Source: Olleya sp. Hel_I_94 (lineage in GTDB: Bacteria; Bacteroidota; Bacteroidia; Flavobacteriales; Flavobacteriaceae). Taken from it: a stretch of 64,000 bases of DNA. The stretch is from contig NZ_VISI01000002.1 of NCBI RefSeq assembly GCF_007827365.1, positions 377,001 through 441,000 of the forward strand. The letters run 5' to 3'. Of this stretch, positions 1 through 64,000 are shown piece after piece. Positions within the stretch are counted from its first letter, which is position 1, and the number at the start of each line of letters is the position of its first letter. The translations under genes and the position numbers were made by a program. The notes beneath the pieces were generated by a model. It had not been told where the DNA came from. It saw only the letters and a list, made by a program, of their open reading frames with translations, and did not search any database.

Positions 1-137
1 TGTAATTGGATTTTTTTTAAAACAGCAACATTTGTAAAATACTCTTTTTGGAATTTTCTAAGCTGAAATAAATGAACAATAATGGGAATAAGCAGTAAGA
101 AAAGCGCGTAAAGAAGTTCGGGATATTTAAACTGCAT
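1..137 (-). CDS. BatA N-terminal domain membrane protein (5' part only)
   Basis: The minus strand reads from an ATG at 137 to the window edge without a stop (45 codons). The protein begins MQFKYPELLYALFLLLIPII and continues through HLFQLRKFQ into a basic, Phe-rich stretch (KEYFTNVAVLKKI). This is the signature of the aerotolerance-regulator N-terminal (BatA, TIGR02226) domain: a short amphipathic start, one membrane helix and a basic QLRxF motif. In Flavobacteriaceae such genes usually encode proteins of several hundred residues, often with a von Willebrand-like or glutamine-amidotransferase-like region further on. That part lies outside the window, so function cannot be narrowed. It is divergent from the M61 peptidase gene and shares a 150-bp intergenic region with it. 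Confidence 0.8.
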   Translation of the reverse strand, partial: MQFKYPELLYALFLLLIPIIVHLFQLRKFQKEYFTNVAVLKKIQL

Positions 138-288
138 TAATTTTAAAGTTTGTCAAAGATAATAATTGCATTTATATAAAGCCTATTTCAAAATTAACAA
201 TTTAACAAAAACTTAGTGTCAAGATTGTGTAACAAATTTTATTTTTGAGCGTCTTCTAAACAAGACCATTAACAAATAAACATAAAAA

Positions 289-2178
289 ATGAAAAAACTT
301 TTAGTAACAACTATTGCAACAGGACTATTATTGGTTGGATGTAATAGCACAAAAACATCAGACAAATTAGCGTCTCAGTCGCCAATTGTAACCTCTATTG
401 ATTTGTCTAAAGTACTTAATGACAAAGCACCTGTAACAATTAATCCAGGACGTTTTACAGAGCAAACAGTAACGTATAGACTACCTCGAGTTGTGCAAGG
501 GACTTACTCTGTAAGTGATTTTGGAAAATATGTAGAGGACTTTAAAGCGTTTGATTATAAGGGTACTGAGTTGCCAACAGTTAAAGTAGACACTAATACT
601 TGGACTATTGCTAATGCTACTCAATTAGATTATATTACTTACAATGCTAATGATACTTTTGATCAAGAAGTAACAGGTGGAATAGGTGGAGAGGCTCCTT
701 TTTCTCCAGCAGGAACAAATATAGAGCCTACTAACTACGTGTTAAACTTACATGGTTTTATAGGTTATTTTGACAACCTAAAAGACAGCCAATATAGTTT
801 AGATGTTACTGCACCTGCAGATTTTAAACGTACGTCTGCTTTACAAGAAACTGGAAAAACAGTAAGTAAAGATGGTAAATTAGCAACATCAAGTTATTTT
901 GCACCACGTTATTTTGATATTACAGATAATCCAATGTTTTATGGTGATTTAGATGTCGAAGAATTTCAGGTTGGAGATATCAAAATTGTTTTAAGTGTAT
1001 ATTCTCCAAACAAAGTGCATAGTGCTGCAAGCATCAAAGAAGTAATGCAAAAAATGATGCAAGCACAAAAAACATATTTAGGAGATGTTAATAGTACACC
1101 TCGTTACGATATCTATTTATATTTATCTGAAGGTAAGCCAGAATCACCAAAAGGTTTTGGAGCTTTAGAGCACCACACATCTACTGTAGTAGTTTTAGAA
1201 GAAGATATGCCTTTTGAAGCTTTAGCAGAAAGTATGATTGATGTAGTATCTCATGAGTTTTTTCATATTGTTACACCATTAAGTGTACATTCTGAAGATG
1301 TACATTATTTTGATTATAACCAACCAACATTTTCTAAGCATTTATGGATGTATGAAGGTGTAACAGAATATTTTGCAACACTATTCCAAGTGGATCAAGG
1401 TTTAATTGACTCGGAGGAGTTTTATGGAGATATACTAGGTAAAATTCAAACTTCAGCTAACTTAGATGATAGCATGAGTTTTACGGTAATGAGTGAAAAC
1501 GTTTTAGACGAACCTTACGCACCACAGTACTATAATGTATACATGAAAGGTGCCTTAATTGGTATGTGTATTGACATCATCTTACGCGAAGAAAGTAATG
1601 GTAACAGAGGTATTTTATCATTAATGAAAGAATTATCTAACAAATACGGAAAAAACAAACCTTTTGAAGATGATAAGTTAATAGAAGAAATTACTGCAAT
1701 GACTTATCCTAGTGTTGGCGAATTTTTAAACACGCATGTTGTTGGTGGTACACCAATAGATTATTCTGTTTACTTTAAAAAAGTAGGATTAAGTTTAGAT
1801 ACAGGAAAAGTTAAAACTAACTACATCCAAAACGACGGAACTTTAATTTTTGCTCCAGATAGAGTAACAATGACTATTCCTTTTAGCGAAGCTGTTAAGG
1901 ATAATAGTTTTTGGAATGACAATGGTGTTTTACCAGGAGATGTTTTAAAATCAGTTGATGGTAAAGAATTAACTTTAGCTACAGCACAACAAATTTTAAC
2001 TGCAATGTACATGTGGCAACCAGGTACAGACATTAATGTTGTTTTAGATAGAAAAGGAGAAGAAATAGTTATTAAAACTAAATTAACTCAGTCTTATACT
2101 AATGGAACAAAATTAGTCGAAGATGCTAATGCAACAGAAGCACAAAAAGCAGTAAGACAAGCTTGGTTAAAAGGCTAA
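289..2178 (+). CDS. M61 family lipoprotein peptidase with C-terminal PDZ domain
   Basis: A 629-residue protein with a lipoprotein signal (LLLVGC, Cys18 as lipid anchor), so it is membrane-anchored outside the cytoplasm. The zinc site HEFFH is at residues 322-326 and the downstream MYEGVTEYF motif supplies the third ligand (Glu356), as in glycyl-aminopeptidase-like M61 enzymes. An N-terminal beta-rich M61 domain covers roughly residues 35-230, the catalytic helical domain 240-480, and a PDZ-like module about 530-600 (NGVLPGDVLKSVDGKEL). Length fits the family. The ATG at 289 starts directly at the signal peptide. A TATTTTTG box at 240-247 could be the -7 promoter element, but I find no well-spaced TTG. 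Substrate is unknown; family members cut N-terminal Gly, Ala or acidic residues. Confidence 0.93.
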   Translation: MKKLLVTTIATGLLLVGCNSTKTSDKLASQSPIVTSIDLSKVLNDKAPVTINPGRFTEQTVTYRLPRVVQGTYSVSDFGKYVEDFKAFDYKGTELPTVKVDTNTWTIANATQLDYITYNANDTFDQEVTGGIGGEAPFSPAGTNIEPTNYVLNLHGFIGYFDNLKDSQYSLDVTAPADFKRTSALQETGKTVSKDGKLATSSYFAPRYFDITDNPMFYGDLDVEEFQVGDIKIVLSVYSPNKVHSAASIKEVMQKMMQAQKTYLGDVNSTPRYDIYLYLSEGKPESPKGFGALEHHTSTVVVLEEDMPFEALAESMIDVVSHEFFHIVTPLSVHSEDVHYFDYNQPTFSKHLWMYEGVTEYFATLFQVDQGLIDSEEFYGDILGKIQTSANLDDSMSFTVMSENVLDEPYAPQYYNVYMKGALIGMCIDIILREESNGNRGILSLMKELSNKYGKNKPFEDDKLIEEITAMTYPSVGEFLNTHVVGGTPIDYSVYFKKVGLSLDTGKVKTNYIQNDGTLIFAPDRVTMTIPFSEAVKDNSFWNDNGVLPGDVLKSVDGKELTLATAQQILTAMYMWQPGTDINVVLDRKGEEIVIKTKLTQSYTNGTKLVEDANATEAQKAVRQAWLKG

Positions 2179-2279
2179 ATATTTGATAAAAAGTTTGGCA
2201 TAAAAGTTGAAATGTTTAACTTAGAGAATGATTTACAACTAATTATAAAATTATTTAGCTAAACTTAAAAATATATAAA

Positions 2280-2603
2280 ATGAAAAAATTAATTCTTATT
2301 GCATTTACCGTTTTTCTTGGAATCAATACTATGATGGCTCAAGACGCTAAACAAATTGAAGATGCTAATTACGTTATACTTTTAGATAGTAAAGTGTTTC
2401 ATTACACAGCAGATGGTGTCGCACCATTAAAAGGAGATTTAAAATTAAATAACGGAACAATTGTTAAAAGTGATGGTACGTACATTGTGGACCAAAAAAC
2501 TTTACAATTAAAGGATGGACAATGCTTAGGAATGAGCGGTACGCTTTATAAAGATCAAGAGACTTTGACTAAAAAGCTTATGAAGCAAATGAAAAAATCT
2601 TAG
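2280..2603 (+). CDS. Small exported DUF6799-like protein
   Basis: 107 residues with a cleavable signal peptide (MKKLILIAFTVFLGINTMMAQ, cleavage after AQ near residue 21). The mature part is made of short beta-hairpin-like repeats of the type L-N-N-G-T-I-V-K-S-D-G-T-Y and L-Q-L-K-D-G-Q-C, the pattern of DUF6799 proteins, which in other Bacteroidota often carry many Met residues. One Cys (near residue 81) and a basic C-terminus (KKLMKQMKKS) are seen. It lies 101 bp after the M61 gene and ends at a strong terminator, so it may share that transcript. Function is unknown; assignment to DUF6799 is by pattern only. Confidence 0.7.
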   Translation: MKKLILIAFTVFLGINTMMAQDAKQIEDANYVILLDSKVFHYTADGVAPLKGDLKLNNGTIVKSDGTYIVDQKTLQLKDGQCLGMSGTLYKDQETLTKKLMKQMKKS

Positions 2604-2621
2604 TTTATCACTCAAATATTT

Positions 2622-2651
2622 AAAAAGCCTAATCGAAAGATTAGGCTTTTT
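2622..2651. terminator. Bidirectional intrinsic terminator with GAAA loop
   Basis: A perfect 13-bp stem (AAAAAGCCTAATC / GATTAGGCTTTTT) closed by a GAAA tetraloop, with runs of A before it and T after it. It sits between the convergent DUF6799-like gene and the histidine kinase gene and can end both transcripts. Confidence 0.93.
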
Positions 2652-2652
2652 T

Positions 2653-3849
2653 TTATTTAGAGATGGTAAAGGTAAAAGTGCTACCTATGCCAATTTGGGA
2701 TTTTAAAACAATATCACCATTAAGTTTTTTGACTAAGTTTTTTACAGTAAACAATCCAATTCCAGTCCCTTTATTACCTTTTGCGTCTGTTTGATTATTG
2801 TTATTAAATAATTTAAATACTTCGTTTTGTTGCTCTTGCGCAATACCAATTCCATTATCTGTCACAGAGAAAATATGAAAATTCTTATTTTCAGAATAGT
2901 TTAAAATAACCTCAGGATTTGGTTTGTTATTATATTTTAAAGCGTTGTCCACTAAATTTATTAAAATTTGAGTAACAGCAGCTTTATTAATAAATATGTT
3001 TTGGTTTTTTGTATTTGTTTTAAATTGTAAATCGTCTAACAGGTGTATGCGTTTAACTTCTTCAAAAAGCGCATTTAAGGCAATGGTTTGTTTATCTTCA
3101 TTTAATAACTCGTTAGCTTTATAATGTATTAAAATTCCGTCAATATAATTTTTAAGAGAATCTGCAGATTCTTCAATATAATTAATGTAATCAATAGATT
3201 CTTCAGTAAAAACATTACCTTCTTCTTCCTTTAAAAAGGCAGTTAAAGATATAATGTTAGCTAGTGGAGATTTTAAATCGTGAGACACGTGACTAGCAAA
3301 TTTGCTTAAATCAGCATTACGCTCTAATAACTCTTTTTTGGATTCATCTAAAAGTCTATTATTTAATCTTAAATCAAATAAGTTCATGACTTGTTTACCT
3401 AAAGTTATAAGGGCTTTTTTCTGAATTTCTGTTAGTTGTCTAGGTTCATGGTCGTAAACACATAACGTCCCTAAAGCTAAGCCATCTTTATTACGTAAAG
3501 GGACACCTGCATAAAATATAGCATTAAATTGATCTATTAATGGATTGTCTTTAAAACGACTATCTTTTCTAGAGTCTTCTACCACAAAAATATCTTGACT
3601 TTGTAATATAGCATGTCCACAAAAAGAGATGTCTCTTGGTGATTCTTGAACATTTAAACCATGATGAGATTTTAAAAAATTGCGGTCTGTATCAAGTAAG
3701 GTAATTAAAGAAATTGGCACTTCGCAAATAGTCGCAACTAAACTTGTTATATTATCAAAATCACTTTCTGGTAAGGTGTCTAAAATCTTATATTTTTTAA
3801 CTTCGGATAAGCGTTCTATTTCGTTTTTGGGAAAATCTGGTACAATCAT
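2653..3849 (-). CDS. Cytoplasmic GAF-domain sensor histidine kinase
   Basis: 398 residues. A GAF domain spans about 25-165 (it includes SFCGHAI and FYAGVPLRNKDGLALGTLCV, typical of GAF sensors fused to kinases). A HisKA domain follows with phospho-acceptor His190 in VSHDLKSPL. The HATPase region holds the N box (NLVDNALKYN), G1 box (DNGIGIA) and G2 box (GTGIGLFTVKNLV). No signal peptide or membrane helix is visible, so it should sense a cytoplasmic signal through the GAF domain. No response regulator is encoded nearby, making it an orphan kinase. Its stop lies at the edge of the shared terminator downstream. The ATG gives a full GAF N-terminus. Confidence 0.93.
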   Translation of the reverse strand: MIVPDFPKNEIERLSEVKKYKILDTLPESDFDNITSLVATICEVPISLITLLDTDRNFLKSHHGLNVQESPRDISFCGHAILQSQDIFVVEDSRKDSRFKDNPLIDQFNAIFYAGVPLRNKDGLALGTLCVYDHEPRQLTEIQKKALITLGKQVMNLFDLRLNNRLLDESKKELLERNADLSKFASHVSHDLKSPLANIISLTAFLKEEEGNVFTEESIDYINYIEESADSLKNYIDGILIHYKANELLNEDKQTIALNALFEEVKRIHLLDDLQFKTNTKNQNIFINKAAVTQILINLVDNALKYNNKPNPEVILNYSENKNFHIFSVTDNGIGIAQEQQNEVFKLFNNNNQTDAKGNKGTGIGLFTVKNLVKKLNGDIVLKSQIGIGSTFTFTISK

Positions 3850-3917
3850 AAATGGATAGTTCTACTTACATTTTGAAAATGTATGTACGAAAATAATGAT
3901 ATTTTAGTTTTAAAAGA

Positions 3918-4682
3918 TTAAAATTTTTCAAAAACACCTAATCCAAATAATGCAAAATCATATTTTACAGGATCGTTAGGGTCTAATAATCTTAAACTTG
4001 CGTCTAATTGGGCTAATGCTTTGCCATCATTTTGTTTTCGTTGTAATAATCCTAATTTTCTAGCCACATTACCAGAATGGACATCTAAAGGACATGATAG
4101 TTGGGCAGGAGATAGGCTAGTCCAAATCCCTAAATCTACGTTTGTATTATTAGGTCTTACCATCCATCTTAAAAACATATTGATACGCTTTGCAGCACTA
4201 TTTTTTAAAGGATCACTAATATGTTTTTGTGTTCGTTGTAGGTGTTCTATTTCAAAAAAAACATGCTTAAAATTATGTATAGACTTTTGCAAACTATCCT
4301 TTTCGGCATGTTTTTTAAACACAGCTTCTAAACCGTCATGCTTTAAATAAATATGTTGTAAACCTTTTATAAAAGTTATAAAATCCAAACCATTAAATGT
4401 GCGATGTACAAACGATTCTAATTTTTTTAAATCTGATGGTTCATGATTCATTACAAAATCAAAAGGTGCTTGATCTAATAATTGCATCATTTTATGAGCA
4501 TTAGTATTTATACTTTTTCTATTTCCCCAAGCAATTGTAGCACTTAAAAAACCAGCAATTTCTATGTCTTGTTTTTTACTAAATAAATGCGGAATTTGTA
4601 TTGGGTCACTATCAATAAAATCGGGTTTGTTATATAGCTCTACTTTAGCGTCTAAAAATTCTTTTAACTCTTTGTTAGTCAT
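3918..4682 (-). CDS. DUF2400 / TIGR02757 family protein, resembles HhH-GPD DNA glycosylases
   Basis: 254 residues, matching the usual length of the TIGR02757 family. The N-terminal part carries the family motif GFLSATIAWGNRKSI (about 44-58). The C-terminal part reads CPLDVHSGNVARKLGLL (197-213) and DPNDPVKYDFALFGLGVFE near the end. The PLDVHxxNVARKLGL stretch resembles the catalytic-Asp segment of endonuclease III / MutY type enzymes (PVDTHV..R...RLG), with Asp200 in the catalytic position. No FeS-cluster cysteine loop is present. The family has no established role; a nucleic-acid enzyme is inference. The gene stands alone on the minus strand, 69 bp downstream of the kinase gene's start. Confidence 0.88.
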   Translation of the reverse strand: MTNKELKEFLDAKVELYNKPDFIDSDPIQIPHLFSKKQDIEIAGFLSATIAWGNRKSINTNAHKMMQLLDQAPFDFVMNHEPSDLKKLESFVHRTFNGLDFITFIKGLQHIYLKHDGLEAVFKKHAEKDSLQKSIHNFKHVFFEIEHLQRTQKHISDPLKNSAAKRINMFLRWMVRPNNTNVDLGIWTSLSPAQLSCPLDVHSGNVARKLGLLQRKQNDGKALAQLDASLRLLDPNDPVKYDFALFGLGVFEKF

Positions 4683-4801
4683 TAATTATTTTGTTATTAA
4701 TGTTTTATTTGTCAATAGTAAAAGTACTATTATCTAAAGGTTGTATGTTGAAAATTTAGTTAAAATCAAGTTTGAAAATTGGACAAACTAAATTTATCGT
4801 C

Positions 4802-5434
4802 CTAATTTTGGTTAAAATCACTGTCTATTATAACCCAAGTATTGTTTATCTTCTTAAATTCAAAAAGCGCTCTACTTGTGTCGTTATAACCATTTATAAT
4901 AGTTTTGGACATTAATATAGCATATGTGAAATCACTATTAAATAAAGGAACTGATAAATTATGGTAAGTATATTGATCCGCTATTGAATTATACTTATGC
5001 AAAGCATCTTGGTAGACTTTTAAATTGACAGCAGCATTATTAGCGTTATAATTATCTTCAGCTTCTAGCATTGTATACTTTAGTTGATCCAAAGTATTAA
5101 TGGCATTTGAGTCAATAATTTTTACATTTTTTATAGGTAGAACTTTCCAGTTTTTAAATGTAACCTTTAAGTGATTATCAAAATCACTACTAGCAAATGA
5201 ATCATTAATTTTTTTAATAAAATAGGGTAATTGTCGCTTGTAATTATAACTGCTAACTACTTCGTGTATTTGCCTATAATTTAATCCTTGATTATCAAAT
5301 TGAGGAAAAAACGCTTGGTTTAAAACAGCTAGAGTTTCTGATTTATAACGGTCTGAAAAATCTACTTTTTGCGATTTACACGCGCTAACTATTATTGTTA
5401 CCAGCAGTATAAAAAAAGTGATTGAATTTTTCAT
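4802..5434 (-). CDS. Lipoprotein of unknown function
   Basis: 210 residues starting with a lipoprotein signal peptide (FILLVTIIVSAC, lipid anchor near Cys19). The mature part is rich in Asn, Tyr and aromatic residues. It ends in a strand-rich region (LFEFKKINNTWVIIDSDFNQN) of the kind found in NTF2-like or immunity-type folds, but I do not recognise a family. Its stop codon is followed by an AT-rich 119-bp gap. It starts only 7 bp downstream of the CPBP protease gene's stop, so the two are probably co-transcribed with the ABC ATPase gene upstream. Confidence 0.75.
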   Translation of the reverse strand: MKNSITFFILLVTIIVSACKSQKVDFSDRYKSETLAVLNQAFFPQFDNQGLNYRQIHEVVSSYNYKRQLPYFIKKINDSFASSDFDNHLKVTFKNWKVLPIKNVKIIDSNAINTLDQLKYTMLEAEDNYNANNAAVNLKVYQDALHKYNSIADQYTYHNLSVPLFNSDFTYAILMSKTIINGYNDTSRALFEFKKINNTWVIIDSDFNQN

Positions 5435-5441
5435 TTTTAAA

Positions 5442-5990
5442 TCATTTATCTAGGAATAATACAGCCGGAATTACTAAAATCCCGTTGTAACTAGCATGTA
5501 AAAACATAGAATAGATTAATCCTAAACGTACACGTACATAACCAAATACTGATCCTACCACTAATTGTGGAGCTATTAATAGTGGAGACAATAATAGTAT
5601 TTGAGGTGTTACTTCGAAATTAAAAATATGTACATAACCAAATATAATAGTAAGCATGTAAAAGCCTAGCTTAAAATATTTTTTATTAAATAAGGTCATA
5701 GGACCTCTAAAGATTAATTCTTCAAGAACAGGAGCTAATATAACAGCACTTAGTATAATATTGATTTTAGATTGCTCTTCTAATAATTTATTTATAGAGT
5801 GTGAATCAGAACTGTAAAGACCTAAAGCTTCTAATATAATAGTTAATAGACCAAATCCTAAACCAAGCATAATGCAAAGTGGTATACATTGTAATACCAA
5901 TCCCAATTTTTGCTTAAAAGTAGCATGTTTTAAAGGCTTTAAACGCGGATTTTTAATGAAATTCAAAACAGATTTAAAAAGTATAATCAT
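5442..5990 (-). CDS. CPBP family intramembrane metalloprotease
   Basis: 182 residues with about five hydrophobic segments. It holds the CPBP (Abi, CAAX-protease-like) motifs: EELIFRG (motif 1, Glu-Glu-x3-Arg), FGYVHIFNF (motif 2 with His) and SMFLHASYNG (motif 3, His and Asn). These residues form the metal site of the Rce1-type glutamyl endopeptidases in the membrane. Substrate unknown. It begins 3 bp after the stop of the LolD-like ATPase gene, an operon arrangement. Bacterial members have been tied to peptide maturation, immunity to self-made peptides and protein modification; none of these can be chosen here. Confidence 0.88.
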   Translation of the reverse strand: MIILFKSVLNFIKNPRLKPLKHATFKQKLGLVLQCIPLCIMLGLGFGLLTIILEALGLYSSDSHSINKLLEEQSKINIILSAVILAPVLEELIFRGPMTLFNKKYFKLGFYMLTIIFGYVHIFNFEVTPQILLLSPLLIAPQLVVGSVFGYVRVRLGLIYSMFLHASYNGILVIPAVLFLDK

Positions 5991-5993
5991 ATT

Positions 5994-6653
5994 TTAAACT
6001 ATTTTTCCATCTACCATTGTTAATTTACGATCAGCCAAATTAGCTAAGTCTGCATTGTGAGTAACAATTACAAAGGTTTGTCCAAATTGATCACGCAGTT
6101 TAAAAAATAGATTATGTAAATTTTCGGCACTTTCACTATCTAAATTCCCTGAAGGCTCATCTGCAAAGATTAACTCTGGATTGTTTATTAAAGCTCTTGC
6201 TACAGCAACACGTTGTTGCTCTCCACCAGACAATTCGTTTGGTTTATGGTTGTATCTATGAGATAGTCCTAAAAAATCAAGTAGCTCCTTAGCACGTTTT
6301 TCTGCATCAGATTTGCTAGTTCCTTTTATAAAAGCTGGAATACAAACATTTTCTAAAGCAGTAAACTCTGGCAATAATTGATGAAATTGAAAAATAAATC
6401 CAATATTTTGATTTCTAAATTGTGCCAATTGCTTTTCTGATAAACCTGTAATTTCTTTACCGTTTATTGTTAGTTGACTTTCGGTTTTATTTTCAATAAA
6501 ATCTAAGGTTCCTAAAATTTGCAACAATGTTGTTTTTCCTGCACCAGAAGCGCCAACTATGGATACAATTTCACCTTTTTTAATATGTACATCTACACCT
6601 TTTAAAACGTGTAAATCATCGTAATATTTATGTATATTTTTTGCTTTAATCAT
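5994..6653 (-). CDS. ABC transporter ATP-binding protein, LolD/MacB-like
   Basis: 219 residues, the typical size of a lone ATPase subunit. Walker A is GASGAGKTT (about 33-41), the Q loop lies in [18 protein letters not shown], the signature is [15 protein letters not shown], and Walker B plus D loop are [13 protein letters not shown]. The [11 protein letters not shown] segment after the Q loop is typical of the LolD/FtsE/MacB group, which work with FtsX-fold permeases in lipoprotein release, cell division or export. No permease gene lies in the window, so the partner must be encoded elsewhere. The gene heads a short minus-strand operon with the CPBP protease and the lipoprotein gene. LolD is the most likely role but is not proven. 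Confidence 0.9.
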
Positions 6654-6713
6654 AGTCTAATATAAAGTACGGAAATTACCACTTTATAACGTATTAGGCA
6701 ACTTTAAGTTGTT

Positions 6714-9167
6714 TTAGCTTTTTCTTTGAAAAACTTTTTTTAAATCGTTATAATCTATAAAATAAACCATTCTTAAAGAAAAAGTATTACGTTGTTCTTG
6801 CTTAAATAAGTCTTCTGTACTGTCAAAAAAACCAGCTTCCGAGTTATTTGAAAAATTAAAAATTTGGTTTCGATACAACGCTGTAAGTTGGCTACCAGGA
6901 GCAAACTGCCATGTATAACTTAAATCTAAATTCCAAGTATTAAAATTAATATCTGGGTCAAAATCAGAATCGCTACTTATATTGTCTTTAGTGTATATGT
7001 CAGATCTGTTTAATGAGCCATCGCTTTGTAAAGTATACATGCTATCATCATAAGTAACAGTACTTAAATAGTTTCTAAAACTTAATGTTAAAGCATTAAA
7101 CGAATTAAAGTTATAACTACCAGATATACTGGCTGTCATATCTATTCTGTCACGCTGACCAAAAATAATTTCATCATTCACTTCTTGTCCATTAACATAA
7201 CCTCTGTCAGCAGTATAATTATCATAATCAAAACCTAAAACCATTAAAAATTTGTCATTAAATTTAAAACGTGGATTTAGTCCAAACCAAATGTTATTAA
7301 AGTTTTTACGATCATCATTAAAAAAACGACCATATCCTAGATTAGCATCCAATGCAAAAAACAAATTATAGTTACTAGAAATATACATATTAGATTGTGC
7401 ATAATTTTCTGTTACAAAATAGCTATCAAAACCGTTACGTGGTTCAAAATAGTCATATTGTTTTCCAAAATTCCAATTTCCATTAATACCAAGGTTATGT
7501 AACGTTTTGGTCTGAGCATCAAAGTTAAAACCAGTATTTGCACCTGTAAACGTATTTGGATTAGCTAATTGGTTATAGTTTAACCAAGTTCCAAAATAAG
7601 TATTATTAAAGTTTTTGGTTGGCTCAAACGTACGATAGCTAATTTCTGCATTGTAGTTACTGTAGTTATTTCTAAATAAAATTCCTAAATCATTAATATC
7701 ATAGTTTTCATCTGCATAATCGTAAGTAACACTATATCTTATTTTACCACTATTTTTACCAACACCAAATCTTGCAGTATATCCATTTTCTGTATCAGGA
7801 ACATCATTGAATGTACTCATTTTAACTTCGGCAATTGCACCATGTGTATTCTTCTTATTAACTAAGTCTAATAATAAACCTGTAACATTAGCATCTCTAA
7901 AATCACCATCTCTAGTAACATTAGTATTGATTAATGTTACTGACGAGTTTTTATTAAACTGTTGATCCAATACCATAATATTGTAATTAGCCAATGGTTC
8001 TACAATTTGAGATCGTTTAGCACCAGAGTCTACATTGGTAATATCCACTTCTGTTTTTTTAGTTATAGCATTAAAAAATCCAATACCTAAACCGTTTTTA
8101 GTACGTCCTGAGACTTTAACAGCATTTAGTAATTGTACTTTTTCTGGATATTCATCAATGGTTTCATTATCATTAAGGTTTAATCTTCCTGAAGGACGAT
8201 CTCCAATACGTCTAGAATAAAATAAATTACCCTTACTAAATAGGTCTACACCTTCAGTAAAAAACTGACGTTGTTCAGCAAATTGTTGCTCAAAAGGACC
8301 TAGATTTAATTGGACGTCATCAAAACCTGCTTGACTAAAATCAGGTATTAAAGTCGCATCTAAAGTTATATTTTCTGTAATTCCGTATTTAATATCTAAA
8401 CCAGCAGCAAAATCGCTTTCAGTCTCACCATCAAATGTACTTACTAATCCCGAAGCATAAGGGAAAAAGCTTAGTCTAGTAGGTGGCGTAATGTTTTTAA
8501 TTCCTTTTAGTTCGGCATTATATAAACCTATATTTCCTTTGGTAACATCAATAGGATTCCACGTCATTTGTTCGCGCGTTTTTCTATAGTGTCTATGAAA
8601 CTGAATACCCCAAGTTGGGTCTTCCTGTTGAGTAAAACGTAATGCTCTATACGGTATTTTAATTTCTACAATCCAACCGTCATCAACTAATTGAACACTA
8701 CTTTCCCAAACCGCATTCCATCCAAAATCTTCACCATAATTTGGGCTTTCAACAGCATCTGCTTGCGTACCTGAGCTAAACACAAAAAACTCAGTATTGT
8801 TTTGTGCATCGTTATTTGGATTAAATATTAAACCAAAAAAGTCAGACTGTCCAAAATTATCACGTTGCGTAAATTGACGCATAATATCGTCTGGATTGTC
8901 ATAACAGTAAGCAGACACGTATATACCAGAATCGTCATAAGTCATTCGGACTTTGGTTGTTTTATTTGCTGCTGCACTATCACCAACATCAGGTTTAAAC
9001 TCGGTAAAATTAGTGGCAATTTGTGCATCTTTCCAAGCAGTATCATCTAAAACGCCATCAATTTTTACAGGTATTTCTGTACGTTTTATCTGATATAATT
9101 TTTTGTCTTGGGCTAGTAATTGATTAGATACTAGTAATGCGAAAATTAGAATAAAGAAAGGTTTCAT
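6714..9167 (-). CDS. DUF5916 outer-membrane protein with N-terminal CBM9-like domain
   Basis: 817 residues with a signal peptide (MKPFFILIFALLVSNQLLAQ). Residues about 25-220 form a carbohydrate-binding family 9-like domain (IPVKIDGVLDDTAWKDAQ near the start, WVVEIKIPYRALRF-type strand later). The remainder matches DUF5916: alternating aromatic strands such as GLNPRFKFNDKFLMVLGFDYDNY and a final barrel-type strand FSLRMVYFIDYNDLKKVF, suggesting an outer-membrane beta-barrel. Members of this family are common in Bacteroidota and their substrate is unknown; the CBM9 fold suggests recognition of a glycan or heme-like ligand. The gene stands alone and is divergent from msrA. Confidence 0.88.
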   Translation of the reverse strand: MKPFFILIFALLVSNQLLAQDKKLYQIKRTEIPVKIDGVLDDTAWKDAQIATNFTEFKPDVGDSAAANKTTKVRMTYDDSGIYVSAYCYDNPDDIMRQFTQRDNFGQSDFFGLIFNPNNDAQNNTEFFVFSSGTQADAVESPNYGEDFGWNAVWESSVQLVDDGWIVEIKIPYRALRFTQQEDPTWGIQFHRHYRKTREQMTWNPIDVTKGNIGLYNAELKGIKNITPPTRLSFFPYASGLVSTFDGETESDFAAGLDIKYGITENITLDATLIPDFSQAGFDDVQLNLGPFEQQFAEQRQFFTEGVDLFSKGNLFYSRRIGDRPSGRLNLNDNETIDEYPEKVQLLNAVKVSGRTKNGLGIGFFNAITKKTEVDITNVDSGAKRSQIVEPLANYNIMVLDQQFNKNSSVTLINTNVTRDGDFRDANVTGLLLDLVNKKNTHGAIAEVKMSTFNDVPDTENGYTARFGVGKNSGKIRYSVTYDYADENYDINDLGILFRNNYSNYNAEISYRTFEPTKNFNNTYFGTWLNYNQLANPNTFTGANTGFNFDAQTKTLHNLGINGNWNFGKQYDYFEPRNGFDSYFVTENYAQSNMYISSNYNLFFALDANLGYGRFFNDDRKNFNNIWFGLNPRFKFNDKFLMVLGFDYDNYTADRGYVNGQEVNDEIIFGQRDRIDMTASISGSYNFNSFNALTLSFRNYLSTVTYDDSMYTLQSDGSLNRSDIYTKDNISSDSDFDPDINFNTWNLDLSYTWQFAPGSQLTALYRNQIFNFSNNSEAGFFDSTEDLFKQEQRNTFSLRMVYFIDYNDLKKVFQRKS

Positions 9168-9217
9168 TTAGCTTTTTGGTTGATTGTTACTGCATTAAAG
9201 ACAGATAAAACTTTGCT

Positions 9218-9250
9218 TTGTTACAGTTTCCAAATGCAAATCTAATTTTG
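9218..9250 (+). promoter_or_regulatory. Predicted flavobacterial promoter for msrA-folE
   Basis: TTG at 9218-9220, a 22-base spacer and TAATTTTG at 9243-9250 fit the Bacteroidota housekeeping pattern TTG-N17-23-TANNTTTG. The box is 92 bp before the msrA start. Function is inferred from pattern and position. Confidence 0.6.
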
Positions 9251-9342
9251 AAGTTAAAATAAACTCATAATTAAACGTTAAAACTCACTTCTGTTATAGT
9301 TTTCAGTGACATTAGCTAAACAGAAATAGTTATTTTTATAAG

Positions 9343-9909
9343 ATGAAAGAAGAAAATTTAAAAGTAGCCACTTTTGCTGGAGGCTGTTTTTGGTGTACCG
9401 AAGCAGTTTTTTTAAGGTTAAAAGGGGTAGAAAAGGTTGTTTCTGGATTTACAGGAGGAGCAATTAAAAATCCTGCATATCGCGAAATTACAACAGGTAG
9501 AACTGGTCATGCAGAAGGTATTCAAATATTTTTTGATGATACAGTGATTAGTTATATAGAATTGTTAGAAGTCTTTTTTGCAACTCACGATCCAACTACG
9601 TTAAATAGGCAAGGACACGATATTGGAACACAGTATAGGTCTGCAATTTTTTATAATTCTGAACAACAAAAAGAAGAGGCTTTAGGCTTTATTCAGTTTT
9701 TAGAAAACGAAAAAGTGTTTGAAAACAAGGTGGTTACAGAGGTTACCGCTTTAGGTCCTTTTTATATAGCTGAAGCAGAACATCAAACCTTTTACGACCG
9801 AAACAGAGAAGCATCGTATTGTCAGTTTGTAATCGACCCAAAAATCACTAAATTGAAAACCTATTACAGTAATAAATTAAAAGAAAATAGTTCAAAAAAT
9901 GCCCTATAA
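9343..9909 (+). CDS. msrA: Peptide-methionine (S)-S-oxide reductase MsrA
   Basis: 188 residues. The catalytic motif GGCFWCTEA is near the N-terminus with nucleophile Cys15 and a second Cys at 18. Other family motifs are present: GYTGG-like [26 protein letters not shown] and [22 protein letters not shown]. It reduces the S epimer of methionine sulfoxide in proteins and free methionine. No signal peptide, so it is cytoplasmic. The last 11 bases overlap the start of folE, showing translational coupling. No MsrB domain is fused. Confidence 0.97.
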
Positions 9910-10495
9910 AAAATTTGAAGAGTACAATATCAAAGTGACAGATGATGTCAAAAACAGATATAAAAATATTATTGAAGATTTAGGTGAAGATACCACTCGT
10001 GAAGGTTTAATAAAAACACCAGAACGTGCTGCAAAAGCCATGCAGTTTTTAACGCAAGGTTATAATCAAGATGCAGCTAATATCCTAAAAGGAGCCATGT
10101 TTAAAGAAGAGTACAACGATATGGTTATTGTAAAAGATATCGAGTTTTATTCGCTTTGCGAACATCACATATTACCTTTTTTTGGTAAAGCACACATTGC
10201 ATACATCCCTAATGGACACATTGTTGGATTAAGTAAGTTGCCACGTATTGTAGATGTGTTTTCTAGACGATTGCAAGTGCAAGAGCGGTTGACACATCAG
10301 ATATTGGATTGCATAAATGACACTTTAAAACCAGAAGGCGTTGCTGTAGTTATTGAAGCTAGTCACATGTGTATGCAAATGCGAGGTGTACAAAAACAAA
10401 ATAGTGTAACAACAACCTCAGGTTTTAGAGGTGCTTTTGAAAACATTGAAACACGCACAGAGTTTTTAAACCTGATCAGTACTAAATTAAGTTAG
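9899..10495 (+). CDS. folE: GTP cyclohydrolase I FolE
   Basis: 198 residues. Zinc ligands Cys87, His90 ([13 protein letters not shown]) and Cys158 ([11 protein letters not shown]) are all present, as are the GTP-binding segments [23 protein letters not shown] and [10 protein letters not shown]. It converts GTP to 7,8-dihydroneopterin triphosphate, the first step of folate (and tetrahydropterin, queuosine) synthesis. Its start overlaps the end of msrA by 11 bases. Length is close to that of other bacterial FolE enzymes. The conserved zinc ligands place it in the zinc-dependent type IA group. Confidence 0.97.
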
Positions 10496-10547
10496 ATTTT
10501 TGGAATACTATTTGCTTTATTTAAAATAGAATTACAAAATAATATCA

Positions 10548-10850
10548 ATGAATTTTAATAACACAAACAAGTACACAAAACTATTTTTAGGATTAATCTT
10601 TGATGCCTTAGGCTATGTTTCCTTTATTATTCCTGGAATAGGAGAGTTTGCAGATATCGTATGGGCTCCAGCATCTGCTTGGTTAATGACTAAATTGTAT
10701 AAAGGAAGAACAGGTAGGATAGCAGCAGTTTTTTCTTTTATAGAAGAAGCTTTACCAGGTTTAGATATCATTCCGTCTTTTACACTTATGTGGTTATATA
10801 CCTATGTATATAGTAACAAGTCAGATAAAAATACAGTAACAACTTTATAA
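10548..10850 (+). CDS. Small conserved membrane protein of unknown function
   Basis: 100 residues with two to three hydrophobic segments. It contains a Gly-Pro-rich first half (FIIPGIGEFADIVWAPASAWLM) and an acidic-aromatic second half (FIEEALPGLDIIPSFTLMWLY). I recognise the IPGIGEFxDxxWAPxS pattern as recurring in uncharacterised Bacteroidota proteins but know no function. It follows folE by 52 bp and ends at a strong terminator, so it may belong to the msrA-folE transcript. Confidence 0.75.
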   Translation: MNFNNTNKYTKLFLGLIFDALGYVSFIIPGIGEFADIVWAPASAWLMTKLYKGRTGRIAAVFSFIEEALPGLDIIPSFTLMWLYTYVYSNKSDKNTVTTL

Positions 10851-10855
10851 AGCAT

Positions 10856-10880
10856 AACAGCACTTTTTTAAGTGCTGTTT
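10856..10880 (+). terminator. Intrinsic terminator
   Basis: Stem AACAGCACTT / AAGTGCTGTT (10 bp) with a TTTT loop, followed by a T-rich run. It closes the msrA-folE-membrane protein transcript and abuts the stop codon of the convergent phosphatidyltransferase gene. Confidence 0.88.
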
Positions 10881-11648
10881 TTATTTGTAAAAGCCTTTTC
10901 TAATAGCAATAAAGATAAATATCATTCCAGAATATCCTACAAAAAAGGGAATAATCATGTGTTTTAACTGTAAGACTAAAAATAAAGCAATTAGTAATAA
11001 CTGAAATCCTAATCCAAAAGTAGATATACTTGTCATTAACCATTTAGGAAACACCTTTCCATAAGCAGCTCTTGGATCCAAAAAGTAAATAGTTTTGTCA
11101 AATCCACCATAAAGTATTTTGTATAATTTAAAAAGAATATTTACGTTGCTTTGCTTCTCACCAGCTAAGGCTGTAGGTGTTTTGGTTTCAAAAATGCGGC
11201 TTGTGGTGTCACCTTCAAACTTATTTCTTAAAATTACATAATAATAATTATATAAAGTACCTTGTAATTGGACTCCTAAAAAAGCTATAATAGTAAGCCA
11301 GATTGAAGTATTAGTAACATACCAAATGGCACTAAATATAATTGCATTTAAAATAATATCTGCAACCGAGTCTAAGTAGCGTCCAGTATAAGAAGGTGTT
11401 TGTTTTATTCTAGCTAACTCACCATCTGCAGCATCTAAAATAGATTTAAGTATTAAAAAAAATGCAGCTAACCAATATAGATTTTCAATAATACAATAAA
11501 TAGCTATTAAGCCTGAAATTATAAAGGCTAAGGTAACATGTACAGGAGTAAAATTGGTGTGCTTTAAACGATTTGCAATATGTCTTGCTATTGGTCTTCC
11601 ATAATCAGAAAGATCAACAAATTTATGCGCTTTGGGTAGTTTTGACAT
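10881..11648 (-). CDS. CDP-alcohol phosphatidyltransferase family protein
   Basis: 255 residues with about six membrane segments. The family active-site motif DG-x2-AR-x8-G-x3-D-x3-D is complete (DGELARIKQTPSYTGRYLDSVAD, about residues 94-116). Enzymes of this fold transfer a phosphatidyl group from CDP-diacylglycerol, or a related group, to an alcohol such as glycerol phosphate, serine, inositol or choline. The acceptor here cannot be told from sequence. It stands alone on the minus strand, 41 bp upstream of the convergent terminator region's end and 42 bp downstream of the DMP19-like gene's start side. Confidence 0.88.
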   Translation of the reverse strand: MSKLPKAHKFVDLSDYGRPIARHIANRLKHTNFTPVHVTLAFIISGLIAIYCIIENLYWLAAFFLILKSILDAADGELARIKQTPSYTGRYLDSVADIILNAIIFSAIWYVTNTSIWLTIIAFLGVQLQGTLYNYYYVILRNKFEGDTTSRIFETKTPTALAGEKQSNVNILFKLYKILYGGFDKTIYFLDPRAAYGKVFPKWLMTSISTFGLGFQLLLIALFLVLQLKHMIIPFFVGYSGMIFIFIAIRKGFYK

Positions 11649-11689
11649 GTAAAGTCATAAGATAGAAAGGTGTTGCGGAATATACCATG

Positions 11690-12157
11690 TTAATATTCAA
11701 AATAGGTTTTATTAATTGTAATGTAAGCAATTAGTATGGTTACAATAGCTTCTTCAGAATTAAAAAATTGTGACTCAAGTTTTTCCCATTCAGCTAATAC
11801 AGTATGCTTTAAATTAGACATCAATTGTCTTCTAATAAAAAGGTCTTTGGATACTGGTAACTCAGGAAACAAGGCTATAGCTTGACTTACAATTGTAGCA
11901 GATTCCTCAGCACCAATTGCTTGATAAGCATCCAATACTTGATGGGCAAAAGCTCCAGATGTATTGTAAAAAAAGTCAAACAATCCACCATTATTTAATT
12001 CACCTTCAAAAATATCAATGTAAACAAACGTTTTTTCGGGTTCAGAAAGTTGTTCAAAACTATTAACTTCACTGGCTTTGTTCCATAACACAGTACCTAC
12101 CAATTCTATGATTTCGGTATCTTGTTTTTGGTTAAGCGCAAAGTCTATTTCTGTCAT
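11690..12157 (-). CDS. DMP19 / DUF4375-like protein
   Basis: 155 residues, cytoplasmic, acidic. It holds the family pattern FVYIDIFEGELNNGGLFDFFYNTSG followed by AHQVLDAYQAIGAEESATIVSQAIALFP, as in DMP19 domain (DUF4375) proteins. The structure-known relative is a DNA-mimic protein of Neisseria that binds a regulator; whether that role holds in this group is not known. The gene is followed by the phosphatidyltransferase gene 41 bp away. The ATG at 12157 is the only good start. Confidence 0.8.
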   Translation of the reverse strand: MTEIDFALNQKQDTEIIELVGTVLWNKASEVNSFEQLSEPEKTFVYIDIFEGELNNGGLFDFFYNTSGAFAHQVLDAYQAIGAEESATIVSQAIALFPELPVSKDLFIRRQLMSNLKHTVLAEWEKLESQFFNSEEAIVTILIAYITINKTYFEY

Positions 12158-12240
12158 TAAAACATTTAATTTTAAAGTGAAGGCAAAGATACGACATTAT
12201 TTTAGCTAAGTAATATGTTATAAAATAGTAGTCTTTAATT

Positions 12241-12642
12241 TTATTGTTGTTTTAATAATCTAATAAAAACATATAAAAAGAAAACACAAAACAACCAATC
12301 GTTTAGTCCATATATAGAGTAAAATATGCCAGCCATTTTATCTTTATCGTAAATTATGCTAACATCATTAGTTGTCATCCATTGTAACCAAACACTACCA
12401 TAAATTAATTTTTCAATAGCAAAAACAAAAACTAACCATTTTACATTCTGAAATTTATACGCAATAGATATATAAGCTAATCCCCAAATTAAAATCATCA
12501 ACATACCAAAATTGGACATTACATCTGGATCGTAAGCGTTAATAGTCTTGTTGGTAAAACCTCTAGAAAAAAGTAATACTGAGCTATTCATTACACCAGC
12601 AAGGATAAATCCTTTGCTAATTAATTTATTATTTATAGTCAT
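12241..12642 (-). CDS. Four-helix membrane protein of unknown function
   Basis: 133 residues with four predicted membrane helices: about 10-28, 45-62, 67-86 and 108-128. A polar loop (MTTNDVSIIYDKDKMAG) lies before the last helix. The sequence looks like a conserved Bacteroidota family (SNFGMLMILIWGLAYISIA and FYSIYGLNDWLFC are the best-kept parts). I do not know its function. It is monocistronic by spacing, and the 168-bp gap to the divergent reductase gene holds no other gene that I can see. Confidence 0.72.
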   Translation of the reverse strand: MTINNKLISKGFILAGVMNSSVLLFSRGFTNKTINAYDPDVMSNFGMLMILIWGLAYISIAYKFQNVKWLVFVFAIEKLIYGSVWLQWMTTNDVSIIYDKDKMAGIFYSIYGLNDWLFCVFFLYVFIRLLKQQ

Positions 12643-12810
12643 ATTTGATATTTTGAAGTTATTATTTTTTATAAGATCGATATTATAATTGATAAGTTCA
12701 AATGTTAAAAAAATTAATATAAGCTTAAATAACCGTGTTTATTCTATTAAACTAAAGTTAAACCAATGTTTGTTTTTTGGTAAGCAAGCAATTAGCGGTT
12801 ATCTTTAAGT

Positions 12811-13455
12811 ATGGAAAATATATTAGTAGCAGGTGCAAATGGTACCACAGGAAAAAAAATAGTAAATCTTTTAAGTCAATCTCAATATTTTAACCCAATT
12901 GCAATGGTTAGAAAGGAAGAGCAAATCCCATATTTTAAAGCTAAAAATATCGAAACAGTTTTAGCCGATTTAGAGCAGGATGTTTCTGGTGCTTTTAATA
13001 AAACTATTGATAAAGTTGTTTTTGCTGCAGGTTCTGGAGGAAAAAAAGTAGTGGAAGTAGATCAAGAAGGTGCTAAACGAATGATCGATGCATCAAATAA
13101 ATATAAGGTAAGAAAATTTGTTATGTTAAGCTCTATGGGAGCAGATCAACCAGAAAAAGCCGAGCAATTACAAGATTACTTAAAAGCTAAACACAATGCA
13201 GATGAGTATTTAAAGTCTAGCGGATTAAATTATAGTATTGTAAGACCAGGATCCCTAACTAACGGAGAATTAACAAACAAAATACAATTAAAAACAAAGC
13301 TAAATAAAAGTGGAGAGATTAGTAGAAACGATGTTGCGCAAACTTTAGTAAGATCATTAAATGATGATGTGGCAAATAATGCTACATTCGAGATTTTAAA
13401 AGGAGAAACTTTAATTGGTGATGCATTAAATACGGTCTCAAAAGTTAATGGATAA
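12811..13455 (+). CDS. NAD(P)-binding atypical short-chain dehydrogenase family protein
   Basis: 214 residues. The dinucleotide motif GANGTTGKKI (8-17) opens a Rossmann fold; strands reading VVFAAGS and FVMLSSMGAD follow, then a YLKSSGLNYSIVRPG segment. This is the atypical SDR group (SDR_a5-like, NAD-dependent epimerase/NmrA-like) with no Tyr-x3-Lys catalytic pair visible. Such proteins act as reductases or as redox sensors. Substrate unknown. A terminator follows 31 bp after the stop. Confidence 0.87.
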   Translation: MENILVAGANGTTGKKIVNLLSQSQYFNPIAMVRKEEQIPYFKAKNIETVLADLEQDVSGAFNKTIDKVVFAAGSGGKKVVEVDQEGAKRMIDASNKYKVRKFVMLSSMGADQPEKAEQLQDYLKAKHNADEYLKSSGLNYSIVRPGSLTNGELTNKIQLKTKLNKSGEISRNDVAQTLVRSLNDDVANNATFEILKGETLIGDALNTVSKVNG

Positions 13456-13486
13456 ACATTAAGCTTTAATCCAAACTATAAAAAAG

Positions 13487-13510
13487 AGCTGCCATTTGGT
13501 AGCTTTTTTT
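13487..13510. terminator. Bidirectional intrinsic terminator
   Basis: Stem AGCTGCC / GGTAGCT with one G-T pair and an ATTT loop, flanked by A5 upstream and T6 downstream. It lies between the convergent reductase and VOC genes. Confidence 0.82.
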
Positions 13511-13528
13511 AGTTTAAAATTACGCTAC

Positions 13529-13909
13529 TTATTCTGCATTGTTTACTTCAATCCAATAACCATCTGGATCTTGAAAGTAGATTTGTTGGACACCGTCATC
13601 ACGCACATAATCTTTTTTAGGTGTATCGCGCCAATCAGAATAATAAATATCTAAACTTTTAAGGTGGTTTACAAAAGCATCAAAATTAGGTGTTGCCAGA
13701 GCAAAATGAACCGCTTTATTGGTTTTAACCTCCAGTTCTGGTCTAGGTATTAAATGGATTTGCTTTTGATCCGCAAGTGCTAACCATCTAGTTTTGGAAG
13801 TAGAAGCAGTATTTTCAATTTCTTTTAAATTAAAAACACGTTGATAAAAATTAACCGATGAGTTAACATCCTTTACAGATAAAGCAATATGATCATGTAC
13901 AAATGTCAT
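13529..13909 (-). CDS. VOC family (glyoxalase/bleomycin-resistance fold) protein
   Basis: 126 residues forming one vicinal-oxygen-chelate unit. Metal-ligand-like positions are His in HDHIALSVKD near the N-terminus, His in AVHFALATPNFD and Glu in the closing strand IYFQDPDGYWIEVNN. This matches the glyoxalase-I-like pattern of H/E/H/E ligands split over a dimer. Substrate cannot be told; glyoxalase, fosfomycin-modifying and ring-cleaving enzymes share the fold. It is worth noting that a methylglyoxal synthase gene exists elsewhere in the window (49566). The gene sits 46 bp before the start side of the thr operon's end. Confidence 0.88.
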   Translation of the reverse strand: MTFVHDHIALSVKDVNSSVNFYQRVFNLKEIENTASTSKTRWLALADQKQIHLIPRPELEVKTNKAVHFALATPNFDAFVNHLKSLDIYYSDWRDTPKKDYVRDDGVQQIYFQDPDGYWIEVNNAE

Positions 13910-13955
13910 TGTCGTGTTTGATTTTAGACTATAAAACTAATTAAAACCGTCAATA

Positions 13956-15248
13956 TTAGGCCAATAAAAACGACTTTAAACCTTCGTAATCACTTATTTT
14001 AGTGGCTACTTTCGTTTTGTCCATTACCGCCTCAATTTGTGGTGGTAAAACTTGCTTTTCTTTAATGACGTCTTCAACAACATCTAAAAACTTAGTTGGA
14101 TGTGCTGTTTCTAAAAACACGCAATGTGCTTTAGGATGCGTTTTTAAATAGGTTTTACATCCTAAATAACCAACAGCTCCATGTGGGTCTGCAACGTAGT
14201 TATATTGGTTAAAAATCTCTTTTAAAGCCGCTTTTGTTTCCTCATCTGTAAAGCTAAAAGATGATAAGTTTTCTTTTAATGCGCTAAAGTTGTTTTTATA
14301 GATTTCCTGAATACGGACAAAGTTACTCGGATTACCAACATCCATAGCATTACTAATGGTTTGTACTGATGGTTTTGGCGTGTATTGTTCCGTTTTTAAG
14401 TAATTAGTAACCACATTATTTTGGTTATTAGACGCAATAAAGTGTTTAATTGGTAAGCCTAATTGTTGTGCCATCATTCCTGCGCATACATTTCCAAAAT
14501 TACCGCTTGGGACAGAAAACACAATCTCTTTATGTGTTTTGTGTAATTGTTTGTATGCAAACATAAAGTAGAGTAGCTGTGGCAACCAACGTGCTACGTT
14601 AATAGAATTTGCAGATGTTAATTGCATTTTACTTGTTAATGTATCATCCAAAAAAGCACGCTTAACCATATCTTGGCAATCGTCAAATACACCATCAACT
14701 TCCAAAGCTTTAATGTTTTGACCTAAGGTTGTCAATTGTTTTTCTTGAATATCGCTTACTTTTCCTGAAGGATATAAAATAACAACATTCACACCTTTTA
14801 CACCTAAAAATCCATTAGCAACAGCACCTCCTGTGTCTCCAGAAGTGGCTACTAATACTGTGACTTGATTGGCATTGTCTTTATTAAAATAACCTAAACA
14901 ACGTGCCATAAAACGGGCTCCAACATCTTTAAAAGCCATAGTTGGTCCATGAAATAACTCTAATGTTGATATGTTATCATTCAGTTTTATTACAGGGAAT
15001 TCAAACGATAAGGTTTCAGCAATAATAGTTTTTAAAACATCCTTTGGTATATCTGGACTCACAAATTGTTGCAAGGCTTCAAATGCAATATCATTGTAAC
15101 TTAAATGGTCTATATTTTTAAAAAATGAAGCTGGTAAAGGCGTAATATTTTCTGGAAAATACAATCCTTTATCTGGCGCTAATCCTTTTACAACAGCATC
15201 TTTAAATGTTGTGTTTGGTGCTTTATGGTTTAATGAGTAGTAGTTCAT
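13956..15248 (-). CDS. thrC: Threonine synthase
   Basis: 430 residues. The pyridoxal-phosphate lysine is Lys107 in HGPTMAFKDVGARF; the phosphate-binding loop SGDTGGAVANG and the segment VPSGNFGN are present. It converts O-phosphohomoserine to threonine, the last step of the pathway. It is the third gene of a minus-strand thrA-thrB-thrC operon, 78 bp after thrB. Length and motifs match the class with the long N-terminal region (MNYYSLNHKAPNTTFKDAVVKGLAPDKGLYFPE), like the E. coli enzyme. Confidence 0.97.
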   Translation of the reverse strand: MNYYSLNHKAPNTTFKDAVVKGLAPDKGLYFPENITPLPASFFKNIDHLSYNDIAFEALQQFVSPDIPKDVLKTIIAETLSFEFPVIKLNDNISTLELFHGPTMAFKDVGARFMARCLGYFNKDNANQVTVLVATSGDTGGAVANGFLGVKGVNVVILYPSGKVSDIQEKQLTTLGQNIKALEVDGVFDDCQDMVKRAFLDDTLTSKMQLTSANSINVARWLPQLLYFMFAYKQLHKTHKEIVFSVPSGNFGNVCAGMMAQQLGLPIKHFIASNNQNNVVTNYLKTEQYTPKPSVQTISNAMDVGNPSNFVRIQEIYKNNFSALKENLSSFSFTDEETKAALKEIFNQYNYVADPHGAVGYLGCKTYLKTHPKAHCVFLETAHPTKFLDVVEDVIKEKQVLPPQIEAVMDKTKVATKISDYEGLKSFLLA

Positions 15249-15326
15249 TTTTTTATTTTGTTTGACTTTGCGTAAACAAAGGACTTGGTAATCTGTTTTA
15301 GATTTTTTATTTATTAATAATGATAA

Positions 15327-16250
15327 TTAACTTAATATTTTCATGCCTTCTGTATTAATTTTAGATACATAAGTATTAAACTTAATGTCCGTTTTTGCAT
15401 AAATAGTAGTCATTGCTTTGGCTACAGCTTCAGCAGTTTCTTTACTTTTTGACAAAGCGAATATCGATGGTCCCGAACCTGAAATTCCAGTACCTAAAGC
15501 GCCTGCTTTTATAACTTCGGTTTTAACCGAATTAAAATGAGGAATTAATTGACTTCGGTAAGGCTCCACAACCACATCTGTTAAAGATTGGCTAAGCAAA
15601 TTATAATCGTTAGTATGTAAAGCATGGACTAAGCTACCAACGTTAGACCATTGTGTGATGGCGTTTTGCAACGGAATCTGTTGTGGTAAAATAGCACGCG
15701 CTTCAGAGGTTTTAACTTCAATTTGTGGATGGATAATAGTCACAAATAAATCATCAGGCGTTGGCAATTGCAATACTTGTAAAGGCGATGTACTTTTTAC
15801 TAATGTAAAACCGCCAAATAGGGCAGGAGCAATATTATCAGCATGCTCGCATCCACTAGCCAAAGCTTCACCTTTCATAGCAAAATCTGTTAATTGGGTT
15901 TGGTTATATGGTCTACCTAACAACTCATTTATAGCAAATACACTTCCGGCTGCACTAGCAGAACTGCTTCCAATTCCGCTTCCTGGTTTTATGTTTTTAT
16001 AAATCTCTATTTCAAATCCACAATCAGGATTAGCGTGATTATATAAGGCTAAAGCCGAAACACTAGCAACATTTTTATCTGTTTCAAAAGGAAGGTCTGC
16101 ACCAACAATTTTGGTTATTTTGATTCCTTTTTCATTGGTTTTTCTAATCACCATTTCATCACCAATAGTATCTAAGCAAAAGCCTAAGACGTCAAATCCA
16201 CAAGAGACGTTAGCGACTGTGGCTGGCGAGAATATTTTGATTTCGTTCAT
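15327..16250 (-). CDS. thrB: Homoserine kinase
   Basis: 307 residues of the GHMP kinase family. The ATP loop is PGSGIGSSSASAAGSVFAINELLG (about 90-113), the N-terminal motif is FSPATVANVSCGFDVLGF, and the C-terminal GHMP motif is ALGTGISGSGPSIFAL. It phosphorylates homoserine for ThrC. It sits between thrA (68 bp gap) and thrC (78 bp gap); the thrA-thrB gap carries a small CCGC-GAAA-GCGG hairpin. Confidence 0.97.
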   Translation of the reverse strand: MNEIKIFSPATVANVSCGFDVLGFCLDTIGDEMVIRKTNEKGIKITKIVGADLPFETDKNVASVSALALYNHANPDCGFEIEIYKNIKPGSGIGSSSASAAGSVFAINELLGRPYNQTQLTDFAMKGEALASGCEHADNIAPALFGGFTLVKSTSPLQVLQLPTPDDLFVTIIHPQIEVKTSEARAILPQQIPLQNAITQWSNVGSLVHALHTNDYNLLSQSLTDVVVEPYRSQLIPHFNSVKTEVIKAGALGTGISGSGPSIFALSKSKETAEAVAKAMTTIYAKTDIKFNTYVSKINTEGMKILS

Positions 16251-16272
16251 TTAAAACTCCTTTTTATAATTT

Positions 16273-16284
16273 CCGCGAAAGCGG
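16273..16284. repeat. Small CCGC-GAAA-GCGG hairpin between thrB and thrA
   Basis: A GC-rich 4-bp stem with a GAAA loop stands out in AT-rich DNA of the 68-bp thrA-thrB gap. CCGCGAAAGCGG-type hairpins are, to my knowledge, found repeatedly in intergenic regions of Flavobacteriaceae. No T-run follows, so it is not a terminator; it could be a repeat relic, an mRNA processing or stabilising site. Confidence 0.5.
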
Positions 16285-16318
16285 TACTATTTTTACTAAT
16301 TACCGACTATGATATGCC

Positions 16319-18760
16319 TTATTTATTGCCTATTCTGATAATATCTGCAAATAATCCGGAAGCAGTCACATCCGCTCCAGCTCCAGCTCCTTTGACTATT
16401 AAAGGCTGTTCTGGATAGCGTTGTGTGTAAAACATAACAATGTTATCTTTTCCTTCAAGGTTATAAAAAGGATGTCCTTCTGGTACTTCTTGTAAGCCTA
16501 CTTTTGCTTTTCCATTTTTATATTCGGCAACATATTTTAGCTGACATTTGTTGGCTGTAGCCGAAGCATATAGTTTTTGGAAATGTGCTTCGTCATTAAT
16601 TAAAGTATCGTAAAAATCGTCAACTGAGTCGCTATTCAAATTGGCTTCAGTTAAAAATGAATCGTTTGTAATATCTTCAATTTCCATCGGAATTCCATTT
16701 TCACGTGCCAGAATTAATATTTTTCTAGCCACATCAATTCCGCTTAAATCAATACGAGGATCAGGCTCTGTATAGCCTTCAAATTGCGCTTGTTTTACCG
16801 TGTCATGAAAATTCTTTTTATCACTAAAATTATTAAACACAAAGTTTAAACTACCAGACAAAACCGCCTGTATACTAATTACTTTATCTCCAGATGCAAC
16901 TAAATTGTTAAGTGTGTTTATGATAGGTAAACCTGCACCAACATTAGTTTCGTATAAAAAAGGTGCATTATATTTTAATGATAAATCTTGTAAGTTTTTA
17001 TAGTTTGCATACTTGTCCGAACAAGCTATTTTATTACAAGCAACAACAGCAACACTTTGTTTTAAGTAGTTTTCATAAACGGAAGCGACGTCTTTATTTG
17101 CGGTAACATCCACAAAAATGCTGTTTCTAAGATTAAGCTCTATTACTTTTTGATAAAAGCCTTCTATACTAGATTTGTCTGCATGATGAAACGGTTCTGT
17201 CCAATTATTTAAATCTATTCCGTTAGGATTAAAAATCATTTTTCTGGAGTTAGACATTCCAACAATTTTGACATCTAATTTTAGATTCTTTTTTAAAAAG
17301 TTATGTTGTTGTTTGATTTGATCAATTAGTTTTTCGCCAACATTTCCTATTCCTGTAATAAACACATTTAATTGTTTAGTATTGACTTCAAAGAAACGCT
17401 CGTGTAAACTATTTAATGCTTTTTTAACATCACTTTGATTAATAACTGCAGAGATGTTTTTTTCTGAAGCGCCTTGTGCAATAGCTCTAACATTAATATT
17501 GTTTTTTCCAAGAGTACTAAAAAGTTTTCCGCTAATACCTTGGTGACTCTTCATGTTATCACCAATTAACGCTATAATGGATAATCCTTTTTCAACAATT
17601 ATTGGATTAATTTTATGCAGCGAAATTTCGTATTCAAAAGCTGTGTTTATGTTTTGTTCCGCTTGTTCAGCATTACTAACATCTATTCCAAAACAAATAG
17701 AATGTTCTGATGACGCTTGTGTAATAAATATGATGTTTATTTTCTCGTTAGCTAAGGTTTCAAACAATCGTTTTGAAAACCCAGGAATACCAACCATACC
17801 ACTACCTTCCAATGTTAATAAGGCAACATTGTCAATATGACTAATCCCTTTAACCGTTAGATGACTTTCCTTTTTTTGATTAGAAATAATAGTCCCAAAA
17901 GCTTCTGGATGCAATGTGTTTTTGATATGTATTGGAATTGATAGATTTAAAACAGGTTGGACCGTTGGAGGGTATAAAACCTTAGCACCAAAGTGAGATA
18001 ATTCCATAGCTTCTTGATAAGATAAATTAGCTATTGGATATGCTTGTTTTACTAGCTTTGGATTTGTGGTGTACATACCACTAACATCTGTCCAAATCTC
18101 TAATTGGTCTACTTTTAATGCTGCAGCAACAATAGCAGCTGTAAAGTCTGATCCACCACGACCTAAAGTTGTTGTTTCTCCACTTTGTGATTTAGAAACA
18201 AAACCTGGTAAAATTGTAATAAGTTGATTAGCTTTATTAAAATAATCTACGATATTTTTATTAGTTACATCATAATTGACTTCAGCTTTTGTAAAGTTAT
18301 TATTTGTAATTATTAACTCTTGGCTATTTTTTAAAACCGTATTTAGGTTTAAGTCTTCCATGACTTCTGCAATTATAAATGACGACAATAATTCGCCATA
18401 ACTTACTAATTTATCAGATGTTTTAGGAGACAACTCATTAATTAAATAAATACCATTTAATAGTTGTTTTAAGTTTTCAAACGTTGCATCAACTTCTTTT
18501 AAAATAGACTTAGGATTATTAACTAAGCCTTCAATAACTTTAAAATGAATGCTTTTAATTTTTTCAAAAACAGTTAGATAACTTTTGTCTTTTTGTTTAG
18601 CTAACTCACCTGCTTGTAACAATTTGTCAGTGATACCACCAACAGCAGATACAACACACACTATAGGACTAGATAGAGATTCTTTTTGAAGAATAGCTAT
18701 AACTTTTTTTATGTTTTGAGCAGTACCTACAGAGGTACCTCCAAATTTTAATACTTTCAT
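16319..18760 (-). CDS. thrA: Bifunctional aspartokinase I / homoserine dehydrogenase I
   Basis: 813 residues, the normal size of ThrA-type fusion enzymes. The kinase domain (about 1-290) begins MKVLKFGGTSVG and holds TTLGRGGSDFTAAI. Two ACT domains for allosteric control lie near 310-450. The homoserine dehydrogenase domain (about 460-813) has the NAD(P) motif GIGNVGEKLIDQI, then NVGAGLPIIN and the FNNFSDK/GYTEPDPRIDLSGIDVARK catalytic stretch. It does the first and third steps from aspartate to threonine, methionine and isoleucine. It heads the operon and is preceded by a leader peptide and attenuator-like structure, fitting control by threonine. Confidence 0.97.
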   Translation of the reverse strand: MKVLKFGGTSVGTAQNIKKVIAILQKESLSSPIVCVVSAVGGITDKLLQAGELAKQKDKSYLTVFEKIKSIHFKVIEGLVNNPKSILKEVDATFENLKQLLNGIYLINELSPKTSDKLVSYGELLSSFIIAEVMEDLNLNTVLKNSQELIITNNNFTKAEVNYDVTNKNIVDYFNKANQLITILPGFVSKSQSGETTTLGRGGSDFTAAIVAAALKVDQLEIWTDVSGMYTTNPKLVKQAYPIANLSYQEAMELSHFGAKVLYPPTVQPVLNLSIPIHIKNTLHPEAFGTIISNQKKESHLTVKGISHIDNVALLTLEGSGMVGIPGFSKRLFETLANEKINIIFITQASSEHSICFGIDVSNAEQAEQNINTAFEYEISLHKINPIIVEKGLSIIALIGDNMKSHQGISGKLFSTLGKNNINVRAIAQGASEKNISAVINQSDVKKALNSLHERFFEVNTKQLNVFITGIGNVGEKLIDQIKQQHNFLKKNLKLDVKIVGMSNSRKMIFNPNGIDLNNWTEPFHHADKSSIEGFYQKVIELNLRNSIFVDVTANKDVASVYENYLKQSVAVVACNKIACSDKYANYKNLQDLSLKYNAPFLYETNVGAGLPIINTLNNLVASGDKVISIQAVLSGSLNFVFNNFSDKKNFHDTVKQAQFEGYTEPDPRIDLSGIDVARKILILARENGIPMEIEDITNDSFLTEANLNSDSVDDFYDTLINDEAHFQKLYASATANKCQLKYVAEYKNGKAKVGLQEVPEGHPFYNLEGKDNIVMFYTQRYPEQPLIVKGAGAGADVTASGLFADIIRIGNK

Positions 18761-18785
18761 TTCAAATTAATTTAAGATAGGAATT

Positions 18786-18841
18786 GTAGTTAAAAAACTA
18801 CCCAAACGGAAGGATATATAGCTATTAACCCAAAAGGGTAA
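18786..18841 (-). promoter_or_regulatory. Candidate transcription attenuator of the thr operon
   Basis: Read on the minus strand, TTACCC (18841-18836) can pair with GGGTAG (18803-18798), and that arm is followed at once by six T (18797-18792), the layout of an intrinsic terminator. Competing foldings exist: ACCC-TTTT-GGGT (18839-18828) uses the same 5' arm, and GTAGTT-TTTT-AACTAC (18801-18786) uses the 3' arm and the T-run. The 5' arm lies inside the Thr-Ile codons of the leader peptide ORF, so a stalled ribosome would block the terminator. Seen: pairing and positions. Inferred: attenuation. Confidence 0.6.
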
Positions 18842-18881
18842 TGGTCATAATTAACGTAAAAATAGTATGTCTTTTTTTCAT
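18825..18881 (-). CDS. Threonine-operon leader peptide (ThrL-like)
   Basis: An 18-codon ORF on the minus strand encodes MKKRHTIFTLIMTITLLG, with four Thr and three Ile in the last thirteen residues. These are two end products of the ThrA pathway, as in the enterobacterial thrL peptide. An in-frame ATG nine bases earlier (18890) would add three residues. The ORF starts just after a TACATTTG promoter box, ends 64 bp before thrA, and its Thr codons ACC-ATT-ACC overlap the 5' arm of the attenuator hairpin. No sequence match to known ThrL is claimed; codon content, place and hairpin overlap are the evidence. Confidence 0.62.
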   Translation of the reverse strand: MKKRHTIFTLIMTITLLG

Positions 18882-18900
18882 TTTATGCATCTATACCTAT

Positions 18901-18927
18901 CAAATGTATTACTTTTACTTTTATCAA
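18901..18927 (-). promoter_or_regulatory. Predicted thr operon promoter
   Basis: On the minus strand TTG (18927-18925), a 16-base spacer and TACATTTG (18908-18901) match the flavobacterial TTG / TANNTTTG pattern, the spacer being one base short of the usual range. A start site near 18894 would put the leader ORF at the very front of the transcript. Confidence 0.6.
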
Positions 18928-18984
18928 AAAAACTAAACGTCAATTTTTGCGAGATTGATAATTATTAGCCAATATATTATTAAA

Positions 18985-20541
18985 ATGAAAATATTTTCGA
19001 AAGAACAAATTTATGAAGGTGATGCTTTAACTGCTAAAAAACAAGGTATTACATCTACAGATTTGATGGAACGTGCAGGAACGCAAATCTTTAATTGGTT
19101 GCATATGCGTATGCAAGGTGCACAGGTTCCAATTCACGTATTTTGTGGGATAGGTAACAATGGAGGTGATGGTTTAGTCGTTGCAAGGCACTTGACAACT
19201 CATGGGTATAATGTAAAAACTTATATTGTTAACCATAGTACAACACGCTCTAAAGATTTTTTAAATAACTACGAACGCATAAAAAGCACCACCAAAGATT
19301 GGCCTGTTTTATTAAATGATGCTAGTGAATTACCTGCTATAAATGAAAAAGATATAATAGTAGATGCTATTTTTGGTATAGGTTTAAACAGACCTGTGGA
19401 AGGTTGGATTAAGCAATTATTTAATTATTTTAGAGCTACAAAAGCTTTTGTATTATCAATAGATATACCTTCTGGTTTGGCTACAGATACAGCACCTGTG
19501 GATGCAGAGTGTGTGGTAAATGCTGGTTACACTTTAAGTTTTCAGACTCCTAAATTAGTTTTCTTTTTGCCTGAAACCGCAAAATACACTGTACAATGGG
19601 AAGTTTTAGACATTGGTATTGATCCAGAATATCTTTACACCACACCAACCGAAGCGGAATTAATTGGAAAAAATGAAGTCTTACCGTTATATAAGCCAAG
19701 AGAAAAATACAGTCATAAAGGAAGTTTTGGACATGTTTTAGTTATTGGAGGTAGTTACGGAAAAATAGGATCTGTTACTTTAGCTAGTCAAGGTGTACTT
19801 GCAATTGGAGCAGGAAAAGTAACAGCTTATACGCCTAAATGTGGTTACATACCATTGCAAGTTGGTTTTCCAGAAGCAATGGTTATTACAGATGCAGATG
19901 AAGAAATAATCACATCCATAGCATTTGATATACAACCTAATGTCATTGCGTTAGGAGTAGGTGTAGGGACAGATGTTAAGACAATTGATGCTTTTGAAGC
20001 ATTTTTAAAAGTCAATAAAACACCTTTAGTTATTGATGCAGACGGAATTAATATATTAGCTAAAAAGAAAGCGTTATTAAAATTTTTACCAGAAAACACG
20101 GTCTTAACTCCGCATCCTAAAGAGTTAGAAAGATTGGTTGGGAAATGGAAAGATGAATTTGATAAACTTAAAAAGACCAAGGCGTTTTCTAAAAAGTATA
20201 AATGTATTATAATAATTAAAGGAGCAAATACTATAACTGTTTATCAAGATAAATTATATGTTAATGCAACAGGGAATCCAGGCTTGGCAACAGCAGGAAC
20301 AGGAGATGTTTTAACAGGTATAATTTCTGGATTAATAGCTCAAAGTTATGATCCATTAGTAGCAGCTATATTTGGAGTGTATTTACATGGTAAATCTGCA
20401 GATTTATTAGTAGAGGATTTAGGGTATCAAAGTTTTATAGCAAGTCATGTTATTGAAGGTATTCCATTAGCTTACCTAGATTTGTTTAAACAACCAGAGC
20501 AACCAGAAATAGAAAATGCTGATAGCGATTCAAAAAAATAA
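18985..20541 (+). CDS. nnr: Bifunctional NAD(P)H-hydrate epimerase / ADP-dependent dehydratase
   Basis: About 518 residues from the ATG at 18985 (MKIFSKEQIYEGDALTAKK), which matches the usual start of these proteins; an in-frame codon at 18955 is less likely. The N-terminal YjeF epimerase domain has GNNGGDGLVVARHL and the K-rich metal site region AIFGIGLNRPV. The C-terminal dehydratase domain (YjeF_C, ribokinase-like) has KGSFGHVLVIGGSYGKIGS, LVIDADGIN and the catalytic NATGNPGLATAGTGDVLTGIISGLIAQ motif. It repairs hydrated NADH and NADPH. It is divergent from the thr operon and ends at a strong terminator. Confidence 0.96.
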   Translation: MKIFSKEQIYEGDALTAKKQGITSTDLMERAGTQIFNWLHMRMQGAQVPIHVFCGIGNNGGDGLVVARHLTTHGYNVKTYIVNHSTTRSKDFLNNYERIKSTTKDWPVLLNDASELPAINEKDIIVDAIFGIGLNRPVEGWIKQLFNYFRATKAFVLSIDIPSGLATDTAPVDAECVVNAGYTLSFQTPKLVFFLPETAKYTVQWEVLDIGIDPEYLYTTPTEAELIGKNEVLPLYKPREKYSHKGSFGHVLVIGGSYGKIGSVTLASQGVLAIGAGKVTAYTPKCGYIPLQVGFPEAMVITDADEEIITSIAFDIQPNVIALGVGVGTDVKTIDAFEAFLKVNKTPLVIDADGINILAKKKALLKFLPENTVLTPHPKELERLVGKWKDEFDKLKKTKAFSKKYKCIIIIKGANTITVYQDKLYVNATGNPGLATAGTGDVLTGIISGLIAQSYDPLVAAIFGVYLHGKSADLLVEDLGYQSFIASHVIEGIPLAYLDLFKQPEQPEIENADSDSKK

Positions 20542-20561
20542 AAGTAAATAAATTAGAGCAT

Positions 20562-20593
20562 AAAAAAAGCGAACTGAAAAGTTCGCTTTTTTT
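20562..20593. terminator. Bidirectional intrinsic terminator with GAAA loop
   Basis: Perfect stem of 14 bp (seven A, then GCGAACT / AGTTCGC, then seven T) with a GAAA loop, between the convergent nnr and TlpA-type genes. Confidence 0.94.
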
Positions 20594-20614
20594 ATAAAAT
20601 AATTGTACTTAGGA

Positions 20615-21667
20615 TTAAATACCCATAGACGTAAAGTATTCTTTGATTTTTGGATAAGAAGGTCTTGGTGCATCAGCATTAACAATATTTCCGTTTGGAT
20701 CGATTAAGATAAATCTTGGAATAGAGTTAATTTTATAACCTGTAACAAAGTCAGATTCAAAAGCATTATCTGCAAATAATTGAATGCCTCCCATTTCTTT
20801 TTCTTCAATCATCTTTTTCCAACCGTCTTTAGATAATTTAAAAGATTCCTCTTTACTATCTGCTCTATAACCTCTACCATCATCAGTAGATAAACTAACA
20901 AAAGCAATGTTTTTACCTTCGTAATCTTTTTCTAAAGCTTTTAATGAAGGAATTTCTCCGATACAAGGACCACACCAAGTTGCCCATACATCTATATACA
21001 CAAATTTACCTTTTAAGTCAGATAAAGAGGTTGTACCACCTTTGTAGTTTTCATAATTTTCAAAAGTAGGAGATGGTGATCCTGCAGGAAATTCTTCCTT
21101 AAGTTTAATACCACTTAAAACATAACCTTTTAATCCTTTTAACATTGGATCTACTTGCTTTCTAGCTTCTGAAATAATTGTAGAATCTATAGCTTCATTT
21201 TTGTCATAATAAGCAAGCATTTTAGTTTTAATATCCTCTAAACTAGCATCTAAATTTGAAGCTTCAAGATTTTTTAAAGCTTCCACATCTACTAAATCTT
21301 GTTCAAATTTAATTCTATCCACTAAGAAAGTAGATTTTTCAGCACCTTTACCACTAAATTTAATTGACTCGTCAAACATTTTTGCGTCTAAAGTCATTTT
21401 TAAATCCATATCGTTTGCTAAAAATACAGTTGTTTGCTCTTTACCATCGTAAATTCCAAAAACACCAGTAGTTACTTTTAAAGTATCACTAAATGTACCA
21501 TCTTCCATTACTTTAATTGTTTTTTTAAAGTCTCGACCTTGGTATACAAACAAAGAATCGCTGTTTTTATTTTCTATTTTACCAGAAAAAGTGGCGTAAT
21601 CTTTTGGAGCTTCTTTTTTACAAGCAACGATAGATAAAGCTGCTAAGCAAACTAATAGTTTTTTCAT
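20615..21667 (-). CDS. TlpA-family thiol-disulfide lipoprotein with DUF4369 domain
   Basis: 350 residues. A lipoprotein signal ends at VACKKE (Cys16), so the protein is anchored on the periplasmic side. Residues about 25-200 form a DUF4369-type beta domain (FSGKIENKNSDSLFVYQG). The C-terminal thioredoxin-like domain has the redox motif ATWCGPCIGEIPSLKALEKDY (about 229-249) and the cis-Pro segment INSIPRFILIDPNGNIV. The DUF4369-TlpA layout is typical of Bacteroidota envelope thioredoxins, probably reductive toward unknown substrates. It is a single gene. Confidence 0.92.
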   Translation of the reverse strand: MKKLLVCLAALSIVACKKEAPKDYATFSGKIENKNSDSLFVYQGRDFKKTIKVMEDGTFSDTLKVTTGVFGIYDGKEQTTVFLANDMDLKMTLDAKMFDESIKFSGKGAEKSTFLVDRIKFEQDLVDVEALKNLEASNLDASLEDIKTKMLAYYDKNEAIDSTIISEARKQVDPMLKGLKGYVLSGIKLKEEFPAGSPSPTFENYENYKGGTTSLSDLKGKFVYIDVWATWCGPCIGEIPSLKALEKDYEGKNIAFVSLSTDDGRGYRADSKEESFKLSKDGWKKMIEEKEMGGIQLFADNAFESDFVTGYKINSIPRFILIDPNGNIVNADAPRPSYPKIKEYFTSMGI

Positions 21668-21793
21668 TATTTAAATTTTTATTTTCTCAAAAATATATAG
21701 AATAATACAAGTTTTAAAGTATTTGTTTAATTATTAACAAATACTTGCATATTATTTAAGTTATGATGACTTTTGACCAGACAAAAAATACAA

Positions 21794-23302
21794 ATGAATA
21801 CAACTCACATTATATCCTCAAAATCTTTAGATTTAGCAACAATTCAATCTATAATTTTAGAACAAAAGCAATTGGAGTTATCTTCAGAATCTGTTGATAA
21901 AATCAATGAATGTCGTACGTATTTAAATGAAAAACTAAAATCAGAGACGAGACCTATTTACGGTATAAATACAGGTTTTGGATCGTTATATAATGTTAAG
22001 ATCAGTAATGAAAACTTAACAAAGTTACAAGAAAATCTAATGATGTCTCATGCTTGTGGGACTGGAGATTTAGTACCAGAACCTATTGTAAAATTAATGC
22101 TTTTATTAAAAATACAATCCTTAAGTTATGGTCATTCAGGAGTACAATTAGTAACAGTCAAACGTTTAATAGATTTTTATAATAACGATATATTACCTTT
22201 AGTTTATACTCAAGGTTCTTTAGGTGCATCTGGAGATTTGTCGCCTTTAGCACATATGTCTTTACCGTTAATTGGAAAAGGTAAAGTTACTTTTAAAGGA
22301 GCGATATTAGAGGCTGAAAAGGTCTTAAAACAATTTGATTGGCAACCTATTACATTATTATCTAAAGAAGGTTTAGCGTTATTAAACGGTACACAATTTA
22401 TGAGTGCTTATGGGACTTATTTGTTGCTTAAGTCTTATAAATTATCCTATTTAGCAGACCTAATTGGAAGTGTATCTATTGATGCTTTTGATGGAAGAAT
22501 TGAGCCTTTTAATGAATTAATACATTTAGTAAGACCGCATAATGGGCAATTAGAAACTGCAAGTCGTGTTAATGCGTTTTTAGAAGGTAGTCAAATCATT
22601 AGTCAAGAAAAACAACACGTACAAGATCCATATAGCTTTAGGTGTATACCACAAGTGCATGGAGCAACTAAAGATACTTTAGCTTTTGTAGCAAAAACGT
22701 TTGAGACCGAAATTAACTCGGTTACAGATAATCCTAATATTTTTACAAAAGAAGATGAAATAATTTCTGGAGGAAACTTTCATGGGCAACCCTTAGCTTT
22801 AGCATTAGATTATTTAAAAATTGCTATGGCAGAATTAGGTAATATATCAGAAAGACGTGTGTTTCAATTAGTATCAGGATTAAGAGGTTTGCCAGCGTTT
22901 TTAGTTGATAATCCTGGCTTAAACTCAGGATTTATGATTCCGCAATATACTGCAGCAAGTATAGTTAGTGCTAATAAGCAATTAGCATCTCCTGCAAGTA
23001 TAGATAGTATTGTATCAAGTAATGGTCAAGAAGATCACGTAAGTATGGGAGCCAATGCAGCTACACAAGCGTATACTTTAATTAATAATGTAGAGCGTGT
23101 TTTGGCTATTGAGCTGTTTAATGCGTCTCAGGCATTAGCATTTAGAGCACCTTTAAAATCAAGCCAATTTATTGAGCAATTTATTTTTAGTTATCGTGAA
23201 GTAGTACCTTTTATTAAAGAGGACGAAATTTTACATGATGATATCCAAGCTTCAATTGAATTTATTCAAACTTTAGGTATAGATTCTGAAGAGTTATTTT
23301 AA
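21794..23302 (+). CDS. hutH: Histidine ammonia-lyase
   Basis: 502 residues from the ATG at 21794 (MNTTHIISS). The self-formed MIO cofactor triad Ala145-Ser146-Gly147 is in GSLGASGDLSPLAHM, and the catalytic Tyr56 is in PIYGINTGFGSL. It also holds NGTQFMSAYGTYLL, NPNIF and the GGNFHGQPLAL and SSNGQEDHVSMG motifs. It deaminates histidine to urocanate. No hutU, hutI or hutG gene is nearby. Its last nine bases overlap the 3' end of the convergent SpoIIAA-like gene. Related lyases for Phe/Tyr share the fold; the FHGQ segment and overall pattern favour histidine. Confidence 0.93.
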   Translation: MNTTHIISSKSLDLATIQSIILEQKQLELSSESVDKINECRTYLNEKLKSETRPIYGINTGFGSLYNVKISNENLTKLQENLMMSHACGTGDLVPEPIVKLMLLLKIQSLSYGHSGVQLVTVKRLIDFYNNDILPLVYTQGSLGASGDLSPLAHMSLPLIGKGKVTFKGAILEAEKVLKQFDWQPITLLSKEGLALLNGTQFMSAYGTYLLLKSYKLSYLADLIGSVSIDAFDGRIEPFNELIHLVRPHNGQLETASRVNAFLEGSQIISQEKQHVQDPYSFRCIPQVHGATKDTLAFVAKTFETEINSVTDNPNIFTKEDEIISGGNFHGQPLALALDYLKIAMAELGNISERRVFQLVSGLRGLPAFLVDNPGLNSGFMIPQYTAASIVSANKQLASPASIDSIVSSNGQEDHVSMGANAATQAYTLINNVERVLAIELFNASQALAFRAPLKSSQFIEQFIFSYREVVPFIKEDEILHDDIQASIEFIQTLGIDSEELF

Positions 23303-23677
23303 TTCTATAGTCTTATTTAGTATTTGAATTGCCCAAAGTTTAGCGTCTTCAATATCTGAAAATATCTCGAAAGGTTTATTTAAAAATAAACGTTCGATTT
23401 CTGCATTCCTAGCTGCTAGAGTAGTGGATACTACTGCAAATCCTTTTAGGCTTTCAACCTGTGATACGCCTTTATATATTGTAGGATCTACTGCATATGA
23501 ATGTATCCTATTAGTGATATATACAAATGGATTATTTTTAAATGCTACACTAGCAAAATAGATAATCTCATCGGATATGTCCTGATTAAATACAACACCT
23601 TCATTTACTTCAGCAATCATTATATTGTCAGAAACTAATAGCGTGCAAAAAGATAATTTTGTTTTAGTAAAATTCAT
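23294..23677 (-). CDS. SpoIIAA/STAS-like small protein, unknown function
   Basis: 127 residues, cytoplasmic. It has the shape of the short SpoIIAA/STAS-like proteins of Flavobacteria: a strand-rich start (KLSFCTLLVSDNIMIAEVNEGVVFNQD), a FVYITNRIHSYAVDPTIYKG core and an amphipathic C-terminal helix (IEDAKLWAIQILN). Function unknown; STAS proteins often bind lipids or nucleotides or act as anti-anti-sigma factors, but the phospho-acceptor Ser pattern is not clear here. It is transcribed toward hutH and overlaps its end by nine bases. Confidence 0.7.
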   Translation of the reverse strand: MNFTKTKLSFCTLLVSDNIMIAEVNEGVVFNQDISDEIIYFASVAFKNNPFVYITNRIHSYAVDPTIYKGVSQVESLKGFAVVSTTLAARNAEIERLFLNKPFEIFSDIEDAKLWAIQILNKTIELK

Positions 23678-23692
23678 CTAGTATAATTAATT

Positions 23693-23724
23693 AAAAAAGC
23701 TTCACTTAAATTAGTGAAGCTTTT
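23693..23724 (-). terminator. Intrinsic terminator of clpC
   Basis: Stem AAAAGCTTCACT / AGTGAAGCTTTT (12 bp) with a TAAATT loop; on the minus strand it is followed by T. It lies 27 bp after the clpC stop. The arm sequence is nearly the same as in the tRNA operon terminator at 34942. Confidence 0.87.
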
Positions 23725-23750
23725 AATATGATGCAAATATATTTCTAATT

Positions 23751-26306
23751 TTAAGATTCTGCAGGTTTTTCTGCTTTTTCAATAGCAATAGTAATTTCAT
23801 CAGTTTTTGTATCTAAATCCATTACTATTTTATCGCCTTCTTGTAATTTTGAAGTGATAATTTCTTCAGCAAGAGCATCCTCAACGTACTTCTGTATAGC
23901 ACGTTTTAAAGGTCTTGCTCCATATTGCTTATCAAAACCTTTTTCTGCAATAAAATCTTTTGCTGCTTTAGTTAATTTTAGTTTATAACCTAAGCCATCA
24001 ATACGTTTTAGTAGTTTATCTAGTTCGATATCAATAATCTTATTAATATCTTCTTTTTCTAGCGCATTAAATACTATAACGTCATCAATTCTATTTAAAA
24101 ATTCTGGAGCAAATGATTTTTTAAGTGCATTTTCAATAACACTTCTAGAGTTAGCATCTTCTTGAGATTTTTGAGAAGCAGTACCAAAACCTATTCCTGT
24201 ACCAAAATCTTTTAATTTTCTTGCTCCAATATTAGAAGTCATAATAATTATGGTATTTCTAAAATCGATTTTACGACCTAAACTATCAGTTAAATAACCA
24301 TCGTCTAAGACTTGTAATAGCATGTTAAAAACGTCTGGATGTGCTTTTTCTATTTCATCTAAAAGAATTACAGCATAAGGTTTACGACGTACTTTTTCAG
24401 TTAATTGTCCACCTTCTTCGTAACCTACATATCCTGGAGGTGCACCAACTAATCTTGAAATTGCAAATTTTTCCATGTATTCGCTCATATCAATTCTTAT
24501 CATAGCTTCTTCACTATCAAATAATTGATTAGATAATACTTTTGCTAATTGCGTTTTACCGACTCCTGTTTGTCCTAAAAAGATAAACGAACCAATTGGT
24601 TTATTAGGATCTTTAAGACCAGCACGATTACGTTGTATAGCTTTAACAACCTTTGCAACAGCATCATCCTGACCTATTACTTTACCTTTTATTAAATCAG
24701 GTAGTAAGGCAAGTTTGTTACTTTCGGTTTGCGCAATACGATTAACAGGTACTCCTGTCATCATGCTTACAACATCTGCAACGTTGTCTTCGGATACTAT
24801 TTCTTTATGTAGTTTAGTGTCTTCTTCCCATTTTTCTTGTGCAACAGCTAATTCTTTTTCTAAGCGTTTTTCGTCATCACGTAAACGTGCAGCCTCTTCA
24901 TACTTTTGTTTTTTAACAACCGTATTTTTAGTCTCTCTAACGTCCTCTAATTTTTTCTCTAATTCGATTATTTGCTTAGGTACATCAATGTTTGTAATGT
25001 GTACTCTTGAGCCAGCTTCATCCAAAGCGTCAATTGCTTTGTCTGGTAAAAAACGCTCAGTCATATAACGGTTAGTTAACTTAACACAAGCTTCAATAGC
25101 TTCATCTGTATACGTTACATTATGGTGATCTTCATATTTAGCTTTAATATTGTTCAAAATTTCAATCGTTTCTTCTACAGAAGTAGGTTCAACAATTACT
25201 TTTTGAAAACGACGCTCTAAAGCCCCATCTTTTTCAATATATTGTCTGTACTCATCTAAAGTGGTAGCACCAATACATTGTATTTCTCCTCTAGCTAAAG
25301 CAGGTTTAAACATGTTAGAAGCATCTAAGCTTCCTGTTGCTCCACCAGCACCAACAATGGTGTGAATTTCGTCAATAAAAAGAATAACATCGTCATTTTT
25401 TTCAAGCTCGTTCATAACCGCTTTCATGCGCTCTTCAAACTGTCCTCTATATTTAGTACCAGCAACTAAGCTTGCTAAATCTAAAGTAACCACACGTTTG
25501 TTAAATAAAATACGTGATACTTTACGTTTAACAATACGATTTGCCAAACCCTCAGCAATTGCAGATTTACCAACACCAGGCTCACCAATTAACAAAGGGT
25601 TGTTCTTTTTACGACGCGAAAGTATTTGAGACACACGCTCAATTTCTTTTTCACGTCCCACAACTGGATCAAGTTTACCTTCTTCAGCCATAGCTGTCAA
25701 GTCGCGTCCAAAATTATCTAAAACAGGTGTTTTAGATTTTTTGTTACCTTTTGCTCCAGGTGTATTAAATATGTCTTTAGAACCAGAGTCTTCTGCAGAG
25801 GAGTCATCCTGAAATGACTCAGCTTTTGGAGCTCCAGTTATATCTTCGAAGTTATCGTCGTTTGTAATCATAGACTTAAATTGTTCTTTAACGTTATCAT
25901 AATCTACTTTTAACTTATTTAAAAGTTTTGTAGTCGGGTCGTTTTCGTTTCTTAAAATACATAATAATAAATGTGCAGTATTTATTGATGTACTTTGAAA
26001 CAGTTTTGCTTCTAGAAAAGTAGTCTTAAGCGCACGTTCTGCCTGACGTGTTAAGTGCAAGTTTTTCTTTTCGTTAGAAATTATTGTGGTATTAGGATTA
26101 GCAGGACTTAATATTTCAACTTTTCGTCTTAAATGATTTAAATCAATATCCAACGCATTTAAAATATTTATTGCTTTTCCGTTTCCGTCTCTTAATAAAC
26201 CAAGCATTAAGTGTTCCGTGCCTATAAAGTCGTGTCCTAAGCGCAATGCTTCCTCTTTACTATAGGCAATGACGTCTTTTACTCTTGGTGAAAAATTATC
26301 ATCCAT
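23751..26306 (-). CDS. clpC: ATP-dependent Clp protease ATP-binding subunit ClpC
   Basis: 851 residues from the ATG at 26306 ([21 protein letters not shown]); an in-frame start 51 bases upstream would add a non-conserved stretch. Clp-N repeats cover about 4-150, the first AAA+ domain has [15 protein letters not shown] and the second [18 protein letters not shown] motif ([22 protein letters not shown]) lies in the middle region, marking it as ClpC rather than ClpB or ClpA. It unfolds proteins for ClpP. It is divergent from gyrA across a 260-bp region from this start; nothing else is visible in that gap. Confidence 0.96.
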
Positions 26307-26566
26307 ATATTTATTCCTTTCAGCTTTAAAAATAGTAAACATAATTAGTAATGGCAAAAACTATACCTTAAATAATATGTTAATTAATTGAGGTTTGAAA
26401 GTAGTGAATATTTCAAAATAAAGCACAATTGAGTTATTAACTAAAAAGGAGTAGGTAATTGTTAATAAAAAACATCAAAAAATAGACTTAAAAGGCTTAC
26501 CGTTACTAATGAAAGTTTTATATTAGCGTGTTTTGAAATAATGAATAAAACTAATTAAATTTATAT

Positions 26567-29119
26567 ATGGCAGAAGGAGAAAAGGTCATTCCAATTAATA
26601 TTGAAGATGAAATGAAGTCGGCTTACATTGATTATTCAATGTCAGTCATTGTGTCACGTGCTTTACCAGATGTTAGAGATGGTTTAAAACCAGTACATAG
26701 ACGTGTACTTTACGGTATGCATGAACTGGGTGTTAGAGCAAGTTCCGCACATAAAAAGTCAGCAAGAATAGTTGGAGAGGTTTTAGGAAAGTATCATCCA
26801 CATGGAGATACATCAGTTTATGACGCAATGGTACGTATGGCTCAAGAGTGGAGTTTACGTTACATGTTAGTAGACGGTCAAGGTAACTTTGGGTCTGTGG
26901 ATGGAGATAGTCCAGCTGCAATGCGTTATACAGAAGCACGTATGCGCAAGATATCTGAAGACATGTTGGCAGATATTGATAAAGAAACTGTAGATCATAA
27001 ATTAAATTTTGACGATACTTTAGAAGAACCGACTGTTTTACCAACTCGTATTCCAGGACTTTTAGTTAATGGAGCATCTGGTATTGCTGTAGGTATGGCT
27101 ACTAATATGCCACCTCATAACTTAACAGAAGTGGTTGATGGTACAATTGCCTATATTGAAAATAATGATATTGAAATTGACGAATTAATCACACATATTA
27201 AAGCTCCAGATTTTCCAACAGGAGGTACAATCTATGGATATGATGGTGTAAAAGAGGCTTTTCATACTGGTAGAGGACGTATTGTAATGCGTGGTAATGC
27301 TAATATTGAAGAAGTTCAAGGTAGAGAGTGTATTATTGTCACAGAAATACCATACCAAGTCAATAAGGCAGACATGATTAAAAAAACTGCCGATTTAGTT
27401 AACGAGAAAAAACTTGAAGGAATAGCAACTATTAGAGATGAGTCTGATAGAAACGGTATGCGTATTGTTTACGTGTTAAAGCGTGATGCAATTCCTAATA
27501 TTGTATTAAATAAACTATACAAGTATACAGCACTACAGTCTTCTTTCAGTGTAAATAATATTGCTTTAGTTAACGGTCGACCACAATTATTGAATCTAAA
27601 AGAATTGATTCACTATTTTGTTGAGCACAGACATGAAGTAGTTGTTAGACGTACGACTTATGAGTTGCGTAAAGCTGAAGAAAGAGCACATATATTAGAA
27701 GGACTTATTATTGCATCTGATAATATAGACGAAGTAATTGCGATTATTAGAGCTTCTAATAACGCAGACGAAGCAAGAAACAACTTAATAGAACGTTTTA
27801 AACTTTCAGAAATACAAGCAAAAGCTATTGTAGAGATGCGTCTACGCCAATTAACTGGTCTAGAGCAAGACAAGTTACGTAGTGAGTATGAAGAGATAAT
27901 GAAAACTATTGAAGACCTTAAAGATATTCTGGATAAAAAAGATCGCAGAATGCAAATTATTAAGGATGAATTAATAGTTGTTAAAGAAAAGTATGGAGAT
28001 GAACGTCGCTCTGTAATAGAATATGCAGGTGGAGATTTAAGCATCGAGGATATGATACCTGATGCACAAGTAGTAATTACTATTTCGCACGCAGGTTATA
28101 TTAAACGAACGTCTTTAACAGAATACAAAACACAAAATAGAGGAGGAGTAGGACAAAAAGCATCTACAACTAGAAATGAAGATTTCTTAGAACATTTATT
28201 TGTTGGTACAAATCACCAATACATGTTATTCTTCACTCAAAAAGGTAAATGTTTCTGGATGCGTGTTTACGAAATACCAGAAGGAAGTAAAACCTCTAAA
28301 GGTAGAGCAATCCAAAACCTAATAAATATTGAGCAAGACGACAAAGTAATGGCGTTTATTTGTACTCAAGATTTAAAAGACGAAGACTACATTAATAGTC
28401 ATTATGTAATAATGGCTACTAAAAAAGGTCAAGTTAAAAAGACTGCTTTAGAGCAATATTCTAGACCAAGAACTAATGGTATTAATGCAATTACTATTAA
28501 AGAGGATGACGAGTTACTAGAAGCTAAATTAACTACCGGAAACAGTCAAGTAATGATAGCACTTAAATCTGGTAAAGCCATTAGATTTGAAGAAGCTAAA
28601 ACTAGACCAATGGGTAGAAATGCATCTGGTGTTAGAGGTATAACTTTAGCACATCCAAAAGATGAGGCAATTGGTATGGTAATCGTAGAAAATCCACAAG
28701 AAGAAACAGTTCTTGTAGTTTCTGAAAACGGTTATGGTAAACGTACTTATATAGATGATCCAGAAGATGGAGAAGCGGTTTATAGAATAACAAATAGAGG
28801 AGGTAAAGGAGTTAAAACCATATCGATTTCTGAAAAAACAGGAGATTTAGTATCTATCAAAACAGTAACAGATACTGATGATTTAATGATTATAAATAAA
28901 TCTGGAATTGCAATACGTATGGCTGTAGAGAGTTTACGTACTATGGGTAGAGCAACTCAAGGTGTAAAATTAATTAACCTAAAAGGAAAAGACTCAATAG
29001 CAGCAGTTGCAAAAGTAATGAAGGACGATGAAGAAGAATTAGATGAAAATTTGGAAGGTCTAGAAAACAGTACAGATGCTGAAGATGGCACAACTATTGA
29101 TATTACAGAAGAAGAATAA
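26567..29119 (+). CDS. gyrA: DNA gyrase subunit A
   Basis: 850 residues. The catalytic Tyr121 is in [12 protein letters not shown]; the N-terminal winged-helix region has [27 protein letters not shown] and [12 protein letters not shown]. The C-terminal beta-pinwheel carries the GyrA-box [11 protein letters not shown] (about 526), which separates it from topoisomerase IV ParC, plus an acidic tail ([18 protein letters not shown]). It introduces negative supercoils with GyrB, not encoded here. The TPR gene follows after 32 bp. Confidence 0.97.
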
Positions 29120-29151
29120 TTTTAAATTTAACAATAAAAAAAAAACTAATA

Positions 29152-30387
29152 ATGAAAAAACAATTAATTCTTGCGATAGCATTACTTGTAACAGTGTTTT
29201 CTTTTGCTCAGAAAAAAGAAGTAAAAGCTTTAGAAAAGGCTGTAAATAAAAATAATTATGCTGAAGCTAAAAGCTTAATCACGCAATTAGAACCTATGAT
29301 AGGATCTATGGACGATAAATTAAAAGATAAGTATTATTTAGCTGCAGCAAATGCATATTTTGCTAATGGAACTTCTAATGCTGAGGATGTTTTAAAAGCG
29401 ACAACACTTTTAGATAAAGTAACAGAAGATAATAGTGATGTAACTGTTTTAAGACAAGATATTGAAAATGACCTATTAACTAAGGCTAATGGTTTTTTTA
29501 CGACTAAAGAGTTTGGTAAAGCAGCAGTTGCTTTTGAAAATCTTTATAATGTAAATAAGGAAGAGCAAACGTACTTATATTATGCTGCTTCTAGTGCTAT
29601 TAACAATCAAGATATGGATGGTGCTTTAAAATACTATTTACAACTTAATGATTTAGGTTATACAGGTGTTGGGACAGAGTATTTTGCAACAAACAAAGCA
29701 AATGGAGAAGAAGAGATTTTAGAAAAAAATGCTAGAGATAACTACGTAAAACTTGGAACACACGAAAATCCAGGCGAAAGACAAACAGAATCTAGAGCAG
29801 GGGAAATCACTAAAAATATTGCTTTAATTTACGCTAATAAAGGTGAAAATGATAAAGCATTAGAGGCCATTGCTACAGCAAAAAAGAACAATCCGGAAGA
29901 TGTCAACTTAATTATTAGTGAAGCTAATATTTATAATAAGATAGGTAATACCGCTAAGTTCCAAGAGTTATTACAAGAAGCTGCTTTAAAAGTACCTAAT
30001 GATCCTACAATCCATTATAACATTGGTGTTGTGTACATGAATAGTAACGAGATAGCAAAAGCTAGAAAGTCTTTTGAAAAGGTATTAGAATTAGATCCAA
30101 CAAATTCTGACGCTGCATTAAACTTATCAACTTCATACATTACAGAAGGTAATGCATTAATTGAGCAAATGAATAGTTTAGGAACTAGTAAAGCTGATAA
30201 TTTAAAATATGATCAATTAAAAAATCAAAAAGGTCAGTTGTTTAATGATGGTGCAAATACGTTATTAAATTACATAAAAATAGATCCAAAAGCTCCAGAT
30301 TCAATATACGAGCAATTGGCTAATATATATAATGCTTTAGGTGAAACTGAAAAAGCTAAAGAAGCTAAAAGCCATATTAATAAATAG
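29152..30387 (+). CDS. Exported tetratricopeptide-repeat protein
   Basis: 411 residues with a signal peptide (MKKQLILAIALLVTVFSFAQ). The rest is alpha-helical with TPR-like units, the clearest being PNDPTIHYNIGVVYMNSNEIAKARKSFEKVLELDPTNSDAALNLSTSYI (about 283-331) and the closing DSIYEQLANIYNALGETEKAKEA. TPRs bind partner proteins; here in the periplasm. Placement 32 bp after gyrA suggests readthrough from it. A strong terminator follows. Confidence 0.88.
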   Translation: MKKQLILAIALLVTVFSFAQKKEVKALEKAVNKNNYAEAKSLITQLEPMIGSMDDKLKDKYYLAAANAYFANGTSNAEDVLKATTLLDKVTEDNSDVTVLRQDIENDLLTKANGFFTTKEFGKAAVAFENLYNVNKEEQTYLYYAASSAINNQDMDGALKYYLQLNDLGYTGVGTEYFATNKANGEEEILEKNARDNYVKLGTHENPGERQTESRAGEITKNIALIYANKGENDKALEAIATAKKNNPEDVNLIISEANIYNKIGNTAKFQELLQEAALKVPNDPTIHYNIGVVYMNSNEIAKARKSFEKVLELDPTNSDAALNLSTSYITEGNALIEQMNSLGTSKADNLKYDQLKNQKGQLFNDGANTLLNYIKIDPKAPDSIYEQLANIYNALGETEKAKEAKSHINK

Positions 30388-30406
30388 TAGTATTTATTAA
30401 GTAGAA

Positions 30407-30438
30407 TAAAAAAAAGCCTTCATTAATGAAGGCTTTTT
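30407..30438. terminator. Bidirectional intrinsic terminator
   Basis: Stem AAAAAAGCCTTCATT / AATGAAGGCTTTTTT, apex TTAA, between the convergent TPR and NlpC/P60 genes, with A- and T-runs on either side. Confidence 0.92.
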
Positions 30439-30442
30439 TATT

Positions 30443-31192
30443 TTATATAATCTTTTTAATAACCCTAAGTTTATGGGTATGCATTCGTTTATCAGAATTA
30501 TAAATACCACTGTGATCTAAACGGTCAATTCTTACTTTACCATGAGCATGGATGATGTAATTGTCTTTCATTATAATACCAACATGTGTTATAACACCTT
30601 CATTATTATCAAAAAAAGCTAAATCACCAGGTTCACTCTCTTCAATAAAGCTTAGAGCTTCACCTTGACTTGCTTGTTGCGAAGCATCGCGTAATAGTTT
30701 ATAACCATTTAATTTATAAACCATTTGAGTAAAACCACTACAATCAATTCCAAAAGGTGTTTTTCCTCCCCAAAGATAAGGTGAATTAAGATATTTAAAT
30801 GCAGTAGAAATTATTTCAGATTTAGGATTTTGTTTGTCAACATAAACACCTTCATAAGTATGGTTTAATAACGATAACCCATTTAAAGTTGAACCTAAAA
30901 CAATCGTATTTAATAGCTGATTTTCGTCTTGAACAAATTCAACTAAATCAGACGATAGTTTTAGAGCTTCTAAATTTAGAATTTGATAGGACGCTTCAGT
31001 AATTTCTAAATACTGTTTATTATCAATCCAACCTTCATATTTATCATAGGCTAATCTAATTTTACTCCATTGTTTACGTTGCTCCAAAACCTTAAATAAA
31101 TCGCCATATAGTACTTGCGAAACTAATTCGCTAGTATCAGATGGTTCTAATCTTAAAGGTAAAATACTTAAATTACAAATTCCGAACTGCAT
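30443..31192 (-). CDS. C40 family NlpC/P60 peptidase, YkfC-like, no signal peptide
   Basis: 249 residues. The N-terminal part has SH3b-like folds (GICNLSILPLRLEPSDTSELVSQVLYGDLFKVLEQRKQWSKIRL). The C-terminal NlpC/P60 domain has nucleophile Cys151 in GIDCSGFTQMVYK, His203 in THVGIIM and His215/217 in IIHAHGKVR. It cleaves gamma-D-glutamyl-diamino acid bonds in cell-wall peptides. Because the protein starts directly with the SH3 strand and no signal sequence, it probably recycles muropeptides inside the cytoplasm, like YkfC. It is 10 bp from the thiolase gene, with which it may be co-transcribed. Confidence 0.92.
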   Translation of the reverse strand: MQFGICNLSILPLRLEPSDTSELVSQVLYGDLFKVLEQRKQWSKIRLAYDKYEGWIDNKQYLEITEASYQILNLEALKLSSDLVEFVQDENQLLNTIVLGSTLNGLSLLNHTYEGVYVDKQNPKSEIISTAFKYLNSPYLWGGKTPFGIDCSGFTQMVYKLNGYKLLRDASQQASQGEALSFIEESEPGDLAFFDNNEGVITHVGIIMKDNYIIHAHGKVRIDRLDHSGIYNSDKRMHTHKLRVIKKII

Positions 31193-31201
31193 TTGTTGAT
31201 T

Positions 31202-32380
31202 TTAGTGACGTTGAATAACCATAGCAGAAGCACCACCACCACCATTACATATAGCAGCAGCTCCAATTTTAGCGTCATTTTGTTCTAAAACGTTAAGTAG
31301 CGTAATTAAAATTCTAACTCCAGAACATCCAAGTGGGTGACCTAGTGATACAGCACCACCATTTACGTTAACATTAGAATCGTTTAGACCTAAAATTTTC
31401 ATATTAGCTAATCCAACTACAGCAAAAGCTTCGTTAAATTCAAAATAATCAACATCTTTAAGATCGATGCCAGCTTTATTAATAGCTAATGGCAATGCTT
31501 TAGCAGGAGCGGTTGTAAACCATTTTGGCTCTTGAGCAGCATCTGCATAACTCAAAATTGTTGCAAGAGGTTTTAAACCTAATTCTTCAGCTTTTTCAGC
31601 ACTCATTAACACCATTGCACCAGCACCATCATTAATAGTAGATGCATTTGCTGCAGTTACAGTTCCATCCTTACTAAAAGCAGGTCTTAAACCAGGTATT
31701 TTATCCATTTTAACATTAGTAAATTCTTCATCTTTACTAACAATAATAGGTTCTCCACGTCTTTGTGGAACTTCTACTGGAACGACTTCGTTATCAAATT
31801 TTCCGGCTTCCCAAGCAGCAGATGATCTATTGTAACTTTGTATAGCGTAGTTGTCTTGATCCTCTCTTGAAAAGTTATATTCTGTAGCACAAGCATCTGC
31901 ACAAACACCCATTGCATTTTGATCGTATGCATCTACTAAACCGTCTTTTTGTAAACCATCAATTAAAGTAGCGGGACCAAATTTAGTTCCTGTTCTAGCA
32001 TGAAGGTAATGCGGAATCATACTCATGTTTTCCATTCCTCCAGCAACCACTATATCATTATCACCTAAAGCAATACTTTGTGCAGCTTGCATAACTGTTT
32101 TCATACCAGATGCGCAAACTTTATTAATGGTTGTACAAGGTACTGTATTTGGTATTCCTGCATAAATAGCAGCTTGTCTAGCTGGTGCTTGACCATTACC
32201 AGCCTGAACAACATTTCCCATTAATACTTCTTGTACTAATTCTGGTTTTAAATTTATTTTATCTAAAGCTCCTTTAATAGCTATAGCTCCTAATTTTGTA
32301 GCAGGTACAGTGCTTAAAGCTCCTAAAAAACTTCCTATTGGTGTTCTAGCAGCAGAGACAATAACGACTTTTTTACTCAT
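31202..32380 (-). CDS. Acetyl-CoA C-acyltransferase (thiolase)
   Basis: 392 residues from the ATG at 32380 (MSKKVVIVSAARTPIGSFLG). The acyl-carrying Cys89 is in INKVCASGMKTVMQAAQ; the catalytic His is in GGAVSLGHPLGCSG and the second catalytic Cys in AAICNGGGGASAMVI. It makes or splits acetoacetyl-CoA, and the residues favour a biosynthetic-type acetyl-CoA acetyltransferase; a broad beta-oxidation thiolase cannot be excluded. It lies between the HD gene (divergent) and the P60 gene downstream. Confidence 0.95.
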   Translation of the reverse strand: MSKKVVIVSAARTPIGSFLGALSTVPATKLGAIAIKGALDKINLKPELVQEVLMGNVVQAGNGQAPARQAAIYAGIPNTVPCTTINKVCASGMKTVMQAAQSIALGDNDIVVAGGMENMSMIPHYLHARTGTKFGPATLIDGLQKDGLVDAYDQNAMGVCADACATEYNFSREDQDNYAIQSYNRSSAAWEAGKFDNEVVPVEVPQRRGEPIIVSKDEEFTNVKMDKIPGLRPAFSKDGTVTAANASTINDGAGAMVLMSAEKAEELGLKPLATILSYADAAQEPKWFTTAPAKALPLAINKAGIDLKDVDYFEFNEAFAVVGLANMKILGLNDSNVNVNGGAVSLGHPLGCSGVRILITLLNVLEQNDAKIGAAAICNGGGGASAMVIQRH

Positions 32381-32506
32381 AATTTTTATGTAATATATTA
32401 GTCCCACGAAATTACTAATTTTTTAATAAAATTTAGGTTATTCTTGGGATTATAACTTAATAATAGGGTTATAATTTGTTACATTTGATAAACACGAGAT
32501 TAAAGT

Positions 32507-34549
32507 ATGAAAGATCAAATTAATACCATTTATAAAAACCATTCTCAGTTTTATAAGATATTATTGTTTTTAGCAACAACATTTTTAATCGTTTTTATTT
32601 TTCCAAAAAGCGGACGATTTAAGTATAATTTTGAAAAAGGGAAACCTTGGCAAACCGAAAATTTATATGCACCTTTTAATTTTGCAATTCAAAAATCAAA
32701 ACTAAAAGTTACAGAAGAGCAAGAGCTTATAAAAGCTCAAACCACTTATTTTTTTGATAAAAACGAAACCATTGAAAAAAAAGTAAAAAATGAATATGAA
32801 AATGCTTTCAATAAAACATTTAATGATTCTATTGGTAACTTTAATAAGCTAAAATCTAAAGGTTTAGTGATATTGAATGACCTTTATCAGTATGGTATAT
32901 TAAATGAAGATCTTAAAATTAACGAAAAAAGTAACGTTGTAATTTTAGTTGATAATGTTGAAAAAAAATCCGCATTATATACTAATTTAAAAAAACAAGG
33001 AAATATAAAAGACAACATTGAAAAAGAATTGAAAGAGGAAAATTTATTTAGATATTCAAATAAATTGACAGCTTTGTTTTTTGATATCATACAATCCAAC
33101 CTATCTTACAATAAAACCCTTACAGATAATGTATTACAAGAGTCTTTAGATAAGATTTCTAGTAATCGAGGTGTAATTGATAAAGGGACCTTGATAATAT
33201 CAAAAGGAGAGGTGGTAAATGATGATAAATATCAGGTATTAAATTCATTATCAAAGGAATATGAGTCTCAGGTTTGGAGTAAATCTAGCTATAATTGGAT
33301 AGTTTTTGCATACACCTTATTAGTTGCTTTAGCGTTATTAATGTTGTTATTATTTATTAGAAAATATAGGTTAGATGTTTATAAAAACAATACCAAAGTT
33401 ACTTTTATATTTTTTAACGTCTTAATTATTGTATTACTTACTACGTTAATCATAAATTATAATTCAGAATACGTCTATTTGGTACCAATAGCAATTTTAC
33501 CCTTGGTATTAAAAGCTTTTTTTGATGCCAGATTAGGTTTGTTTACACATGTAATTACTGTTTTGTTATTAGGCTCTATTGTACCAAATAGCTATGAGTA
33601 TATGTTTTTACAAATAATAGCAGGTATAGTTACTATTTTAACAGTATCAGAATTATATAAAAGAGCAAACCTTTTTATATCAGTTGGACAAATTACTTTA
33701 GTTTATATTATAGCTTACTTTGCTTTTTTTGTAATACATGAAGCCAGTATTGATAACTTAAAATGGGAAACCTTTGGACTATTTATATTATGCGGACTTG
33801 CAACCTTATTTGTGCAACCTTTAATTTATGTCTATGAAAAACTATTTGGTTTAGTGTCTGATGTTTCATTATTAGAATTATCCGACACCAATTCTAAACT
33901 TTTAAAAGAATTATCAAATAAAGCACCAGGAACATTTCATCACTCATTAAATGTGGCAAATTTAGCTGAAGCTTCAGCTAATGAGATTGAAGCCAATGCA
34001 ATGCTAGTTAGAGTAGGTGCATTGTATCATGATATAGGAAAAATGAAATCGCCAACCTACTTTACAGAAAATCAATCCTCAGGAATTAATAGTCATGATG
34101 AATTATCGCCAAAAGAAAGTGCAAAAATAATTATTAATCATGTCTTAGATGGAATTGAAATAGCTAAAAGATATAATCTACCTGATCGCGTAATAGACTT
34201 TATTAGAACGCATCATGGAACAAGTCAAGTCTATTATTTTTATATGAAAGAAAAGGCTAATAGTGAAGCTGTAAACATCGAAGATTTTACTTATCCAGGT
34301 CCAAAACCTTTTAGTAAAGAAACTGCTATTTTAATGATGTGTGATAGTGTAGAGGCAGCTTCCAAAAGTTTAAAAGAACCAACATCAAGTAAAATTGATA
34401 ATTTTGTTGAAAATATCATAAATAAACAAAAAGATGACGGTCAATTTTTGAATGCTAACATAACTTTTAAAGAAATTGAATCCATTAAAAAAGTGCTAAA
34501 ACGCAAGCTTGCAAATATTTACCATCTTAGAATTGAATACCCTGAATAA
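32507..34549 (+). CDS. PgpH-like membrane HD phosphohydrolase (cyclic di-AMP class)
   Basis: 680 residues. A membrane segment near 17-32 is followed by an extracellular domain rich in Lys/Asn (about 45-255) and six or so membrane helices (about 260-450), then a cytoplasmic HD domain: FHHSLNVANLAEASANEIEANAMLVRVG with His478, ALYHDIGKMK with His508-Asp509, and DRVIDFIRTHHGT. This is the 7TMR-HDED / 7TM-HD layout of PgpH, a c-di-AMP phosphodiesterase. In Flavobacteriaceae the gene is conserved; substrate here is inferred. Upstream, TACATTTG (32480-32487) could be the -7 box. It is divergent from the thiolase gene. Confidence 0.93.
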   Translation: MKDQINTIYKNHSQFYKILLFLATTFLIVFIFPKSGRFKYNFEKGKPWQTENLYAPFNFAIQKSKLKVTEEQELIKAQTTYFFDKNETIEKKVKNEYENAFNKTFNDSIGNFNKLKSKGLVILNDLYQYGILNEDLKINEKSNVVILVDNVEKKSALYTNLKKQGNIKDNIEKELKEENLFRYSNKLTALFFDIIQSNLSYNKTLTDNVLQESLDKISSNRGVIDKGTLIISKGEVVNDDKYQVLNSLSKEYESQVWSKSSYNWIVFAYTLLVALALLMLLLFIRKYRLDVYKNNTKVTFIFFNVLIIVLLTTLIINYNSEYVYLVPIAILPLVLKAFFDARLGLFTHVITVLLLGSIVPNSYEYMFLQIIAGIVTILTVSELYKRANLFISVGQITLVYIIAYFAFFVIHEASIDNLKWETFGLFILCGLATLFVQPLIYVYEKLFGLVSDVSLLELSDTNSKLLKELSNKAPGTFHHSLNVANLAEASANEIEANAMLVRVGALYHDIGKMKSPTYFTENQSSGINSHDELSPKESAKIIINHVLDGIEIAKRYNLPDRVIDFIRTHHGTSQVYYFYMKEKANSEAVNIEDFTYPGPKPFSKETAILMMCDSVEAASKSLKEPTSSKIDNFVENIINKQKDDGQFLNANITFKEIESIKKVLKRKLANIYHLRIEYPE

Positions 34550-34575
34550 TTTTTCAAAAAAAACAGTAAAAAATG

Positions 34576-34606
34576 TTGTGTAATATAAGATGATATCTTA
34601 GATTTG
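34576..34606 (+). promoter_or_regulatory. Promoter of the tRNA operon
   Basis: TTG at 34576-34578, a 20-base spacer and TAGATTTG at 34599-34606 match TTG-N17-23-TANNTTTG. It is 42 bp before tRNA-Ser. The TTTGCAC that follows recurs at 35364, upstream of the lipoprotein gene. Confidence 0.75.
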
Positions 34607-34647
34607 CACCCGCAATTAATTGCAAAGTTCATTACAACATAATTAAC

Positions 34648-34736
34648 GGAGAGGTGCCTGAGTGGCCGAAAGGAGCGGTTTGCTAAATCGTCGTAGGTGG
34701 AAACACTTACCCAGGGTTCGAATCCCTGTCTCTCCG
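34648..34736 (+). tRNA. tRNA-Ser (anticodon GCU)
   Basis: 89 nt with a long variable arm, as type II tRNAs require. The acceptor is GGAGAGG / TCTCTCC (last pair G-T) with discriminator G; the T loop is CAGGG-TTCGAAT-CCCTG. The anticodon GCT is at 34682-34684 with T32-T33 before it. CCA is not encoded. First gene of a three-tRNA operon. Confidence 0.96.
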
Positions 34737-34775
34737 CTATTATTTTCTCAAAATTTTTATTTTGATAACCTTTTT

Positions 34776-34850
34776 CGGGGTGTAGCGTAGCCCGGTTATC
34801 GCGCCACGTTTGGGACGTGGAGGCCGCAGGTTCGAATCCTGCCACCCCGA
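34776..34850 (+). tRNA. tRNA-Pro (anticodon UGG)
   Basis: 75 nt. Acceptor CGGGGTG / CACCCCG with discriminator A; anticodon stem CCACG / CGTGG around loop TTTGGGA, anticodon TGG at 34811-34813. CCA not encoded. It reads all CCN codons together with other isoacceptors, if any. Confidence 0.96.
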
Positions 34851-34864
34851 CTTTTTATTGCTAC

Positions 34865-34938
34865 GGGCTCGTAGCTCAGCTGGATAGAGCACCTCCCTTC
34901 TAAGGAGGCGGTCACAGGTTCGAATCCTGTCGGGCTCA
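34865..34938 (+). tRNA. tRNA-Arg (anticodon UCU)
   Basis: 74 nt. Acceptor GGGCTCG / CGGGCTC (with two wobble pairs), discriminator A; anticodon stem CCTCC / GGAGG, loop CTTCTAA, anticodon TCT at 34899-34901 for AGA/AGG codons. CCA not encoded. A terminator follows six bases later. Confidence 0.96.
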
Positions 34939-34978
34939 CTTAAAGCTTCACTAGAAATAGTGAAGCTTTTTTGTTTTA
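34934..34978 (+). repeat. Direct repeat copy 1 (3' end of tRNA-Arg plus terminator)
   Basis: A 45-bp segment beginning inside the acceptor stem of tRNA-Arg (GCTCACTT) and running through the terminator to GTTTTA. It matches copy 2 at 35192-35236 at 42 of 45 positions; all three differences are transitions. Confidence 0.9.
34942..34975 (+). terminator. Terminator of the tRNA operon
   Basis: Stem AAAGCTTCACTA / TAGTGAAGCTTT with a GAAA loop and a T-run. A near copy (one wobble pair) recurs at 35202-35230. Confidence 0.93.
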
Positions 34979-35176
34979 AATTGATTTCTTATATTTTACT
35001 ATTCTTTAAGTACTTTTAAGATAGAAGTAATAATTGTTACATCACTTAATAATTAAGCTTGATACCATTTTTATGGTATTATTAAAGATTCTTAAATTAT
35101 CAATTAAGTACGCGTTTATTATTTTTGAAAGTTTAAATATTTAATAAATTTACTACCGACGAATAAGGAAAGCAAT

Positions 35177-35212
35177 ATGAATAAAAAAATAGCTTACTTA
35201 GAGCTTCATTAG
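35177..35212 (+). pseudogene. 11-codon ORF ending inside a terminator, possibly a gene fragment
   Basis: ATG at 35177 opens MNKKIAYLELH and a TAG stop inside the terminator stem. It has AAGGAAAG nine bases before the ATG, a Shine-Dalgarno-like site that few genes in this window show, and a TATTTTTG box 50 bp upstream. The start resembles the beginning of a normal cytoplasmic protein, cut where the sequence joins the copied terminator. It may be the 5' remnant of a deleted gene, or a tiny leader peptide. Both are inferred. Confidence 0.35.
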
Positions 35213-35236
35213 AAATAGTGAAGCTTTTTTGTTTTA
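35192..35236 (+). repeat. Direct repeat copy 2 (second copy of the tRNA-operon terminator)
   Basis: Matches 34934-34978 over 45 bp (three transitions). The hairpin AGCTTCATTA / TAGTGAAGCT with GAAA loop and T-run is still intact, so it should terminate transcription. The tRNA body itself is not repeated upstream of it. Confidence 0.9.
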
Positions 35237-35341
35237 TATGGTTTTTGTGTTCTATTTTTTTTAGCCCAACATAAAGCGTTGGTTTTTAGGTGATTATGTT
35301 TTCGAATTGCATTTCATCGAAAATTTTAAAAAAAAATTATT

Positions 35342-35367
35342 TTGTTTCGAAAAAAAGATTAATTTTG
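35342..35367 (+). promoter_or_regulatory. Predicted promoter of the lipoprotein gene at 35419
   Basis: TTG at 35342-35344 and TAATTTTG at 35360-35367, spacer 15 (short for this pattern). The box is followed by GCACTCCC, much like GCACCCGC after the tRNA promoter box. The 51-base leader holds a small ATGTAA / TTACAT hairpin. Confidence 0.5.
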
Positions 35368-35418
35368 CACTCCCAAATCGCTATGTAAGCAAAAGTTTAC
35401 ATATAATAATTTTTATAA

Positions 35419-35841
35419 ATGAATAACCTACTTAAATTCGTGGCATGTCTATGCCTTATTTTTTCATCAACTAGTTGTAGTCTAGAACCTTTGGAGGGTC
35501 AAAACTCTGGCAATTCTACAAAAATTAGTAATGCAACAGCAACTACTTTTTGTGATAATCAAGATCCGCAATCTAGACTAATTAACAATGGAACGATAGC
35601 GTATACGTTTACAATTATAGATATTGACCAAAATGTTATTGAAATTTTAAATGTAGCTCCTGGAACTTCATCTTCTTGGTCAAGTTTTAATGAAGGACAA
35701 ACTATTTTTAGTGTTGATGGGTCTGCATACAATGTATCAGACAGTAAAGTTGTTTTAGATATGTCTACTTGTACTAAAGTAGAAATCGTAATTAACAATT
35801 TAAATGAAGTTAATGAACCAATCATTTTAACTTTAGATTAA
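35419..35841 (+). CDS. Small lipoprotein of unknown function
   Basis: 140 residues. The signal peptide ends at STSC (Cys20), a lipoprotein box. The mature part is polar and strand-rich with two further Cys near 45 and 117 (TTFCDNQD, MSTCTK) that could pair, and it reads like a small beta-sandwich (IAYTFTIIDIDQNVIEILNVAPGTSSSW). No family recognised. Its last four bases overlap the end of the convergent methyltransferase gene. The preceding 480 bp hold no other gene. Confidence 0.72.
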   Translation: MNNLLKFVACLCLIFSSTSCSLEPLEGQNSGNSTKISNATATTFCDNQDPQSRLINNGTIAYTFTIIDIDQNVIEILNVAPGTSSSWSSFNEGQTIFSVDGSAYNVSDSKVVLDMSTCTKVEIVINNLNEVNEPIILTLD

Positions 35842-37028
35842 ATTTTTACTGAACTTATTATAGTTTTTGAGTTTTCGAGGATGGTGGTGAAAAATAAATA
35901 GTTTTTACCACCATCTTTAATTTTAAACTTATTTCTAATTTGAGCAACTGTTTCAGAAAAGTTTCTTGTGGTAATATTTGCTTGATTTAAGTTTATTTCT
36001 TTCTTATAAGATTTTTTATTGTATGCTATTGTTTTGATTATTTTAAAACGTCTTCCAGGAAATTGAATTAAATCATTACTTGTATATAAATGCGAGTGTT
36101 TGTGTAGTTTATATATGTTTTTAATACCTGCAATACTATTAAATGCTCCTGATTTTAAAATGGCTGTATTTGGCTCGTATAGATAATTTAAAGGTTGACT
36201 GTAAGTAGGAGTAGTTTCTAATTCGTTTTTTAAAGTAAAATTAAAACGCTGTGTATCTTTATTAGTAATATTTATTGTTTTGATTTCTATTTCATTACTA
36301 AAATCTTTTTCTAAAATCCATAAAAGCTCTTTTACTTCGTTATTTACTGCTACACAATGAATGTGTTTTACGTTTTGTAATTCGCTAATTCCAGATGTAA
36401 TATCTAAGATTGGTGACGTTTTTATCATTATATTCTTAGAATACTGAAAAAGCATATCCAAGTTTTCTGGAACATTTGGTAAGCAATCTTTAAGTAAAAA
36501 AACTTTACCTTTAATATCATTTCTTCTTGATGGATCAATGTAAATCCAATCTACTTTTTTACCAATAGTTTTTAAAACTTCTAGTCCATCATTTGCATGA
36601 AACGTTATGTTGTTTACTTTTAACTTAGATGTATTCTTTTCTACTATTTCAGATAAACTAACGTTTAAATCGCAATGTATTACTGTATCTACTTTTTTTG
36701 AAAAATAGTAACAATCTACACCAAATCCTCCAGTAATATCAATGATTGATTTTCCTGAAATTAAATTAGATTTATATTGTGCTGTAACTTCTGAGGATGT
36801 TTGCTCTATATTAAGTTTAGGCGGAAAGTATATGTTAGGAGTATTAAACCAAGTCGGTAATTTTTTTTCACACTTTTTTTTAGATTCAATTTGTGTGATT
36901 ATATCTTGTTTTAAATTATTATCAAAGGGAATTCCTTTTAAAGCTAAATTGGCTAGGTCAGAATTAATATTTTGATTAATGAATTCTTGTATTTTGGGGT
37001 CTAAAATGGCTTTATTAAAATTAGTCAT
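35838..37028 (-). CDS. Class I SAM-dependent methyltransferase with THUMP-like C-terminus
   Basis: 396 residues. The SAM-binding motif I is IIDITGGFGVDCYYFSKKVDTVIHCDLN (about 95-122), and the catalytic-type motif is WIYIDPSRRNDIKGKVF. This DPSRR form resembles the DPPY motifs of nucleic-acid methyltransferases. The C-terminal part (FKIIKTIAYNKKSYKKEINLNQANITTRNFSETVAQIRNKFKIKDGGKNYLFF) fits THUMP-like domains. An RNA target is likely but not shown. It overlaps the AI-2E gene upstream by eight bases, indicating coupling. Confidence 0.85.
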   Translation of the reverse strand: MTNFNKAILDPKIQEFINQNINSDLANLALKGIPFDNNLKQDIITQIESKKKCEKKLPTWFNTPNIYFPPKLNIEQTSSEVTAQYKSNLISGKSIIDITGGFGVDCYYFSKKVDTVIHCDLNVSLSEIVEKNTSKLKVNNITFHANDGLEVLKTIGKKVDWIYIDPSRRNDIKGKVFLLKDCLPNVPENLDMLFQYSKNIMIKTSPILDITSGISELQNVKHIHCVAVNNEVKELLWILEKDFSNEIEIKTINITNKDTQRFNFTLKNELETTPTYSQPLNYLYEPNTAILKSGAFNSIAGIKNIYKLHKHSHLYTSNDLIQFPGRRFKIIKTIAYNKKSYKKEINLNQANITTRNFSETVAQIRNKFKIKDGGKNYLFFTTILENSKTIISSVKI

Positions 37029-38115
37029 CCAAGCCTTGTGTCAATTTATTTACCACTCTGTATTCTGATAAAAACTCCTTTGATATAACTTTTATTGCTG
37101 TATATGTTGGTACTGCTAATATCATACCTACTATACCAAAAAGTAATCCTGCTATGATTATTACTAAAAATATCTCTAAAGGGTGAGAATTAACACTTTT
37201 AGAAAATATAAAAGGTTGGCTAATAAAATTATCTACAAGTTGTGCGATTATAAAACCAATCATAACATACATTGTTTTTGGTAAAATTACATCGCTAAAA
37301 TTTTCGCCTAAATTACTAGACATACTTAACAGGATTAGCAAAAATGCACTAATTATTGGTCCTACGTATGGTATTATATTTAGTAATGCACACAGTGTTG
37401 CTATAATTACAGCATTTTCGATTCCAAAAATTAATAGTACGATGGAGTAAATTGTAAATAGTATTAATAGTTGCAATACTAAGCCACCAAAATATCTTGT
37501 TAATAAATCACGAATAGTTACAAAGGATTTTCTTAATCTTTTTTCATGCTTTTTAGGAAGCACAGTTACTATACCTGTACTCATTAATTTGCTGTCTTTT
37601 AAGAAGAAAAAGGAAATAAAAAGCACTGAAAATAATCCTATGCTAAAGCTTCCTAGTCCTGATATAAAATAGTTTAAAAATTCTGGTATAACTCCAAAAT
37701 TAATTTTTGACATTATTTTAGAGTCTTTGAAAGATTCTTCCACTTCGTTTGTGCTTAAGCCAAAATGACTTATTGCTTCTTTATATAAGTTTTCGATATT
37801 AGATTGTAATAAATCTATATCTAATAAAGATAAATTTTGTCCTTGTTCTATAATTAAAGGGATAAATAAACTAATTAACCCGAAAACAAGACTTAAAAAT
37901 AATATCATGGTAGATACTACAGCCAGCGTATCGGAAAATTTTAATCTATTTTTTAAAAACACGACTAATGGTCGTCCCAACAGGGATACAACTCCAGCTA
38001 TTACCAAATAAACAATTACAGATTGTATCTTATACACAAACCATATCAATAAGGCTAATCCTAATAGGACAGCACAAGCTTTTAAAATTCCGTTTGCAAT
38101 TGTTCTTGAAGTCAT
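37021..38115 (-). CDS. AI-2E family transporter (PerM-like)
   Basis: 364 residues with about seven membrane helices in the AI-2E exporter order: a first pair near 10-50, one near 60-85, a soluble stretch about 90-150, then helices to the end. The family motif IPYVGPIISAFLLILL is present, as is the closing region IAGLLFGIVGMILAVPTYTAIKVI. Substrates of these permeases vary (quorum signals, Na+/H+ exchange, others) and cannot be told here. It lies between trmH-like and methyltransferase genes on one minus-strand transcript. Confidence 0.92.
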   Translation of the reverse strand: MTSRTIANGILKACAVLLGLALLIWFVYKIQSVIVYLVIAGVVSLLGRPLVVFLKNRLKFSDTLAVVSTMILFLSLVFGLISLFIPLIIEQGQNLSLLDIDLLQSNIENLYKEAISHFGLSTNEVEESFKDSKIMSKINFGVIPEFLNYFISGLGSFSIGLFSVLFISFFFLKDSKLMSTGIVTVLPKKHEKRLRKSFVTIRDLLTRYFGGLVLQLLILFTIYSIVLLIFGIENAVIIATLCALLNIIPYVGPIISAFLLILLSMSSNLGENFSDVILPKTMYVMIGFIIAQLVDNFISQPFIFSKSVNSHPLEIFLVIIIAGLLFGIVGMILAVPTYTAIKVISKEFLSEYRVVNKLTQGLDD

Positions 38116-38141
38116 ATATGTAAATATATAATTATTGAAAT

Positions 38142-38648
38142 TTATTTTAGCGAAAACTGTTTAGTAATTTCATATAGTGTGATACTAGTGGCTTGAACAA
38201 CATTCATGCTACTATTTTGGCCAAACATATTTATATGTACTATGGCATCGCTAATTTTTAGGACTTCCTCGGATACTCCAAAGTTTTCATCTCCTATAAT
38301 TAATGCGATAGGTTGATTAGGATTAAATTTAACTTTATTTAATGCTTGACTATTTGTAGATATTTCTAAAGAAAGAATAAAATAATTGTTTTCCTTTAAT
38401 TTGTTAACGACTTCTAATGCTGATTTATGCATTTCATAATTCACAGACTTTTCTGTAGCACGAGAAGTTTTGGTCATTTTTCTACCTAAAGGAATGTCTG
38501 TTCCACAAAATATTAATTTTTCTATACCAAAAGCATCACAAGCTCTAAACAAACTTCCAATATTTGGTGCGTTTGAAACGTTTTGACATACAACTGTTAC
38601 AGGAAATTGTTGTTGTTTAAATTTTGAATTATAGTGTGTAAGTTGCAA
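38142..38648 (-). CDS. TrmH/SpoU family RNA methyltransferase
   Basis: 168 residues, one SPOUT domain. The three family motifs are seen: NVSNAPNIGSLFRACDAFGIEKLIFCG (motif 1, Asn and Arg), IALIIGDENFGVSEEVL (motif 2) and INMFGQNSSMNVVQATSITLYEI (motif 3). It 2'-O-methylates a ribose in tRNA or rRNA; position unknown. It has no N-terminal extension, so is similar in size to TrmL-like enzymes. It starts the AI-2E / methyltransferase transcript. Confidence 0.93.
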   Translation of the reverse strand: MQLTHYNSKFKQQQFPVTVVCQNVSNAPNIGSLFRACDAFGIEKLIFCGTDIPLGRKMTKTSRATEKSVNYEMHKSALEVVNKLKENNYFILSLEISTNSQALNKVKFNPNQPIALIIGDENFGVSEEVLKISDAIVHINMFGQNSSMNVVQATSITLYEITKQFSLK

Positions 38649-38761
38649 ATTTATAGATGCTATTTAATACTTATTAGTAAATAAAGATAATATTAGTTAA
38701 AATTAAAATGATTTAAGCTAATATAATTTAAAGTATGTAATAGGAGTTAGGCTTATTCAAA

Positions 38762-39403
38762 TTAATTTTCAAAAGCATATTTAACAATATTAGCTCCCAT
38801 TTTTAAAGCTTTAAGTCTGATGTCTTCTGGATCATTATGTACTTCTTGATCTTCCCAACCGTCTCCTAAATCACTTTCAAAAGTAAATAGTACCACTAAT
38901 CTAGTGTCATGATATAATCCAAAAGCTTGTGGTCTTTTACCATCATGCTCATGAATTTTTGGTAATCCGTCTTTAAATAAAAAAGCTGTACTAAAAATTG
39001 GATGTGTTATTGGAAGCTCTTCTAATTCTTGATTTGGAAAAATTTGTTTTAAGGCAGCCACTACATAAGGTTGCATTCCATAATTGTCATCAATATGCAA
39101 AAAACCACCTGACTTTAAATAAATACGTAAATTTTCAGCTTCGTCATCGTCAAATATTACATTTCCATGACCTGTCATGTGTAACAAAGGAAACCTAAAA
39201 ACATCACTACTTCCAGCTTCTACGGTTTCTGGTTTTGTATTTATTTTGGTATCAATATTTGCGTTACAAAACTTAATAAGGTTAGGTAGTGCTGTTGGAT
39301 TACTATACCAGTCTCCACCACCTTTATATTTTAGTATTGCTAAATCTTGACTATGTAAGAAAACAGAGAATAACAAAAATACTATTAAGTGTCTTAGTTT
39401 CAT
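38762..39403 (-). CDS. DUF4159 domain protein, exported
   Basis: 213 residues with a signal peptide (MKLRHLIVFLLFSVFLHSQD). The rest is a DUF4159 domain: ILKYKGGGDWYSNPTALPNLIKFCN, FRFPLLHMTGHGNVIFDDDEAENLRIYLKSGGFLHIDDNYG, and TRLVVLFTFESDLGDGWEDQEVHNDP. The fold resembles a glutamine-amidotransferase-like or ThuA-like shape, but the catalytic residues are not evident. Function unknown. It lies 3 bp from rsmE, so the two are in one operon. Confidence 0.9.
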   Translation of the reverse strand: MKLRHLIVFLLFSVFLHSQDLAILKYKGGGDWYSNPTALPNLIKFCNANIDTKINTKPETVEAGSSDVFRFPLLHMTGHGNVIFDDDEAENLRIYLKSGGFLHIDDNYGMQPYVVAALKQIFPNQELEELPITHPIFSTAFLFKDGLPKIHEHDGKRPQAFGLYHDTRLVVLFTFESDLGDGWEDQEVHNDPEDIRLKALKMGANIVKYAFEN

Positions 39404-39406
39404 AAA

Positions 39407-40111
39407 TTACTCGTTTATAAAAGCAATACTATGACATGCAACTATTGCTGCAGTCTCTGTACGTAACCTTGTTTCTCCCAAAGTTACAGGAATAAATTTA
39501 TTTTGAATTGCCATTTTTATTTCTTTAACAGAAAAATCGCCTTCAGGTCCAATTAAAATGGTAATTTTTTTATTAGGAAGTACTTGTGATTTTAAAGATT
39601 TTTTATCGGTTTCCTCGCAATGTGCAATATAGGTGTCTCCATCAAAATTTTGATTAATATAGTCTTTAAATGTTATTGGCGCATTTAAAATAGGGTAGTA
39701 GCAGCTTAAAGATTGTTTCATTGCAGATTGAATTATCTTATCAAAACGTTCAATTTTGACTACTTTTCTTTCGCTATGATCACAAATTATTGGTGTGATG
39801 CTGGTAATACCAATTTCTGTAGCTTTTTCTAAAAACCACTCGTAACGATCATTCATTTTAGTTGGTGCAACAGCTAAATGTAATTGATAATTTTTAGGCG
39901 CTTGATGTGTGGTGTTTAAAATATTTACAACACAGTTTTTTTGATCTGCAATGGTCAATTCAGCTTCAAATAAATACCCTTTACCATTGGTAATGTTAAG
40001 TAGGTCACCTGTTTTTTTACGTAATACTTTAACAATGTGCCTACTCTCGTCCTTAGGAAACGAAAATTGATTAGTATCTGGAGCTATATCTGGATTGTAA
40101 AATAATTGCAT
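39407..40111 (-). CDS. rsmE: 16S rRNA (uracil1498-N3)-methyltransferase RsmE
   Basis: 234 residues. The N-terminal PUA-like domain (MQLFYNPDIAPDTNQFSFPKDESRHIVKVLRKKTGDLLNITNG) and C-terminal SPOUT domain (ITILIGPEGDFSVKEI, LGETRLRTETAAIVACHSI) are complete. It methylates U1498 in the decoding centre of 16S rRNA. It starts 5 bp from the PpiC-type gene and is followed by the DUF4159 gene 3 bp away. Confidence 0.96.
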   Translation of the reverse strand: MQLFYNPDIAPDTNQFSFPKDESRHIVKVLRKKTGDLLNITNGKGYLFEAELTIADQKNCVVNILNTTHQAPKNYQLHLAVAPTKMNDRYEWFLEKATEIGITSITPIICDHSERKVVKIERFDKIIQSAMKQSLSCYYPILNAPITFKDYINQNFDGDTYIAHCEETDKKSLKSQVLPNKKITILIGPEGDFSVKEIKMAIQNKFIPVTLGETRLRTETAAIVACHSIAFINE

Positions 40112-40116
40112 ATCAC

Positions 40117-40746
40117 TTATTTTGCGATTACCTTTAAAACTTTAATTTCCTTAATCTTTTTAATTCTTTCGGTTTTTAAAATAATATAAAAACCATTGCT
40201 TTCTTCAACTCTTACAGTATAAAGGGTATCTAGTTTATTATCTAAATTAAAGGCTTGTTCTTCCACTTCTAAAGGCATTTTTCCTTCTTTTAGCCATCCA
40301 GAATCTCCACCACGTTTAGCGTTTTTATCCATAGAATAACGCTTTGCTAAATCGTCAAAACTTATACCTTCTTCAAAAGATTTAAATATTTCATTTTTAT
40401 ATTGTACAATTTGTGTCGCATCTAACGTGTTACCATCAAAATAGATATAACTAATACGGTAATGTCTTTCGTCTGTTTTATCTATAACCTTGTAATGTGT
40501 TGTGTTAAATTCCGATTTAACGACCTCTGTACCACCAACACTAGTATTCATTAATTTTGTAGCTAGTTTGGTTTTGTGCTTTTCTTCGTTAAAAATTAAA
40601 ATTTTATTTTTTCTAGATTTTTTACTTACCAAAAATTTTTCAGCTTGTTCTACCGTTACAATAGTATCTAATTCTTTTTCTAAATCTTTTTGAGCATATA
40701 TAGAAACAGTTAGTAAGCAAATAGTAAGTTTAATAAGGGTTTTCAT
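40117..40746 (-). CDS. Exported parvulin-type peptidyl-prolyl isomerase
   Basis: 209 residues with a signal peptide (MKTLIKLTICLLTVSIYAQ). The C-terminal half holds a rotamase (PpiC) domain: ISFDDLAKRYSMDKNAKRGGDSGWLKEGKMPLEVEEQAFNL and TLYTVRVEESNGFYIILKTERI. This helps fold envelope proteins. It is smaller than SurA and has no second domain. The N-terminal part (residues 25-110) is strand-rich and unassigned. It is coupled to rsmE. Confidence 0.88.
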   Translation of the reverse strand: MKTLIKLTICLLTVSIYAQKDLEKELDTIVTVEQAEKFLVSKKSRKNKILIFNEEKHKTKLATKLMNTSVGGTEVVKSEFNTTHYKVIDKTDERHYRISYIYFDGNTLDATQIVQYKNEIFKSFEEGISFDDLAKRYSMDKNAKRGGDSGWLKEGKMPLEVEEQAFNLDNKLDTLYTVRVEESNGFYIILKTERIKKIKEIKVLKVIAK

Positions 40747-40831
40747 TTTGTATAAAGGAATTTTAATTTCAACAAAAAAACAAAATTAAAGTTTAAATGA
40801 AGAAAAATTATTGCTTTTAGTACTATCGCAA

Positions 40832-41854
40832 TTATATTTTAAGTCTAGAGTTGGCCATAACATTTTGTTCCGCAAAGTCACCATCTAAAAATTTTAGGTA
40901 GCCAACAATAGCTATCATAGCTGCATTGTCTGTGGTAAATTCAAATTTAGGCACGTAGGTTGTCCAACCATGCTTGGTTTCGGCATCTTTTAACGCTTGT
41001 CTAATTCCGCTATTTGCAGATACGCCACCACCTATGGCAATATGTTTAATATCTGTTAATTTAACTGCTTTTTTTAACTTGTCTGTCAGAATACCAATTA
41101 TAGTATACTGTATAGATGCACAGATGTCGTTAAGGTTTTCTGCTATAAAATTAGGGTTAAGTTTAACTTGTTTTTGGATAAAGTACAATACAGCAGTCTT
41201 AAAACCTGAAAAACTAAAATTAAGTCCATCCACTCTAGGTTTAGTAAAAGGGAAGGCTTTAGGACTACCTAGTTGTGCAAGTTTGTCTATTTGTGGACCA
41301 GCAGGATAGCCTAATCCTAATATTTTACCACTTTTATCAAATGCTTCTCCAACAGCATCATCAATAGTTTCTCCAATAACTTCCATATCAAAGTAATGTT
41401 TGACTTTTACAATCTGTGTGTGTCCACCAGAGATAGTCATGGCTAAAAACGGAAATGGAGGCTTTTTAAAACCGTCCTCTTCAATAAAATGCGCCAATAT
41501 ATGTGCTTGCATATGGTTTACATCAATTAAAGGGATATCTAATCCAAAAGCTAACGATTTTGCAAACGATGTACCTACAAGTAGGCTACCCATTAATCCT
41601 GGGCCTTTTGTAAAAGCAATAGCACTAAGTTGGTCTTTAGTAATTCCGGCTTGCTTTAAAGCTTGATCTACTACAGGTACAATATTTTGTTGATGCGCTC
41701 TAGAGGCTAATTCTGGTACAACACCACCATAGGCTTCATGTATTTTTTGACTGGCAATAACGTTGCTTAATATTTTTCCATTTAGGATTACAGAAGCAGC
41801 TGTATCATCACAAGAACTTTCAATTCCGAGTATATAAATATTTTGTGAAGTCAT
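40832..41854 (-). CDS. tsaD: tRNA N6-adenosine threonylcarbamoyltransferase TsaD
   Basis: 340 residues. The metal-binding motif HMQAHILAHF (His114 and His118) and ATP-grasp-like ASKHA motifs (LGIESSCDDTAASVI, MTISGGHTQIV, AIGGGVSANSGIRQAL) are complete. With TsaB, TsaC and TsaE it makes t6A37 of ANN-reading tRNAs. The other subunits are not in the window. It is divergent from tamB. The 161-bp intergenic region holds a TAATTTTG box at 41881-41888 on the plus strand. Confidence 0.97.
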   Translation of the reverse strand: MTSQNIYILGIESSCDDTAASVILNGKILSNVIASQKIHEAYGGVVPELASRAHQQNIVPVVDQALKQAGITKDQLSAIAFTKGPGLMGSLLVGTSFAKSLAFGLDIPLIDVNHMQAHILAHFIEEDGFKKPPFPFLAMTISGGHTQIVKVKHYFDMEVIGETIDDAVGEAFDKSGKILGLGYPAGPQIDKLAQLGSPKAFPFTKPRVDGLNFSFSGFKTAVLYFIQKQVKLNPNFIAENLNDICASIQYTIIGILTDKLKKAVKLTDIKHIAIGGGVSANSGIRQALKDAETKHGWTTYVPKFEFTTDNAAMIAIVGYLKFLDGDFAEQNVMANSRLKI

Positions 41855-42015
41855 TAGTTATTTTTAGGCATAATAATTGTTAATTTTGATGAAATGTTTA
41901 ACAACTCAATTACATTTGTTATAATAATTACAAAAGTAAGTTATTCCGTATAATTTTTAACTTTAAAAGCAATATCAAAAAAATTCTCAAAATAATAGGT
42001 AAACTGATAGCTATC

Positions 42016-45000
42016 TTGCTATTGTTATTCGTCATTGTGGTGTTAGTTTTATCTATTCCTGCGGTTCAAACGCGTTTAGGTAAATCTGCCACTAATTGGG
42101 TAAATGAGCAATATAAAACTAATATTAATATAGAAAAGATTGGTTTACAGTTTAATGGAGAGGTTGAGATTAAAGGCGTATTAATTAGAGATTATAAAAA
42201 GGATACCTTAATTAGTGCAAGCCAGCTAAATACATCCATAGTTAATTTTAAAAATTTATATAAAGGAAAATTAAATTTTGCAGACATTGATTTAGAAGAT
42301 TTAATTTTTAATATCGTTACTTATAAGGACGAAACAGATACTAATCTTGATGTTTTTGTTGCTAGATTTGACGACGACAATCCTAGACCAGAAAAAAGCA
42401 CCTTTTTATTATCCTCTAGTGATGTAACAATTTCTAACGGAACGTTTAATTTTATAAACTATAATAAGGAGACACCACAGATACTAAATTTTCATGGTAT
42501 AAATTTAAATGGAACCAATTTTGTAATTGATGGTAGTGATGTCAAAACCAGAATAAATACCATGCAATTTGTAGATAGTCGTGGTTTAAAATTAGAAAAT
42601 CTAACCTCTAATTTTTCGTATACATTATCTCAAATGCGTTTTGACGACTTAAATTTAAAAACACCACAGTCTTATCTGCAAGGAGATCTAATATTTAGTT
42701 ATAACAGAGCAGATTTTAAAGAGTTTGAAGACAAAGTTAAAGTAGAGGCTAATTTTACAGAAGGAAGCGTTTTATTAGACGAATTAAATGTGTTTTACAA
42801 CGAATTTGGTATAAACCAAAGAGCAGATTTTTCGACAAAATTATATGGTACACTTAACAATCTAACTGCTCAAAATTTAAAGTTAGAGACCAGTCGAAAC
42901 ACTAAAATTTACGGAACACTTAATTTTAAAAACCTATTTAATGCTGAAGATAATAACTTTGCTATGCAAGGTGATTTTGAAAATTTATCCTCAAATTATA
43001 AAGACTTAAAAGCACTGCTACCTAATGTATTAGGACAATCAATACCAACCATATTTGATAAGTTAGGAAACTTTAAGGTGGTTGGAAACACTAATATTAC
43101 AACACAAAAGATAAAAGCAGATCTAGAGATAAGCACCTCTTTAGGTTACGTAAATTCCAATTTAGAAATGTCTAACATTAATAATATTGATTACGCATCC
43201 TATAAAGGTAATATTATTTTGGACGAGTTTAATTTGGGTAAAATGTTAGACGATCCCAATTTAGGTAGCACCTCGTTAAATGTAGATGTTGATGGTGTTG
43301 GTTTTAAAAAAGAAAATTTAAAAACTCAACTAAAAGGTGACATTTACAGTATAAATTATAACAAATATACTTATCAAGGTATTGTAGTTAATGGACAATA
43401 CAAACAAAGTAAGTTTAATGGTAAATTAGTTGCTAACGACAAAAATTTACAACTAGAGTTTAATGGATTAGCAGATTTATCTAAAAATGTCAGAACCTTT
43501 GATTTTGAAGCCAAAGTTGATTATGCCAACTTAAAAGCACTTAATTTTTATAACAGAGACGAACAATCAGAGTTTAAAGGTATAGTGGACATGAAAATGA
43601 CTGCTAATAATATCGATGATGCAGTTGGTAGTATCAATTTTAAAAATACAGTGTATAAAAATGAGAACGACACCTATACATTTAAGGACTTTGCTATTAG
43701 TTCTGAGTTTTTAGACAACGAACGATTTATTAAAGTAAACTCTCCAGAAATTGTCGAAGGACAATTAAAAGGAAACTTTAAATTTAATGACTTAGGGCTA
43801 CTTTTTGAAAATTCGCTTAAAAGTATCTACACTAATTATGTTCCAAATAAAATTGAAGGTAATCAATATGTAGATTTTAACTTTAAAATTTATAATAAAA
43901 TAATTGAAGTCTTTTTACCAGAAGTAGAAGTAGGTGCAAACACCTTTATTAAAGGTCGTGTAGAGAGTAACGAAAAAGCATTTAAGCTAACGTTTAAATC
44001 TCCTAAGATTAAATTGTTAGACTATTTTGCAGATGCAATTGAGGTGCAAGTGGATAATAATAACCCTTTATTTAACACTTACGTAGAAGTTGATAGCGTA
44101 TACACCAAGCACTACAGCGTGTCTAAGTTTAATTTAATTAACGTGACTTTAAACGATACTTTGTTTATGAGATCAGAGTTTAAAGGAGGTAAACGTAATG
44201 ACGATTTTTATAACTTAAGTTTTTATCATACTATCAATAAAGACAACCAATCTGTAGTTGGTTTTAAAAAGAGTGATGTTACTTTTAAAGGTAATAAATG
44301 GTATGTAAATGAAGAAAAAAACAAGTTAAATAAAGTAATATTTGACAGAGATTTTAAAGATTTTAAAATTGAGGAGTTAGTTATGAATCATGAAAATGAA
44401 GAAATTAAACTAGCCGGAACTATAAAAGACTCAACCTACAAAGACATAAAATTAAATTTTAAAGATGTCGATTTAAATAAAATTGTTCCCGATTTTGATG
44501 GTCTTACTTTAGCAGGTAATATTAACGGTAATCTTGATGTTTTACAACAAAACGGAAGCTATTTACCAAATTCTGCAATAACCATTGATAATTTAGAAGT
44601 CAACGACACTTTTTTAGGATCTTTTGATGCTAAAATCACAGGTAACGCTACATTATCTAATTACATTGTAGATGCTAAGATTAAGGATGATGACACCAAT
44701 TCATTTACAGCAAAAGGTAATATAAATATTGCTGCAGATGATGCCTATATCGATGTGGATTTGGATTTCAATAAATTCAGTTTAAAAATACTAAACCCTT
44801 TCCTAGAAGGCGTTTTAAGCGATATAAGAGGAGATGTTTTTGGAACAGCTAAAGTGGTAGGTAGTTTAGATAAACCTAATTTTAACGGACAATTAAATAT
44901 AGATAAAGGTGGTTTAGGTGTGCCTTATTTAAATGTAGATTATGCATTTCAGGATAAAGCTTCTGTTAGTTTAAAAAATCAAAGTTTTATATTTAACACC

Positions 45001-46431
45001 ATAAATATTACAGATACAAAAGAAGACTCAAAAGGTGTTTTAGACGGAAGTATTAGTCATACTAATTTTTCTAAATGGAAATTAGATTTAAATCTAGAAA
45101 CACAACGATTACTAGTTTTGGATACTAAAGAAACCGAAGAGTCTTTATATTATGGTACAGGATTTATTGGTGGATCAGCCTCAATTTTTGGACCAACCGA
45201 GAGTTTAAGCATTAATGTTATTGGTGAAACTAAAAAAGGTACAGTCTTTAAAATACCATTGAATGATAACGAGTCCTTTGGTGATAATTCAATCATTCAC
45301 TTTTTAAGTCCAGAAGAAAAAAAAGCTAAACAAGAAGGTATTGTTTTAGAAAATGAGACAGATTCAGGTTTAGATTTAAATTTCGAATTGGATGTAACCG
45401 AAGAAGCTGAAATAGAAATATTAATCGATAAAACTTCTGGAAGTACTATTAAAGGTCGTGGTGTTGGTGGTTTATTAATTGAAATAAATACAAATAATAA
45501 ATTTAATATGTATGGTGACTTTGTGGTTTATGAAGGCGTTTACAACTTCTTTTATGGAGGCGTTATTCAGAAAAAATTTATTGTAGAGCCATATACAAGT
45601 ACACTAGCATGGAATGGAAAGCCATTAGACGCTATAATAAACATTGAGGCTAAATATTTAACACGTGCTAATCCATCACCATTATTAGATAGTCCAATTA
45701 ATAGAAGCATTCCAGTAGAGCTTACTTTAGCTTTATCTGATCGATTAGAAAGACCAGAAATTAACTACCAATTTGACTTTCCAACAACAAGTTCGACAAT
45801 TAAATCAGAGCTAGATTATAGGCTTGATACAAATGAAGAAAAAGAAAGTCAAGCTTTATTTTTAATTGCAACTGGTGCGTTTAGTAGTGGATTAAACGAT
45901 ATTAATTTTACTGGAACATTAACTGAGCGATTAAATGGATTAGTTAATAACCTGTTATCTAGTGGTGACGGTAAATTTGATATTGGTGTTAATTTTGAAG
46001 CTGGAACCAATAACCCAGAATACCAAACAGACAACCGTGTTGGTCTAACATTGCAAACCAAAATATCTGATCGTGTATTAATTAATGGTAAGGTTGGTGT
46101 TCCTGTTGGTGGTTTAGGTGATTCTGTTATTGCAGGAGACGTTCAAGTAGACTTTTTATTAAATGAAGAAGGTACACTTACCGCAAAAGTGTTTAATCGC
46201 GAAAATAGTATCCGTAATTTTGGAGAAGAGATTGGTTACACACAAGGTGTTGGTTTATCTTATAGCGTCTCGTTTGATACTTTTGGCGAATTAATGCGAA
46301 AAATTTTCAACCCTTCAAAATTAGACGAAGAGGATAATGAAGGTATTATTTTGGAGGACGAAACTCCAGAAAAAAAATCTGAAAACAATGCTCCCTTTCC
46401 TCAAAATATGATTATCAAAGAAGAGGAATAG
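42016..46431 (+). CDS. tamB: Translocation and assembly module protein TamB
   Basis: A very long protein (about 1471 residues from TTG at 42016). A single N-terminal membrane anchor is followed by beta-strand-rich repeats typical of the AsmA/TamB bridge (repeating FDFNLKA...G.LN.. units), and the C-terminus matches the TamB (DUF490) domain: FNMYGDFVVYEGVYNFFYGGVIQKKF, NIEAKYLTRANPSPLL. TamB spans the periplasm and moves phospholipid or helps assemble outer-membrane proteins. The open frame continues upstream to a stop at 41899 without ATG or GTG. Codons 41956-42015 encode NFKSNIKKILKIIGKLIAI, the expected basic flank and half of the anchor. The true start is therefore probably further upstream with a non-standard codon. 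Confidence 0.88.
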   Translation: MLLLFVIVVLVLSIPAVQTRLGKSATNWVNEQYKTNINIEKIGLQFNGEVEIKGVLIRDYKKDTLISASQLNTSIVNFKNLYKGKLNFADIDLEDLIFNIVTYKDETDTNLDVFVARFDDDNPRPEKSTFLLSSSDVTISNGTFNFINYNKETPQILNFHGINLNGTNFVIDGSDVKTRINTMQFVDSRGLKLENLTSNFSYTLSQMRFDDLNLKTPQSYLQGDLIFSYNRADFKEFEDKVKVEANFTEGSVLLDELNVFYNEFGINQRADFSTKLYGTLNNLTAQNLKLETSRNTKIYGTLNFKNLFNAEDNNFAMQGDFENLSSNYKDLKALLPNVLGQSIPTIFDKLGNFKVVGNTNITTQKIKADLEISTSLGYVNSNLEMSNINNIDYASYKGNIILDEFNLGKMLDDPNLGSTSLNVDVDGVGFKKENLKTQLKGDIYSINYNKYTYQGIVVNGQYKQSKFNGKLVANDKNLQLEFNGLADLSKNVRTFDFEAKVDYANLKALNFYNRDEQSEFKGIVDMKMTANNIDDAVGSINFKNTVYKNENDTYTFKDFAISSEFLDNERFIKVNSPEIVEGQLKGNFKFNDLGLLFENSLKSIYTNYVPNKIEGNQYVDFNFKIYNKIIEVFLPEVEVGANTFIKGRVESNEKAFKLTFKSPKIKLLDYFADAIEVQVDNNNPLFNTYVEVDSVYTKHYSVSKFNLINVTLNDTLFMRSEFKGGKRNDDFYNLSFYHTINKDNQSVVGFKKSDVTFKGNKWYVNEEKNKLNKVIFDRDFKDFKIEELVMNHENEEIKLAGTIKDSTYKDIKLNFKDVDLNKIVPDFDGLTLAGNINGNLDVLQQNGSYLPNSAITIDNLEVNDTFLGSFDAKITGNATLSNYIVDAKIKDDDTNSFTAKGNINIAADDAYIDVDLDFNKFSLKILNPFLEGVLSDIRGDVFGTAKVVGSLDKPNFNGQLNIDKGGLGVPYLNVDYAFQDKASVSLKNQSFIFNTINITDTKEDSKGVLDGSISHTNFSKWKLDLNLETQRLLVLDTKETEESLYYGTGFIGGSASIFGPTESLSINVIGETKKGTVFKIPLNDNESFGDNSIIHFLSPEEKKAKQEGIVLENETDSGLDLNFELDVTEEAEIEILIDKTSGSTIKGRGVGGLLIEINTNNKFNMYGDFVVYEGVYNFFYGGVIQKKFIVEPYTSTLAWNGKPLDAIINIEAKYLTRANPSPLLDSPINRSIPVELTLALSDRLERPEINYQFDFPTTSSTIKSELDYRLDTNEEKESQALFLIATGAFSSGLNDINFTGTLTERLNGLVNNLLSSGDGKFDIGVNFEAGTNNPEYQTDNRVGLTLQTKISDRVLINGKVGVPVGGLGDSVIAGDVQVDFLLNEEGTLTAKVFNRENSIRNFGEEIGYTQGVGLSYSVSFDTFGELMRKIFNPSKLDEEDNEGIILEDETPEKKSENNAPFPQNMIIKEEE

Positions 46432-46588
46432 CAGATTATCAATTCTGTATTTTTCTTCATTTAACAGCCTGTATTTTATTAAGTTATTAACGAAAACGTT
46501 ATAGTTTTGCGCTTATTGCAAAATTTTGTTAAAAGCGATGTCATATATAATATTTGTTTAGTAATTTTACTTTGATAATAAAAAATAC

Positions 46589-47575
46589 ATGTCAAAAACC
46601 ATAAAAAAAATAGCTGTAATGACTTCTGGAGGAGATGCTCCAGGGATGAATGCAGCAATCCGATCTGTAGCTAGAACTTGTGCATACTATAACATAGAAT
46701 GCGCAGGAATATATCGTGGCTATGAAGGAATGATAGAAGGAGACTTCAAAGAATTAACAGCACGAAACGTAAAGGGTATTATTAATAAAGGTGGTACTGT
46801 TTTAAAATCGGCAAGGTCAAAAGAGTTTCGTACTAAAGAAGGACGTCAAAAAGCATACAATGCTCTAAAAGAAGCAAACATTGATGCCTTAGTAGTAGTA
46901 GGTGGTGATGGTACATTTACAGGAGCCCTAATCTTTAATCAAGAATTTGATTTCCCAGTAATGGGAATACCAGGAACTATAGATAATGATATTTATGGTA
47001 CATCACATACATTAGGTTATGATACCGCTTTAAATACGGTTGTAGAAGTTATTGATAAGATTAGAGACACAGCAAGTTCTCATAACAGACTATTTTTTGT
47101 CGAGGTAATGGGTCGTGACGTTGGGCATATTGCATTAAACGTTGGTGTTGGAGCAGGAGCAGAAGAGATTTTAATCCCTGAAGAGGATTTAGGTTTAGAT
47201 AGATTGTTAGAGTCTTTAAGACGTAGTAAATTATCTGGTAAATCATCTAGTATTGTAGTCGTAGCTGAAGGTGATAAAATTGGTAAAAATGTTTTTGAAC
47301 TTAAAGATTACGTTGAAGAAAACATGACAGAATACGAAGTGCGTGTATCTGTATTAGGTCACATGCAACGTGGTGGATCTCCATCATGTTTTGATCGTGT
47401 TTTAGCAAGTAGAATGGGTGTTAAGGCAGTAGAAAGTCTTCTAGAAGGTAAATCTAATTATATGGTTGGATTGTTAAGCGATACTATACAATTAACACCT
47501 TTAGAACAAGCTGTAAAAGGAAAATCAAAAATTAACGAAGAATTGATACGTGTGTCAGATATCATGACCACATAA
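46589..47575 (+). CDS. pfkA: ATP-dependent 6-phosphofructokinase
   Basis: 328 residues. The motifs are TSGGDAPGMNAAIRSV (about 12-27), VVVGGDGTFTGA with Gly at the position that sets ATP specificity (pyrophosphate enzymes carry Asp), the catalytic PGTIDNDI, and VLGHMQRGGSPSCFDR near the C-terminus. It phosphorylates fructose 6-phosphate. A TAGTTTTG box at 46502-46509 may drive it. It is 30 bp from gapA, forming a glycolysis operon. Confidence 0.97.
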   Translation: MSKTIKKIAVMTSGGDAPGMNAAIRSVARTCAYYNIECAGIYRGYEGMIEGDFKELTARNVKGIINKGGTVLKSARSKEFRTKEGRQKAYNALKEANIDALVVVGGDGTFTGALIFNQEFDFPVMGIPGTIDNDIYGTSHTLGYDTALNTVVEVIDKIRDTASSHNRLFFVEVMGRDVGHIALNVGVGAGAEEILIPEEDLGLDRLLESLRRSKLSGKSSSIVVVAEGDKIGKNVFELKDYVEENMTEYEVRVSVLGHMQRGGSPSCFDRVLASRMGVKAVESLLEGKSNYMVGLLSDTIQLTPLEQAVKGKSKINEELIRVSDIMTT

Positions 47576-48607
<1,032 letters not shown>

Positions 48608-48629
48608 TACGTGTAACATTATGTAATTT

Positions 48630-48678
48630 AAGCACAGTAAATAGATTTTATTAATCTTTTTACTGTGCTTTTTTTTTA
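48630..48678 (+). terminator. Strong intrinsic terminator after gapA
   Basis: Stem of 18 bp with one T-T mismatch (AAGCACAGTAAATAGATT / AATCTTTTTACTGTGCTT), loop TTATT, then a T-run of about ten. It separates pfkA-gapA from the kinase and mgsA genes. Confidence 0.95.
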
Positions 48679-48701
48679 TCTTACCATAAAAATTTCAAAA
48701 T

Positions 48702-49565
48702 ATGATTTTAGTTGTTGATAGTGGCTCTACAAAATGTGATTGGATAGCAGTTGATAAAAACGGTAACCAATTATTAGAAAAAATTCGTACTAAAGGTTTA
48801 AATCCTGCAATACTAAGCGAAAAGAAAATAAAAAAAATCTTAAAAAATAGTCCTGCATTAAAGGATAACCAAGAGATTGTAACGCATGTCTTTTTTTATG
48901 GAGCTGGTTGTGGTACAGAAAAACCAAGACTAATGTTAAAAGTTATTCTGCAAGAGTTTTTTCCAAATGCAGATGTTTTAGTGGACGAGGATACTATGGC
49001 TGCAGTTTATGCAACCATTAATAATCCAACAGAAGCTGCTGTAGTTTGTATTTTAGGGACAGGATCTAATTGTAGTTATTTTGATGGTAATAAAATACAC
49101 CAACGTGTTAAATCATTAGGTTATAGTATTATGGATGACGCTTCAGGAAACTATTATGGTAAAGAGTTGTTACGCGACTATTATTACAATCATATGCCTG
49201 AAGATATCAGAATTGCATTTGCAGATAAGTTTAACCTTGAGGCCGATTATATTAAATACAATTTATACAAACAGCCTAATCCAAATGCCTATTTAGCGCA
49301 ATTTGCTGAGTTTATGATATTAAACAAAGATTCTAAATATATAGTGGAGTTAATAAAATCAGGAATAAGACGTTTTGCTAAAAATATGATTTTGCAATAT
49401 AAGGAAGAATTAAAAACGGTTCCTGTACATTTTGCTGGGTCTATAGCGTTTTTCTGTCAAAAAGAAATCAAAGCAGTCGCTGACGAGCTAAATTTTAAAG
49501 TTGGAAATTTTGAAAGAAGGCCAATTGAAGGTTTAGTTGCCTTTCATACCAATAATATTAAATAA
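48702..49565 (+). CDS. BadF/BcrA-type sugar kinase, probable N-acetylglucosamine kinase
   Basis: 287 residues of the ASKHA fold. The phosphate-1 loop is LVVDSGSTKCDWIAVD (3-18), the phosphate-2 loop is CILGTGSNCSYFDG (about 113-126), and Asp107-like residues occur in VDEDTMAA. The BadF/BadG/BcrA/BcrD ATPase group contains N-acetylglucosamine kinases in Bacteroidota. Length matches. It ends one base before mgsA. Since the window also encodes a GH3 glycosidase and an NlpC/P60 peptidase, a link to wall-sugar recycling is plausible. Confidence 0.87.
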   Translation: MILVVDSGSTKCDWIAVDKNGNQLLEKIRTKGLNPAILSEKKIKKILKNSPALKDNQEIVTHVFFYGAGCGTEKPRLMLKVILQEFFPNADVLVDEDTMAAVYATINNPTEAAVVCILGTGSNCSYFDGNKIHQRVKSLGYSIMDDASGNYYGKELLRDYYYNHMPEDIRIAFADKFNLEADYIKYNLYKQPNPNAYLAQFAEFMILNKDSKYIVELIKSGIRRFAKNMILQYKEELKTVPVHFAGSIAFFCQKEIKAVADELNFKVGNFERRPIEGLVAFHTNNIK

Positions 49566-49928
49566 ATGGAGATAGCTATAATTGCACACGATGGTAAAAA
49601 AGCTGAAATGGTTCAGTTTTTAAATGAACATAAAAAGATTTTACTTCAAAAAGAAATCTCTTTAATATCTACAGGAACTACTGGTAAAAAAGTTAAAAAA
49701 GCAGGTTTTGAAGTGTTAAGGATGTTATCTGGACCAATGGGTGGAGACGCACAAATAGCAGCTAGAGTAGCAGAGGGTAAATGTCATATGGTATTGTTTT
49801 TTAGAGATCCTCTAGAAAAACATCCACATGAGCCAGATGTATTAATGTTAATGCGTCTTTGTGATGTGCACGATGTACCTTTAGCTACAAACTTAGCAAC
49901 TGCAGAGCTTTTAATTAAAGCTATTTAA
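49566..49928 (+). CDS. mgsA: Methylglyoxal synthase
   Basis: 120 residues, shorter than the about 150 of E. coli MgsA but within the range for the core fold. Motifs are AIIAHDGKKAEMVQFL (phosphate site), STGTTGKKV and SGPMGGDAQIAARVAEG with catalytic Asp61, and FFRDPLEKHPHEPDV. It turns dihydroxyacetone phosphate into methylglyoxal and phosphate. It starts right after the stop of the kinase gene (TAAATG) and overlaps ridA, which is convergent, by eight bases. Confidence 0.95.
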   Translation: MEIAIIAHDGKKAEMVQFLNEHKKILLQKEISLISTGTTGKKVKKAGFEVLRMLSGPMGGDAQIAARVAEGKCHMVLFFRDPLEKHPHEPDVLMLMRLCDVHDVPLATNLATAELLIKAI

Positions 49929-50301
49929 CAGCAATCATACTAATTTCTACATTAACAAACTTAGGTAAGTTAGCAACTTCTACTGTCTCTCTTGCAGGAG
50001 CAGTTTCATCTTTAAAATAAGTACCATAAACTTCATTTATTTGTGCAAAGTTATGCATGTCACTTATAAATATTGACGTTTTTATAACGTGCTCAAAAGT
50101 CATGTCTGCAGCTTCTAATACTGCTTTCATGTTTTCCATGACTTGTTTTGTTTCTGTTTTAATATCATCCATGACAAGCTCTCCTGTCTCAGGATGTAAA
50201 GCTATTTGCCCAGAAGTGTATAAAGTATTGCCACTTAAAACTGCTTGATTGTAAGGTCCAATTGGAGCAGGTGCTTTTGATGTTGTAATTATTTTTTTCA
50301 T
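49921..50301 (-). CDS. ridA: RidA family enamine/imine deaminase
   Basis: 126 residues. Motifs are IITTSKAPAPIGPYNQAVLSGNTLYTSGQIALHPETGELV at the start and the closing PARETVEVANLPKFVNVEISMIAV with the conserved Arg-Glu pair. It breaks down reactive 2-aminoacrylate made by PLP enzymes, such as the threonine and cysteine lyases. It lies 35 bp from the lptD start side and overlaps mgsA's end. Confidence 0.95.
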   Translation of the reverse strand: MKKIITTSKAPAPIGPYNQAVLSGNTLYTSGQIALHPETGELVMDDIKTETKQVMENMKAVLEAADMTFEHVIKTSIFISDMHNFAQINEVYGTYFKDETAPARETVEVANLPKFVNVEISMIAVK

Positions 50302-50335
50302 AAAAGTAAAAGTGATGTATTAGCTAAAAGTTAGT

Positions 50336-53110
50336 TTATAAACCTTCATCAGGTTTACGACGTTGCTCGTATTTTAAATCTTGTAATATACTAGACTTGA
50401 TTCCTATAAAGAAATTCCAACGGTTATAAGTACCAAAAGGAACCCAAGTAAAATTCATTCGCCAGCTTAAAAGATCTCTTTGAAAACGTAATTGCGTTAA
50501 ACCAAATCCTTTATTTTTAAAATCATAACTTGATGATCCTCCAATAGACCAACGTGGTGCAATATCTAAATCTCCTGAGAACATTAACGAGTGTGATGAT
50601 ATTTCGTTTTGTCGTGCATTATTGGAGTAGTTTATGGCATAGGCTAATCTAAAATTCCAAGGAATTCCATAGTTGTAAAGCTCACTTGGTTCTTCCTCTT
50701 TATCTTCATCTTTATCATCATCTAAAAATCTAGAGTCCGCAAAATCTTGCGAGACACCAAATAAATCATCATCACGACCACCACTTAATAAGCGTTCGTT
50801 TCTTGAATTTTCATTTTCATCTCTAGAAGCACTTAATCCTTTACTATCAAAAGAATAACCCATGGTTAGGTTAGCACTTGTCATTCTAAATAAACTTCCG
50901 TTATTATCAATGTTGTACGTATTGATTCTAACATTATTATTATCTAAGGCGTAAGGATCTAAAGTGGCACCAAAGTTTATATTCATTTTATTATTAAACA
51001 GTTGTGTTCCTCCTGTAACTCTAATCGGACTCCAGTTTAAAGAGTCACCAGCAACGTTGTAAGAGGTTGAAAAGTTTAGGTTGTTAAGTAATATTATCTT
51101 TTTTGGTTCGACAACTGTAGAGTCCTTATCGCGCACCTTAGCTTCAAAGTTATTTGAAACTCCAATTCCAATAGAACTAGAGTAGGTGTTGTTAGGTGTT
51201 CCAAAAAGATTGTTTTCAAAACGTGTATATTCTGATTGTGTAGTACCATCAGCATCTATAACTTCTACTGTATCGTAATAATTATCAAATGCAGGATTAA
51301 TGTTATAACTTATAGATGGTCTGATTACGTGTCTTATTGCTTGTAGTTTTTTACCTTCTTTTTTCTTATCAAAGTTAAACATACCATAAATCGTTGTTCC
51401 TAAACTCGTAGAAAAATTATAAGTTCTAAAGCTATCAAAGCCATTAATATCTTCTGTTACAATTTCTTCTTCATCTGCATCATAATATTTGTTAACAGTG
51501 TTTAATGTCCAAACTTCGTTAAAGTTTGCACTCGCACTCATACTAAAATATTTAAATACTTTAAAGTTAGTTGATAGTGGAATAGTGTGTTGTGCGCCAA
51601 TTTTAGCGTCATCAAACATTTCACTTTTAAAGAAAAATTCGTCTGTAGTGGTAATTCTATTTTCTGCTCTTAAATTATATTGGACATTTATATTTTCTAA
51701 CATCCCTTTTTTTGTACCTTCTTTAGGTGCAAACGGGAAAATACGACCAATACTACCTTGAAAAGTTGGTAAGGTCATGTTAATAGCTCCTGTTTGAGTG
51801 TTTTGAGAATGCGATGCAGTCAAGTTTATATTAACCTGAGGCTCACCCAGAAATGTTTTGGAATAAGCAATAGAAGACGCTAGCGTATTATTTTGTGTAC
51901 TAGGTAAGTTGATTTGGTTTATAGATTGTTGGTAATAATTTTGACTACCTAAGTTAACGTTAGCCGAGAATCTAGCGTTTGGATTAGCTTTTGCATCTTG
52001 TTGATGTGACCAACGTAAGTTATAAATAGTTGTTTTTGCATAATCCGGAAAACCACGTTCACTGGTAATTAAGTTTTCATATCTAAAGGCTAGATTACCT
52101 CTAAATTTATAACGTCTTGCGTATTTGTTTTCTACTCTTAAACCATAACTACCATTGGTATAATAATCACCTAATAAGGCTAAATCAAAATAATCACTAA
52201 TAGCAAAATAATACCCACCATTTTGTAAAAAGTACCCACGATTACCATCCTCTCCAAAACTAGGAAAAATAACACCTGACGTTTGCTTTTTGGTTAAAGG
52301 AAAAAAGGCAAAAGGTAATCCTATAGGTGTTGGTACATCATAAATAAATAAGTTTGTTAGTCCAGTAATAACTTTACTACCTGGCACTAATTTACCTGTT
52401 CTAATTAAAAAGTAGTATTCTGGATCTTCTAAATCTTCAGCAGTTGTAAACTTTGCGTTTTTTAAATAATAAACCGAGTCATTTACTTTTTTGGTAGTTT
52501 CTGTTATTAATGTACCACCATTTTGTTCGGTAACCGAATTATATATTAACCCTTGTTTAGTAACCGTATTAAATACAATAGAATCTGGTTCTATTACATT
52601 TTCGCCTTGTTTAAATACAGGTCGCTGTTTGTAAAGTTTAGTAGAATCGTCAATAATACCTTTGGCATAAATTAAATCTTTATCAAAATCTAAAATAATA
52701 TGACCAGCAGTCACTTCCATATCTTCATAAAGCACTTCAGCTTCGTTATAAAGATGCATTTTGGATTCCTTTTTCTTATAAGACATGTAATCCGTAGCTT
52801 TATAGGAAACAGTACTAGATAGTAAAGGTTTGACTTTTATGGTGTCTACAGTAGTGCTATCACTAGCTTTTTCTGACAGTAAAGGAATATCTTTGTCAGT
52901 TTTTGTAGTGTCAATTATTGTATTGACTTGTAATTCGGTTGTTTTTACTGCAGGTAAATCAACGCCCTTTTTAGGGATTTCTCCTTGCGCAAAGCCTAGA
53001 GTGTTAATAAACACTGTAAAACTCAAAGTAAAAAGTATGTTAAGACTATGTGTACGCAACGCTTTTAAATGTATTTTTGTAAAAGTATGGCTTGGTATTT
53101 GAATTGACAA
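50336..53110 (-). CDS. lptD: LPS-assembly protein LptD (putative)
   Basis: 924 residues. A signal-like segment is at about 20-42 (SLNILFTLSFTVFINTLGFAQ). An OstA-like periplasmic domain is at about 100-240 (LYNEAEVLYEDMEVTAGHIILDFDKDLIYAKGI). The rest is a long beta-barrel: DVPTPIGLPFAFFPLTKKQTSGVIFPSFGEDGNRGYFLQNGGYYFAISDY is the LptD signature for the barrel entry, and the final strands include DLLSWRMNFTWVPFGTYNRWNFFIGIKSSIL. It inserts lipopolysaccharide into the outer leaflet. The start at the ATG at 53110 puts about twenty residues before the signal peptide core. Confidence 0.9.
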   Translation of the reverse strand: MSIQIPSHTFTKIHLKALRTHSLNILFTLSFTVFINTLGFAQGEIPKKGVDLPAVKTTELQVNTIIDTTKTDKDIPLLSEKASDSTTVDTIKVKPLLSSTVSYKATDYMSYKKKESKMHLYNEAEVLYEDMEVTAGHIILDFDKDLIYAKGIIDDSTKLYKQRPVFKQGENVIEPDSIVFNTVTKQGLIYNSVTEQNGGTLITETTKKVNDSVYYLKNAKFTTAEDLEDPEYYFLIRTGKLVPGSKVITGLTNLFIYDVPTPIGLPFAFFPLTKKQTSGVIFPSFGEDGNRGYFLQNGGYYFAISDYFDLALLGDYYTNGSYGLRVENKYARRYKFRGNLAFRYENLITSERGFPDYAKTTIYNLRWSHQQDAKANPNARFSANVNLGSQNYYQQSINQINLPSTQNNTLASSIAYSKTFLGEPQVNINLTASHSQNTQTGAINMTLPTFQGSIGRIFPFAPKEGTKKGMLENINVQYNLRAENRITTTDEFFFKSEMFDDAKIGAQHTIPLSTNFKVFKYFSMSASANFNEVWTLNTVNKYYDADEEEIVTEDINGFDSFRTYNFSTSLGTTIYGMFNFDKKKEGKKLQAIRHVIRPSISYNINPAFDNYYDTVEVIDADGTTQSEYTRFENNLFGTPNNTYSSSIGIGVSNNFEAKVRDKDSTVVEPKKIILLNNLNFSTSYNVAGDSLNWSPIRVTGGTQLFNNKMNINFGATLDPYALDNNNVRINTYNIDNNGSLFRMTSANLTMGYSFDSKGLSASRDENENSRNERLLSGGRDDDLFGVSQDFADSRFLDDDKDEDKEEEPSELYNYGIPWNFRLAYAINYSNNARQNEISSHSLMFSGDLDIAPRWSIGGSSSYDFKNKGFGLTQLRFQRDLLSWRMNFTWVPFGTYNRWNFFIGIKSSILQDLKYEQRRKPDEGL

Positions 53111-53197
53111 AACTACATATATTTTTTTGTGAATGTTTTAATATTCGTTAAAATTTATAAATCATACTAAACGCAAAATAAATTGGTTATAACATCT

Positions 53198-54310
53198 ATG
53201 CAAACGAACATTTTTAAACTTATAGTATCCTTTATAATAGTATTAACATTTAATAGCTTTCAAACTAGTCTTGCACAAGGTAGTAATGGTAAGTTTATTG
53301 TTGTTTTAGATGCTGGACATGGAGGTAAAGATCCAGGAAAACATGCTAAAACAGGTTTGAAAGAAAAAGATATTGCCTTAAATATTGTGTTAAGTGTTGG
53401 AAAAATCTTGGAAAAAAATCCTGACATAAAAGTGGTGTATACTAGAAAAACGGATGTTTTTGTAGATTTATTTAAAAGAGGAAAGATAGCTAATGATGCC
53501 AATGCAGACCTTTTTGTATCCATACACTGTAATGCTCATAATACGCAAGCTTCAGGATCCGAAACTTATGTTTTAGGAATACATCGTAATAAAACTAATT
53601 TTGAAGTTGCTAAAGCAGAAAACGAAGTAGTTTACTTAGAAGAAAATTATAAAGAAAACTATAATGGTTTTGATCCAAACTCACCAGAATCTTTTATTGG
53701 GTTATCTTTAATGCAAGAAGAATATTTAGATCAAAGTATAAAATTGGCCTCTTTAATTCAAAGTTCTTTCACTAATAAATTGAAAAGAAAAAACAGAGGA
53801 GTAAAGCAAGCTGGATTTATAGTTTTACATCAAACGGTTATGCCAAGTGTATTAGTAGAGACTGGTTTTATTACTAATACAGCGGAAGGTGCTTATTTAA
53901 ACTCGGCTAAAGGACAAAAAGATTTATCTAAATCTATATCTGATGCAATTTTGGATTATAAAACCGAAATTGATAAAAATGTAGGTAGTATTGTAATGGA
54001 AGCACCTATTGTGGACACTATTTCAACAGAAGAAAAAACAATTAAAAATACCGTTTTTAAAATTCAAATAGCAGCAAGCTCAAAATCTTTAGAGCCTAAA
54101 GCCTATAATTTTAAAGGATTGCAAGATATTTCTAGAGAAAAATCAGGAGGTCTTTATAAATATTATTACGGTTATACTTCGGACTATAATAAGATTCAAA
54201 AACTACAAATAGAAGCTAAAAATAAAGGTTATAAGGACGCTTATATTGTTGCTTTTAAAGATGGTAAACAAATCAAACTTTCAGAAGCATTAAAAACCGA
54301 GTCTAATTAG
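53198..54310 (+). CDS. N-acetylmuramoyl-L-alanine amidase (AmiC-like) with SPOR-like C-terminus
   Basis: 370 residues from the ATG at 53198; the in-frame TTG at 53183 is less likely. After a signal peptide (MQTNIFKLIVSFIIVLTFNSFQTSLAQ) comes an Amidase_3 domain: VVLDAGHGGKDPG with the first zinc His, DLFVSIHCNAHN with another, and SVLVETGFITN with the catalytic Glu. The C-terminal 100 residues (FKIQIAASSKSLEPKAYNFKGLQDISREKSGGLYKYYYGYTSDYNKIQKLQIEAKNKGYKDAYIVAF) look like a SPOR domain. It cleaves septal peptidoglycan. It is divergent from lptD and upstream of mlaD. Confidence 0.93.
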   Translation: MQTNIFKLIVSFIIVLTFNSFQTSLAQGSNGKFIVVLDAGHGGKDPGKHAKTGLKEKDIALNIVLSVGKILEKNPDIKVVYTRKTDVFVDLFKRGKIANDANADLFVSIHCNAHNTQASGSETYVLGIHRNKTNFEVAKAENEVVYLEENYKENYNGFDPNSPESFIGLSLMQEEYLDQSIKLASLIQSSFTNKLKRKNRGVKQAGFIVLHQTVMPSVLVETGFITNTAEGAYLNSAKGQKDLSKSISDAILDYKTEIDKNVGSIVMEAPIVDTISTEEKTIKNTVFKIQIAASSKSLEPKAYNFKGLQDISREKSGGLYKYYYGYTSDYNKIQKLQIEAKNKGYKDAYIVAFKDGKQIKLSEALKTESN

Positions 54311-54364
54311 ACCCATTCTTTTATAATTATTTTCTAATTTTGTTACCAATCTAAATTTCATATC

Positions 54365-55312
54365 TTGAAACTATCACTAGAAGTTAAAACAGCCATATTA
54401 GTTATTCTTGGAATAATATTTTTCATTTTTGGATTTAGTTATCTAAAAGGGAATAATATATTTGATTCTAACAATACATATTATACAGAGTTTGATTATA
54501 ACTCATTAGCAGTATCTGCTCCAGTAACTATAAAAGGGAATACGGTAGGTAAGGTTAAAGAAATCAAATATGATTTTGAAACCGGTAAAACAAGAGTCGC
54601 TTTCTCGGTAGACAAACAATTACAGTTTTCTAAAAACAGTAAAATTAGCATGTACCAAACAGGTTTAATGGGTGGTAATGCATTAGCAATAAAACCTGCA
54701 GAAGACAATCAAATGGCTAAGGATGGCGATTTAATCCAATCAGACGTAGAGGAAGGTTTAGTAACTAGCCTTACCAGTGATTTCTCTCAATTAAGCACTA
54801 ACCTTGACGGAACGTTAAAAACGGTAGATACATTAATGGGTAATCTTAATGGTTTAATTGCAGACAAATCTGAAAATGGATTACAAAATACGTTAGCCGA
54901 ATTAAATGCTACCTTAAAATCTTACAAAGGATTAGCGTATTCGATTAACTCTGTAGTTAAAAAAAATGACGAAAACATAACTACAATGGTGGATAACTTT
55001 AATCAAACTAGTGGCAATCTAAACCAGATGAGCCAAAAGTTAAACCAAGTAGATATAGCAAAAACGGTTGAAGATTTGCAAGCAACCTTAGCAAGCGTAA
55101 ATACCATGATGGCAAACGTTAAAAACGGAGAAGGATCACTGGGTAAACTACTTAAAGACGATGGCTTGTATACAAACCTAGAAGGTGCAGCATTACAAAT
55201 GGAGCAACTTTTAGAGGACATGAAACTAAACCCTAAACGTTACGTACACTTTTCATTATTTGGTAAAAAGCCAAAACAATACGATGCAGAAGGAAACGAT
55301 CTTAAAGATTAA
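54365..55312 (+). CDS. MlaD / MCE family lipid-transport protein
   Basis: 315 residues from a TTG start at 54365, which fits homologues beginning KLSxEVKTAILVI. One membrane anchor (residues 11-28) is followed by an MCE domain (about 35-120: YYTEFDYNSLAVSAPVTIKGNTVGKVKEIKYDFETGKTRVAFSV and SKISMYQTGLMGGNALAIKPAED). The C-terminal part has helical repeats with many Asn and Leu (NLNQMSQKLNQVDIAKTVEDLQATLASVNTMMANVKNGEGSLGKLLKDDGLYTNLEGAALQMEQLLEDMKLNPKRYVHFSLFGK). It anchors in the inner membrane to bridge phospholipid traffic. MlaE/F partners are not in the window. Confidence 0.93.
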   Translation: MKLSLEVKTAILVILGIIFFIFGFSYLKGNNIFDSNNTYYTEFDYNSLAVSAPVTIKGNTVGKVKEIKYDFETGKTRVAFSVDKQLQFSKNSKISMYQTGLMGGNALAIKPAEDNQMAKDGDLIQSDVEEGLVTSLTSDFSQLSTNLDGTLKTVDTLMGNLNGLIADKSENGLQNTLAELNATLKSYKGLAYSINSVVKKNDENITTMVDNFNQTSGNLNQMSQKLNQVDIAKTVEDLQATLASVNTMMANVKNGEGSLGKLLKDDGLYTNLEGAALQMEQLLEDMKLNPKRYVHFSLFGKKPKQYDAEGNDLKD

Positions 55313-55341
55313 CACAAAATAAAACTAACTAAACTAACCCT

Positions 55342-56655
55342 ATGGAATACATACCTAACATAATTTTTGCAATAATACTTTTTGCAGGTATTGGCTACTT
55401 TGCAAACAATGTAAAAAAATTAGTCAGAAACATAAAACTAGGTAAAGACGTTGACGTATCAGACAATAAACCACAACGTTGGAAAAACATGGCATACATT
55501 GCTTTAGGACAAAGCAAAATGGTTAAACGTCCTATTTCTGGATTTTTACATGTTATTGTTTACGTAGGATTTGTAATAATAAACATCGAAGTTTTAGAAA
55601 TTATAATCGATGGTTTATTTGGTACACACAGGATTGGTCATAGCTTACTTCCAGAAGCACTTTACGGTTTTTTAATAGGAAGTTTTGAGATATTGGCAGT
55701 ACTAGTATTAGTAGCAGTTGTTATCTTTTGGACGCGACGTAACGTTATTAAACTAAAACGTTTCATGAAGTCAGAGATGAAGGGTTGGCCTAAATCTGAT
55801 GGTAATATTATATTGTATTTTGAAGTCGTATTAATGTGTCTATTTTTAGTGATGAATGCAACAGACACAGTCTTTCAAGACTATAATTCTGGTAACGTAA
55901 TCAGTCAATTTATAGCACCATTATTTAGTGGATTATCAGAAGCAGCATTACATACTTTAGAGCGTGCAGCATGGTGGATTCACATAGTAGGTATTTTAGT
56001 ATTTTTAAACTACCTATATTTTTCTAAGCATTTACATATCCTTTTGGCATTTCCAAATACATATTACGGTAAGCTTACACCAAAAGGACAATTTAAAAAC
56101 AATGCAACAGTAACTAAAGAGGTTAAGTTAATGATGGATCCAAACGTAGATCCATTTGCAGCACCTGCAGAAGGTACAGAAGCAGCAATGCCAGAAAAAT
56201 TTGGAGCAAGTGACGTACAAGATTTATCATGGGTAAACCTTTTAAATGCCTACACGTGTACAGAATGTGGACGTTGTACAAGTGAGTGTCCAGCAAACCT
56301 AACAGGTAAAAAGCTATCACCACGTAAAATAATGATGGATACCAGAGACCGTCTGGAAGAAGTAGGTAAAAATATAGATGCCAATAAAGGGACGTTTGTA
56401 GACGACGGTAAACAATTATTAGGCGACTATATTACAACCGAAGAGCTTTGGGCTTGTACAAGTTGTAACGCCTGTGTAGAGGCTTGTCCAGTTAGTATTG
56501 ATCCATTAAACATTATCATGGAAATGCGTCAATACTTAGTAATGGAGCAAAGTGCTGCACCAACCGAGTTAAATAACATGATGACCAATATAGAAAACAA
56601 TGGTGCACCTTGGCCTTACAACCAAATGGACCGTTTAAACTGGAAAGACGAGTAG
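55342..56655 (+). CDS. Membrane-bound 4Fe-4S oxidoreductase subunit (HdrC/DsrK-NarI-like)
   Basis: 437 residues. About five membrane helices in the first 230 residues (3-20, 68-90, 108-130, 157-175, 210-228) include His pairs that may bind heme. Two 4Fe-4S motifs follow: CTECGRCTSECP (Cys306, 309, 312, 316) and CTSCNACVEACP (Cys372, 375, 378, 382). This resembles the NarI-like plus ferredoxin layout of respiratory Fe-S proteins such as HdrDE, DsrK or GlpC partners. With the CCG gene at 57281 it forms a split heterodisulfide-reductase-like unit. Electron donor and acceptor are unknown. It starts 29 bp after mlaD. Confidence 0.9.
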   Translation: MEYIPNIIFAIILFAGIGYFANNVKKLVRNIKLGKDVDVSDNKPQRWKNMAYIALGQSKMVKRPISGFLHVIVYVGFVIINIEVLEIIIDGLFGTHRIGHSLLPEALYGFLIGSFEILAVLVLVAVVIFWTRRNVIKLKRFMKSEMKGWPKSDGNIILYFEVVLMCLFLVMNATDTVFQDYNSGNVISQFIAPLFSGLSEAALHTLERAAWWIHIVGILVFLNYLYFSKHLHILLAFPNTYYGKLTPKGQFKNNATVTKEVKLMMDPNVDPFAAPAEGTEAAMPEKFGASDVQDLSWVNLLNAYTCTECGRCTSECPANLTGKKLSPRKIMMDTRDRLEEVGKNIDANKGTFVDDGKQLLGDYITTEELWACTSCNACVEACPVSIDPLNIIMEMRQYLVMEQSAAPTELNNMMTNIENNGAPWPYNQMDRLNWKDE

Positions 56656-56663
56656 TATAATTT

Positions 56664-56752
56664 GGGCGTTACCACAAGGGTCGCGCTATCCATTATATCT
56701 TTTTTTGCCATATATGGCAGCAAAAAAAGGATGTCATTACTATCGCTAACGC
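56664..56752. repeat. Dispersed intergenic repeat element, about 90 bp, with inverted ends
   Basis: The 107-bp gap after the Fe-S gene holds an element that begins GGGCGTTA and ends TAACGC, perfectly inverted at the six end bases, with GCTATCC near one end and CTATCGCTAACGC at the other. The centre has a strong hairpin (CTTTTTTTGCC / GGCAGCAAAAAAAG). I recall repeats of this form, GGGCGTT...TTTGC...AAAAGGAT...CTAACGC, in many Flavobacteriaceae genomes. It is not a coding gene. Confidence 0.65.
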
Positions 56753-56762
56753 AAACCACAAC

Positions 56763-56954
56763 ATGAGTTTTATATTAAAAATACCATCAAAAACAAGACT
56801 AATAGTTGGCATTATAGCTACAACTTTAGCTGTGTTATCATTCTTAATTTTAGATAAATATAAGGTTGGTTTTTTAGGTGGATTAATATCAGGAATGCTT
56901 TTAGGGATGGGTATTGGTTTAATAGTAACATATAAAAAAACACAACGTATATAA
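56763..56954 (+). CDS. Small two-helix membrane protein
   Basis: 63 residues with two hydrophobic helices (about 12-30 and 36-55, the latter Gly-rich: GFLGGLISGMLLGMGIGLIVTY) and basic ends (KIPSKTRL, KKTQRI). No family recognised. It starts 10 bp after the repeat element and ends directly before the TTG start of the next gene (TAATTG), so the two are coupled. Confidence 0.65.
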   Translation: MSFILKIPSKTRLIVGIIATTLAVLSFLILDKYKVGFLGGLISGMLLGMGIGLIVTYKKTQRI

Positions 56955-57272
56955 TTGAAGTATAGAATTTTAATATTACTAATCAGTAGCTTTAGTTTAA
57001 CACAACTAAACGCACAAGATTATAAAAAAGATTCACTTCAATTTAAAATTATAACACAAATAAAATACAAGTCTGGAGCAGTACAAGACATAAAACTTAA
57101 AAAAGTATTATGCGACTATTGTACAGACAAACAAACAAAACAATTAGGGTTGCAAGCACTAAAGTTAGCAAGCTTAGAGCAAAACGATCCAAAAAATAAA
57201 AAGGAAAACGGAATTAAGATTTTATCCATTTACATAAGATTAGCTAAAACCGATTTTTCAGCAATTAAATAA
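56955..57272 (+). CDS. Exported small protein of unknown function
   Basis: 105 residues, TTG start at 56955, one base after the previous stop. A signal peptide ([21 protein letters not shown]) is followed by a basic, Lys-rich body with two Cys four residues apart (KVLCDYCTDKQ), a CxxC pair that could bind metal or form a disulfide. It lies between the membrane protein and the CCG Fe-S gene, 8 bp upstream of the latter. No family recognised. Confidence 0.65.
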   Translation: MKYRILILLISSFSLTQLNAQDYKKDSLQFKIITQIKYKSGAVQDIKLKKVLCDYCTDKQTKQLGLQALKLASLEQNDPKNKKENGIKILSIYIRLAKTDFSAIK

Positions 57273-57280
57273 AACAGATT

Positions 57281-58072
57281 ATGAGCGAACAACTTATAGT
57301 GCCAACTATGGCAGAAATGATGAGCCAAGGTAAAACTCCAGATATTTTATTCTGGGTTGGATCAGCAGGAAGTTATGACGACAGAGCTAAAAAAATCACC
57401 AAAGCTTTTGTAAAAATATTAAACAAAGCAAAAGTAAATTTTGCAGTATTAGGTACAGAAGAGAGCTCAACAGGTGATATCGCAAAACGTGCAGGAAACG
57501 AGTTTTTGTTTCAAATGCAAGCCATGATGAATATTGAGCTGCTTAACTCATATAACGTAAAACGTATTGTAACCTGCGATCCGCATTCATTTAATTGTTT
57601 AAAAAACGAATATCCAGAATTAGGAGGTAATTACGAGGTGTTACACCACACACAATTTATCAAACAATTAATAGACAATAAAGTTATTCAAATAGAGAAT
57701 AGCAACTTTAATGGTAAACGTATCACGTTTCATGATCCATGTTATTTAGGTCGTGCAAATTCAGAATATTTAGCACCAAGAGACGTGTTATCTGTATTAA
57801 ACGCAAATTTAATCGAGATGAAACGAAACAAATCTACAGCATTATGTTGTGGTGCAGGAGGTGCGCAGATGTTTAAAGAGCCAGAAAAAGGAGATAAAGA
57901 TATTAATGAGTTAAGAACAGAAGATGCTTTAGAGACTAATCCAGATATAATCGCTACGGGTTGTCCTTACTGTATGACCATGATGTCTGATGGTGTAAAA
58001 GTTAAAGAAAAAGAAAACACAATTAAGGTTATGGATATTGCCGAGCTAATTGCTAACGCACAGGACCTATAA
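57281..58072 (+). CDS. CCG-domain Fe-S protein (HdrB/GlpC-like), first cluster site changed
   Basis: 263 residues with two CCG domains of the heterodisulfide-reductase B type. The second is intact: DPCYLGR (Cys154), LCCGAGG (Cys189-190) and GCPYC (Cys228, 231), the ligands of a non-cubane 4Fe-4S site. In the first the usual Cys are replaced: GTEESSTGD (Ser63 where Cys is expected) and TCDPHSFNC (Asp100 and Ser103 in place of the CPHC pair). So one site probably does not hold a cluster. It follows the membrane Fe-S gene after two small genes and a repeat. It overlaps the next gene by one base. Confidence 0.88.
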   Translation: MSEQLIVPTMAEMMSQGKTPDILFWVGSAGSYDDRAKKITKAFVKILNKAKVNFAVLGTEESSTGDIAKRAGNEFLFQMQAMMNIELLNSYNVKRIVTCDPHSFNCLKNEYPELGGNYEVLHHTQFIKQLIDNKVIQIENSNFNGKRITFHDPCYLGRANSEYLAPRDVLSVLNANLIEMKRNKSTALCCGAGGAQMFKEPEKGDKDINELRTEDALETNPDIIATGCPYCMTMMSDGVKVKEKENTIKVMDIAELIANAQDL

Positions 58073-58263
58073 TGGATATCAAAAAAATTATACTTACAGG
58101 TTTAATCTCAGGAATTGTGTTTGCTTTATTAATGGCTGGATGGGATTATTATAAAGAGGTGCCTTTTTCGGTTTTAAAATTTGTAATTCATTTTGTGTTA
58201 TTTGCATTGTTTAATGGCTACATGTCCTACAGAACAGAAAAAAAGAAATTAAATAATAAGTAG
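58072..58263 (+). CDS. Small two-helix membrane protein
   Basis: 63 residues. Two hydrophobic helices (about 5-23 and 35-53) separated by a short polar loop (WDYYKEVPFSVLKF), then a basic tail (SYRTEKKKLNNK). The ATG shares one base with the stop of the CCG gene (TAATG). No family recognised; co-transcription with the CCG gene suggests it could belong to the same membrane complex. Confidence 0.65.
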   Translation: MDIKKIILTGLISGIVFALLMAGWDYYKEVPFSVLKFVIHFVLFALFNGYMSYRTEKKKLNNK

Positions 58264-58294
58264 CATTTAGTCGCTTTTTAATAGCAGTTTAATA

Positions 58295-59518
58295 ATGACC
58301 AACGAGATATTTCTTCTAAACATATCAGGACCAGATAAACCAGGTTTAACCTCCAGTTTAACTAATGTTTTATCGCAATATGGTGCTAAAATTTTAGATA
58401 TAGGTCAGGCTAATATACACGATACGTTGTCATTGGGTTTTATGTTTGAGATAGAATCTGGTAACAACTCAGCAGCAGTTTTAAAAGATCTATTATTTAA
58501 AGCTTATGAGTTAGGTGTCAAAGCTAAATTCACACCAATATCTTTAGAGGATTACGAAAAATGGGTAGGTCTACAAGGTAAGGATAGATATATTATTACC
58601 ATTTTAGGAGAAAAACTAACAGCAGAACAAATATCTGAGGTAACTAAAGTGATTTCAGAAAAAAACCTAAATATTGATGCTATTAAGCGATTAACTGGAC
58701 GTACTTCATTAATTAAAGAAGAAGAATACCCAAGAGCATCCATACAACTATCCATTAGAGGTAAAATTGAAAACAAAGCAGAGTTTACAGAAAAATTTAT
58801 GCAAATTTCTCATGATTTGGATGTAGATATAGCGTTTCAAGAAGATAACATTTATAGACGTAACAGACGTTTGGTGTGTTTTGATATGGACTCAACATTA
58901 ATACAAACCGAAGTTATTGATGAGCTAGCAGAGCTAGCAGGAGTAGGAGCAGAAGTAAAGGCAATTACAGAGTCTGCTATGCAAGGCGAAATTGATTTCA
59001 ACGAAAGTTTTAAACAACGCATGCAATTATTAAAAGGGTTAAGTGAAGACGTATTACATGACGTAGCAATCAACTTGCCAATTACTAAAGGTGCAAGACG
59101 TTTAATAGATACTTTAAAAAAATACGGTTTTAAAACAGCAATTTTGTCTGGTGGTTTTACTTACTTTGGACACTATTTGCAAAAAGAATTAGGTATTGAT
59201 TATGTATACGCTAATCAATTAGAAATAAAAGATGGTTTACTTACTGGTGGCTATCTTGGAGAGATTGTAGATGGTAATAAAAAAGCCGAATATTTACAAG
59301 ATATAGCTAATAAAGAAGGCATCGATATTAGTCAAACCATTGCAGTTGGAGATGGAGCCAATGACTTACCAATGCTCAACCTAGCAGGATTAGGTATTGC
59401 ATTTCATGCCAAACCAAAAGTAAAAAATAATGCCCAAAGTGCTATTTCTAGTATAGGATTAGATGGTGTATTATATTTATTAGGATACCACGACAGACAT
59501 ATAGATTTAATAGAATAA
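58295..59518 (+). CDS. serB: Phosphoserine phosphatase SerB with two ACT domains
   Basis: 407 residues. Two ACT domains fill about 1-175 (LLNISGPDKPGLTSSLTNVLSQYGAKILDIGQANI and the RYIITILGEKLTAEQISEVTKVI unit). The HAD phosphatase domain has CFDMDSTLIQTEVIDELAELAG (nucleophile and acid Asp), the SGGFTYFG loop, and GDGANDLPML with Mg-binding Asp. It makes serine from phosphoserine. The ACT domains may bind serine. It is 31 bp after the small membrane protein gene. Confidence 0.95.
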   Translation: MTNEIFLLNISGPDKPGLTSSLTNVLSQYGAKILDIGQANIHDTLSLGFMFEIESGNNSAAVLKDLLFKAYELGVKAKFTPISLEDYEKWVGLQGKDRYIITILGEKLTAEQISEVTKVISEKNLNIDAIKRLTGRTSLIKEEEYPRASIQLSIRGKIENKAEFTEKFMQISHDLDVDIAFQEDNIYRRNRRLVCFDMDSTLIQTEVIDELAELAGVGAEVKAITESAMQGEIDFNESFKQRMQLLKGLSEDVLHDVAINLPITKGARRLIDTLKKYGFKTAILSGGFTYFGHYLQKELGIDYVYANQLEIKDGLLTGGYLGEIVDGNKKAEYLQDIANKEGIDISQTIAVGDGANDLPMLNLAGLGIAFHAKPKVKNNAQSAISSIGLDGVLYLLGYHDRHIDLIE

Positions 59519-59529
59519 CGATAAAAAAC

Positions 59530-60015
59530 ATGTTAGTAGATTTTAACACATTACCAGAAACATCAAGAGTATGGATTTATCAGTCTAATCGCTCATTTTC
59601 GGATACCGAATTAGAAGAGATTAAAGCTAAGTTAGATATTTTTATCGAAAGTTGGACTGCTCATGGTAGCGACTTAAAAGCTGGCTATGATATTAGATAT
59701 AAGCGTTTTATAATTTTAGCTTTAGACCAAGAGATAAATAAAGCAACAGGATGTAGTATTGATGCTTCTGTCACATTTATTCAACAACTAGAGAAACTGT
59801 ATAATGTAGACTTGTTAGACAAAATGAATGTGTCTTATAAGCAAGGCGAATTTGTAGCACATAAGACCTTAACCGATTTTAGAAAAATGGCTAAACAAAA
59901 AGCGGTTTCAAAAAACACAATTGTATTTAATAACTTAGTTACTAACATTGAAGAGTTAAACGAAAGTTGGGAAGTACCAGCTAGCGAAAGTTGGCACAAC
60001 AGATTTTTAAATTAA
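59530..60015 (+). CDS. Conserved protein of unknown function (often misnamed ABC transporter ATPase)
   Basis: 161 residues, cytoplasmic. Motifs are WIYQSNRSFSDTELEEI, WTAHGSDLKAGYDIRYKRFIILALDQEINKATGCSIDASV, and the closing SWEVPASESWHNRFL. I recognise the family from Bacteroidota and the label ABC transporter ATPase sometimes attached to it, but there is no Walker A, Walker B or signature motif, so that label is not supported. Function unknown. It follows serB by 11 bp. Confidence 0.8.
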   Translation: MLVDFNTLPETSRVWIYQSNRSFSDTELEEIKAKLDIFIESWTAHGSDLKAGYDIRYKRFIILALDQEINKATGCSIDASVTFIQQLEKLYNVDLLDKMNVSYKQGEFVAHKTLTDFRKMAKQKAVSKNTIVFNNLVTNIEELNESWEVPASESWHNRFLN

Positions 60016-60138
60016 TCATTACTTTTATTTCTTAAGGTATCTTATTTTTATAACTATTTTACTTACTTAAATTTGTTAATTATAGTTTAATTATTAGTTA
60101 ATTAGTATTTAAATCTTTTTTTTAAAATTAAGGTTAAA

Positions 60139-60152
60139 GTAACATATGTTAC
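60139..60152. promoter_or_regulatory. Perfect 14-bp palindrome GTAACATATGTTAC, candidate operator
   Basis: GTAACATATGTTAC reads the same on both strands. It lies 55 bp upstream of the thioredoxin gene start, in a 191-bp AT-rich gap that has no other gene. Palindromes of this shape are typical for Crp/Fnr-type dimeric regulators. No clear TANNTTTG box stands beside it. I find no second copy in the window. Confidence 0.5.
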
Positions 60153-60206
60153 ACAATTAGCAATTAATTATCACGTTATTTATAGGTAAATTTATATTAA
60201 CTAGTT

Positions 60207-60647
60207 ATGTCTAAAATCAAAGTTATTTTATTTGTTACCCTATTATTCTCAATACAATCTTTTGCTCAAGATTGGCATACTGATATAGATAAGGCAAAAA
60301 GTTTGGCTAATAAAAATAATCAAAATATAATATTAGTTTTTCAAGGTTCTGATTGGTGTGCGCCTTGTATTAAATTGGATAAGGAAATTTGGAGTACTTT
60401 ACAGTTTCAAAATTTAGCTAAAAATCACTTTGTAATGCTCAAGGCAGATTTTCCTAAAAGAAAACAAAATAAATTACCTCTAGATTTACAAGCACATAAT
60501 AATAAGCTTGCAGAAAAATACAACCCAAACGGTTATTTCCCTTTCATACTTGTATTAAACGCTAAAGGCAATGTGTTAGGTAGTTTAGGTTATGAAAAAT
60601 CAACTCCTGAAGACTTTTACAAAAAACTAATAGCTTTTGAAAACTAA
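60207..60647 (+). CDS. Exported thioredoxin-like protein, first gene of the DUF4266/DUF3570 operon
   Basis: 146 residues. A signal peptide (MSKIKVILFVTLLFSIQSFAQ) precedes a thioredoxin-like fold with the redox motif QGSDWCAPCIKLDKEIW (CAPC near 51-54) and the cis-Pro region NGYFPFILVLNAKGNVLGSLGY. The type is the DUF255/Thioredoxin_7 group with Trp before the motif. It sits in the periplasm. Its end overlaps the TTG start of apbE by 11 bases, so translation is coupled. It opens a four-gene operon. Confidence 0.9.
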   Translation: MSKIKVILFVTLLFSIQSFAQDWHTDIDKAKSLANKNNQNIILVFQGSDWCAPCIKLDKEIWSTLQFQNLAKNHFVMLKADFPKRKQNKLPLDLQAHNNKLAEKYNPNGYFPFILVLNAKGNVLGSLGYEKSTPEDFYKKLIAFEN

Positions 60648-61626
60648 TATTTTAATAGTCGTATTATTATTTTGTGTTTTGGGTTTTAGCCAAGACACTT
60701 ATAATAAGAAACTTAAATTAATGGGAAGTAGTTTTGGTATTACAGTAGTAGCAGACTCCCAAAAGCAAGCAGACACTTTTATTAATATAGCAATTTCTGA
60801 AATTTCTAGAATAGAAAAATTAATATCGTCTTGGGACCCAAATTCACAAACGTCTTTAATTAATAAAAATTCAGGAATCAAAGCAGTAAAAGTTGATTTG
60901 GAGTTATTTAATTTAATAAATAGAGCTTTAAAAATCTCTAAATTAACCAATGGTGCTTTTGACATTAGTTACGCATCTATGGACCAAATATGGAAGTTTG
61001 ATGGTACAATGACTGAAATGCCATCCAAAGAAGCTATCAAAAAATCAGTGGATAAGGTTGGTTATCAAAATATAATATTAGATAAAGATCAACAAACAGT
61101 TTTTTTAAAATTAGAAGGCATGAAAATTGGTTTTGGAGCTATAGGTAAAGGTTATGCTGCAGACAAAGCAAAAGCATTGCTAATATCAAAAGGTGTAATC
61201 TCTGGAATTATTAATGCTTCTGGTGATTTAAATACTTGGGGAAAACAACCTAATGGAGATGATTGGAAAGTTGCCATAATAAATCCACTAAATAAAGAAA
61301 AAATTTTCTCGTGGTTACCAGTTAATAATAGCGCAGTTGTCACTTCTGGTAATTATGAAAAATATGTAAAATTTAATAACATCTTATACACGCACATTAT
61401 AGATCCAAGAACAGGGTATCCTGCAACAGGCATTTTAAGTGTTACTATTTTTACTAAAACAGCAGAATTGGCAGATGCATTAGCGACTTCAATATTTGTT
61501 ATGGGAAAAGACACAGGTTTAGATTTTGTAAATCAATTAAAAGGAGTAGAGTGCATTATTATTGATGAAAACAATACCATTATTACCTCTAAAAACATAG
61601 AATTAAATAACTTGAAACATGATTAA
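60637..61626 (+). CDS. apbE: FAD:protein FMN transferase, ApbE family
   Basis: 329 residues from a TTG start at 60637. The signal peptide (MKTNILIVVLLFCVLGFSQ) has no lipobox. ApbE motifs are MGSSFGITVV (near 29-38), TNGAFDISYASMDQIWKF, KIGFGAIGKGYAADKAKALLISKGVISGIINASGDLNTWG, and AVVTSGNYEKY with HIIDPRTGYPATG near the end. These bind FAD and Mg. It attaches FMN to Ser/Thr of exported proteins. It overlaps the thioredoxin gene by 11 bases and the DUF4266 gene by eight. Confidence 0.94.
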   Translation: MKTNILIVVLLFCVLGFSQDTYNKKLKLMGSSFGITVVADSQKQADTFINIAISEISRIEKLISSWDPNSQTSLINKNSGIKAVKVDLELFNLINRALKISKLTNGAFDISYASMDQIWKFDGTMTEMPSKEAIKKSVDKVGYQNIILDKDQQTVFLKLEGMKIGFGAIGKGYAADKAKALLISKGVISGIINASGDLNTWGKQPNGDDWKVAIINPLNKEKIFSWLPVNNSAVVTSGNYEKYVKFNNILYTHIIDPRTGYPATGILSVTIFTKTAELADALATSIFVMGKDTGLDFVNQLKGVECIIIDENNTIITSKNIELNNLKHD

Positions 61627-61831
61627 AAAAGCAATTATTTTAGTTACTCTTATTTTTTCGTTTAGCTCGTGTGTAGTAGTAAAAGAATATGAGAAAGTAA
61701 ATTTAAGTGATCCAGATATGTCATTAACACAAAAAAAAATTGATCGTTTTGAAACAGCCTTTCAAGTCTATCGTGAAGGTGCTTCAGGTGCTAATGGAGG
61801 TAAGTCAGGTGGTGGATGTGGTTGTAATTAA
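61619..61831 (+). CDS. DUF4266 family small lipoprotein with GGGCGCN tail
   Basis: 70 residues. The signal peptide ends at SFSSC (Cys18, lipid anchor). The mature part has VKEYEKVNLSDPDMSLTQKKIDRFETAFQVYREGASGANGGKSGGGCGCN. The start of it (V-K-x-Y/W-E-x-x-x-L-x-x-P-x-M) and the C-terminal Gly-rich GGGCGCN are, from memory, the hallmarks of DUF4266. Two Cys at 67 and 69 lie at the very end. It overlaps apbE by eight bases and precedes the DUF3570 gene by 10 bp. The role is not known. Confidence 0.88.
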   Translation: MIKKAIILVTLIFSFSSCVVVKEYEKVNLSDPDMSLTQKKIDRFETAFQVYREGASGANGGKSGGGCGCN

Positions 61832-61841
61832 TAAGCAAAAA

Positions 61842-63215
61842 ATGAAAAATAATATAATAATTATAATGTTTTTGTGCTTTGGAAGTGCATGGTCTCAACA
61901 AGATTCTACATTAGTTTACAAAAAACGTGTTTTAGAAACAACTGAGGTTGATTTTTTATCAAGTTATTACAGTCAAGACGGTAATAATGCCTCAGTTACA
62001 GGAGGTATAGGTACTGAAGAATTGACAGATGCAACAGCAACCATAGTTGTTAGTATGCCTCTAAATGAAGATGACGTTTTAACTATAGATGCAGGAATTT
62101 CAGCATATACTTCAGCATCGTCAAGTAATACAGATCCCTTTGACGATTCAGATGGTGCAACACCTTGGTCAACTTCGTCAGGTGCTTCAGCTAGTGATGT
62201 TTGGGCAAATATTAATGCAGATTACTCTCATAGTTCTGACGATAGAAATACTATTTGGAATGCCGATCTATCTTTGGCTTCTGAGTATGATTACTTTTCA
62301 TTAGGTTTTGGTGGTGGATTGACTAAACTTTTTAATGAAAAAAATACAACAATAGGTGTAAGTGCTAAAGTGTATTTAGATACATGGAATCCTGTTTACC
62401 CAATAGAGTTAAGATCTTTTGAAGATAATAATAGAAATCTAACACAGGGTTTATTTAGTAATTTAAATATAATTGATCAAAACGGAAACACATCATTAGC
62501 GTATAATCCAGTTAATTATAAATCCATTCAGGATAAGGGTAGAAACACCTATTCTTTATCATTAAGTTTTTCTCAAATCCTTAGTAAAAACGCACAATTT
62601 TCTGTCTTTTTGGATCTTGTTAATCAACAAGGCTGGTTAGCAAATCCACTACAACGTGTATATTTTTCAGATGTAGACAATTATTACGTAGGTAATGCAG
62701 CTAGTATTCCTAATTACACATCATCAGGTAATACTGATGTATTTCAATTAGCAGATGATATAGAGCGGTTACCAGACAGTAGAATAAAAATTCCTGTAGG
62801 ATTTCGCTTTAATTATTATTTAAATGAAGTTTTTACCGTTAGAACTTATTATAGATATTATTTTGATGATTGGGGAATTAAATCAAATACAGCTAGTATA
62901 GAAGTCCCAATAAAGATTTCGCAAAAATTTACATTATATCCATCGTTTAGATATTATGATCAAACCGAAGCAGACTACTTTGCACCTTATGAGCAAAACC
63001 TATCTACAGAACAGTTTTACACATCAGATTATGATTTATCTAAATTTAATGCCAACCAGTATGGTTTTGGTATAAGTTATACAGATATTTTTAGTTCTGC
63101 ACATATCTGGGAATTCGGATTAAAAAGTATAGATTTTAAGTACAATAATTATCAACGTAATACAGGACTAAGTGCTAATTATTTTGGATTAGGTTTTAAA
63201 TTTGTTATGGATTAA
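61842..63215 (+). CDS. DUF3570 family outer-membrane beta-barrel protein
   Basis: 457 residues from the ATG at 61842, just after the DUF4266 gene; a longer in-frame stretch upstream overlaps that gene and has no signal peptide. A signal peptide (MKNNIIIIMFLCFGSAWSQ) is followed by strand-rich sequence: YDYFSLGFGGGLTKLF, RIKIPVGFRFNYYLNEVFTVRTYYRYYFDDWG, and a closing aromatic strand IWEFGLKSIDFKYNNYQRNTGLSANYFGLGFKFVMD. This is a DUF3570 barrel. A polar loop at 101-120 has an SGAS sequence (113-116). It is the last gene of the operon. Confidence 0.88.
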   Translation: MKNNIIIIMFLCFGSAWSQQDSTLVYKKRVLETTEVDFLSSYYSQDGNNASVTGGIGTEELTDATATIVVSMPLNEDDVLTIDAGISAYTSASSSNTDPFDDSDGATPWSTSSGASASDVWANINADYSHSSDDRNTIWNADLSLASEYDYFSLGFGGGLTKLFNEKNTTIGVSAKVYLDTWNPVYPIELRSFEDNNRNLTQGLFSNLNIIDQNGNTSLAYNPVNYKSIQDKGRNTYSLSLSFSQILSKNAQFSVFLDLVNQQGWLANPLQRVYFSDVDNYYVGNAASIPNYTSSGNTDVFQLADDIERLPDSRIKIPVGFRFNYYLNEVFTVRTYYRYYFDDWGIKSNTASIEVPIKISQKFTLYPSFRYYDQTEADYFAPYEQNLSTEQFYTSDYDLSKFNANQYGFGISYTDIFSSAHIWEFGLKSIDFKYNNYQRNTGLSANYFGLGFKFVMD

Positions 63216-63335
63216 CGGTTTATAATTAGGTAATAAATCTATCTTAAAGTCCTTTAATAATAGGGATAAATATACTAATTTGGCATAGTTTTTAGTTGTA
63301 CATTAAAGTGTAACTATAATAGTCAATTTTAGTAT

Positions 63336-64000
63336 ATGCAATATTTAAAATCCCTCGTCTTATTTTTATGTTTTACTTGTGTCATGGTTGCACAGGATAC
63401 GCCTAACCCTTTATTAGATAAAAACCCTGTAGCCCAACAACAATGGGTGGATAGTCTGTATAATAGTATGTCTTTAGAAGAAAAAATTGGACAACTATAT
63501 ATGGTTCAGGTGTTTTCAAGTCAATCACCACAAGAAAAAATTAATATTGTAAATCTAATTAGAGACAACAAAATTGGAGGATTAATTTACTCAAAAGGTG
63601 GTCCTGTTAGACAAGCAAAACTAAATAATGAGTTGCAAGCTGCTGCTAAAGTACCATTGTTAATTGGTATGGATGCAGAATGGGGTTTGAGCATGCGTTT
63701 AGATTCTACTTACGCATTTCCTTGGAATATGACGCTTGGTGCTGTTAAAAACAATCAGTTAATAGAGCAAACTGGACGTCAGTTAGGTGAACATTGTAAG
63801 CGAATTGGTGTACATTTTAATTTTGCTCCTGTTGTAGATATTAACACTAATCCAAATAATCCTATTATTGGTAACAGATCTTTTGGAGAAGATAGAGATA
63901 ACGTTACAGATAAGGCATTAGCCTTTATGAAAGGGATGCAGAGTACTGGTGTTTTAGCAAACGCAAAACATTTTCCTGGTCATGGAGATACGGAAGCAGA
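63336..64000 (+). CDS. Glycoside hydrolase family 3 protein (5' part only)
   Basis: The frame opens at ATG 63336 and runs off the window (221 codons). A signal peptide (MQYLKSLVLFLCFTCVMVAQ) is followed by a GH3 N-terminal domain: VDSLYNSMSLEEKIGQLYMVQ, PLLIGMDAEWGLSMRLDSTYAFPWNM, and the NagZ-like motif AKHFPGHGDTEA with a His-Phe-Pro-Gly-His-Gly-Asp-Thr core. This group hydrolyses N-acetylglucosamine or related beta-linkages. In Flavobacteriaceae such proteins are often fused to a C-terminal serine-beta-lactamase-like domain, which would lie beyond the edge here. Exported. Confidence 0.9.
   Translation, partial: MQYLKSLVLFLCFTCVMVAQDTPNPLLDKNPVAQQQWVDSLYNSMSLEEKIGQLYMVQVFSSQSPQEKINIVNLIRDNKIGGLIYSKGGPVRQAKLNNELQAAAKVPLLIGMDAEWGLSMRLDSTYAFPWNMTLGAVKNNQLIEQTGRQLGEHCKRIGVHFNFAPVVDINTNPNNPIIGNRSFGEDRDNVTDKALAFMKGMQSTGVLANAKHFPGHGDTEA

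Follow-up and report, generated by a model that had tools for sequence, protein, structure and literature searches.

The 64,000-nucleotide stretch of Olleya sp. Hel_I_94 DNA analysed here (the window) carries a cluster of four plus-strand genes (60207..63215) that almost certainly belongs to the hybrid thioredoxin/flavinylation system composed of ApbE, DUF3570, a PF13899 thioredoxin and DUF4266 (Meheust et al., 2021, PMC8238504). This system is already described and poorly understood, and its flavin is on an outer-membrane barrel protein. A prior sequence-only reading had regarded the set as undescribed and without an established function; neither statement holds, the same gene set being present in that publication, where a Chlorobium DUF3570 protein is flavinylated by ApbE (PMC8238504). 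To this knowledge, structure prediction and conservation analysis add a predicted 16-stranded fold for the barrel, the location of both candidate acceptor sites on its predicted extracellular side and a conservation gradient along its lumen; sequence and neighborhood comparisons add a drifted acceptor motif and, near the cassettes of relatives, an enrichment of Rieske and CusA/CzcA genes. For the cluster as a whole, the balance tips slightly towards a DsbD-unlinked form of the published system, in which flavins at the surface mouth of the barrel would be fed by a thiol relay.

The published survey counts 285 DsbD-containing clusters and 316 that comprise the four genes and lack DsbD, gives the acceptor motif in its introduction as "[S/T]GA[S/T]-like", and identifies the Chlorobium luteolum DUF3570 protein as an FMN acceptor modified at two serines by its cognate ApbE (PMC8238504). 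The view that ApbE implies covalent FMN is thus supported, and the partner that the sequence-only reading left open is, in the tested relative, DUF3570. According to the methods of that paper, the C. luteolum protein was produced without its signal peptide, ended up largely in the pellet fraction and was purified in denatured form, from which we infer that ApbE evidently works without an outer membrane. In its main text PMC8238504 does not mention Rieske, copper, CusA, CzcA, NusG or efflux (genes of this kind may be listed in its supplementary tables), nor heavy metal, histidine kinase or beta-barrel, and its single use of "outer membrane" refers to TonB receptors. Among open-licence papers, a body that includes hardly any preprints or subscription papers, no other paper was found that describes DUF3570 as a flavoprotein of the outer membrane or cell surface, and none on the location of the flavin or the substrate reduced by the system; DUF3570 is not treated in the available portions of PMC11334425 and the preprint PMC10979944.

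Gene Organization and Products of the Cluster

The four-gene arrangement and its boundaries, as first read from the sequence, are exact to the base according to open reading frame coordinates and Pfam: the thioredoxin and ApbE genes overlap by 11 bases, those of ApbE and DUF4266 by 8 bases, and a gap of 10 bases separates DUF4266 from DUF3570. The first gene (60207..60647, + strand) encodes an exported thioredoxin-like protein of 146 aa with a WCAPC motif (Pfam Thioredoxin_7, PF13899, 6.7e-14), the active-site codons of which (C51-A-P-C54, residues checked) occupy 60357..60368 (+). The nearest NCBIfam model is DsbH (84.9 bits, under the cut-off of 190) and the closest solved chain 2ju5 (1.4e-13). 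The second gene (60637..61626, +) has a TTG start and encodes an exported FAD:protein FMN transferase, ApbE (329 aa; Pfam ApbE 8.6e-83), with a signal peptide read by eye; the protein aligns to the solved chains 1vrm and 7esa (FMN transferase), with TSGNY, HIIDP and ADALAT within the aligned blocks.

The third product, DUF4266 (61619..61831, +; Pfam 1e-19), is a predicted lipoprotein of only 70 aa with a lipobox cysteine (Cys18) and the C-terminal sequence GGGCGCN, in which the C67-G68-C69 codons span 61817..61825 (+; residues checked). Eight positions (C18, M34, E53, G65, G66, C67, G68, and C69) are invariant in 35 of 35 proteins of this family. DUF3570 (PF12094; 61842..63215, +; 457 aa; Pfam 1.2e-41) was assigned the signal-peptide-like start at 61842, the mechanical open reading frame beginning at 61740. 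The CXXCH haem motif is absent from all four proteins. The single cysteine of DUF3570 (residue 12) is located in the signal peptide and the mature protein has none, so that thiol electrons could reach it only via a partner.

A perfect palindrome, GTAACATATGTTAC (60139..60152), lies 67 bases 5' of the thioredoxin start and is a candidate operator. It recurs at approximately the same distance in L080 and L081, the two genus mates that carry the cassette, and in a Leeuwenhoekiella locus (L191) as GTAACTCGAGTTAC; TAACNNNNGTTA occurs in just five of 99 upstream regions, the window counted, with L197 carrying it at a different distance. The motif was found at 17 places in the genome vs. 8 for the reversed control. 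As a regulon marker GTAACNNNNGTTAC was rejected: the other identical copy (C1:525178) is inside a lipoprotein-like gene, which leaves conservation among close relatives as the sole support for the palindrome. In 3 of 120 loci a gene judged by eye to be Crp/Fnr-like lies immediately upstream, a number too small to carry weight.

Distribution and Linkage of the Gene Set

The gene set is linked far beyond chance. Within 247 genomes of the phylum, DUF4266 is present in 69 and DUF3570 in 71; all 69 DUF4266 genomes contain DUF3570 and 68 of them encode an ApbE somewhere (the exception is G181). All 40 loci examined around DUF4266 matches include DUF3570, 37 of them also ApbE and 36 a thioredoxin-like gene; all 80 loci around the best DUF3570 relatives include DUF4266 and ApbE, and 78 of them a thioredoxin. 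The co-occurrence test proposed with the sequence-only reading is thereby passed within Bacteroidota (247 genomes, 40 and 80 loci), and this linkage supports the interpretation of the set as one machine. Linkage had also been proposed for distant bacteria such as Shewanella relatives; it does extend to Gammaproteobacteria, on the evidence of a Pfam-tested locus in one Vibrio replicon (the one pseudomonadotan locus read) where the genes for thioredoxin, DUF4266, DUF3570, ApbE and DsbD are consecutive, and Shewanella itself is not among the names listed. Eight loci of presumed Chlorobia contain DUF4266 and DUF3570 in all eight and ApbE in six, often with several barrels and a linked DsbD; their thioredoxin is of the Redoxin type. 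Within the genus just 3 genomes out of 10 carry the cassette, which weighs against the explanation favored below, and a DUF3570 scan of viral contigs found no relative.

The genome of the window encodes an intact DsbD (the sole DsbD_TM match, G000:C2:742408-743046) about 300 kb off the cassette and not within the cluster, for which reason the cassette is assigned to the DsbD-unlinked form. Among the 80 close-relative loci only 2 have a DsbD match within reach, and among the 40 sampled loci only 6, a scarcity that counts against a relay fed by DsbD; in Vibrio and in six of the eight presumed Chlorobia loci DsbD adjoins the cassette.

The Predicted DUF3570 Barrel and Its Candidate Acceptor Sites

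Structure prediction supports the earlier assignment of DUF3570 as an outer-membrane barrel: the model comprises 16 strands (pLDDT 87.9), an even number, and both termini are on the short-turn side, as in outer-membrane beta-barrels. Sixteen strands are also seen in a second model, of a relative (38 sequences; pLDDT 78.2, pTM 0.77), although it does not count as independent, its alignment having been built from members of this family too. The two termini share one side of the barrel with the short turns, and most of the long loops are opposite, the exceptions being a long turn (355-367) on the presumed periplasmic side and short loops (149-150, 343-346, and 440-443) on the other. Strand positions were the sole guide to depth, and inside and outside were assigned from the general barrel rule and from fold matches.

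In this orientation S93 and S116 would border the strand 3-4 loop, on what is predicted to be the extracellular side, in a segment (92-118, including both sites) modelled with low confidence (block means 69, 66, and 52; below 50 at 112-117). Conservation is higher at lumen-facing than at lipid-facing positions (0.605 vs. 0.441, p 6e-10) and, among lumen positions, increases toward the side with the long loops (rho 0.58, p 7e-11); the gradient recurs in 48 proteins related to the one from Vibrio (rho 0.49), in 60 Bacteroidia (0.58) and, weakly, in 13 presumed Chlorobia (0.23). The outer half of the lumen would form a strongly conserved pocket of charged and aromatic character (E148, Y151, D180, R314, R338, Y340, D342, and Q374). 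It is fairly probable that the flavins reside at the cell-surface side of the barrel. In a tethered model the CGC tail has a pLDDT below 50 and its docking is not resolved.

The second candidate acceptor site (S113-G114-A115-S116; 62178..62189, +) matches the canonical [S/T]GA[S/T] to the letter as SGAS, with a serine at -6 in place of the aspartate. The first (T90-S91-A92-S93; 62109..62120, +) is non-canonical: TSAS aligns with the motif and is devoid of its Asp, replaced by S87, and of its Gly. At this site A92 is invariant in 77 of 77 sequences and S93 is present in at least 90%, and it falls on D-x-x-[ST]-G-A-[ST] in every one of the 48 aligned relatives of the Vibrio protein. By sequence comparison the acceptor motif has evidently drifted, [S/T]GA[S/T] being absent from 20 of 46 sampled DUF3570 proteins, all 20 from loci that include ApbE. 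Counting against this reading, the full D-x-x-[ST]-G-A-[ST] is found within the first 170 residues of 8 out of 120 close homologues of the DUF3570 of the window, and a distant relative type (P0290) reads DMVSSAS, by which the replacement of Gly by Ser is not confined to Bacteroidia. [S/T]GA[S/T] is retained at site 2 in all 120, and S93 and S116 would be the residues modified with FMN in the window's own protein. A relaxed motif would mean that strict [S/T]GA[S/T] searches overlook some flavinylated proteins, 20 of the 46 in the small sample taken here from one family. DUF4266 was considered as a second ApbE substrate and rejected: despite the motif-like REGASGAN, [S/T]GA[S/T] occurs in none of 35 proteins, the acceptor place being taken by Asn in most, by Thr after Gly-Gly in three and by Ala in two.

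Proposed Electron Route and Alternative Explanations

In the favored explanation, periplasmic ApbE would link FMN to S93 and S116 of DUF3570 before barrel insertion, and the folded barrel would hold the flavins in the conserved pocket of its outer lumen half, at the cell-surface mouth. The distant DsbD would reduce the thioredoxin, which would in turn reduce the CGC tail of the DUF4266 lipoprotein; this tail would pass electrons to the FMN in the barrel, and from the reduced flavins the electrons would go to a cell-surface acceptor, perhaps a transition metal. Each electron step, the outward direction and the nature of the acceptor are inferences. Action of the thioredoxin on the two-Cys lipoprotein, as proposed in the sequence-only reading, is plausible. 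A periplasmic electron donor is awkward for a flavin site at the surface and counts against the proposal, and the full outward chain is put forward tentatively, at somewhat less than even likelihood.

What such a route would serve may be asked of the neighboring genes. Near relatives carry a small Rieske gene at 7 of 29 cassettes (0.06 expected) and, at 8 of 29 cassettes, a CusA/CzcA gene that scores above the cut-off and lies no more than 10 kb away (0.31 expected from among the matches listed, which may be slightly low), the latter in several distinct arrangements; the enrichment P values (1.6e-9 and 8.6e-13) treat cassettes as independent, which they are not, and about five lineages carry each enrichment, from a reading of genome handles. 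A response regulator (one cluster) is located near 29 of 120 loci, an upper figure because a few members of that cluster are short or lie on the opposite strand, and a sensor kinase is found near 27 loci, many of these genes being directly downstream in Flavobacterium; the one representative tested of each scored best, below cut-off, against CopR/CzcR (215 of 279 bits) and CopS/CzcS (233 of 293 bits). The DsbD-like Scs system is a precedent in copper tolerance. Metal reduction by the system is hypothesized, and the CusA/CzcA and two-component neighbors would suit a copper or other metal stress module that reduces or reroutes the metal, or repairs metal-damaged thiols, together with CusA/CzcA efflux and a heavy-metal-type two-component system. 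In a sulfate reducer an ApbE gene was the most copper-induced, with no link to the cassette shown (PMC8836040). This explanation is rather unlikely, considering that the Flavobacterium cases share ancestry, and are not independent counts, and that the window cassette has no such neighbor: its genome has 13 CusA/CzcA-type matches, the nearest about 246 kb away, and no Rieske match anywhere. Iron assimilation, in which ferric iron would be reduced at the outer membrane or close to it before being taken up, was suggested by Meheust et al. from VIT1 neighbors in 25 DUF3570 clusters (PMC8238504) and is in keeping with VIT1 near 9 of 120 loci; no VIT1 match exists in the genome of the window, so VIT1 is not the partner at least here; this absence slightly lowers the odds of the proposal, which is distinctly improbable.

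Other alternatives concern the barrel itself. It could be a flavin-dependent surface enzyme, a reductase of one outside molecule with FMN as active-site cofactor rather than a conduit, and the conservation of the outer-lumen pocket seems greater than simple electron conduction would call for; no substrate is known and no solved relative was found by sequence at E 0.1, and this option is considered unlikely. Electrons could also flow inward, from an external donor through the surface flavins to thiols, for instance in green sulfur bacteria, as flavin/thiol couples are reversible and the eight presumed Chlorobia loci often combine several barrels with DsbD (in six). To our knowledge DsbD exports reducing power wherever it has been characterised, and no linked donor-oxidising enzyme was noticed; inward flow is very unlikely. 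A similarly low probability is given to the possibility that ApbE of Bacteroidia, faced with a degenerate motif, no longer modifies DUF3570 and serves another protein: the 20 motif-less proteins of 46 fit it, as does the halving of flavinylation by a Gly to Ala change in another ApbE substrate (PMC12052999), and it is opposed by the near-invariant Ala-Ser of site 1, the retention of ApbE in all 20 motif-less loci and of [S/T]GA[S/T] at site 2 in all close homologues, and the lack of this motif throughout DUF4266.

Comparison with Known Systems

The DsbD-linked systems of Meheust et al. (2021; PMC8238504) share with the window the same four families and the CXC tail of DUF4266, and DsbD-unlinked clusters were counted there as well; the window differs in having no linked DsbD, in TSAS at site 1 instead of [S/T]GA[S/T] and in a genome without VIT1. 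The only tested member found, the C. luteolum pair ABB24424.1/ABB24423.1, belongs to the same family and has two acceptor serines (PMC8238504). Relative to that type, Bacteroidia do not keep [ST]GAS at site 1, in contrast to 13 of 13 presumed Chlorobia, which were sampled in place of the C. luteolum sequence itself and tallied from alignment A2, the large quick alignment being out of register there.

Export barrels (the PgaA-like 4y25, PelB, BcsC) and BamA show about 10-14% identity to DUF3570 over the alignment. PgaA, PelB, BcsC, and BamA have periplasmic TPR or POTRA parts, of which DUF3570 is devoid, and DUF3570 would carry covalent flavin. MtrCAB porin-cytochrome complexes are barrel-based electron conduits across the outer membrane, and the DUF3570 barrel would likewise let electrons cross it; unlike MtrCAB, the four proteins encoded here have no CXXCH, and the redox groups would be FMN and thiols. 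That DUF3570 is a haem-free flavin conduit, with two FMNs attached through a relaxed [S/T/A]-[G/S]-A-S motif in a surface pocket and with the DUF4266 CGC reaching the lumen to deliver electrons from DsbD and thioredoxin, is possible and rather doubtful; if the flavins do lie at the surface mouth of the barrel, those flavobacteria, green sulfur bacteria and vibrios in which the cassette occurs would have a haem-free route for electrons to the cell surface.

Gene cassette and its linkage across genomes

The four genes at window positions 60207–63215 (+) run in one direction, and their products are an exported thioredoxin with a WCAPC motif, ApbE, the DUF4266 lipoprotein (ending GGGCGCN) and DUF3570; the 11- and 8-base overlaps and the 10-base gap given by the sequence-only reading agree with the window sequence. 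The closest named DUF3570 is that of Olleya sp. Bg11-27 (85%), and the host is an Olleya-like flavobacterium. Since DUF4266 occurs in just 3 of 10 congeneric genomes, counting the window's own, the cassette is accessory. Its flanks, here a gene for a 161-aa protein that matches no Pfam family and a gene resembling phosphoserine phosphatase upstream and a beta-glucosidase-like gene downstream (named by eye), vary between relatives, and the four genes remain linked. By reading, ordinary envelope genes lie farther upstream, namely an LptD-like outer-membrane protein (50336–53110, -), an N-acetylmuramoyl-alanine amidase-like gene (53183–54310) and an MlaD-like gene (54365–55312), together with two HdrD/DsrMK-like pieces: a membrane protein with ferredoxin-type cysteines (55342–56655) and a CCG-type Fe-S oxidoreductase subunit (57281–58072). 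Genes similar to these last two occur upstream of 5/120 and 7/120 related loci, respectively, and their position probably reflects synteny.

Among 247 genomes drawn evenly across the phylum, 69 contain DUF4266, every one of which is also among the 71 with DUF3570, and 166 contain ApbE. A set of 40 DUF4266 loci was assembled from 2 genus mates, every site detected in further genomes of the window's class (26), 4 sites from families f15, f19 and f34, together with 8 genomes out of the 39 in family f17, a lineage presumed to be Chlorobia on grounds that include gene content and the DsbD link. These loci carry DUF3570 (40/40), ApbE (37/40), a thioredoxin-like gene (36/40) and DsbD (6/40, all six in f17). 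The best 80 of 575 DUF3570-profile loci, from named genomes that are nearly all Flavobacteriaceae, include DUF4266 and ApbE in every case, thioredoxin in 78 and DsbD in 2, and a Vibrio replicon bears thioredoxin-like, DUF4266, DUF3570, ApbE and DsbD genes consecutively, each confirmed by Pfam.

Barrel copy number is expanded in three presumed Chlorobia loci (L115, 4990–14453; L116; L117), which hold 2–4 tandem DUF3570 genes, some with Trx-DUF4266 repeats. In L108 the DUF3570 and ApbE genes are separated by one for a NusG domain II protein (6059–6760, tested), and genes that look alike occupy this place in L110 (9324–9980) and L111 (6113–6784). In L109 the gene directly preceding DUF4266 and DUF3570 (5563–8061) carries the hydrazine synthase alpha middle domain, and ApbE is absent within the stretch covered. 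The plasmid cassette of Hymenobacter volaticus (L201, 6470–7833) has ApbE split over two frames and a DUF4266 tail off the family pattern, from either decay or sequencing error. Two MAG contigs labelled Chlorobiota and KSB1 (L138, L141) encode a flavobacterial-type DUF3570, 58% identical to the window's, through either transfer or misbinning.

A conserved pocket in the predicted DUF3570 barrel

The AlphaFold2 model of DUF3570 (77-sequence alignment; pLDDT 87.9, pTM 0.83) has sixteen long strands by our own count from the DSSP list, and a second model, of a relative, likewise shows sixteen strands. Outer-membrane barrel proteins make up the 50 matches listed by VIA-align (BamA 21.3, 4y25 21.0, PelB 20.3, BcsC 18.5), which align co-directionally, spanning residue 29–32 through 454–457. 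Turns 74–77, 132–136, 165–168, 249–250, 327–330, 355–367 and 415–424 lie on the side of both termini, and loops 49–57, 92–118, 149–150, 183–232, 265–312, 343–346, 375–401 and 440–443 on the opposite side, which in outer-membrane barrels is usually extracellular. By this rule and the fold matches, the loop side is predicted to be extracellular. Two candidate acceptor serines flank loop 92–118, itself modeled with low confidence, S93 directly after strand 3 and S116 directly before strand 4. The model thus supports an outer-membrane barrel with candidate sites on the loop side, and the flavins are fairly likely to sit at its surface side.

When the more polar face of each modeled strand is taken as the lumen face, conservation is higher at the 106 lumen positions than at the 103 lipid positions (0.605 vs. 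0.441, p 6e-10). Lumen conservation climbs toward the side predicted as extracellular (rho 0.58, p 7e-11) and lipid-facing conservation drops slightly (rho -0.28). The lumen trend recurs when 48 relatives of the Vibrio protein are placed on the model by alignment (rho 0.49; the named ones all Gammaproteobacteria), and reaches 0.58 in 60 Bacteroidia but just 0.23 in 13 presumed Chlorobia. Fourteen of the 15 strand residues with conservation of at least 0.9 face the lumen, 11 of them in the outer third (A146, E148, Y151, S153, D180, G264, R314, Y340, D342, Q374, Y437) and R338, T350 and R370 deeper. This concentration places conserved chemistry level with the candidate flavin attachment sites and supports a predicted outer-lumen pocket at that level, subject to depths read from strand positions, to the low-confidence loop and to an orientation set by the general rule and fold matches.

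Acceptor motif

As published, the motif modified by ApbE reads D-x-x-[S/T]-G-A-[S/T]. For one substrate, replacement of Asp had a minor effect and Gly to Ala left ~50% flavinylation (PMC12052999). At site 1 (T90-S91-A92-S93 in the window protein), the full motif is present in 48/48 Vibrio-type proteins and [ST]GAS in 13/13 presumed Chlorobia proteins (alignment A2); 55/60 proteins of the Vibrio-protein relative set have the full motif within the first 170 residues. In all Bacteroidia proteins covered, site 1 is TSAS, SSAS or ASAS (120/120 close homologues, 81/81 proteins from 80 genome loci, 28/28 sampled); the Asp at -6 is kept in some (DHYTSAS) and is Ser in the window protein. The window protein has SGAS at site 2 (S113-G114-A115-S116), 120/120 close homologues have [ST]GAS there, and in 17/28 sampled Bacteroidia the site is SSAS, TSAS or lost. 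[S/T]GA[S/T] is absent anywhere in 20/46 sampled DUF3570 proteins, and all 20 of those loci carry ApbE. The simplest reading of these sequences is that the ApbE of such loci may accept Ser for Gly.

Thiol partners, neighbors, and a possible electron relay

The lipobox Cys and terminal CGC of DUF4266 are invariant in 35 aligned proteins. CXC peptides are able to form strained disulfides and to cycle through them. The 154-aa Vibrio protein, with the domain at its end, seems by reading to have a plain signal peptide in place of the lipobox, so the lipid anchor of the family is not universal. In a tethered DUF4266-DUF3570 fold (38 loci, artificial read-through), helix 39–51 has pLDDT ~77 and the CGC tail <50. 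The cassette thioredoxin belongs to Thioredoxin_7 in Flavobacteriaceae vs. Redoxin/AhpC-TSA in f17 (one f17 protein tested), as would be predicted if the slot can be filled by any suitable reductant. Mature window DUF3570 has zero cysteines, so thiol electrons would enter the barrel solely via a partner. Thiol proteins are supported as its regular partners.

Neighbor clusters were counted over 120 loci, with names resting on one tested representative each. A response-regulator cluster lies near 29 and a sensor-kinase cluster near 27, many in Flavobacterium and directly downstream; both representatives score best, below cut-off, against heavy-metal models. CusA/CzcA permeases occur near 23 loci, adaptor proteins near 11 and VIT1 near 9. 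Another cluster, of small exported Rieske proteins, is represented near 9 loci, directly upstream in 8. Across 28 whole genomes, CusA/CzcA above cut-off lies within 10 kb of 8/29 cassettes among the matches listed (0.31 expected) and Rieske within 3 kb of 7/29 (0.064 expected), figures inflated by shared ancestry. An additional small Rieske gene (G182, contig 6, 646432–648085) adjoins a second ApbE outside the cassette. A search of the window's genome gave zero Rieske or VIT1 matches and placed the nearest CusA/CzcA-type match ~246 kb from the cassette; these are therefore optional partners. The same genome has one intact DsbD (801 aa, thioredoxin-like end), unlinked to the cassette.

ApbE has been demonstrated elsewhere to flavinylate one DUF3570 (PMC8238504). 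In a possible, still rather doubtful, outward relay, DsbD would pass electrons to thioredoxin, thioredoxin to DUF4266 and DUF4266 to FMN, from which they might flow to metal or another surface acceptor.

Comparison with known systems

In the literature searched, Meheust et al. (2021, eLife, PMC8238504) is the sole description of DUF4266 or DUF3570. In that work, coexpression with the cognate ApbE flavinylated the DUF3570 of Chlorobium luteolum, and flavinylation stopped only when both predicted serines were replaced. The sequence-only reading had called the set an undescribed system, which this prior description overturns; its expectation of a single machine stands. The cassette almost certainly belongs to the ApbE-DUF3570-thioredoxin-DUF4266 flavinylation system. 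The earlier observation is correct, and the system is known and little studied, so the operon in itself brings no novelty. Beyond this known system, the main new result is the conserved pocket level with the flavin sites, and the predicted flavin position and the relaxed acceptor motif are worth testing.
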